Part shown: positions 1-29,980 of the stretch, piece after piece
Layout of the letters: each line of letters begins with the position of its first letter
Position numbering within the stretch: position 1 is the first letter of the stretch
IMG/VR virus record: IMGVR_UViG_3300050021_000848
Location: 1 to 29,980 of that record
Direction: 5' to 3' (one strand)
Length of the DNA: 29,980 bases
DNA from: a virus
Position numbers and translations under genes: made by a program
The notes under the pieces: model-generated
Seen by the model: only the letters and a program-made list of their open reading frames with translations
Database searches by the model: none
Told to the model about the DNA's origin: nothing

Positions 1-78
1 TACGCCAGTGCCCCACTTTTGCACGCTATCGGCTGTGAGGTAGTGATCGAAGGAATCGAGGAACGGCAGGTCAGGCAT
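1..78 (-). CDS. Tail fibre / minor tail protein, N-terminal fragment (cut by window edge)
   Basis: Only the first 26 codons lie inside the window. The ATG at 78 follows the stop of the large tail-tip gene by 5 bases. The visible residues begin MPDLPFLDSFDHY and continue TADSVQKWGTG. The 'LDSFDHY...W' opening is a pattern I associate with phage minor tail or receptor-binding proteins whose N-terminus docks on the tail tip, but this is recognition from memory, not a search. Position at the end of the tail operon after the tip protein supports a fibre or receptor-binding role. Function of the missing part cannot be judged. Confidence 0.6.
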   Translation of the reverse strand, partial: MPDLPFLDSFDHYLTADSVQKWGTGV

Positions 79-83
79 AGGGT

Positions 84-3000
84 TTAGGTGTCCAGTTTGA
101 CCGTCAGGGCCTCCGTGGCGCCCGACTCAATCGTGAAATTCAAACGCTCTCCGGCGGTGAAAATGCGGAACGGCCAGGTGCCCGAATACGGCGTCTGCTG
201 CCCGGCCGGAGGCGATTCGCCGGGCCAGGAGTTGGTCTCGCCCACCGCAATCGTCAGCGTTTCGAGTGTCGTCCAGGTTGCTCCGCCGTCGCTGGTGACC
301 CGCACGTTGACGACTAAATCGTCCGCCGCGATAGCCTCCGGGGTGTAGCAGAAGTTCACCCGCTGCGGTTGGGTCAAGTCCACGCTGAAGTTGTTCTTGG
401 CCACCAGCGTTCCGGGGTCGCCGTAAACCCGATCCGTCTGGAACGAGAACTCGCCACCCACGCACGTCCGCAGCCCAGGGACCGTCTCGCTCGCGCAATT
501 CACATTGACCCACGTGCCGTACCAGGTATCGGTGAACGGGGCGGCCACAATGGCCACCACGCACGCCGATGGCAGCGCCATGTCGAAGCGCGCCACGCCA
601 TCGCCCGGGCGCGTGAACTCTAAGGTTTTGGCGTTGGACAGGAACTGCCGCACCTGCCCCTTGAAAAGTCGAATCCCTGCATCGTGGGCGGCCAGCGGAG
701 CCTCGAACGTCGAACACCCTGCCAGTTCGCCGGGATAGTGCCGTTGGATCGTCCACACGTCGCCGGCTTTGACGGTGAGTTGACCGATTTCGAACTTCCC
801 CGCATCGTTCCAGACGATCCAATCGCCCACCACGAACGCAAGATCGCTGGTTTGCCCGGGGTTGGGAATGACGGTCAGTGTGAGGGGATCGGTGGCGCCC
901 GAGTCTACCGCGTCAGTGGTGGTGGCGTAGCAGTCTGCCGTCAGTTCGTCCACGTAGACCACGTAGAAGTTGATGCCCGTCAGGGGGTAAGAGCCGGGAA
1001 TGGAGAGGGCGATATTGTCCGCGGTGATCCATCCGGCATTCTTCACCGCTGCCGTAAAGGTCAATCCGTCCCACACCCGGCCCGCCGGCTCGCCGGGTAT
1101 TGGTGAAGCCACCACGTCGGCCGGCTTCGGCCCCACGGTCGTGTCGTACATGCTGGCCGTGACGCTCTGCCCCTGGATGTCAATCGACCAATCCCGATTC
1201 AGGGCCCAGCGCTGAATCCGGATGTGCCCGGTGGCGATGTGGAAGGATTGCCCAGAGCCCGTGAAGGTCGCGGTATCGGTTACGAGAGTCTGGTGCGCCA
1301 TATCCACGCTCGCAACCAGCACGCGCAGTCCGCCGATCAGGACCGCGCGGCCGACCATGGTGGCGTCGAAAGGATCGCCGTTTGCCCACGCCACGGCGGT
1401 GCCGGAGACATCGCACGTGCCATGCGCACCCGGCATGTCCGGATCTTCCACGCTCACCACCATTCCGGCTTCCGTCTCCAGGGCCAGGATGGTGGTTTTC
1501 AGGCTGACCACGCGCGCGCCGTCCTGCTCCGCCTGGGTGATGCCTCCCAGCTCCTCGCGCTCGCGAACGATTGCCAGGCGGGCCGCCTGGGACTTGGTCG
1601 AGCAACCCGACAGGGGGAAGGTGGCGGCAAGAGGGTTCTGGGACCGCTTGTTCCGCGCTGCATGGTCTTGATCCGTCAGATCGATCGTGTTGCTCTGGAA
1701 CTGGTACTCCTGATCGGCGAAGGACAGCGTTAGTTTTTCGAATTGTGGCTTGATGGGGCTGAGGTGCAGGGAGTCGAGAAGCATGTTCCCCGTCGTGAAG
1801 GCGCTGGCTGCGGAGGCGTTCTCCCGGCAGCCGACTTTTAGTTTTCCGAAGGACCAGACGTAATAGCCGGATGCCGAATTCAGGATGGCTTGCAGCCAGT
1901 CTCGCGTCGGTTTCCGGTCATCGATGGTCCCCTTGAACCGGAACTGAATCTCGCTCCCCGTGCCGATAATCCTGGTCACCGTGATGTCGGCGACCGCCGC
2001 GGCAGCGACGGCCGAGGGCACATCGAACAACTCCTCTTGTGCCTCCGCGTCCAGGCCCAGAACGCCAACCGCCGAAAGAAACGTGTTGACGGCTACCCAG
2101 AACGGATTGGTGCAACCGGGGATGGTGGTTCGCGCACCCGGACCGGTCCAGGCGAGAGCGGTCAGCCCTTGCGAAACCGCGGCGACCATGGTGTGCTGGC
2201 CTGGGGAAGTCAGCGGATCGCTGTTGGGCTTCACGCGCCGGATCTCACAGAAGGCAACGCCGGCGGCGAACACGAGGTTGTACGCGCTGGATGCGTAGGC
2301 GACTTCTTTCATCCAGCTATTGTCGGAGGGCTGCTGGAACCACCCCACGCCGGTGGCGCTGACCCGCCCGAGCGAGAAATAGTCATGCTCGCCAGCGGGA
2401 TCGCTTCCAAGAACCTGGCGAAGGCCGAAAGTGGCGACAGCCCCGGGCTTGAGCACTCCCGCGCTGGTGACCTGGAATCCGTGGTTGGGTTGCCCGTCGA
2501 GCGTCGAGCCAGCGAAGGCATCTGGAACGGCATCGGCGTTGGAATCGTACATCTGAGGCGCAGTGAATGCGCCCAGCGGTCCCTTGCCCACGATCCCGAG
2601 CGCGATGTAGAACTGGTCCTCGTCTCGCCCGGCCGCGACCTTGCACGTCACGGGGAGCGCGTTCTGCGGCTGGCCGTCGTCATCGTGCCAGATCTCCGGC
2701 AGGTTCTGTCCGTAGATGGTGTCCGAAATGAGAGAGGTCCGCGGGTACCAGGTGGAGACCGATCCGACGAACGTGCCAAGCGGTCCGCCGATGATGGGAA
2801 GGAAGCCCGGGAAGGTCAGGCCGATGCCGCCCGAGCGCAGGAGGACTGCCTGGGGGGAGCAATAGGTCGCCCCATATCCCGGTGCGGTTACGGCGAGGCC
2901 ATGAGCCAGGCAACCGTTCGGGGTGTTGTACCCGAGGTCGCATTTGGTGGTCAGCGCGTCGGGGAAGTGAACCAGGTCGCGGGTGTCGGTGTCCGGATCC

Positions 3001-3965
3001 CATTGGCAGCCGTCCTGCCCCAGGCGGCGCCAGCAGGTCCGCGAAACCAGGTTCACCGGAGAGGATAGCGTCAGTGCCGACAGGATGTCCGACGCCTTGA
3101 CGCTCATCTCGGGTCCGGCGTCGGAAGCCCAGTCGATAATGTAGCCGGCCCACAAGTCGAGCCGAACGGTCGACCCGACATGGTACAGGGATAGCTCGAT
3201 GCGTGCCCAGCGTAACTGCGTGTCGTTGGCGAGGCGCACCATCACGCGATCCGCGTTGCCGAAGGAGAATGTCACGTCGTCGCTCGAACCGTCGATGCTC
3301 TGTGTGACGAGAGCCCCCCCGCCCGGCTCGCCGACCCGCAGCAACCGCGGCAGGTACAAAGAGTCAACCGGATCGCCCTCGCCGCGCGAGTCCCGGATTG
3401 TCACCCGGCGATCAGAGAGCAGGATATCGGGCACTTCGGCATCGAGCACCCGGATCCGCACCAGCGGGATGATCTCCTGCACCTGGTCCAGGAGCGCATC
3501 GGTAAGCGTGTGGTTCGGGAACCGCGAAACGATGGCACCGAGGCTGTACACTGGCGCGTCGTCTGGGTCGGGGATCTCGACGAAGACGACGCCGGCGCCG
3601 CAGATCGAGTCCGACAATTCCTCGAAGGTGAGGGGCTGGTTCTCGAAGCACACGGTCTTGCGGGTGAAGGTCTGGTCCTCGTTGGGGACGTCGTAGAAGA
3701 ACGCGCCGGCGGCTCCCTGCCGCGCCTCCCAGAAGTTCCGCAACGTCAGGCGCAGCGACGCGGTCAATCGCGTCGACTTAAATGTGTACCGCGTGGCCGG
3801 CGACCCGACGTAGAACCGCTGCTCGATCTTGGCGTTGGCCGATCCGAATTCGTGGGTGATTACGAGACGCTTCTGCGCGCGCCCGTGCGGGAACTCGGTG
3901 ACCAGGGGGAACACCTGCGACGCGGACGTGCTGGCGACCGGGATGCGGCCAACGGTATCGCTCAT
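84..3965 (-). CDS. Large tail-tip protein: gpM-like + gpL-like (four-Cys, probable Fe-S) + hub-like fusion, 1293 aa
   Basis: Start chosen at the ATG at 3965 because it makes an ATGA overlap with the stop of the preceding gene; the open frame extends 39 codons further upstream but only through that gene. Residues about 1-120 (TEFPHGRAQKR..., FWEARQGAAGAFFY) look like a distal-tail gpM/DUF2460-type domain. Around residue 312 a cysteine set appears, C-x8-C-x21-C-x9-C (TCWRRLGQDGC, then TTKC and NGC). Its spacing is close to the C-x8-C-x22-C-x6-C that holds the 4Fe-4S cluster of lambda gpL. Further on, 'KLTLSFADQEY' and a run rich in REREE fit a baseplate-hub (phage-tail_3/gpJ-like) segment. The C-terminal ~300 residues are beta-rich with 'DGGATWTTLETL', suggestive of a distal beta-sandwich. 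It would close the tail end and start the tip after tape measure assembly. Domain borders are estimates. Confidence 0.75.
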   Translation of the reverse strand: MSDTVGRIPVASTSASQVFPLVTEFPHGRAQKRLVITHEFGSANAKIEQRFYVGSPATRYTFKSTRLTASLRLTLRNFWEARQGAAGAFFYDVPNEDQTFTRKTVCFENQPLTFEELSDSICGAGVVFVEIPDPDDAPVYSLGAIVSRFPNHTLTDALLDQVQEIIPLVRIRVLDAEVPDILLSDRRVTIRDSRGEGDPVDSLYLPRLLRVGEPGGGALVTQSIDGSSDDVTFSFGNADRVMVRLANDTQLRWARIELSLYHVGSTVRLDLWAGYIIDWASDAGPEMSVKASDILSALTLSSPVNLVSRTCWRRLGQDGCQWDPDTDTRDLVHFPDALTTKCDLGYNTPNGCLAHGLAVTAPGYGATYCSPQAVLLRSGGIGLTFPGFLPIIGGPLGTFVGSVSTWYPRTSLISDTIYGQNLPEIWHDDDGQPQNALPVTCKVAAGRDEDQFYIALGIVGKGPLGAFTAPQMYDSNADAVPDAFAGSTLDGQPNHGFQVTSAGVLKPGAVATFGLRQVLGSDPAGEHDYFSLGRVSATGVGWFQQPSDNSWMKEVAYASSAYNLVFAAGVAFCEIRRVKPNSDPLTSPGQHTMVAAVSQGLTALAWTGPGARTTIPGCTNPFWVAVNTFLSAVGVLGLDAEAQEELFDVPSAVAAAAVADITVTRIIGTGSEIQFRFKGTIDDRKPTRDWLQAILNSASGYYVWSFGKLKVGCRENASAASAFTTGNMLLDSLHLSPIKPQFEKLTLSFADQEYQFQSNTIDLTDQDHAARNKRSQNPLAATFPLSGCSTKSQAARLAIVREREELGGITQAEQDGARVVSLKTTILALETEAGMVVSVEDPDMPGAHGTCDVSGTAVAWANGDPFDATMVGRAVLIGGLRVLVASVDMAHQTLVTDTATFTGSGQSFHIATGHIRIQRWALNRDWSIDIQGQSVTASMYDTTVGPKPADVVASPIPGEPAGRVWDGLTFTAAVKNAGWITADNIALSIPGSYPLTGINFYVVYVDELTADCYATTTDAVDSGATDPLTLTVIPNPGQTSDLAFVVGDWIVWNDAGKFEIGQLTVKAGDVWTIQRHYPGELAGCSTFEAPLAAHDAGIRLFKGQVRQFLSNAKTLEFTRPGDGVARFDMALPSACVVAIVAAPFTDTWYGTWVNVNCASETVPGLRTCVGGEFSFQTDRVYGDPGTLVAKNNFSVDLTQPQRVNFCYTPEAIAADDLVVNVRVTSDGGATWTTLETLTIAVGETNSWPGESPPAGQQTPYSGTWPFRIFTAGERLNFTIESGATEALTVKLDT

Positions 3966-4357
3966 GCGACCTCGACCAACGCTAGGGTCGTCTCGGTGCG
4001 CACCAGGTAGGACATCTGGTTCCAGTCTCCTGCCACGCGCACCAGGTACCTGCCCGCCGTCGCGACACCGGTGGCATCCCACGTAAACAGCGGACTCGTC
4101 TCTTTCATGACGTAGATGTAGAAGGCATCGACCGGGTAGTCTTCAAGGAACTCACGCAGCGTGACCAGCGCGGTGGGCGTCAGCCGCTTGGCCATCTGCC
4201 AGGACCGCCGCGATGTCGCGGTCAGCGCCATCCGCTCCGTCTCGCCCCCGTGATACTCGACCATGCGGACGGGCCACTGGCGGGTTTCGACGAGGCTCTT
4301 ACACAAAGAGAACGGCAACACCCCGACCGACACCGCATTTCGGACTGAGCCTGGCAT
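3962..4357 (-). CDS. Minor tail protein, lambda gpM-like (131 aa)
   Basis: The ATG at 4357 overlaps the tape measure stop as TAATG, and the stop overlaps the next start as ATGA. This tight coupling is the reason for choosing this start over an upstream one. The protein has W and R residues spread through a small beta-rich fold (LTPTALVTLREFLEDYPVD, then DATGVATAGRYLVRVAGDW, ending in LALVEVA). That pattern and its place directly after the tape measure fit the gpM/distal-tail family that caps the initiator end of a siphovirus tail. It shares a similar style with the N-terminal domain of the following 1293-aa protein. Assignment rests on synteny plus weak sequence resemblance. Confidence 0.6.
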   Translation of the reverse strand: MPGSVRNAVSVGVLPFSLCKSLVETRQWPVRMVEYHGGETERMALTATSRRSWQMAKRLTPTALVTLREFLEDYPVDAFYIYVMKETSPLFTWDATGVATAGRYLVRVAGDWNQMSYLVRTETTLALVEVA

Positions 4358-7300
4358 TAGAACAAGACCGTCGAGGGAGAGAGATACGTCATCGCCGAAT
4401 TGAGGCGCGCGGAACTCTGCCCGGCACCATTCAAAGACGCCTGCGCGACGCCGCGCGGATTTCCCGAGATCGCCTGCGTCGTGCCGGTGCGCCACAAATC
4501 AGCCGTCGCCTCGGGGCTGACCATCACGGTCACCGGACCGTTCGGGTTCGAGGTCGGAATCGTGCTGCCCGCCGCCCCGAGGGTGGGCAGATAGCTGCCA
4601 TACGTGTACGGCGTGCCATTGCGGTACGTCGCCGACTGGTAGAGATTCCCACCGCTCTGCGTCAGGCTCGCCGAATGAACTTGATCCAGCCACATGTTGG
4701 AGTTCTGGCCGGTCGAGTCGGCGTACAACTGGAGTAGCTGGCGTACCTCGGGGCTCCGCACCGCCACGCTCATCGTGTTGCCGTACTTCTGCTTGGCGAG
4801 ATCGGCGATCTGCTTTGCCATCGAAGAATCGATGCTCAGGCCGTAAATCTGCTTCACCAGGCGCTTGGCTTCGTTTTCTTTGGATTCCACACCGGCGAGC
4901 TTTTCCCCGATGCCGATCGCGGCGCCCGCGACGCCGCCAATGAGGGCACCCAGCGGGCCGCCGTACTTGAACCCGATCATCGCGCCGCCCGCTGCGCCTT
5001 CTGCAATTCCGCGCCAGGTGCCGGCGTGGCCAACCAGCCCGTCCATCGCCAGGAGAGCGCCGCCCATCAGTGCCGCGTCCGATTTGCCGAGGGCGGTGAG
5101 TCTACCGCTTAGTCCTGAGCCGAGGGACTGAGACTGGTTGCCCACCGTCTTCCACAGGCCGCCCATCGAATCCGTCGAGACGTCGCCGCCCATCCCGATA
5201 AAGTTCTTGAGCCCGGACAGGTTGCCCTTGAGCATTCCAAGAATGCCGCCACCACCACCAGCCCCCCCCACGCCGGCGCCACCGGCACCACCGAAGCCGC
5301 CGAAGCCGCTTAGAGGGCCAGCAAATCCAGAGGTGCCGCCCGGCCCGAGGCCGCCACCGAAGCCACCGAAGCCACCGCCACCCATGTTGACCATCTGGCC
5401 AACGCTGGCGCCCCCGCCGCCCACAGCGCCCCCGCCGAGGCCGAGTGTGGCAAGTATTCCCATCCCGCCGCCGACGCCACCAGCGCCGCCCCCGCCGCCG
5501 AACACGGGCTGGCCGCCGAGCCCTCCGCCGCCGCCCGCAAAGCTCACCTTGGTGCCAGAAAACATCCCCATCAGCATCGCCGCCACGCGCGAGGTGACGA
5601 CGTCTTTGATGGCTGTCAGCAAGGCCGTCTTGAGCGAGTTGCCGATCGCGGACCACACCGACTGCGACTTCGTGAGCAGAGCGTCGAACACCCCGCCGGC
5701 CTGCTGCTTCAAAGAATCGAAAACCTGCCTGTTGTGGTCGCGAACCATGGCGACCGTCTTGAGCGAAGCGTTCTCGCGCGCCCCTTGCACCGCCTCTCCC
5801 GTCGCCTCCTCTGCCTGGTCGCGGATATCCTGGCGCTGCTGGCTCAGATCGTTGAGGCGCGCGGCGACCTCGTCGGCCTGGTAGCCCAGGCGCTTCATGT
5901 TGAGTTCTTCTTCCATCAGCACCCGGCTGGTGTCGATATCGTAGAGGCGCTGCTTCACCTCGTGCACCTTCTCCAGGTACTCGATCTCGATATCCGCCTT
6001 CTGGGACTCGACAGCGATCTTCTGTTCCATCGTCTGCGGGTTCATCCCTTCAAGCTGACGGACGCGGGCGTCGCGCGTGAAGCCTGCGCGCTGCTCCTCG
6101 AAGCTGTAAACCTTTGCGGTCTGCTCGTAAGCCTGCTCGGCGACTTCCTGATTGTGCTTCAGGCGCTCTTCGAGGTGCTTGTCTTCCAACTCCATCCTCT
6201 TGCGCGCCGCTTCCTCGTACTCCTTTTCCAGTTCGATGGTGACCTTGTGGTTGCCGTCGATCATGTGCTCTTTGAAGGCGTCCCACTTCTTGGTCGCCTC
6301 GTCGATGATGGACGTCCACGCGGTGCCGGTCAGGCCCACCTTGTGCGTTGCACCGCGCTCGTCAACGAAGGATGACCGCTTGGCCATCTCCGCGTTGATG
6401 TCCGACGCCTCTTTGGCGAAGCCGGTCTTGCCGGCGCCGCCGGCGGCCACCGCCCGATCCGCAAAGAACCGGTCGTTCTCGATCTGCCTCTTGCGGATCT
6501 CCCCACTCAACTTCAACGCTTCGAGCCGCGCGGCTTTGTCTGCTTCGCTCTCTTCGTTAGGCACGGACTTCGTGGCCGCGCCAGGCAGGTGCAGCCCCGT
6601 TTTGCCCCACGAGCCCCCCGCCGCCTCTCGGCTGCCAGTCATCGCAAAGCGAATGTCCTCCTCGGATACGCCCTGCGCGCGGAGCTTCGCCACGCCGCCA
6701 CTCTCGCCTGCGACCTTCCGAATCTGGTCGGTACGCATGGCGCCAAACTGCTGCTGCTGGCTTTCCTGCATCGTGTTGTAGGCATGCGCAATCACAGCGC
6801 CGGTAGCAATCCCAGCGGCAATCGCAAGGGTGATCGGGTTTGCGGCCATCGCGAGGTTGAGAGCACCCTGCGCGAGAGTCCACGCCTTCGTCGCGGCCAC
6901 AGCCGTGCCGATGATCCCGGCAAGAACCAGGGCGCCCTCGCCGAACTTGACCAGCCAGTCGGCGTTGTCCTTCAGGAAACCGACCAGTTCGCGTAGGTGC
7001 CCCACCCAAGCTTTCATGTAGCCCTGGAACTGTTCGCCGACCGCCTCTTTCAGTTCGTTCACTTCGCGCGCGAGCGCTTTGGATTGCGCCTCGGCGCTTG
7101 CGGACGCCGCCGCGGCGGCGCCTTGGATATTCGCGGCCGCCGTCATAACCGCGTTGTATCGGAGCTGGACCTGTTCGTTGTCGGAGAGCGTCCGGTTGAG
7201 TTCCAGTTCCCTGATTTGCAGGTCCCGGGCAAAGTCGACGCGCAGGCCCGCCGACCGCAGCGCACGGGCATTGCCGAATTCGATGGACTGGAGGATCTTT

Positions 7301-7800
7301 TCTAGCGCCTCGGGTGCGGCGATATTCTCGATGGCGGCAGCGTCCTTGGCGACCTTGGCGAGTCCTGGCGCGTTCGCCAGCTTCAGGTTCGCAACGATCA
7401 GGCGGTCCACCGTGTGAATGGCGTCCTGGGTTTCGAAGCCGACCGCCTTCACCGCTTGCACCGCTTTGTTCGCTGCCTCGGCGCTGATCTTGTGCGACTT
7501 GGCGAGCGACTCCATCGACAGCGCCATCTTGTCGGTGTGCGCCGCATGCTCTACAGCGCCGAGCGTCCACTCCTTCGCCCAGTTGATCGCTGACTTAATC
7601 GCGTCGGCCAGGAGGTTGCCTGCAGTGGCGCCCTTGACCATGGCTGCGGTCATGCCGTCGATGCCCTGGGACGCCCCACGCGCAGCCTGGGACGCTGCCT
7701 GTTCCATGCTGGACAGGCCAGTGTTGACGCTCTTGATCGAGGCGTTCGCCTTGTTGACGTCCACCTCGACGACGAGTTCCAGCTTGGAGTTATCTGCCAT
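4357..7800 (-). CDS. Tail tape measure protein (1147 aa)
   Basis: Sets tail length and is ejected at infection. The start ATG at 7800 lies inside the end of the upstream tail chaperone frame (11-base overlap). The N-terminal ~250 residues are alanine-rich and helical (coiled-coil-like). Two hydrophobic segments lie at about residues 289-304 and 312-341, and another glycine/alanine-rich hydrophobic stretch near 940-975 (GGPLGALIGGVAGAAIGIG), as expected for a protein that may enter the membrane. Residues 370-690 are charged and helical (many E/K/R/Q heptad-like runs). Residues about 750-853 are an unusual glycine-rich low-complexity block (GGGGGLGG, FGGGGGAGG, GGGFGGFGG). No lysozyme or peptidase motif was seen. 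Length, composition and position between chaperones and tip genes make the call firm. Confidence 0.9.
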   Translation of the reverse strand: MADNSKLELVVEVDVNKANASIKSVNTGLSSMEQAASQAARGASQGIDGMTAAMVKGATAGNLLADAIKSAINWAKEWTLGAVEHAAHTDKMALSMESLAKSHKISAEAANKAVQAVKAVGFETQDAIHTVDRLIVANLKLANAPGLAKVAKDAAAIENIAAPEALEKILQSIEFGNARALRSAGLRVDFARDLQIRELELNRTLSDNEQVQLRYNAVMTAAANIQGAAAAASASAEAQSKALAREVNELKEAVGEQFQGYMKAWVGHLRELVGFLKDNADWLVKFGEGALVLAGIIGTAVAATKAWTLAQGALNLAMAANPITLAIAAGIATGAVIAHAYNTMQESQQQQFGAMRTDQIRKVAGESGGVAKLRAQGVSEEDIRFAMTGSREAAGGSWGKTGLHLPGAATKSVPNEESEADKAARLEALKLSGEIRKRQIENDRFFADRAVAAGGAGKTGFAKEASDINAEMAKRSSFVDERGATHKVGLTGTAWTSIIDEATKKWDAFKEHMIDGNHKVTIELEKEYEEAARKRMELEDKHLEERLKHNQEVAEQAYEQTAKVYSFEEQRAGFTRDARVRQLEGMNPQTMEQKIAVESQKADIEIEYLEKVHEVKQRLYDIDTSRVLMEEELNMKRLGYQADEVAARLNDLSQQRQDIRDQAEEATGEAVQGARENASLKTVAMVRDHNRQVFDSLKQQAGGVFDALLTKSQSVWSAIGNSLKTALLTAIKDVVTSRVAAMLMGMFSGTKVSFAGGGGGLGGQPVFGGGGGAGGVGGGMGILATLGLGGGAVGGGGASVGQMVNMGGGGFGGFGGGLGPGGTSGFAGPLSGFGGFGGAGGAGVGGAGGGGGILGMLKGNLSGLKNFIGMGGDVSTDSMGGLWKTVGNQSQSLGSGLSGRLTALGKSDAALMGGALLAMDGLVGHAGTWRGIAEGAAGGAMIGFKYGGPLGALIGGVAGAAIGIGEKLAGVESKENEAKRLVKQIYGLSIDSSMAKQIADLAKQKYGNTMSVAVRSPEVRQLLQLYADSTGQNSNMWLDQVHSASLTQSGGNLYQSATYRNGTPYTYGSYLPTLGAAGSTIPTSNPNGPVTVMVSPEATADLWRTGTTQAISGNPRGVAQASLNGAGQSSARLNSAMTYLSPSTVLF

Positions 7801-8116
7801 TTCCGTTCTTTTGGCGGTCGATCAAGTCCCGCTCCTCCGTGATGATCAACATGGCGGCCAGTTCGTCCGCGCGGATCTCGTCCATGGAGATCCGCACACC
7901 CAGTTTCAGCGCGCACATCAGGTCGAGCGCGCGCCGGATTACCAGACCCTTCTCTGAGGCTTGGGCAGCATCGAGGCGGTCATGCGGACAGTGGTCGCAT
8001 CGGCCGCCGTCGTCCGGAGAGTCGGGGCAGAGGCCGGGATCACACAGTTCCTCGCGCCGCATGGCCCAATGCACGAGAAACCTGAAAGACGGATTCTCCG
8101 GCCACTCCCCCGCTAG
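7790..8116 (-). CDS. Tail assembly chaperone, gpT-like C-terminal part reached by -1 frameshift (108 codons)
   Basis: This frame is open and looks coding well upstream of any good start: before the GTG at 8074 it reads LAGEWPENPSFRFL, continuous with VHWAMRREEL, and it begins exactly at the CTA codon that follows a slip on A AAT TTC. Translation is therefore expected as the extension of the upstream chaperone, giving a 311-aa fusion, as in lambda gpG-T. An independent start at GTG 8074 or ATG 8062 is possible but has no clear ribosome site. The extension carries C-x4-C-x9-C-x2-C (CDPGLC...CDHC), which could bind zinc, then a helical tail. It ends 11 bases inside the tape measure gene. The T-like part is expected to hold the tube protein on the tape measure during tail assembly. 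Confidence 0.75.
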   Translation of the reverse strand, partial: LAGEWPENPSFRFLVHWAMRREELCDPGLCPDSPDDGGRCDHCPHDRLDAAQASEKGLVIRRALDLMCALKLGVRISMDEIRADELAAMLIITEERDLIDRQKNGNGR

Positions 8117-8724
8117 AAATTTGCGTCGCGATCCTCCGCGAACGCGGCATCCATCGCGTCGATGGCAGCCTTTACCGCCACCGCCTGGTGGATGATCGGA
8201 ACGTCGCCGGCGTAACCCGAGGAGGAGGTAGCGAGCTTCTTGTAAAGCACGCCAGCCGGCGCGATGTTGATGGTGAGTTCTTGCTTGCCGAAGGGGAGGT
8301 CGAGCACTCGCGCGAAGCCGCGCCGGTAATCGAACACATCCTTCGCCGAGGGCATGTTGAGAACGTGGGCGGTGGAACCGCCCAGCACCCGCGTGGTGAC
8401 CCGGAAGGAATCTCCCTCGGACACCACGTCGTCAACCTCGGCGGTCGATAGCTGCTCGACTACCTTGACCGCTTCGAAGGCGTCGATCTCCGGCGCCGGG
8501 TCGGAGCGGATCTTGGCGACCAGCGCGGCATCCACATCCTCGCCGTTGCCGACGATGGTTTCGGAGACGCCGCGCCCTAACTGCTTGATGACAACCTTGC
8601 GGCGACGCTGGCGTTCTATCCATTCGTCATCGGAAGGAAAGCGAACGCGGACGGTCTTTACACCGCCCGGCGCCCGCAGGTTGATCGCAATCGGTCTGGT
8701 CGAATCGAACACCGGAGTTTCCAT
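8113..8724 (-). CDS. Tail assembly chaperone, gpG-like (203 aa)
   Basis: The ATG at 8724 is preceded by AAGGATAAGGAAAC, a good ribosome site. The open frame runs farther upstream, but only antiparallel to codons of the tail tube gene, so this start is preferred. The protein begins METPVFDSTRPIAINLR and contains VKTVRVRFPSDDEWIERQRRRKVVIKQLGRG, then an acidic helical body, and ends DAAFAEDRDANF. Location between tail tube and tape measure, size, and the frameshift site at its very end identify it as the zero-frame tail chaperone. It is expected to be a non-structural assembly factor absent from the finished virion. Sequence resemblance to named families is weak, so the call relies on synteny and the frameshift architecture. 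Confidence 0.8.
   Translation of the reverse strand: METPVFDSTRPIAINLRAPGGVKTVRVRFPSDDEWIERQRRRKVVIKQLGRGVSETIVGNGEDVDAALVAKIRSDPAPEIDAFEAVKVVEQLSTAEVDDVVSEGDSFRVTTRVLGGSTAHVLNMPSAKDVFDYRRGFARVLDLPFGKQELTINIAPAGVLYKKLATSSSGYAGDVPIIHQAVAVKAAIDAMDAAFAEDRDANF
8116..8122 (-). promoter_or_regulatory. Programmed -1 ribosomal frameshift site, A AAT TTC
   Basis: On the minus strand the zero-frame codons AAT TTC are followed at once by the TAG stop at 8115-8113. With the preceding A they form the X XXY YYZ heptamer AAATTTC, so both tRNAs can re-pair on AAA TTT one base back, and reading continues CTA GCG GGG into the gpT-like frame. A GGAGG at 8133-8137 sits 10 nt upstream of the heptamer, the distance at which internal Shine-Dalgarno-like sites stimulate -1 shifting in dnaX. 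Downstream there is only a weak small hairpin (CGGA GAA TCCG). The arrangement is that of the lambda G/G-T switch. Confidence 0.8.
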
Positions 8725-8744
8725 GGCTGTTTCCTTATCCTTAT

Positions 8745-9788
8745 TTATTGAGCGATACCATCCACGCCGCACTTCGCCACCGCCGTGATGATGCCGTTGG
8801 TGGCGTGGTACTGGGGCACGCAGTCCACCGCCACGGTGGCGAACTGGTCCGTCTCCGTGATCTCCACCATGGAGAAGGCGATCTTCTGCCAGGTGAGCGC
8901 GAGCGAGTTGTTGGAGTCGAAGGTGAGCGCGATGACCGCCGTGCCGGTGGTCTGCGCCTTTAGCTTCGCGTACTCTGCCGAGTTGGCGTCGAAGCGGGCG
9001 ACGAACTTCAAGGAGCCCTGACGGTTGCCAAACTCCAGCCGGCCCCGGATGGCGCCCGTGGTGGCGTCGCCGCCCGTCTGGAAACCCGACCCCGGATAGA
9101 ACCCATCGTTCACACGCAGATTGTTTTTCCAGGAGGTCTCCAGAGATACCAGATTCTTGGCGGTGACGTAGTCGACGCCGTTGATCGACAGCGCAAGAGA
9201 GGCAGAAGGCAGCAACTTCTCGACGGTGGCGGCGGGCATGGTGATGCCCGTGACCGAGTCGATGACCTTGCCCGAGCCAACGAACTCGACGGTGATCTTG
9301 CTGTTCGCGCGCCCCGGACCGGACCCGATGGAAATGGAGAACCCCTCGACAGCGCAGCCGACCGCCTGCCGATCCAGAAGCACGCCGGCGCCCGGACGGA
9401 TCTGCTCCACAAAGGAGAAGTACGGCAGTTCGGTGGTGTCGCCCGCGGACGGAATGAGCGGAGTGCAGGTGTACGTAAAGTTGGGCGAGGAGCCCGACTG
9501 GACCACCTTGCCCAGACCGAAGCAGACTGCCCACGCGGCCATCTCCGCGCTCAGGTATTTCTCCAGGGCGCCCGTCACGTCCCAGGACGTCTTGAACGTC
9601 TGGGTAGCGAACTCGTGGCCCTTGCCATACTCGGTCGCGTCGTCCTCGACCGCCAGCTTTGGGTTGGCGAGCGAAGCGTTGAGCTTGTTCATCCTCCACA
9701 TCACCCCAGCGGCCTGCGCCGTGGCGATGTCCGTCTGCTTGCCCTTGCCGAAGCAGACGAGGATTTCTTGCAGTCTAGTGGCCGACAT
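8745..9788 (-). CDS. Major tail tube protein (347 aa)
   Basis: The ATG at 9788 has an excellent ribosome site (AGGAGGAG at 9796-9803, 7 nt away), in keeping with a protein needed in many copies. The sequence is beta-rich with many T/S/G (SITIGSGPGRANSKITVEF-like strands, TTGAIRGRLEFGN, FVARFDANSAEYAKLKAQT), typical of siphovirus tube subunits with two Ig-like halves. It starts MSATRLQEILVCFGKGKQTD, and the 'GKQTDIATAQ' opening is common in tube proteins of this kind. It lies between the tail terminator/52-aa gene and the tail chaperones, the usual position of lambda gpV. At 347 aa it is larger than gpV (246 aa), so an added domain is possible. Confidence 0.8.
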   Translation of the reverse strand: MSATRLQEILVCFGKGKQTDIATAQAAGVMWRMNKLNASLANPKLAVEDDATEYGKGHEFATQTFKTSWDVTGALEKYLSAEMAAWAVCFGLGKVVQSGSSPNFTYTCTPLIPSAGDTTELPYFSFVEQIRPGAGVLLDRQAVGCAVEGFSISIGSGPGRANSKITVEFVGSGKVIDSVTGITMPAATVEKLLPSASLALSINGVDYVTAKNLVSLETSWKNNLRVNDGFYPGSGFQTGGDATTGAIRGRLEFGNRQGSLKFVARFDANSAEYAKLKAQTTGTAVIALTFDSNNSLALTWQKIAFSMVEITETDQFATVAVDCVPQYHATNGIITAVAKCGVDGIAQ

Positions 9789-9933
9789 TTTCGTTCTCCT
9801 CCTGTTTGACGGGCGCCGCCGGGGCGCACTGGCTGTAGCCTGCGACTAACAACGGCGTCAGAATCTCGGGCGTCGCTTCGACCTCGACGGGGGCGCCCTC
9901 TCCCCACGGCGGCGTTAACCAAACTCTGGACAT
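9775..9933 (-). CDS. Small uncharacterised tail-region protein (52 aa)
   Basis: The ATG at 9933 overlaps the stop of the upstream gene as TGATG, and the TAG stop at 9775 lies 14 bases inside the tail tube gene. This double coupling is the main evidence that it is translated. The protein begins MSRVWLTPPWGEGAPVEVEA, has a short hydrophobic TPLLVAGY and ends with a charged PVKQEENENVGH. No family is recognised. Its coding region also carries the tube gene's strong ribosome site, so translation through it could tune tube synthesis (inference). Confidence 0.6.
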   Translation of the reverse strand: MSRVWLTPPWGEGAPVEVEATPEILTPLLVAGYSQCAPAAPVKQEENENVGH

Positions 9934-10400
9934 CAGTCGTCTCCTATTTCCGTAAATGACAGTGGCACTTCAAAGTAATCGAGGCCCTCGGCATCCGTTT
10001 GCCGTTGAATCGTGGGCAGATCCATCGGGTAGCAGGACGCGTTCACCGTCAGGTTGATCATCTCGACGTCACCCGTTGTCTCCGGCTTGCCCTTGGTGAT
10101 CAACCGGAAGAGTGCGTAGTAGGCGCTGGGGTCGGCGTTCTCCCCCACCCGCAAAAACAGGGTCACCTGGTGCTTCCAGACGTCCATCCCGCCGAAGGAT
10201 CCTGGGCCTGACCCCTGCCAAACGGCCATGCAGCCGGGCGCCGGCATGGTGTGGATGGCGTGAACCAGGCTGGCTTGCTTCGGATACGAGTCCCGATACG
10301 CGAAGATCCTGGTGTCGTCCTCGCCCATCGCAGACACCAGGCCCTCGATATCTTTTAGGACTGCAACCAGGTCGTCAACCAACTCGTATGGATCGATCAT
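9933..10400 (-). CDS. Tail terminator / tail completion-like protein (155 aa)
   Basis: Starts at ATG 10400 in an ATGA overlap with the preceding gene. The N-terminal MIDPYELVDDLVAVLKDIEGL is an amphipathic helix, followed by mixed strands with 'DVWKHQVTLFLRV' and 'YYALFRLITKG' and ending DYFEVPLSFTEIGDD. This helix-then-sheet layout, the length and the position just before the tube gene match tail terminator proteins (lambda gpU-like), which cap the tube and join it to the head. The final strand with EVPLSFTEI is a style often seen in these. No catalytic motif. Family-level assignment is from synteny and fold style. Confidence 0.6.
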   Translation of the reverse strand: MIDPYELVDDLVAVLKDIEGLVSAMGEDDTRIFAYRDSYPKQASLVHAIHTMPAPGCMAVWQGSGPGSFGGMDVWKHQVTLFLRVGENADPSAYYALFRLITKGKPETTGDVEMINLTVNASCYPMDLPTIQRQTDAEGLDYFEVPLSFTEIGDD

Positions 10401-10849
10401 TTGCCACCGTTGAACGCACTCTCAATCAGCAACCTCGGGCGCATCTCCGCCAGCACGCGGCGCGCGGACTCCGCGACGGCCTTTTGGTTCTTGGGCGAAA
10501 ACAAAACCCACGGCTCGATCTTCTGATTGATCCACGCCTTTAGCCGGTCCTTACGGGAGGAGTTGCTGGCCTTCGCCCTGTTGTCCGTGACCGTGCGCAC
10601 CTGGAAGTTCCGCAGCATGTCGCCGGTAAGCATCAGGTCGCGCCGGTTTCCCCTGCCCAGTCGCGATTTCATGATCGCGTACCGCTTGGTCAGTGGCTTA
10701 GACTGCCCGTCGTTCGCGTCCTGGGAGGCGGCGAGCCGGTTCTTTACCGCCGCCACGCCAGCGGTGCCAATCTTGAGCATCGACTGCTGGCGAAAGTTCA
10801 TCCGGTCGATGCGAATCTGTTTTTTGTAGTAAACCCGAACCGAAGCCAT
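10397..10849 (-). CDS. Neck / minor tail protein, HK97 gp10- or Mu gpG-like (150 aa)
   Basis: Starts at ATG 10849, overlapping the previous stop as TGATG. It is strongly basic and helical: VYYKKQIRIDRMNFRQQ, SKPLTKRYAIMKSRLGR, RDLMLTGDMLRNFQVR, ending RRVLAEMRPRLLIESAF. The central 'K.Y...K...GR...LMLTGDML' block resembles phage virion morphogenesis/HK97 gp10-type proteins, where L-T-G-x-M-L is common. Such proteins sit at the head-tail joint or act in tail completion. Position between adaptor and terminator is the expected one. Confidence 0.65.
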   Translation of the reverse strand: MASVRVYYKKQIRIDRMNFRQQSMLKIGTAGVAAVKNRLAASQDANDGQSKPLTKRYAIMKSRLGRGNRRDLMLTGDMLRNFQVRTVTDNRAKASNSSRKDRLKAWINQKIEPWVLFSPKNQKAVAESARRVLAEMRPRLLIESAFNGGK

Positions 10850-11154
10850 CAGGACACCTCACGCAGGGACAGCCAGCCGCCGCCCAAAGCGTCGGCGTGT
10901 ACCGCAAACACCGTGTAGTCGGTGCCAGCAACGGTGGCCACGTCGCCCTGCTCAGGCGGCGTCGCGAAGTCCGATGTTTGAATGAAAAGGCGAGCGTAGA
11001 GCGCGTTGGCGCCGGTCTCTTCATCGCCCGTGCGTTCAAAGACGCCCCGGATCGTGAATGGATCGCCGTCGCCCTGCTGGTAGGACACAGCCTGGCCGAA
11101 CGCGGTGAGGATCGCCGCGTTCGCCAGACCTGCGTGAGTACTGAACGCGCCCAT
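10849..11154 (-). CDS. Head-tail adaptor / attachment protein, gpFII-like (101 aa)
   Basis: Begins at ATG 11154, four bases after the decoration gene, and ends in a TGATG overlap with the next start. Visible features are a short helical start (MGAFSTHAGLANAAILTAFG) and then a small beta barrel-like part: DPFTIRGVFERTG, ARLFIQTSDFATPPEQGDVATV, TDYTVFAVHADALGGGWLSLREV. The phrases 'P..GD.....G..Y.V......DG.GW..L.L' are typical of phage_attach/head-tail connector proteins such as lambda gpFII. It would sit under the portal and gpW and receive the tail. Confidence 0.7.
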   Translation of the reverse strand: MGAFSTHAGLANAAILTAFGQAVSYQQGDGDPFTIRGVFERTGDEETGANALYARLFIQTSDFATPPEQGDVATVAGTDYTVFAVHADALGGGWLSLREVS

Positions 11155-11158
11155 TGGC

Positions 11159-11872
11159 CTATGCCGCTGCGGCGAGGTAGTGGACCCAGACTTCGATGAC
11201 GCCTGCGGTCAACGGTCCCGTCGCGACGGTCACGCTGATTTTGCCCGCAGCCGTCATCTTGAACGGGGTCGCGACGCACGTCGGAACCACCATCGCATCG
11301 GCGCCCAGAGACGCCTTGCCGGTGGCCGTCAGGATGGAGTTGGATGCCGAACCGGCAGCCGTCCCGATCGCCACGGTCGCGCTGCCGGAGGCGGTAACCG
11401 CCGTGGTCGAGTTCACCACGCCGCCGATCACCACAGCGTTGTCGGGGATGGTGTCGCTGTTCGTCGGCGTGCAGGTGGTGCCGCCGTCGACCGCGTAGTC
11501 GTAGAGCGCATGCGCGACCTTGATCCCGTGCGCCTGCCCCGAGAAGCCGGGTACGCCGAACAGGTTCACGCGCACCGTGGTCACGCCGGTCGCCGCCGCG
11601 ATTTCGCACGCGCCGATCAGCAGGTTGCTGCCCACCGTGGACGTGACCATCTTCGCCACGTCGTCCCAGTAGACCAGATCGCCCTGGGCAAACGTGCTGG
11701 AGTCCTTGGCGAGGTCGTAGACGCCCTCGACATCGCACTCCACGTCCAAGCCAGAGGTCGTGTCGTTGGCGGCCACGCCGAAGACGTTGCCCACCTTGAA
11801 CCCGCCCCCGGAAAGCACGTTATAGGGCGCGGCTAGGGTGAGATTATCACCGCTCTTCACAAAGTTCGTCAT
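11159..11872 (-). CDS. Capsid decoration protein, DUF2190-type with C-terminal extension (237 aa)
   Basis: The ATG at 11872 follows ACCAGGAGAATCTCCC. Residues 1-110 follow the DUF2190 pattern: TNFVKSGDNLTLAAPYNVLSGG, FKVGNVFGVAA, DLAKDSSTFAQGDLVYWDD, IGACEIAAATGVTTVRVNLFG. This family stabilises capsids or binds their surface. Residues about 115-237 add a second beta-rich module (IPDNAVVIGGVV, SGSATVAIGTAAG, VATPFKMTAAGKISVTVATGPLTAGVIEVWVHYL) of a type seen in other phage surface proteins; this is fused here rather than separate. It sits directly after the protease-capsid gene, the lambda gpD position. Confidence 0.75.
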   Translation of the reverse strand: MTNFVKSGDNLTLAAPYNVLSGGGFKVGNVFGVAANDTTSGLDVECDVEGVYDLAKDSSTFAQGDLVYWDDVAKMVTSTVGSNLLIGACEIAAATGVTTVRVNLFGVPGFSGQAHGIKVAHALYDYAVDGGTTCTPTNSDTIPDNAVVIGGVVNSTTAVTASGSATVAIGTAAGSASNSILTATGKASLGADAMVVPTCVATPFKMTAAGKISVTVATGPLTAGVIEVWVHYLAAAA

Positions 11873-11902
11873 GGGAGATTCTCCTGGTTTGTTTGTCTGT
11901 GC

Positions 11903-11922
11903 GGGGGCCGTTGCCGGCCTCC
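11903..11922 (-). other. Hairpin between capsid and decoration genes
   Basis: In the 77-base gap between the capsid stop (11950) and the decoration start (11872), the minus strand folds as GGCCG-GCAA-CGGCC with three further G-C pairs beyond one mismatch. There is no following T run, so it is unlikely to be an intrinsic terminator. A role in mRNA processing or in setting capsid-to-decoration ratio is only a guess. Confidence 0.35.
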
Positions 11923-11949
11923 CGCTGGGTTGCCTTGTTTTGCCGCGCT

Positions 11950-14019
11950 CTACGCGGCCGTGTTCTTGCAGAGGCCGCGATAGTCAATCGCGCCCGCCGC
12001 GAAATCCAGCCGCGCCTTGATTTCGACGCCATCCACCTCAAAGCCCTGACGGGTCTCGATGTAGACACCCTGCTGCCCTTCCAGGTAGCAGTATTCGAGG
12101 GTGTCGATCTGCGAGGGATCGACCGACATGAACCAGTTGGTCACTCCGACCGAGGCAACCGCATCGAGACGGCCTTCCACGATCTTGGTGAGGGACTGGA
12201 TCCAGGTGGGGACCACGCCGGTCACGGCGGTGGCGGCCAGGTTGATGGGGTAAATCAACTGATCGGCGGTCTGCTCGAGGGCGGCGGGGACGATCAGGTA
12301 CCGGGGCTGCAGGTTCAGGATCGTGCCCTTGGGGGCCTTCTGCACGCGGAACGCTGCGCGGGCCGTAGCAAGCGCGGTGAGCGCCAGTGCGTTGGTGCCG
12401 TTCAGGTTCTTGTGGTTCGCGTGGAAGAGCGGGTTGCCATCCGCCATGTTGGGGTTGCCGGTGATGACCGCCCACACGGTGTCGCTCTCCAGTTGGGCCG
12501 CCGCCTGGCCGAGGCCGGCCGGAACGCGGGTCAACGCCTGGAGGTCGTCGTTGATGATGACCTTGCGGGTGATGGCCACGATCTCGCCGAAGGTAGCCAG
12601 CGAGTAGGTTTCCTTCGAGTCCGACAGCGCCGTGCGGTGGAACTCACCCTTTTCGTTCACCTTGGGCAGGGTCGGAACATCCGAAAGCTGCACGCGGTTG
12701 ATGGGCTTGAAGTCCACCGCAGACACCTGCCGGCAGAACGGCACGAAGGTGCGGGGCGCGGCCTCATACGCCTGTCGCAGCGTCTTGTTGGTGACGTTGG
12801 CCAGGATGTTGGGGAAGTCGCTGGTTGTCGCCATGCCACCCTCGAAAAACTCCGCAGCGCCGAACCGGCCCTGCAAAGCCACCCGGGCGATGTCGTTGCG
12901 GGACATGCCACGCGTCTTCACGCCGGCGGCATCCAGGCACTCGCGTGCGATATCCACCAACGTCAGCCCAGCGTAGTCTTTGCCGGCTTCGCGGAGAGTC
13001 GCGTCGCCCGGATTGCCGCGGAATAGGATTCCGGCCTCCATGCCCTTGCGGCGCTTGTCGGTGGCATCCACGCCCATCGTCACCTCGGTGTTGACACCGT
13101 TGCTGGGGTTGTCAGTGTACTGGGCAGCGAGTTTCGTCATGATCCGTTCGCGGGCAATCTCAACCGACAAGCCCTCGTCGATCAACGCGGTTACGAACGA
13201 CTCCTGCATCTTGAAGGGGGTGGCGATCGTGCGAATCGCGGTCGCCCGCAACCGCTCCGCCTTCGTGGCCTCGTCGCGCGCCGCGGCGAGTACTGCTTCG
13301 TTTTGACGGGCCTCGTCGCCCGCAGCCTGGGTATTGGGTTCCACAGGTGTCTCCTCTTGGGCAGATGCCCGTTGCACATCAACTACAGCCGGTTGTGCCG
13401 GCGGCTGCGTTCGTTCCGCCGACATGAATGTCGTGTTTGAATCTGCCGCTACCGGCACGAGCGAGATCTCGAACGGTTCCCAATCCGTCGCGGTGAATTC
13501 TTTGCGCTCCTGGCCCTTAGGCGTGGTGTCGACCTTTTTGTAGATCCACATCCCAGGGCTGAGGTTCTGGATGATGCCGGCTTGAACATCGTTCCAGATT
13601 GGGGCGACGCTGTCCCGCTTGCTGAACTGGATGGTCGCCTTGCCAGTCGCGCCCGCCGTCCACGCACGCCGCACCACACCGAGTTGGCTCTCCACCCCGA
13701 ACGCGGTGTGCGAGTCCAGGAGGGGACCGCCGTTGTTGAGGCGATCCAGCCGGGCGCCCTTCATCGACAGGATGAGGTCGTACTCCTCACCGGTGCGCCA
13801 GTCCATGCGGGGTACCTTGGCGCCGGTGTACCACACCGCGTCGATCGTCCGGTTGTCGCCGTCGGCCGAGGCCGGCGCGAAGGCGACCGGTACCGTGAAG
13901 CGTTCCACCTCCGCGCCGGCATCGACCCCCGCGCCCAGGCTGGCCTTGACCGCCAGTGCGTCGGCAACGACTTCGACCGGTGCCGCGGCTTCCTGGTTTT
14001 CTGTAAGTTCGTCAGGCAT
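11950..14019 (-). CDS. Prohead protease - major capsid protein fusion (689 aa)
   Basis: The ATG at 14019 follows GAAGGAGTGTTTC, 18 bases after the portal stop. Residues ~40-200 are a herpesvirus/HK97-type S78 protease: His in PLLDSHTAFG (H104), Ser in IIQNLSPGMW (S154) and an acidic residue before the closing strand in EPFEISLVPVAADS (E184). Residues ~205-310 are low-complexity and helical (Q/A/E-rich), a likely scaffold/delta segment removed on maturation. Residues ~320-689 are the HK97-fold capsid subunit, with YTDNPSNGVNTEV at the junction, TTSDFPNILANVTNKTLRQAY, FHRTALSDSKETYSLATFGEIV, and the NGNPLFHANHKN-like loop (ADGNPLFHANHKNLNG). Protease and capsid are separate genes in HK97; here one chain needs self-cleavage. 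Catalytic roles are assigned by motif position. Confidence 0.9.
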   Translation of the reverse strand: MPDELTENQEAAAPVEVVADALAVKASLGAGVDAGAEVERFTVPVAFAPASADGDNRTIDAVWYTGAKVPRMDWRTGEEYDLILSMKGARLDRLNNGGPLLDSHTAFGVESQLGVVRRAWTAGATGKATIQFSKRDSVAPIWNDVQAGIIQNLSPGMWIYKKVDTTPKGQERKEFTATDWEPFEISLVPVAADSNTTFMSAERTQPPAQPAVVDVQRASAQEETPVEPNTQAAGDEARQNEAVLAAARDEATKAERLRATAIRTIATPFKMQESFVTALIDEGLSVEIARERIMTKLAAQYTDNPSNGVNTEVTMGVDATDKRRKGMEAGILFRGNPGDATLREAGKDYAGLTLVDIARECLDAAGVKTRGMSRNDIARVALQGRFGAAEFFEGGMATTSDFPNILANVTNKTLRQAYEAAPRTFVPFCRQVSAVDFKPINRVQLSDVPTLPKVNEKGEFHRTALSDSKETYSLATFGEIVAITRKVIINDDLQALTRVPAGLGQAAAQLESDTVWAVITGNPNMADGNPLFHANHKNLNGTNALALTALATARAAFRVQKAPKGTILNLQPRYLIVPAALEQTADQLIYPINLAATAVTGVVPTWIQSLTKIVEGRLDAVASVGVTNWFMSVDPSQIDTLEYCYLEGQQGVYIETRQGFEVDGVEIKARLDFAAGAIDYRGLCKNTAA

Positions 14020-14037
14020 GAAACACTCCTTCGGTCG

Positions 14038-15600
14038 TTATGACCTGTAGGTCCTGGTAAGACGCGAATCGGAGAACTCCGCCGACGCCTTGGCTGTCTG
14101 CTTTGGCTTGGGTGCATCGGGCGTTGCCTCCCCACTGGTGGTAGGCTGCTCAACACCCTTGTCGTTCACGTTGCGCGGATCGCAGTCCAGGATGATTCCG
14201 TATTCGTCCAGCAGCTCGTTGACCCGCTGGATTTCGAGCAACTGCTTCTCCGGGTCGTAGCCGTTCTGCAAGATCGCCTCGGTCAGCGTCAGTGTGCCGG
14301 TGCGGATCTTCTTCAACTCGGCCATGGCATCCTTCAACGGATCCACGGACTCAAACTTGGGTGCCGTCCACTGAACGCCGTAGTGGGCCTCCGGCAGCTT
14401 GCCGATCAACACCAGGGTGTCGATGAACCTGCGCCACGTCGGACGGCAGTACATCGGGATCAGCGTCAGCCAGCGGAACGCCTCGATGGCGTTGCGGAAA
14501 CCTAGCATGCCCGCGCGGTAGGACGAGTAATTGACAAGTGAGAGGTCCCCGGAAAGAAGCTCGTACGGCACGTCCACGCCGGCGCCGATGCCCTGCAACT
14601 CCGTCGTTAGGTACTCCCGGTAGCCGCCGGTGCTATGGGGCGCGTTGAACCTGATGTCCTCCCCCGGCTTGAGGTACTCGATCATGCCGGGGTACATCCG
14701 CTCGAGAGTGTTACCGGTTTTCGGGTCAGTGGACTTCGCGCCGATCGGCAGCCCGCCCGAACCCTCGGGGCGCGTCACGATTCCGGCAAGGCACGCCTCC
14801 GTCTTCTTCCGCATGCGCTCGGCGTCCCGGTAGTCGTCGAGGTCGCGGAGCGCCAGCATCACCGGTGCCAGCCACGGCACGCCGCGGACCTGACCAGGAC
14901 GCAGAATGTTGTAGGTGTGCATCACCTCGCTGGCCGGCACAGCCTGGCTGAGAATCCCGCCGCGCGGGTTCAGCATGTAGACACCACCCGGATGGTAGTT
15001 GTACAACCAGTACGCCTCGCGTTGGCCGAACAGGTTGAACTGCACTCCCTGGATTACGTGCCCGGTGGCCGTGCCCATCGTACGGGCCACGTCCAGGTAG
15101 TCCCCTTCGAGCAACTGCAACTGGAGAGGCACGCGGAAGTTGTCCTGCGGCAACCGCCCACGGAAGCGAACGACACCGTCGCCGCTTTCGGCGGTCGTCC
15201 GGACGATCAGCGATTGCATCCCGTAGAAATCCAACTGGCCTCCCGGGTCGCAGTTCTCGGCAAAGAACGGCCACTCCGCATCGATGATCGCGTCGAGTGC
15301 CGGGATGCCCGTCTTGGCCTGCGGCACGATCCCGGTACCCACCGTGTTGCCGACCAGCTCCGCGATCGCCTTGGTGGCATACGGGTTGTTGCGCAGTAGG
15401 TCGCGGGAGCGGTTGCGCAACGAGATCAGGGAGGCACCAACTTCGGTGTTGGCGTCGCCGCCAGCGGCGATCCAGCCGTCCGTGCGGCGGCCCGACTTCG
15501 CGCCGTCGTAGGCGAAGACCTGCGTCGCAGCGCGATACTGCGCGCGGCGGAAGGCTCGCTCCGGCGAGAAGTACCCGATCACTTTGTCGACCGCGTTCAT
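14038..15600 (-). CDS. Portal protein, lambda gpB family (520 aa)
   Basis: Dodecameric vertex through which DNA enters and leaves. ATG at 15600 abuts the TAA of the gpW-like gene. Family features in order: FSPERAFRRAQYRAATQ near the N-terminus, SLRNRSRDLLRNNPYATKAI (residues ~59-78), NTVGTGIVPQ, SGDGVVRFR, LQLLEGDYLDV, VIQGVQFNLFGQREAYWLY, VMHTYNILRPGQVRGVPWL, LRDLDDYRDAE, and VPYELLSGDLSLVNYSSYRA. These are characteristic of the lambda/GpB portal (Phage_portal_2). The C-terminal tail (~480-520) is polar and probably disordered. Length is normal for the family and no break is seen. Confidence 0.93.
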   Translation of the reverse strand: MNAVDKVIGYFSPERAFRRAQYRAATQVFAYDGAKSGRRTDGWIAAGGDANTEVGASLISLRNRSRDLLRNNPYATKAIAELVGNTVGTGIVPQAKTGIPALDAIIDAEWPFFAENCDPGGQLDFYGMQSLIVRTTAESGDGVVRFRGRLPQDNFRVPLQLQLLEGDYLDVARTMGTATGHVIQGVQFNLFGQREAYWLYNYHPGGVYMLNPRGGILSQAVPASEVMHTYNILRPGQVRGVPWLAPVMLALRDLDDYRDAERMRKKTEACLAGIVTRPEGSGGLPIGAKSTDPKTGNTLERMYPGMIEYLKPGEDIRFNAPHSTGGYREYLTTELQGIGAGVDVPYELLSGDLSLVNYSSYRAGMLGFRNAIEAFRWLTLIPMYCRPTWRRFIDTLVLIGKLPEAHYGVQWTAPKFESVDPLKDAMAELKKIRTGTLTLTEAILQNGYDPEKQLLEIQRVNELLDEYGIILDCDPRNVNDKGVEQPTTSGEATPDAPKPKQTAKASAEFSDSRLTRTYRS

Positions 15601-15813
15601 TTACTCTCTGCTGTGCGTGGCCAACGTGAAGGACGCAGGCGTCGTGCCGGAGGCGCTGGCGATCGCGGCGTTGATGTCTGCCAGTGCTTTCCGCATGTCG
15701 TCGGTGCTCGTGTACTCAATCGCGCGATCAGGCATCTGCACGCGGCGCACGCCGCTGGCCTTGGCCCGCTCCAGGGCGTCACGCAGCGTCAGGAGTTCTG
15801 TCAGGTTGATCAT
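15601..15813 (-). CDS. Head-tail joining protein, gpW-like (70 aa)
   Basis: ATG at 15813 overlaps the terminase stop as ATGA; its TAA is followed immediately by the portal ATG. Short alpha-beta protein: TELLTLRDALERAKASGVRR, then the turn RVQMPDRAIEYTSTDDMRKAL and a last helix ALADINAAIAS. The 'L..AR.SGV.RV...DR.IEY.S..DM..AL' pattern is that of gpW-type head completion proteins, which bind below the portal after packaging. In lambda, W also lies between A and B, so synteny agrees. Confidence 0.85.
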   Translation of the reverse strand: MINLTELLTLRDALERAKASGVRRVQMPDRAIEYTSTDDMRKALADINAAIASASGTTPASFTLATHSRE

Positions 15814-17753
15814 TTGAACCAGTCCCCCCTGGCGCGTCCGCCCCAGAAGTCGTCACGCTTGCCCCAGAACGTTTCGTCACGGGGGGCATCACTGGGGGTG
15901 TTGCCCTCCACGGTGGTCCAGTCGTCATCGGTGAACCGATCGATGCCACAAACTGCGGACGCTGCTCGGCAGAGGACCGCCAGGTCAAGTGGTTCGTTCC
16001 GGACGTTTGGATCCTTGACCCACTCGACCTTGCCGCTCGCCGCGCGCACGACCCGCGTCTCCGAGCAGAGCCCTTTGTAGAAGTCGGCGTCGCCGTAGGC
16101 GTAGTGCTGGTAGCCGGCGGGGAACGCCTCGTCCGGATCGGTGGGAAGCTCCAGACGCAGCCAATCGTAGAATTCCTGCTTTGCCCAGTGCGTGCCGATG
16201 CTCCAGATGCGGACGTTCTGTCGCTTGCGCGCCGCGTCCGTGCTCGACACCGACGCCAGCAGTTTAAACGCATGGTCCGTTCCCTTCGTCGGAATCACCG
16301 TGCGCGCCGCGACAATCGCATCGCCGGCGGGTCCATGCACCGGCTGCGGGTGACGCCCGGCAAACGCATACACCATCTGCGGCCGGAACCCGCTGTCGAT
16401 CGCCATCGCCAGGATCGGCATGGTCCCGCCCGAAGCGCGCGGCCAATCCTTCGCCAGGAGATCGTCCAGTTCCTGCCAGACCTCCGGCGCCGAGGTTTTG
16501 ATCGGCTGCCCGCTCTGGTCCGGCAGTTGGATGACCCGGTAATCGACCGACCAGGACTCCTTGCCGCGTCCGTACGCCTTGATTTCCACTTCCAGGCGGT
16601 CGTCTTGAACGTCGACACCGGCCACCAGCAGCAGGCCGCCCACGGGCACTACGCCGAGCTCGTACTGCTCACGGCGCAAGTACACCTTCTCCCAATCCGG
16701 CGCCGTGCCGCGCTCTGCCCACAGTTCAGCCAGCACGGTGTTGAGGAACGCTTTCAGCGTCTCGGGCGACTTCTTGGCCGCCAGGAATTCGGTAGCAATC
16801 GTGCCCCAACCCCGCTTGGGCGAAATCAACTGTGACACGCGGAAGCCCGGAATCGCCGACCCAGGGTTCTGCGCGCGGTACTCACCCCGCTCCACCATCC
16901 AGGCCTTCTGGTGGTGCGGGATTTCCTGCCGGCAGTTCTCGCAGCAGTAGGCCGCTTTCTCCGGCTCGCCCTCGGGCCACACCAGCCCGCCGCCATCGGC
17001 ACCGCCACCAAAGACAAGCACCTGGAAGTGATTGCACAGCGGGCACGGGACGAAGTATTCCCGCTGGTCGCTTTCGATCCACGCCTTCTGGATGCGGCTC
17101 GATCCGTCCACCGTGGGTGTCGAGCACATGATGACCTTCTTGTTGCGCTCAAACTCGCCGGTGCGTCTCTCGGCCAGCGCCACTGGATCGCCTTCCGTCC
17201 CCGCGCTCGCCGGATACCGGTCCACCTCGTCCAGCAGCAGGTACCGGATCGGCCGCATGGCCAGACCTGATGGCGAGATCGCGCCGGTGAAAGTAATGTG
17301 CCCGCTACCGTTGGTGAAAACCTTGTGCAGAGCGGTGTTGTTTGAGTCCCGCGATTTGACCGCCGCCAGCTTTCCCTTGAGGCAGGGAGTATTGCGGAAC
17401 ATCGGTGCCACGCGATCCTTGGACAAGGCCTTGGCGTCCTCGCTCCGGGGTTCGACCACCAGCACCGGGCCGGGATCGACATCGGCGATGTATCCCAGGA
17501 AATTCACGAGGATGCTCGTCTTGAGCATTTGGGCCGCACTCATCAGAACGGCTATCTTGCAGGGATGCGACGGGCTCAGGACGTCCATCGGCTCCCGCTG
17601 GTAGGGCCTGGTCTGCCACTGGCCACGTTCGGCCGCGGCGGCGCCGGCCAGGACGACATTCTCGTCCGACCACTGTGAGAGCGTGATTTCACGCGGCGGC
17701 AGCATCGCTTCCGCGCCGACCTGGTACATCGAGAATGTTCCTGGGTCAGACAT
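15810..17753 (-). CDS. Terminase large subunit, GpA family (647 aa)
   Basis: ATP-driven DNA translocase and nuclease that cuts and packages the genome. The ATG at 17753 overlaps the small subunit stop as TGATG. The ATPase has a lambda-style Walker A (MSAAQMLKTS, K78 T79), Walker B LLLDEVDRYP (D175 E176) and a coupling STPT motif at 211-214. A zinc-ribbon-like insert follows: C237-x2-C240 (PCPLCN) and C270/C271-x2-C274 (YCCENC). The RNase H-like nuclease begins LLVAGVDVQDDRLEVE with catalytic-type D381. The C-terminal ~60 residues end in an aromatic/basic tail (FWGKRDDFWGGRARGDWFK), which may dock on the portal. Close in length to lambda gpA (641 aa). Confidence 0.95.
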   Translation of the reverse strand: MSDPGTFSMYQVGAEAMLPPREITLSQWSDENVVLAGAAAAERGQWQTRPYQREPMDVLSPSHPCKIAVLMSAAQMLKTSILVNFLGYIADVDPGPVLVVEPRSEDAKALSKDRVAPMFRNTPCLKGKLAAVKSRDSNNTALHKVFTNGSGHITFTGAISPSGLAMRPIRYLLLDEVDRYPASAGTEGDPVALAERRTGEFERNKKVIMCSTPTVDGSSRIQKAWIESDQREYFVPCPLCNHFQVLVFGGGADGGGLVWPEGEPEKAAYCCENCRQEIPHHQKAWMVERGEYRAQNPGSAIPGFRVSQLISPKRGWGTIATEFLAAKKSPETLKAFLNTVLAELWAERGTAPDWEKVYLRREQYELGVVPVGGLLLVAGVDVQDDRLEVEIKAYGRGKESWSVDYRVIQLPDQSGQPIKTSAPEVWQELDDLLAKDWPRASGGTMPILAMAIDSGFRPQMVYAFAGRHPQPVHGPAGDAIVAARTVIPTKGTDHAFKLLASVSSTDAARKRQNVRIWSIGTHWAKQEFYDWLRLELPTDPDEAFPAGYQHYAYGDADFYKGLCSETRVVRAASGKVEWVKDPNVRNEPLDLAVLCRAASAVCGIDRFTDDDWTTVEGNTPSDAPRDETFWGKRDDFWGGRARGDWFK

Positions 17754-18316
17754 CAGTAACCTGCGTCGGCGATTGCCTTCGAGATCTTGCGCAGCGCCGC
17801 GTCGCCTTCCCTCATCAACAACCTGTGGATTACGGCTTCATCCGTGCCCGGCGCGAAGAACGGCATCAGCACCGGCGTCAACCGATCCGCCCACGCCGAC
17901 ACCTGATCGCGGGCGATATTGGAAAAGGACGAAGCATACTCGCCAGCCTTGGTAGCCGGGATCAGTTTGCCAGCGCGTTCCTCATACTCCAACTGCGCCG
18001 TCCTTGCCTTGTACGTCTCGGTCACTGCGCGGGCCCGCAGATATGCCGAAACAGGATCGCTCGATACTTCGGGCTGACTCGGCATGCCCGAACCGCCACG
18101 CGGTGGGGGAGGCGCACTGCGTGGCACCACCTTCGGGCTGGTCGCCTGGTGCAAGGTCTGGCCCGCGAACGTGTTCCGCGCCCACTCCTGGTCCGCCCGC
18201 TCCGGATCGATGGTCCCATCCGGGTTCGGCGTGATCCGCTTGGTCGCGATCGCCTTCCGGACGGCGCTCTCTGCACGCCCCCGCGTCCGTGCGTAGGCTC
18301 GAATCGAGACGCCCAT
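17753..18316 (-). CDS. Terminase small subunit, Nu1-like (187 aa)
   Basis: Recognises the packaging start and loads the large subunit. Start taken at ATG 18316; a GTG 27 bases upstream (18343) is possible, as neither has a strong ribosome site. The N-terminal ~50 residues are a helix-turn-helix: GVSIRAYARTRGRAESAVRKAIATKRI followed by PNPDGTIDPERADQEW, the usual 'TPDGRIDPERAD..W' wing of Nu1-like DNA-binding domains. A proline-rich linker (SAPPPPRGGSG) joins it to a helical part (YLRARAVTETYKARTAQLEYEERAGKLIPA), typical of lambda-like oligomerisation regions. Repeated palindromes just upstream could be its target. Confidence 0.88.
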   Translation of the reverse strand: MGVSIRAYARTRGRAESAVRKAIATKRITPNPDGTIDPERADQEWARNTFAGQTLHQATSPKVVPRSAPPPPRGGSGMPSQPEVSSDPVSAYLRARAVTETYKARTAQLEYEERAGKLIPATKAGEYASSFSNIARDQVSAWADRLTPVLMPFFAPGTDEAVIHRLLMREGDAALRKISKAIADAGY

Positions 18317-18331
18317 TAGGTCGAAACCCCA

Positions 18332-18396
18332 GGTGCGCACCACTGTGTGTTTAGATTCATTCGCTTACAGGGGTGCGCACCTGCCCTGCGCACCTG
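18332..18396. repeat. GGTGCGCACC palindrome cluster upstream of terminase genes
   Basis: GGTGCGCACC, a perfect 10-bp palindrome, occurs at 18332-18341 and 18372-18381, exactly 40 bases apart. A related TGCGCACCTG follows at 18387-18396, repeating 18374-18383. The first copy lies just upstream of the small terminase start (and within its longest possible frame). A near-palindrome GTAACTAGTCAC lies at 18408-18419. Likely uses are small-terminase binding (cos/pac region) or a late-gene operator; the sequence does not decide between them. Confidence 0.6.
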
Positions 18397-18765
18397 AATA
18401 ATTCGCTGTAACTAGTCACTTTGTGGGACCAATCCACCCGCCGCAAGAAGTGGAAAGCCAGGTCCCTGAATTTGCCCCGCGACGGCGTCTGACGCGACGT
18501 GTGGCACCCGTTCGCGCCGTGGCACGCCGTGTTGCGTAGCTGGGCGCCGGTCGTTGAGTTGGCCATCCTTATATATCGGGCGCGCCTGAGCGCCACCTGT
18601 CCGGTGCTCATCTGCTGTCATCGCACCCGGGCACGGAAGCCACGGCTGCTGCTAACCGCCGCCATCGAAACTTTCTTCCGAAAAGTCGAACTTCCGCCTT
18701 GCCTTCCGGAGCCACCGGAGTGATGAATCGTCATGCGCGGAACAACCGCCGAAAGGATAAACACC
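18397..18765. other. Intergenic region between packaging genes and plus-strand DUF3489 gene
   Basis: About 370 bases without a convincing gene. Two minus-strand frames are open (84 codons ending at 18357, 69 codons ending at 18412), but they overlap each other, are rich in R/G/H/Q and match nothing I recognise. They may be remnants of a small gene that commonly precedes terminase. The right part must carry the promoter of the plus-strand gene; a TTGAGT at 18554 and TATATA at 18570 are only 10 bases apart and so not a normal promoter. CCGGAG is directly repeated at 18706-18720. Confidence 0.4.
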
Positions 18766-19203
18766 ATGAAGAACGCAGAAGCCACCAACACCACCGAAAC
18801 CGCCGCCGTTGCGGAACAGGGCGCGCCCGTCGCGCCGGAGAAGACCCCTTCGAAGAAGGCTGCCAGCCAGAAGAAGGGCGCGCCCAAGAGCGAGAAGAGC
18901 GCCAAAAGTGCCAAGGCCGCCGCGCCCAAGAAGACGATCCCGGCCAAGAAGACCACCAAAGCGCCCAAGAAGGCCGCGAAAGCACCGGAAAGCGCCGGGC
19001 CCCGCGAAGGCAGCAAAACGGCCCAGGTGCTCGCCATGCTCCAGCGGAAGAACGGCGCCACGCTGGCGGAGATTATGGAAAAGATGGGCTGGCAGCGGCA
19101 CACCGTTCGCGGGTTCATGGCCGGCGCGATGAAGAAGGCCGGCTACACCGTCGAGTCCTTCAAATCCGACAAGGGCGAGCGCACCTACCGGATCAACCAG
19201 TAG
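18766..19203 (+). CDS. DUF3489-type protein with lysine/alanine-rich histone-like N-terminus (145 aa)
   Basis: Start chosen at ATG 18766, preceded by GAAAGGATAAACACC; an earlier ATG at 18733 in the same frame lacks a site. Residues 1-80 are Lys/Ala/Pro-rich low complexity (KKAASQKKGAPKSEK, KKTIPAKKTTKAPKKA), like an H1-type tail that binds DNA nonspecifically. Residues 82-145 match the DUF3489 pattern: SKTAQVLAMLQRKNGATLAEIMEKMGWQ, then HTVRGFMAGAMKKAGY and ERTYRI, a winged helix-turn-helix. It is the only plus-strand gene in the phage body, has its own strong terminator, and sits between early and late regions: a moron-like cargo gene. Its role (chromatin-like or regulatory) is unknown. Confidence 0.85.
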   Translation: MKNAEATNTTETAAVAEQGAPVAPEKTPSKKAASQKKGAPKSEKSAKSAKAAAPKKTIPAKKTTKAPKKAAKAPESAGPREGSKTAQVLAMLQRKNGATLAEIMEKMGWQRHTVRGFMAGAMKKAGYTVESFKSDKGERTYRINQ

Positions 19204-19223
19204 CATCGAACGCCTCCCCCCTG

Positions 19224-19257
19224 GCCCGCCCGGCTCCGGCCCGCGGCGGGCTTTTTT
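19224..19257 (+). terminator. Intrinsic terminator of the DUF3489 gene
   Basis: GCCCGCC (19224-19230) pairs with GGCGGGC (19245-19251) across a 14-base loop, followed at once by six T (19252-19257). It begins 20 bases after the stop codon. There is no T run on the opposite side, so it should stop only plus-strand transcription. Confidence 0.85.
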
Positions 19258-19290
19258 CGTTGGTCCCGATTCCTTGGCCCCAGGGTGAAG

Positions 19291-19504
19291 TCACGGCAGC
19301 ATTGGCCGACACGCCAACCTGTCGGCGCCGGAGCGAACGTGGGCCAAACGTGGCGCTACGGTGGCCAATCCCTGGCTCGCTTGCAGGAGCCGTAACTCCG
19401 CCGACCAGTCCACCAGCGCCTGGCACAATCCCTGAACGTCTGGATGCCCCGCGCGAAGTTCGCTCTCGACGTCGGCGATCTCCTGGCGGCAGCGGGCGAT
19501 TCAT
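19291..19504 (-). pseudogene. Small gene apparently frameshifted at its start (about 70 codons)
   Basis: The ATG at 19504 overlaps the methyltransferase stop as ATGA, a normal coupled start, but its frame soon becomes an R/P/G-rich shadow. One frame over, directly after the methyltransferase TGA, a coding-like reading runs IARCRQEIADVESELRA, GHPDVQGLCQALVDWSAEL and RLLQASQGLATV, to a TGA at 19293-19291. It has no ATG/GTG/TTG near its beginning. Deleting one base just after ATG AA would join a normal start to this reading. The 'GHPD..GL..AL.DW.AEL' phrase resembles small helical phage proteins I have seen as hypotheticals. Either a real frameshift mutation, a sequencing error or chance. Confidence 0.4.
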
Positions 19505-20826
19505 GCTGCCCCGATCCGGCGGTCCTCGGCGATCTCCTCGAACGTCCGCCCGTCGCCATCGAGCCTGGCTTTCTTGCCGGACAGCGTTTGCCAGCGCTGG
19601 ATCACTACGTCAACGTATTTGGGATCGAGTTCGATGCCGCAGCAGACGCGCTCAGTGAGTTCGGCGGCGGCCAACGTCGTGCCGCTGCCCAAGAATGGCT
19701 CGTACACCAGCTCGCCGCGCTTCAAGTGATTGAGGATCGGGCGCCGAAACAGTTCGACGGGTTTTTGCGTGGGATGATCGAATTTCTCCTCGTCCGAGCC
19801 GCCCATAATGAACTTCGGCGACGGCGAGTCCCAGATCGTCGAATTCTCGCCGGCCTTCCCGAACCACGAGGCGTTCTTCTTTCTGACGTACCAGCAGGGC
19901 TCATGCTGATACCAGTAGTGCGTGCGCGTGAGAACCGTGCGCCCTTTGTTCCAGATTATTTGCTGCGGGTAAAGGAACCCTATGCGAAGCAGGCCGTTCA
20001 GCACTTCGCGCGTGAAGATGGACGCGTGCCAGACATAGGCGATTTGCAGGCTGGGCACCAGTTCGAAGGCTTCCGACCAGTCGGCCCGTGTGTCCCCTGA
20101 GATGGTCGTTTCGGTGTGGCCCTCCGTGCGGTGTTTCATGTAGCTCGCCTCGGCAGGTCCACAGCCGTTCAGGCCGGCGCGGTCACGCCACTCGCTGTCC
20201 AGCTCGATGCCGTACGGCGGGTCGGTCACCATCAGCTTTGGCTTGCGCTCCCCCAGCAGCCGCGCCACAGCTTCTGCGCTGGTGGCATCGGCACACAGTA
20301 CGCGATGTTGACTACGACCATCGCCGCAGAGCCACAGGTCGGCCGGGCGGGAAACCGGGTTGTCGGGGACCGGTGGGACAGTGTTGGCCTGATCGTCATC
20401 GGCGACCAGCAGGAAGTCGTCGATCTCCTTTTGGTCGAAACCGGTAAGGCTGAGATCGAAGTCCGCCTCAGAGAGTTCCTGCAATTCGAGAGCGAGAAGG
20501 TCATCGTCCCACACCGCCCATGTCGCCGACCGATTGACCAATAAACGAAAGGCTTTCACCTGCGCTTCGGTCCACTCGTCGCACAGGATCACCGGGATTG
20601 AACTCGTGTCGCCGCCGGGCCACGATCCCAGTTTGCGCGCAGCCTTCAAGCGGAGATGGCCGTCAACAACTTCACCGTCGCTGCGCGCCAACACGGGAAT
20701 CTTGAATCCGAACTCCCGGATACTGCCGCACATGCGATCGACTGCGGCGTCGTTCTTGCGGGGATTGCGGGCGTAGAAGACGAGCTTATCGATCGACCAA
20801 ATCTGGATTTGCTGCTCCACTGGCAT
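19501..20826 (-). CDS. DNA methyltransferase (N6-A/N4-C) with N-terminal ParB-like domain (441 aa)
   Basis: ATG at 20826 has GAGGTCAAGAC in front. Residues ~8-100 are a ParB/Srx-like nuclease fold: IDKLVFYARNPRKND, IREFGFKIPVLARSDGEVVDGHLRLKAARKLG, with the typical G-x-x-R-L-x-A-A. Residues ~165-430 are the methylase: motif IV TDPPYGIELD (D202-Y205) precedes motif I EPFLGSGTTLAAAEL (F378-T384), the beta-class order, with HPTQKPVELFRRPI between. The SAM pocket continues CCGIELDPKYVDVVIQRW. No restriction partner lies nearby, so it is an orphan phage methylase, likely protecting phage DNA or altering regulation. This ParB-methylase layout is common in prophages. Target sequence not predictable. 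Confidence 0.93.
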   Translation of the reverse strand: MPVEQQIQIWSIDKLVFYARNPRKNDAAVDRMCGSIREFGFKIPVLARSDGEVVDGHLRLKAARKLGSWPGGDTSSIPVILCDEWTEAQVKAFRLLVNRSATWAVWDDDLLALELQELSEADFDLSLTGFDQKEIDDFLLVADDDQANTVPPVPDNPVSRPADLWLCGDGRSQHRVLCADATSAEAVARLLGERKPKLMVTDPPYGIELDSEWRDRAGLNGCGPAEASYMKHRTEGHTETTISGDTRADWSEAFELVPSLQIAYVWHASIFTREVLNGLLRIGFLYPQQIIWNKGRTVLTRTHYWYQHEPCWYVRKKNASWFGKAGENSTIWDSPSPKFIMGGSDEEKFDHPTQKPVELFRRPILNHLKRGELVYEPFLGSGTTLAAAELTERVCCGIELDPKYVDVVIQRWQTLSGKKARLDGDGRTFEEIAEDRRIGAA

Positions 20827-20984
20827 GTCTTGACCTCATTCGCGGGAATGGCTGGTAGAAAAGTTCTGCGCTGCCTGACGGCCAATTCACGAAGCTCCCG
20901 ACGGAATGGCCAGCCGCACCATCCCGGTCTTAAGCCCCGTTCCATCGCGATGTACCTGCCACCAGTGCTGCCTTTGCGTGCCAT
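20827..20984 (-). other. Gap before methyltransferase; possible small coupled reading frame
   Basis: An ATG at 20984 overlaps the end of a tiny upstream frame as TGATG and opens with MARKGSTGGRYIAMERG. After that the frame turns R/W-rich and runs on into the methyltransferase in another frame without stopping. A neighbouring frame reads LKTGMVRLAIPSGAS and stops. I cannot show that a gene is present; a decayed or frameshifted small gene is possible. Confidence 0.25.
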
Positions 20985-21061
20985 CACGAGTTCACCATGC
21001 GGTGCGCGAACGGGATCTTTGCGAAGGTTTTCGCAGCGGGTCGGCCGCCTCCGCCGATCAT
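20984..21061 (-). CDS. Possible 25-aa peptide coupled to the preceding gene
   Basis: ATG at 21061 in a TGATG overlap with the stop of the 108-aa gene; encodes a short basic peptide starting MIGGGGRPAAKTFAKI and ending HRMVNS, and stops in another TGATG overlap. The chain of overlaps is the only support. No family recognised. Confidence 0.25.
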   Translation of the reverse strand: MIGGGGRPAAKTFAKIPFAHRMVNS

Positions 21062-21387
21062 CAGAGCCCCTGCGTCGCCAAGAACGTGTGTCTGGTGGCA
21101 CCCTTCCGTCGCCCGATTCCCAGGGCCACGGCGGGCGCGATCATGGGGAGGTTCGCCAGCTCTGCAAGTTGCGCCAGGCCGGTGTTCGCCGCCCGCTCGT
21201 ACCAATAGCGCGTTTGGTCCAGAGACTTCTGTGCGGAGCTGTGCCGATGGTCTGACTGAATAAACCGGATTAAAACTCCGACCTGCACCCACTCCGCTCG
21301 TCCCTGCGCCACAAAACGCTGGGCGCGATTCTTCGACGTGAATGCACACTCGGACACCGGGTTTTCTATTCGGATGTTTTTGTGCAT
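21061..21387 (-). CDS. Small conserved-type phage protein, function unknown (108 aa)
   Basis: ATG at 21387 with a strong ribosome site (ACAGGAGG, 4-5 nt away). Text begins MHKNIRIENPVSECAFTSKNRAQRFVAQGRAEWV and continues VLIRFIQSDHRHS. The 'NPVS..AFTSK..A..FV..GRA.W' opening resembles small hypothetical proteins of phage early regions, but I know no function for them. The middle (ARYWYERAANTGL-like: QTRYWYERAANTG) is aromatic and the C-terminus basic (GIGRRKGATRH). It is the first gene after the GGGGATC repeat block and may be controlled by it. Confidence 0.75.
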   Translation of the reverse strand: MHKNIRIENPVSECAFTSKNRAQRFVAQGRAEWVQVGVLIRFIQSDHRHSSAQKSLDQTRYWYERAANTGLAQLAELANLPMIAPAVALGIGRRKGATRHTFLATQGL

Positions 21388-21570
21388 AGTCCTCCTGTGA
21401 TGCCCAGGTGGGATTGCGGGTATGCCCGCAGGAGCTACAAAAGCGTGGAGGGAACCTTCGGAGGGTGCGCTTGGCGCTGGTCGATTCGAACGGACTCCTG
21501 TTATATGAATACTCGCCGTCACCGCGAGATGTGCACTCCCGCCGGCGAATAATTCCGAACGCGGGGCTGG
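21388..21570. other. Leader region upstream of the 108-aa gene
   Basis: Gene-free stretch between the 108-aa gene and the repeat block. No clear -35/-10 pair, hairpin or gene is visible in it on either strand. Confidence 0.35.
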
Positions 21571-21885
21571 TGGGGAACTGTTCCCCAATTCTGGGGATCT
21601 CCACTTGCCCAGATCCCCAGTCCGCAAGTAGTTGCTCCAGCGGAAGTTACGAGGAGAGCGGCGTCCGATTGGGGATCTTGGGGATCTTTTGGGGGCTATC
21701 CTTACAGTACGTGTGCGATGCGTGCGCGTCATGTCGCCGGACGTATGTGTTTCAGTTTTGGCTCTTCGCGTAAGAGGGAAAGAGATCCCCAAGATCCCCA
21801 ACCTACCCACAAGCTATTGTATTGGCAGGGTTTTTGACTTGGGGATCTTGCCAGAATGAGATCCCCACAGATCCCCAAGATCCCC
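21571..21885. repeat. GGGGATC/GATCCCC repeat block: candidate replication origin or operator array
   Basis: Ten 7-mers: forward GGGGATC at 21593, 21671, 21680, 21841; reverse GATCCCC at 21612, 21784, 21793, 21860, 21870, 21879. Copies at 21671/21680 and 21784/21793 are tandem at 9 bp; 21860/21870/21879 step by 10 and 9. Two inverted pairs have 10-bp spacers: CTGGGGATCT (21591-21600) with AGATCCCCAG (21611-21620), and GGGGATCT (21841-21848) with AGATCCCC (21859-21866). A perfect 17-bp palindrome, TGGGGAACTGTTCCCCA, is at 21571-21587. A more A/T-rich stretch with a run of T lies at 21811-21840. Near one-turn spacing means sites on one DNA face, as in iterons. The block sits next to the primase-helicase gene, ending one base before its stop. 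Confidence 0.65.
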
Positions 21886-21886
21886 A

Positions 21887-24800
21887 TTACTGCGACTGGT
21901 CGTCGGCGAGGCGGTAATAGGTGACTCCTTTGTGCTTCGAGTCTCCTTCGACCTTCACGACCCGCAGGCTTCCGAACAGCCGATCTCGGCACCTCGACAG
22001 GGCATTCCCCAATCGAACCTGCTGCGACCGCGGCTGGCCGTTACCCCTGACTTCCAGCATCAGTCCGCGCTGCTCGCAGAATCCGTTGAGCTCACTCACC
22101 TGCTTCTCGGCGTCGCGGAACGCGTCCCACCATGCCGCAGTGAACTCCCGCCACTTCTGACCGTCCTGATCGGCCTGATCATAGAGCTGATCCAGATTCG
22201 CAAGAAAGCCTTCGATTCCGGCCACCCCGAGTATCCCGCCTACTAGCTCCGACCATCCTTCAAAGGAGCCCAGTCGTTTCTGATCGATGGGCCGGCCGGT
22301 GGCTATCCAGCCGAGTACCAGGGTGAGGATCGCGTGGACTAAAGGACCGCGGTTCGCCTTCACCCAGCGGACCAGGTCGGGATGGCGAAACTCAGTGCGC
22401 TGCCAGGGTCGATCCAGTCGCGGATCAATCCGGACCCGTATGCAGCGTCGAGTGAGTTCCAGGTCGAGATGAGGATTGTTGGCGGTCATCATCCATAGGC
22501 CCTGGTTAGGAAGCGACGCCATCTTCGACTCCCCGAGCAAACGGTCCGTCCATCTAACTGCCGTGAGTACGGACGCGAGCGAGGGGGAATGGAGCTTTTT
22601 CCGATCATCGGCGTTGTCCAGAAGCACGATCGGCCGGGCCTTAAGCAACTCGGCGGTGATCATTTTCCGAATCTCGTCATCATCCTCAGGAAGTGTGCGG
22701 CTCTCACAACTCGCCCCGGTTGCAACGATTGCGACGACGTTGGCGAGTAGTCCCTTGCCGGAGCCAACGGAGGGCGCCTCGATCAGGTGCAATGGGGTCG
22801 GGCCTTCGATCATTCTCCGAACAAACGGCAATAAGATGGCGGCGACCGCATGTGCGCGATCAGAGAGATCTGTGAACGGAAAGTCCACCAGCATCTCGTC
22901 ACAAAACAAATCGCGGGCAGTTCGAATCTCCTCCGGAGTTGGTGTATTGGATAGTTGACCTAACTGCAAAGTTGAATCAGCATCCACCCAGACCCGATCT
23001 TTTGGGTGATAGCCCGGCGTGGCGATCAGCGAGCCGTCGCACCCGAACACTGGCGTGCGGATGACGGCATGCAGTTGCGGCAGAGTGGGATCGATGTAGG
23101 CGAGCATGTCGCGCGCTGCCTCCTTCAGCGGGATCACATCGACGCTGGTTTCGTCCGTAACTCGATGCCAATCGGCAACTCGGGCGAGCAAACCGAATAC
23201 GGCGGCCTCACCCATCTGCTCGATCTCGATTGTCGGATCTCTGTCCGCCAAATATACCAATTGCTCTCCTCGACTAAAGACGTATGGTGTGTTTCGGAAA
23301 ATGGCGGCTCCCGGTTGATTCGCCCGGTGAACGGCGGCCCAGGAGTCTGCGACTACGTCGCGCAACTGTCGGTTGTTAACTTGAATCCGAGGAAGCGCGG
23401 CCGCACTTTCAACTTGATCCTGCGGCGAACGTCCCGACAGGATTCTGGCCTTGCCGTCCGTGGCTTCCTCAACTGGAGTGGCTCGCGCTTGTTTGCGCAG
23501 AACCGAAAGGGAAATGCGCTCTTTGCCAAACCGGTTTTGGATCAGACGCAGATGCCTTTCCTGTTCGACGGGACTCAGACGCTTCACTGCAGCGAGGATC
23601 GGCCCCAGCACGTGGTCAAGCTCAGACTCTGCCGTGCCAGGGGACAGGCGCGAGATCGACAATTCCATCGGTGTTTGTGCTGACGCGAGGACTGACTCAA
23701 AATCCGCAGCCGTTCTGCCCTCGGCGAAGTACTCATTGACGTCGAGCTTGGCCTGCTCCAATAGGGCGGTGGCAAGCTGGGTTTCCTCTTTGCTGCGACC
23801 TTCCAATCCGGCCCCTCTAAGGGAATCCGCAGGCCCGTGGAGACCGAAGCCATCCTCCAACTGCCTCCGGGCGTTCTGCTGTTTCTCACCCAAGGGCAAC
23901 GTGGCCACGCGGGTCGTGATTCCGTTTTCGGTAAGAATCTGAGCCGTGCGCAGCGCTCCCCGAAGGCCGGCGTCCGATAGCTCGTTGTCCTGGCAAAGAT
24001 AGATCGTCTTTGCGCCGGCAAGCTTCGGCAGAATCCTCTCCCAATCAGCATCCTTGATTTGAACCGTCACAGGAGATACGACCGGGAATCCGTGCTCCAT
24101 GAGAGAGATGCAATCGGTCACCCCTTCCGTAATGACAACCCGGTCTGGCCGCGCCGCGAGGATGTCTTCGTTATACAGCACGTCGTTCCTGATGCAGGCA
24201 GCGACGTGTGCATTTTTCCCACCGTTCCGAACGGCGAGCTTCTTGTACTTCGGGGCCTCCCAGTCGGCGTCTGGTGTCCAGGGAGTCTTACGGCCAATCA
24301 TGAAAACCACGTGGCCACGGCTCCAGTACGGGAAAACGGTTCTCCGATTGAAGAAGGGGCTGATACCGCTGCCCGAGGGCCGGAATGCGGACGTTCCGGA
24401 CAGCTCGGCATGCGTGAATGCATTCGGACCCCTGCAAAGTGCATCCAGGACGCCGCACTGCCGATTTCCGGCCGAGTCGGCCCATGAAGCGTTCTGGGCG
24501 TAGCCGATCTTTAGCCGGGCGATCATCTCGTCGCCGATCCTGTACTTCTCCCGGAACCAATTGAGGGCATCCGTATCCGCGAGCAGCCTCTGGTGGTAGT
24601 AGTCTGCGAGCGATGTTAGCGCCTCAAACACCCGCAGGCTCTTTCGCCGTTCCCGCTCCATTTCCTCGATGGCCTCCGGCGACAGCCCGGCGTGGGATAG
24701 AGAAGGCATCCCCACCCTGTCGGCTAGGAAATCGCGCGCCTCCCGGTGTGACTCCGGCATCCGACCAGATTGACCGCGTGTGATGCAGCCCGTGTGGACA

Positions 24801-25045
24801 AATTCGACCAACTGCAAGACATCTCCACCTGTGCCACAGCCGAAGCAGTACCAACCTTGCTTGTCGAGCATGATATTCAGCGATCGTTTAGACTGGCTCT
24901 GGTGATTCGGGCAATCGCAGAGCAGGGTTCGCTCCGAGGCTTGAGTGATCCGCCCATTCAAGAGCTCGCGAGCGATCCCGCCGATATCGACCGACGTGAT
25001 CCGCCGGTAGTAGTCGCGGACGCCGATGGACGATGGTTGGCTCAT
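21887..25045 (-). CDS. Replicative primase-helicase: CHC2 zinc finger, TOPRIM and AAA+ domains (1052 aa)
   Basis: Start set at ATG 25045, which overlaps the sigma-like gene stop as ATGA; a longer frame only re-reads that gene. Residues 40-85: primase zinc finger with C45-x2-H48 (CPNH) and C67-x2-C70 (CFGC). Residues ~230-250: RTVFPYWSRGHVVFMIGR, a DnaG-like fold before TOPRIM. Residues 285-385: TOPRIM with VVITEGVTD (E307, D311) and LCQDNE (D353). Residues ~400-730: helical and linker parts. Residues 750-900: P-loop ATPase, Walker A APSVGSGKG (K764), Walker B IVLLDNAD (D810), sensor MMTANNPH (N856/N857) and Arg LTRRCIRVRI. The C-terminal ~100 residues are probably DNA- or partner-binding. One chain thus supplies primer synthesis and strand opening for phage replication. 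Confidence 0.9.
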   Translation of the reverse strand: MSQPSSIGVRDYYRRITSVDIGGIARELLNGRITQASERTLLCDCPNHQSQSKRSLNIMLDKQGWYCFGCGTGGDVLQLVEFVHTGCITRGQSGRMPESHREARDFLADRVGMPSLSHAGLSPEAIEEMERERRKSLRVFEALTSLADYYHQRLLADTDALNWFREKYRIGDEMIARLKIGYAQNASWADSAGNRQCGVLDALCRGPNAFTHAELSGTSAFRPSGSGISPFFNRRTVFPYWSRGHVVFMIGRKTPWTPDADWEAPKYKKLAVRNGGKNAHVAACIRNDVLYNEDILAARPDRVVITEGVTDCISLMEHGFPVVSPVTVQIKDADWERILPKLAGAKTIYLCQDNELSDAGLRGALRTAQILTENGITTRVATLPLGEKQQNARRQLEDGFGLHGPADSLRGAGLEGRSKEETQLATALLEQAKLDVNEYFAEGRTAADFESVLASAQTPMELSISRLSPGTAESELDHVLGPILAAVKRLSPVEQERHLRLIQNRFGKERISLSVLRKQARATPVEEATDGKARILSGRSPQDQVESAAALPRIQVNNRQLRDVVADSWAAVHRANQPGAAIFRNTPYVFSRGEQLVYLADRDPTIEIEQMGEAAVFGLLARVADWHRVTDETSVDVIPLKEAARDMLAYIDPTLPQLHAVIRTPVFGCDGSLIATPGYHPKDRVWVDADSTLQLGQLSNTPTPEEIRTARDLFCDEMLVDFPFTDLSDRAHAVAAILLPFVRRMIEGPTPLHLIEAPSVGSGKGLLANVVAIVATGASCESRTLPEDDDEIRKMITAELLKARPIVLLDNADDRKKLHSPSLASVLTAVRWTDRLLGESKMASLPNQGLWMMTANNPHLDLELTRRCIRVRIDPRLDRPWQRTEFRHPDLVRWVKANRGPLVHAILTLVLGWIATGRPIDQKRLGSFEGWSELVGGILGVAGIEGFLANLDQLYDQADQDGQKWREFTAAWWDAFRDAEKQVSELNGFCEQRGLMLEVRGNGQPRSQQVRLGNALSRCRDRLFGSLRVVKVEGDSKHKGVTYYRLADDQSQ

Positions 25046-25602
25046 TTCACCCGCTCCCGGGGACGCCTCGCGTGCGCGGGCGAAAAGCCAGCCCGAAGAA
25101 AAGCTTCCCGAATCTGCCTGGTCATTTGATACACCCGCGAGCGGGACTTGCGAGTTTGCCGGCACACATCCTGGATCGGCATTTGGCCGAGCAGCCCTGT
25201 TAGCGACTGCAAGTGGTCTGGAAGGCGTTCGACGACACGACGAACGTCGAGAGCGCGGTCCAGTGCATCCACTGCGCTCCCGCTCGGGCGCCTACCGAGA
25301 CTGTCTAGCGCGTCGGCATCGCTGGCGTCCTCTCCATTCATCAAGTCCTGAATAGAGACTTCGGAAGCGCGCCGGCGTTTGCGCATGATGAGCACGGTAG
25401 CGTGATGTCGTGCCACACCCCGCACGAAGCCCTGCCAGTCGCCGCGTGCCGGATCGAACTTGGGCGAGCGGCGAAGGACGTCCAGAATGAATTCCTGCTT
25501 CAGGTCAGCCCAGTCGTCGGTACCGAACCCGGCGGTGGTAACCAACAGCCTGGCCTGGCAGGACGCATGCTGGAGAATGTACGGGTCGACGGTCGCGTTC
25601 AT
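25042..25602 (-). CDS. Sigma-70-like (ECF-type) RNA polymerase sigma factor (186 aa)
   Basis: ATG at 25602 overlaps the preceding stop as ATGA, which fixes the start inside a longer open frame. Region 2-like part at ~20-85: DDWADLKQEFILDVLRRSPKF, DPARGDWQGFVRGVARHHAT, VLIMRKRRRASEVS; the 'DL.QE..L...R....F.P..G.W..FV..VARH....' pattern is that of region 2.1-2.3. Region 4-like part at ~115-175: VRRVVERLPDHLQSLTGLLG, PIQDVCRQTRKSRSRVYQMTRQIREAF, an HTH with the usual 'S...VY......R..F'. In phages such proteins redirect host RNA polymerase or regulate phage genes. It is directly coupled to the primase gene. Activity as a true sigma is inferred only. Confidence 0.75.
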   Translation of the reverse strand: MNATVDPYILQHASCQARLLVTTAGFGTDDWADLKQEFILDVLRRSPKFDPARGDWQGFVRGVARHHATVLIMRKRRRASEVSIQDLMNGEDASDADALDSLGRRPSGSAVDALDRALDVRRVVERLPDHLQSLTGLLGQMPIQDVCRQTRKSRSRVYQMTRQIREAFLRAGFSPAHARRPRERVK

Positions 25603-25970
25603 ATTACGACCTCCGCGACGTGGGCTTGGATGAACACTCGGCGCGGAATACCTGCGCGCACCTCGATCCGCTGGACGTGGCCAGCGTGCATTTGATCGAG
25701 CTGGTCGAGCAAGCGGCAAACTTCGTGGGACAAGGCGAAGTCGGCCAGTTCAGATTCGGGCCGACCACCGCTGTCCGCATCGAGCTTGACTTCAAGCAGT
25801 AACATGGGCGGCGGGTTGAACACCGGCTCGCGATCGCGTATCTGAAGGTCGAGGATTTGGCCGTAGTCGATCAACTGGCACAACCGCACCAGCGCCTGCC
25901 ATGGGGCGGAGAGTTCGGATAGCCTGCGTTCCCGCTTGGACGCGGCGGTTGCCGGAGCCTGCTGCTTCAC
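25599..25970 (-). CDS. Unknown early protein (123 aa, GTG start)
   Basis: GTG at 25970 overlaps the TGA of the preceding gene as GTGA and has a strong GGAGGTGATGCA site directly in front, better than any ATG. Its stop overlaps the sigma-like start as ATGA. N-terminal ~20 residues are basic (KQQAPATAASKRERRL), then a helical part SAPWQALVRLCQLIDYGQI, then PPPMLLLEVKLDADSGG and a helix HEVCRLLDQLDQMHAGHVQ, ending in a strand pair (RIEVRAGIPRRVFIQAHV). No family recognised. Being locked between an HTH protein and a sigma-like factor, it may be a regulatory partner. Confidence 0.75.
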   Translation of the reverse strand: MKQQAPATAASKRERRLSELSAPWQALVRLCQLIDYGQILDLQIRDREPVFNPPPMLLLEVKLDADSGGRPESELADFALSHEVCRLLDQLDQMHAGHVQRIEVRAGIPRRVFIQAHVAEVVI

Positions 25971-26197
25971 TGCATCACCTCCTGGCAGCGATCTACAGCG
26001 CGCGCTGCAATCCACCGACGCAGCTCACCGCGGCGGTAGAAGATCCGGTTTGAGATACGGATGAACGGAGGCCCGCCGCCAAAAACCCGTTTTCGGCGGT
26101 ACCATGCTAAGGACATAGGCAGCTCCTGTTGCTTGGCCTGTATGTCCGTCAATAGATCGTTATCGCCCTGGGGGGATGGACTTGCCACGTGCGTCAT
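25967..26197 (-). CDS. HTH_17 / excisionase-like DNA-binding protein (76 aa)
   Basis: ATG at 26197; the sequence GTGGAGACGAATC in front supplies GGAG. After a polar N-terminus the pattern is ELPMSLAWYRRKRVFGGGPPFIRISNRIFYRRGELRRWIA: helix, turn with P-x-x-x, W/Y recognition helix, 'GGGPPFIRISNR-FYR..ELRRWI'. This is the MerR-like HTH_17 fold of excisionases and AlpA-type regulators. It starts the early operon that runs into the primase and is preceded by three TTCTCCAC repeats that may be its own targets. Could be the excisionase, an early regulator, or an origin-binding protein. Confidence 0.8.
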   Translation of the reverse strand: MTHVASPSPQGDNDLLTDIQAKQQELPMSLAWYRRKRVFGGGPPFIRISNRIFYRRGELRRWIAARAVDRCQEVMQ

Positions 26198-26240
26198 TGA
26201 TTCGTCTCCACTGCTACCTCTTGCTAATCACAAACTTAAT

Positions 26241-26267
26241 GTGGAGAAAGTGGAGAATAGTGGAGAA
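26241..26267. repeat. Three GTGGAGAA direct repeats upstream of the HTH_17 gene
   Basis: GTGGAGAA at 26241, 26250 and 26260 (TTCTCCAC on the coding minus strand), steps of 9 and 10 bases, in a 77-base A/T-rich gap between the 298-aa gene and the HTH_17 gene. An inverted GTGGAGA lies at 26205-26211, overlapping the ribosome site of the HTH_17 gene. Helical phasing suggests cooperative binding of a small HTH protein. No clear -10/-35 pair is visible beside it. Confidence 0.5.
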
Positions 26268-26277
26268 AACGAGGAGA

Positions 26278-27174
26278 TTATGCGCGTGCCGCGCGCTTTC
26301 CGGTGCGGTCCCATTTCGCGCGGGGAGAACCGATCTTTTTCAACACTCCGTTGAGCGTGTCCTCGCGGTACCGGGTCTTGTCTCCGCGCGCCATTCCGTG
26401 CAGAGCCGACTTGCTAACTCCGAGCCGCCGAGCAAGAGCGTCCATCCCGACGAGACCGTTTGCCGTCATGAAAGCCTTCATGATCGCGCGGCGGTGCGCC
26501 GCAAGTGAGCGCGAAGCCTTCTTGGCTTGCGAGCCTTGTTGGGCACCGGCTGGGTTCGGATCTGTGAGTTGGTCCTCGATAAAGCCGAAGTCTGCGGTGA
26601 TGCGTCCGCCCCGAAGCGAAAGGACGAGGCCCAGATCCACGAGCTGAAGTTTGCCGGTTTCGACAGGCACTGCCGTGGAGAAGGGCAGCAACAGTACGCC
26701 GGTAACCCGACCGTATGCCTGGCGAATCTCTGTCATCGCAGCCTGCAGTTCGTCTGGCCCGATCACCGCGAAAAAGAAGTACGGCGTGCGTCCCGCTACG
26801 CAGCCCCGTCCCAGGAACCAAAGCTGGCTCGCGGGCAAAAGCCGAACCTCCCCGGAGAGGGCGAGCGCGTGGGCAAGCCAGGTTGATAGCTGCCCAGGGC
26901 TGGCTCGCCACCGGCGCAGGCGTTCAAGAATGACGTCCACAGTACCGACTAAGGGACACGGGATGAAAGCCCGCTTGCCGTCCTCGCTCCATCGCACTCG
27001 TTCCCAATGCGCTTCCGGGCAAGCGTCACAAGACACGTGGGTGGCACGATCAATCTCGTGCAGCAGGCCAGCCGCCGTCAACGCTTCGAAGTCGGCGGTA
27101 CTCCAGTCGGAAATGTCGTCGTATGTGAATTCAGGATTGACAGACGAGAGCCGCTGCAGAAACTCACTCCACAT
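26278..27174 (-). CDS. Uncharacterised protein with cysteine motif and C-terminal helix-turn-helix (298 aa)
   Basis: ATG at 27174 lies 11 bases inside the 391-aa gene, so the two are coupled. N-terminal ~45 residues are helical. Then VSCDACPEAHWERVRW and RAFIPCP follow (C-x2-C, later C-P: a possible zinc site), LERLRRWRASPGQLSTWLAHAL, LLPASQLWFLGRG, and a barrel-like region to ~200. A Q/K/S linker leads to residues ~230-298 with GLVGMDALARRLGVSKSALHGMARGDKTRYREDTLNGVLKKIG, a clear HTH. The 'C..C...H.E.V......F.IPCP......LRRW......LA........LWFLGR' order fits a widespread hypothetical family I recognise only as uncharacterised. With its HTH and place beside the integrase it is the best candidate for a lysogeny regulator here. 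Confidence 0.7.
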   Translation of the reverse strand: MWSEFLQRLSSVNPEFTYDDISDWSTADFEALTAAGLLHEIDRATHVSCDACPEAHWERVRWSEDGKRAFIPCPLVGTVDVILERLRRWRASPGQLSTWLAHALALSGEVRLLPASQLWFLGRGCVAGRTPYFFFAVIGPDELQAAMTEIRQAYGRVTGVLLLPFSTAVPVETGKLQLVDLGLVLSLRGGRITADFGFIEDQLTDPNPAGAQQGSQAKKASRSLAAHRRAIMKAFMTANGLVGMDALARRLGVSKSALHGMARGDKTRYREDTLNGVLKKIGSPRAKWDRTGKRAARA

Positions 27175-28339
27175 GTGCCCGACCTACTTCGAGCCCCCAT
27201 GCTGGGAGATACCGCCAAAGGATTTTGTCTTCCGGACCGTCATCCAGATCGCACCATCTCGATACAGAGATTCTGAAGTTTATGACCTTTTCCGGCTGGC
27301 CCGGTGCGCGGAATACGACCTGCAAAACGGCGCTCAGGATCTTCGATTTTGCCAGTTCCCGGAGACCGCCGACAAGCTTTGCTCGAAGCAGATCGTATAT
27401 CGAGTCATCGAGATCGTCAGGATCTACTTCAAACAGACTCCTGTGCTGCGACTTTTCATGAAACTGCAGTCGGAGAGCTATGACGCGGACCAGCGCGATG
27501 TGGTCAGCAGGTTTCCGCCGAAATTCGTGCTTGTGGTCCTTTAAAACGTGGAGATCGTACGTTTTCTTCGCCGCTCGCGGAGGAGGTGGCGCGCCAAACG
27601 CCGCGAGCGAGAATCGCTTGAATAGTTCGTCGTGCTTGTCGGCTCCCCCCTTGGCGAGCAGGCTCACGCTGCCGGCGGGACCATCGAGGTAGTACACGAT
27701 GTGGAAAGGGGGCGTGACCCTTACGCTGGTTAGTTGACCGTCCGAGCCGTAGGTATCAATCTCATCGACGTAATCCGACGGGTAGGCGTGAAACACGTGA
27801 ACACCGTCGTGTTCCCGATGGTCCACCCTGCACAAATGTGCGCGCTCTTCTTCCTTGTAGACGTCCTTGATGTGCAGCTTGAGGTTGTCGATAAACGCTT
27901 CGGTGACGTCGACCTTCCCATCAGGAAATCCAACACGAGTTTCTCGGGAAGTCCTGGGGAGACCATAGGTGTACGCGTATACCCGCTGATGATCGAACAA
28001 CTGGGGATGCTCCACAAGACACCAAAAAGCGCGCTCGTAGGCGTTTTTCATCGCTGCCAGTTTGTCCGCAATATCGAACTTGCAGGCGCGACCGGCTTGG
28101 GTCAATACTGCGGTCCCCATCGAGTCGGCCAAGGCATGAACCTGCCGCCACCTGACTCCGATGTGGTGCCGGTCGGCCTCGTCCAATGCGGACAGCCGCT
28201 GAAGAATAGGCCCAGCATCGTTCTCTGCCAGAGCCTTCCAGTCAAGATCTGCAAAAGCCTTGTACGGGGAGAGGAGCCGATGGAGGAGTACGTTCGGCGT
28301 TTTCTCAACGACGGCGCGTGGATTGTACGGTTGGGACAC
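27164..28339 (-). CDS. Uncharacterised 391-aa protein, first gene of a two-gene module
   Basis: GTG at 28339 with AAGGAGGG five bases in front; no ATG fits better. Pattern: LDWKALAENDAGPILQRLSALD, FDIADKLAAMKNAYERAFWCLVEHPQLFD (helical), a charged VYKEEERAHLCRVDHREHDG, then VFHAYPSDYVDEIDTYGSDG, PPFHIVYYLDGPAGSVSLLAKGG, YDLHVLKDHKHEF, and a last domain with IYDLLRAKLVGG and KILWRYLPAWGLEV. The 'YERA.W....P..F' and 'YPSDY' plus 'IVY.LDG..G...L.AKGG' phrases fit a hypothetical family that I recall only as unannotated. No nuclease, kinase, protease or membrane motif is visible. It overlaps and is co-transcribed with the HTH gene from the promoter near 28484. Confidence 0.75.
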   Translation of the reverse strand: MSQPYNPRAVVEKTPNVLLHRLLSPYKAFADLDWKALAENDAGPILQRLSALDEADRHHIGVRWRQVHALADSMGTAVLTQAGRACKFDIADKLAAMKNAYERAFWCLVEHPQLFDHQRVYAYTYGLPRTSRETRVGFPDGKVDVTEAFIDNLKLHIKDVYKEEERAHLCRVDHREHDGVHVFHAYPSDYVDEIDTYGSDGQLTSVRVTPPFHIVYYLDGPAGSVSLLAKGGADKHDELFKRFSLAAFGAPPPPRAAKKTYDLHVLKDHKHEFRRKPADHIALVRVIALRLQFHEKSQHRSLFEVDPDDLDDSIYDLLRAKLVGGLRELAKSKILSAVLQVVFRAPGQPEKVINFRISVSRWCDLDDGPEDKILWRYLPAWGLEVGRAHVE

Positions 28340-28474
28340 GAAGCCCTCCTTAGCCAGCGAGGGCTCCAGACGGGCCGCCTTACTTGTCGGCTACAGGCAG
28401 TGGTTCAGTCCTCCCGCGAAGGCTCAAGAGAGACAAGTATGGAGCCCATCCACCAGTAATTGAATTGGGCCGAC

Positions 28475-28485
28475 ATAGTCACTAT
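28475..28485. promoter_or_regulatory. Palindrome overlapping the module promoter (operator candidate)
   Basis: ATAGT-C-ACTAT, perfect 5-bp arms around one base, overlaps the first bases of the -10 box (28484-28489) and the expected transcription start. A protein bound here would block RNA polymerase. The HTH domain encoded by the second gene of the module is an obvious candidate binder (inference). Confidence 0.45.
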
Positions 28486-28513
28486 TATATCCCTACGAAA
28501 GAGCGACTGTATA
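28484..28513 (-). promoter_or_regulatory. Promoter of the 391-aa/298-aa module
   Basis: On the minus strand TATACA (28513-28508) and a perfect TATAAT (28489-28484) are separated by 18 bases. Transcription would begin near 28477, giving a leader of about 140 nt before the GTG at 28339. It lies in a short A/T-rich island in otherwise GC-rich DNA. Confidence 0.65.
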
Positions 28514-28532
28514 TTACAAAGAATTACAATAT
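28511..28532. repeat. ATTACAA direct repeats upstream of the module promoter
   Basis: ATTACAA at 28513-28519 and again at 28523-28529, ten bases apart (one helical turn), flanked by ATATT (28511-28515) and AATAT (28528-28532) as an outer inverted repeat. It overlaps and extends upstream of the -35 box, where an activator or a second repressor dimer would bind. Confidence 0.45.
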
Positions 28533-28963
28533 CGGCGCCACCGCCTGCCTTGAAACGGTCGGCGCCTCCAAGACCAGGATTTGAGTGGACATTCCCGCAG
28601 TCCCCGCAGTATTAGTTGACAGGACCAATCACTCCGCGTCAACACCAGATATCGAGATGGCCGCCAAGCGGAACTCGTTGTGGGTGTCGAACAGGACACG
28701 ACCATGCGAGACGGTTTACGGGCTCAATCGAAGCACTTAGCACTTGAATCACGGGCGAACGCGGGGCCCCTACGGGGGATCGCGCATCATGTTCCGGCAG
28801 ATGCGGAACGTGGCCGGCGGGAATCGGCGCGACAGCGTTCCTGCCGCGTGGCGCGGGGGGCGGACATCCGGGTCCTGGCCCGGGTTGACGCCCTTGACTG
28901 TTCACCACCTGAGAGTGTTCATGGGTGTGACGTGCCAGTAACCGACATAGAGGAGTCCTTCCG
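28533..28963. other. Intergenic region before the integrase
   Basis: About 430 bases with no convincing gene. Plus-strand frames of 95 and 65 codons are open but R/G-rich, and the longer one runs into the integrase in another frame. A TTGACA is present at 28616-28621 without a partner -10 at normal distance. GCACTTAGCACTT near 28733 is a short direct repeat. An attachment site would be expected here, but no tRNA-like end or core repeat can be recognised. Confidence 0.4.
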
Positions 28964-29980
28964 ATGAGCGCCGCCCTGATGCCGGTGAAGCTCGTTCCTG
29001 TGCCCCGCCAGGAGCCAGTTGCGGGCGTATCGCCCGCCTTCGACGCCGCCTTCGCTGACTTCTTGCGGATTGACGTTGCCAACGGCGACGCCTCGCCCGA
29101 TACCATAAGCAGCTATCGGCGCGAGGTGGCGATGTGGGTGGCCTGGTGCATAACACAAAGCTTTGATCCGGCGACTGTGACGGCGATGGACATCAAACGC
29201 TTCCGACAGGCTTTGGTGGAGGCTGGCTACCAGCCGATCACAATCCGTTGGAAGCTCACCATCGTGCGGCGTTTCTACGAAGCTGCCCGTAACGCCGGGC
29301 TGCGCACGGACAATCCGGCCGCCGGCGTGAAGTCGCCCCGCGTGCGCCAGGCTACCGAGGACTTCAACTATCTGAGCGACGAGGAACTGGGAATTTTGCT
29401 GGCCGTCATCCCCGATCCCGAGCAGGCCACCGGACGCGAGAAGGTGAAGCGTCTGCGCAACCTGCTCATGGTGAGCATGATGGCGTTGCAGGGGCTGCGC
29501 ACCATCGAGGTGCATCGCGCCAACGTCGAGGATCAGGCCGAGAAGGGTGAGAGTCGGGTACTGCTGGTTCGCGGTAAGACCCGCGACCGGATCGCCTACC
29601 TGCGACCGGACATGGGCAGACGATTGAAAGAGTATTTGGCTCTCCGCGGCACGGTCGAACCTGACGCAGACGGAACACCATTATTTTCCGCCTTGGGCAA
29701 TCGCCGTGGTGGCAAGCGGTTGAGCCGCCGCCATATCCGCGTGCAGACTGATGGGTATCTCAAGAAAGCGGGCCTGAAGCGGCCGGGCATGTCCAACCAC
29801 GCCCTGCGCCACACCGCCGGGACCCTGGGCTACTTGCACACCGGCGATCTGCGGGCCGTGCAGGACTTTCTGGGCCACGCCGACCCGCGCATGACGGCCA
29901 AGTATGCGCACGTCGTGGACATGGCCAAGAAGAATCCAGCGCTGTTCATCCCGGCGACGGTGGATAAGAAGACGGCCTGA
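28964..29980 (+). CDS. Tyrosine recombinase / phage integrase (338 aa)
   Basis: Catalyses site-specific strand exchange between attP and attB. ATG at 28964 with AGGAG at 28951-28955. Residues ~25-110 are the SAM-like core-binding domain (FDAAFADFLRIDVANGD, SSYRREVAMWVAWC, RFRQALVEAGYQ). Residues ~130-325 are the catalytic domain with all expected residues: R179 (LQGLRTIEV), K205 (VRGKTRDR), H279-x-x-R282 (SNHALRHTAG), H305 (DFLGHADPRM) and nucleophile Y314 (AKYAHV). It lacks the N-terminal arm-binding domain of lambda Int and looks XerC/D-like in size. Transcribed away from the lysogeny-type module. Complete: the stop is the final codon of the window. It could serve this prophage or, less likely, a neighbouring element. 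Confidence 0.93.
   Translation: MSAALMPVKLVPVPRQEPVAGVSPAFDAAFADFLRIDVANGDASPDTISSYRREVAMWVAWCITQSFDPATVTAMDIKRFRQALVEAGYQPITIRWKLTIVRRFYEAARNAGLRTDNPAAGVKSPRVRQATEDFNYLSDEELGILLAVIPDPEQATGREKVKRLRNLLMVSMMALQGLRTIEVHRANVEDQAEKGESRVLLVRGKTRDRIAYLRPDMGRRLKEYLALRGTVEPDADGTPLFSALGNRRGGKRLSRRHIRVQTDGYLKKAGLKRPGMSNHALRHTAGTLGYLHTGDLRAVQDFLGHADPRMTAKYAHVVDMAKKNPALFIPATVDKKTA

Follow-up and report, generated by a model that had tools for sequence, protein, structure and literature searches.

The A-B locus

The window considered here, meaning the whole stretch of DNA analyzed, corresponds to an IMG/VR virus record and is 29,980 bases long. It carries genes for a terminase, a portal, a major head/protease protein, a tape measure, a primase and a tyrosine integrase, in agreement with the prophage setting of the original prediction; the terminase, portal, head/protease and tape-measure genes, together with the integrase, identify a tailed temperate phage. 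Two of its genes, both on the minus strand, are the subject of this analysis. Gene A (27164-28339) begins with GTG and encodes 391 amino acids, with a match to phrog_37634, an invariant YPxDY motif and a predicted RexA/RdgC/CENP-N(CHL4) fold. Gene B (26278-27174) begins with ATG and encodes 298 amino acids: a constant N-terminal domain (about residues 1-204, 26563-27174), which contains a likely zinc site (C49-x2-C52-x3-H56-x16-C73), is followed by an exchangeable, putative DNA-binding domain, whose C-terminal helix-turn-helix (HTH; about residues 221-298, 26281-26514) is the lower-confidence part of our model. The two reading frames are as first described, and so is their 11-base overlap (27164-27174), which likely couples their translation.

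On one side, A is separated by an intergenic region (28340-28963) from the tyrosine integrase gene (28964-29980, plus strand; Phage_integrase, E 4.7e-18), which is divergent from it. On the other side, B is followed by an early block, also on the minus strand, which comprises genes for a 76-aa HTH_17/excisionase-like protein (25967-26197; weak HTH_17 and phrog_66 matches), a 138-aa protein that we call 'small' (25599-26015), a sigma-70-like protein (25042-25719; TIGR02937, E 2.7e-5, below cut-off) and a 1092-aa primase. Counterparts of the 76-aa gene occupy the same place in three related loci (L119, L120 and L128), and the 'small' and sigma-like genes adjoin A-B in most elements. Elsewhere in the window (19504-20826), we observed a 441-aa protein with an N-terminal part matching ParB-like families and a C-terminal part matching DNA methyltransferase families.

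The proposal that the pair has its own promoter gains weak support. A promoter-like site upstream of A, TATACA-18-TATAAT (28513-28484, minus strand), scores 10/12, but two such sites were found against 1.2 expected by chance. In L002 and L128, too, the DNA upstream of A contains AT-rich stretches resembling a -10 element, in about the same place. A search of the A-integrase gap of the window for operators returned chance-like repeats and nothing more.

Constant pairing of A and B

We identified A at 67% identity in one Terriglobia metagenome-assembled genome, and the PHROG match of A, found in 18 of 399 genomes of the class of that genome, served as the entry point to the family. When the 399 genomes were searched with both alignments, all 16 complete copies of A were found to adjoin B, and all 19 B places lie beside A or are fused to it; the A copies found there without B are all incomplete, being fragments or lying at contig ends. 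When viral contigs were scanned with the A sequence by itself, none was found. The aligned A family recovered 19 viral contigs, with B adjoining A in each, and six more A-B contigs were reached through the 'small' gene, making a total of 25 distinct contigs, all paired. The pair is rare in a phylum-wide sample (4 of 396 genomes, three of them already in the class sample), and a tblastn search of 50,697 genomes of isolate phages with A or B gave no match. A distant pair is carried by a gammaproteobacterial plasmid, where both A (E 2e-36) and B (E 5e-11) are recognizable. In this plasmid (L108 9235-11682; Candidatus Tenderia electrophaga, CP013100), the pair lies directly upstream of multiubiquitin-, JAB- and E1-like genes, the E1 call being supported by PADLOC and the other two made by eye; this arrangement is possibly a ubiquitin-like conflict operon.

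In the neighborhoods retrieved, A is immediately followed by a B homologue in every contig that extends far enough, with the exception of a truncated A in L039. In this copy (2817-3893), the C-terminus of A is replaced by a phage-portal-like C-terminus and a head-protease-like gene comes next, which looks like a recombination scar or an assembly chimera. The two genes overlap by 4 to 29 bases in most relatives, while a few pairs abut. That dozens of homologous pairs retain both frames, and mostly the overlap too, argues that both are real genes beyond what chance would give. In L046, A and B form a single 645-aa ORF, and shared open frames point to two further places where they are probably fused. 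Distances between A sequences and between B N-termini are highly correlated (r=0.928; none of 2000 permutations reached this value). Pairing, fusion and co-evolution together argue for an obligate two-protein module, and the suggestion of a coupled two-gene system is thus strongly supported: the count of co-occurring homologues finds them constantly paired. A and B are a previously undescribed, constantly paired unit.

Tight pairing, an overlap and an HTH partner are also features that might be expected of a toxin-antitoxin-like pair, in which A would be cytotoxic and B would neutralize A and autoregulate through its HTH. There is a precedent in phage Butters, where the RexA-like gp30 is held by gp31 (PMC12894663). 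However, both proteins are large for such pairs, a fused A-B ORF exists, and no match to a known toxin family was obtained; we regard this explanation as very unlikely.

Predicted fold of protein A

No Pfam, NCBIfam or PADLOC family fits A, and PADLOC anti-phage profiles returned no family for either protein. The claim that the pair resembles no named family stands as far as these collections are concerned, but A does match phrog_37634 (residues 6-383 to profile positions 5-404 of 416, E 1.3e-15). This PHROG is like A along nearly its full length; it differs in being a family without assigned function, and B lies outside it. PDB sequence searches produced nothing convincing, and the families listed at E values up to 1 for the 36 members of the A alignment do not include RdgC (PF04381). 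Direct profile comparison by hhalign of A with RdgC, RexA and CarolAnn gp44 gave no match; the controls RdgC versus RexA and RexA versus CarolAnn gp44 fail too.

A model of A computed from a 36-sequence alignment has a mean pLDDT of 85 and a pTM of 0.64. When this model was compared with the PDB by Foldseek, ranks 1-13 were all CENP-N/Chl4 or Escherichia coli RdgC, with E values from 6.6e-4 to 1.3e-2 and probabilities of 0.63-1.00, in most cases >0.9; RnlA came next, and after it unrelated low-probability rows. The top nine rows from VIA-align are CENP-N/Chl4 as well (Z 9.3-7.7, 164-178 residues aligned), and RdgC is matched with a Z of 6.6 over 212 residues. Since Z values of 7 to 8 are common according to the tool's own warning, the fold assignment depends on the consistency of these rows. 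Likeness is at the superfold level, with TM of 0.22-0.46 and about 10% identity. The RexA chain 8twq is not among the matches listed by Foldseek and VIA-align for A, though it is in the PDB sequence copy. The structure prediction called for in the original prediction leads, for A, to the RexA/RdgC/CHL4 superfold, and we consider this predicted superfold reasonably supported.

Within this superfold, CENP-N and Chl4-Iml3 are the top structural matches, covering the central sheet of A and some of its N-terminal helical region; at about 10% identity, this is a superfold resemblance only. RdgC has a predicted fold like that of A (Foldseek probability 0.99, 339 columns); A differs from it in giving no Pfam or profile-comparison match, and in that it comes with an obligate partner and with extra helices at the N-terminus.

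Constant and exchangeable parts of protein B

The motifs pointed out in the original prediction are present and almost or fully invariant among homologues: YPSDY is at residues 186-190 of A, and the pattern of C49, C52, H56 and C73 is found in B. C49, C52, C73 and G122 are invariant in a 33-sequence B family, and CxxCxxxH...C occurs in 32 of 37 B homologues with an almost invariant histidine. From this conservation pattern, the Cys3His set is probably a zinc site. The B model has a pLDDT of 82, and residues 1-204 form a confident domain, with a pLDDT of at least 88 in each ten-residue block of residues 1-200. For this domain, the fold search with B gave weak rows, among them Bax1, EndoMS and Can2, which are nuclease-like; we make no such assignment, as their Z values (5.4-5.7) lie within background and the domain lacks conserved catalytic residues. 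BFVD holds no match to B at E<=0.001.

The HTH proposed for the C-terminus of B is supported by XRE-like rows, with Z values reaching 7.5, when folds are compared, and accompanied by a Pfam HTH_IclR match at E 0.0012; this match, like DUF2782 and similar weak Pfam matches, is below cut-off and was set aside. Residues 206-298 carry a net charge of +16. The XRE-like type is common to the window, L114, L120 and L128; in other relatives it is replaced by different HTHs or winged HTHs. Most relatives of 476-492 aa carry two winged-HTH-like units, a third class includes a coiled stretch, and further HTHs of several kinds occur; beyond weak Pfam matches, these classes were assigned by eye. The pair L032 and L037 captures one such replacement. 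Their A proteins are 93% identical and their B N-termini 75% identical, but their B C-termini are unrelated; that of L037 matches the C-terminus of the distant L062 (43% over 82 aa), and L037 falls within the other C-terminus class when placed on the A tree. Judged from these comparisons, the predicted DNA-binding C-terminus of B is swapped between elements.

B has no transmembrane-like stretch by 19-residue hydropathy, its maximum being 1.19 versus 2.39 for lambda RexB and 2.07 for CarolAnn gp43. No S24 or LexA-type model was found in B or its relatives, which show an HTH only, and neither the A nor the B family has a Pfam match to an ImmA/IrrE peptidase. In sum, neither protein gave a confident match to a known repressor, an ImmA-type protease or a standard replication protein, results that were named beforehand as speaking against a new system, and homologues do occur as pairs.

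A possible exchangeable slot next to the early genes

The usual gene order is recombinase, A, B, small, sigma-like and replication genes. The recombinase varies, being a serine enzyme in L002 and L128 and a tyrosine enzyme in the window, and similarity between these three loci starts only at the start of A. The 'small' and sigma-70-like genes (25599-26015 and 25042-25719 in the window) form a conserved early pair, found with or without A-B. Of the twenty viral contigs collected through 'small', 14 carry A-B; one has its start within B, two more are truncated at the contig start, and A-B is missing from three (L119, L126 and L127). Relatives without the pair have in its slot, one each, a QatC (E 3.4e-56), an RtcR-like ATPase protein or an unknown 251-aa gene. 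The RtcR-like protein (L127 2187-5303) has 1038 aa; towards the C-terminus it matches models of RtcR-type ATPases (E 3.5e-88), and an N-terminal P-loop is visible by eye.

The genes directly upstream of A belong to a Type I restriction system in L062; in L045, a Vsr nuclease is encoded there. In L040 (3281-9805), genes that by eye are Cas9- and Cas1-like adjoin A-B. A separate pair of XRE and ImmA/IrrE-like genes, also recognized by eye, stands beside A-B in L039, L063 and L064. The slot alternatives and the defense-type neighbors would fit a view of the A-B site as an exchangeable cargo slot, with the reservation that such neighbors occur in only some loci.

The position of the pair had been likened to that of CI. 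A-B does have the integrase on one side and the early genes on the other, but its orientation is usually that of the early genes, and it is divergent from small-sig in only five related elements. In each of these five, a TTGTGA-N3-TCACAA palindrome occurs once, in the A/small intergenic region (L030 9744-9758, L035 8850-8864, L053 6747-6761, L054 6745-6759 and L115 4221-4235), and nowhere else in the 128 loci; about 0.06 occurrences would be expected in their 955 kb. The window has none. From its position, the palindrome is a candidate operator, in carriers that are related to one another.

These observations bear on a reading of A-B as an immunity switch, in which B would be a site-specific lysogeny repressor or a Cro-like protein, A its co-repressor, and the C-terminus of B would define immunity groups. 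Such a switch might explain why the DNA-binding part of B is swapped, why no other recognizable repressor appears among the window genes scanned, and why the five elements with A-B divergent from small-sig-primase have a unique palindrome between. However, the close relative L119 retains small-sig-primase without A-B, L039, L063 and L064 have their own XRE and ImmA/IrrE-like pair, most copies of A-B read with the early genes, and the five palindrome carriers are mutually related, so that we hold an immunity switch to be rather unlikely.

The neighborhood also allows us to weigh a role as an accessory of replication, recombination or segregation, whether in RdgC-like modulation of RecA or as a centromere-like clamp with B as its site binder. 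That the nearest folds of A are RdgC and CENP-N/Chl4, that the module adjoins sigma-like and primase genes, and that one copy is on a plasmid are all consistent with this idea. Against it, A-B is not universal in this type of phage, being missing from L119, L126 and L127, and one of the slot alternatives is a defense gene, not a replication gene. We judge such a role to be improbable.

A Rex-like DNA-binding module?

RexAB exclusion has reportedly been under study since Benzer's work on T4 rII, and both its trigger and its purpose are still debated. The pairs of lambda (RexA/RexB), of actinophages (CarolAnn gp44/gp43 and Sbash gp30/gp31) and of Pseudomonas putida (RexAB) are, like A-B, two-gene units that temperate phages carry close to their integrase or immunity region. 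Their first proteins share the RexA/RdgC/CHL4 superfold with A, by prediction, and those of the actinophages are similar in size (370-372 aa versus 391 aa). In contrast, there is no detectable sequence relation between these pairs and A-B, the RexAB partner is a four-helix membrane protein whereas B is predicted to be a soluble zinc/HTH protein, and a CI-like gene adjacent to A-B is absent from the window. A crystal structure of lambda RexA published in 2024 revealed the RdgC/IML3/CHL4 fold; RexA and its actinophage homologues of 337-372 aa dimerize and bind DNA non-specifically, and RexA tunes the CI-Cro switch, with two-hybrid contacts to both CI and Cro (PMC11077077). Only five RexAB-like systems have been described so far (PMC12894663).

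Taken together, the superfold of A, its soluble HTH partner, the swapping of domains, the location in phages and the slot fit a Rex-like module that would bind DNA and act in the lysogen. We favor, at roughly even chances, a reading in which A-B is a module of prophages and kindred mobile elements whose A protein grips DNA while B recognizes sites, for exclusion, tuning of lysogeny or both. Our computations show the pairing, the fusion, the co-evolution, the swapping of domains, the likeness of the A model to the superfold and the position in the slot; complex formation, DNA binding, expression in the lysogen and the biological role are what we infer here. Most likely, A would dimerize and grip duplex DNA without sequence preference. 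B would bind A through its constant zinc-binding N-terminal part, giving one DNA-binding complex, and its HTH or winged HTH, exchanged between elements, would bring A to particular DNA sites; such site recognition would also allow the pair to control its own promoter. The module would most likely be expressed from the prophage and might act on the DNA of invading phages (exclusion), on the balance between lysis and lysogeny of the prophage itself, in the manner of lambda RexA, or on both. By analogy with RexA, which is reported to do both, exclusion and lysis-lysogeny tuning are each compatible with A-B. Several observations count against this Rex-like reading: A-B mostly reads with the early genes, B is unlike RexB, the likeness of A is at the superfold level, defense-type neighbors stand beside only some copies, and profile comparison links A to neither RexA nor RdgC, though its controls fail as well.

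More tentatively, we may also hypothesize that A-B represents a new class, possible though somewhat doubtful at present: a retargetable clamp of RexA/CENP-N fold, aimed by the cartridge-like domain of B and conferring phage-specific immunity or exclusion.

A would add a phage branch to a fold held in common with eukaryotic kinetochore proteins. With a soluble partner that probably reads specific sequences in place of a membrane channel, this widespread family would set DNA binding by the superfold apart from killing through the membrane. It would also allow an experimental test of how the exchange of a domain in nature redirects a phage protein to another DNA target. The predicted fold of A, together with the freely swapped domain of B, suggests a retargetable Rex-like system that defends or controls the dormant virus.
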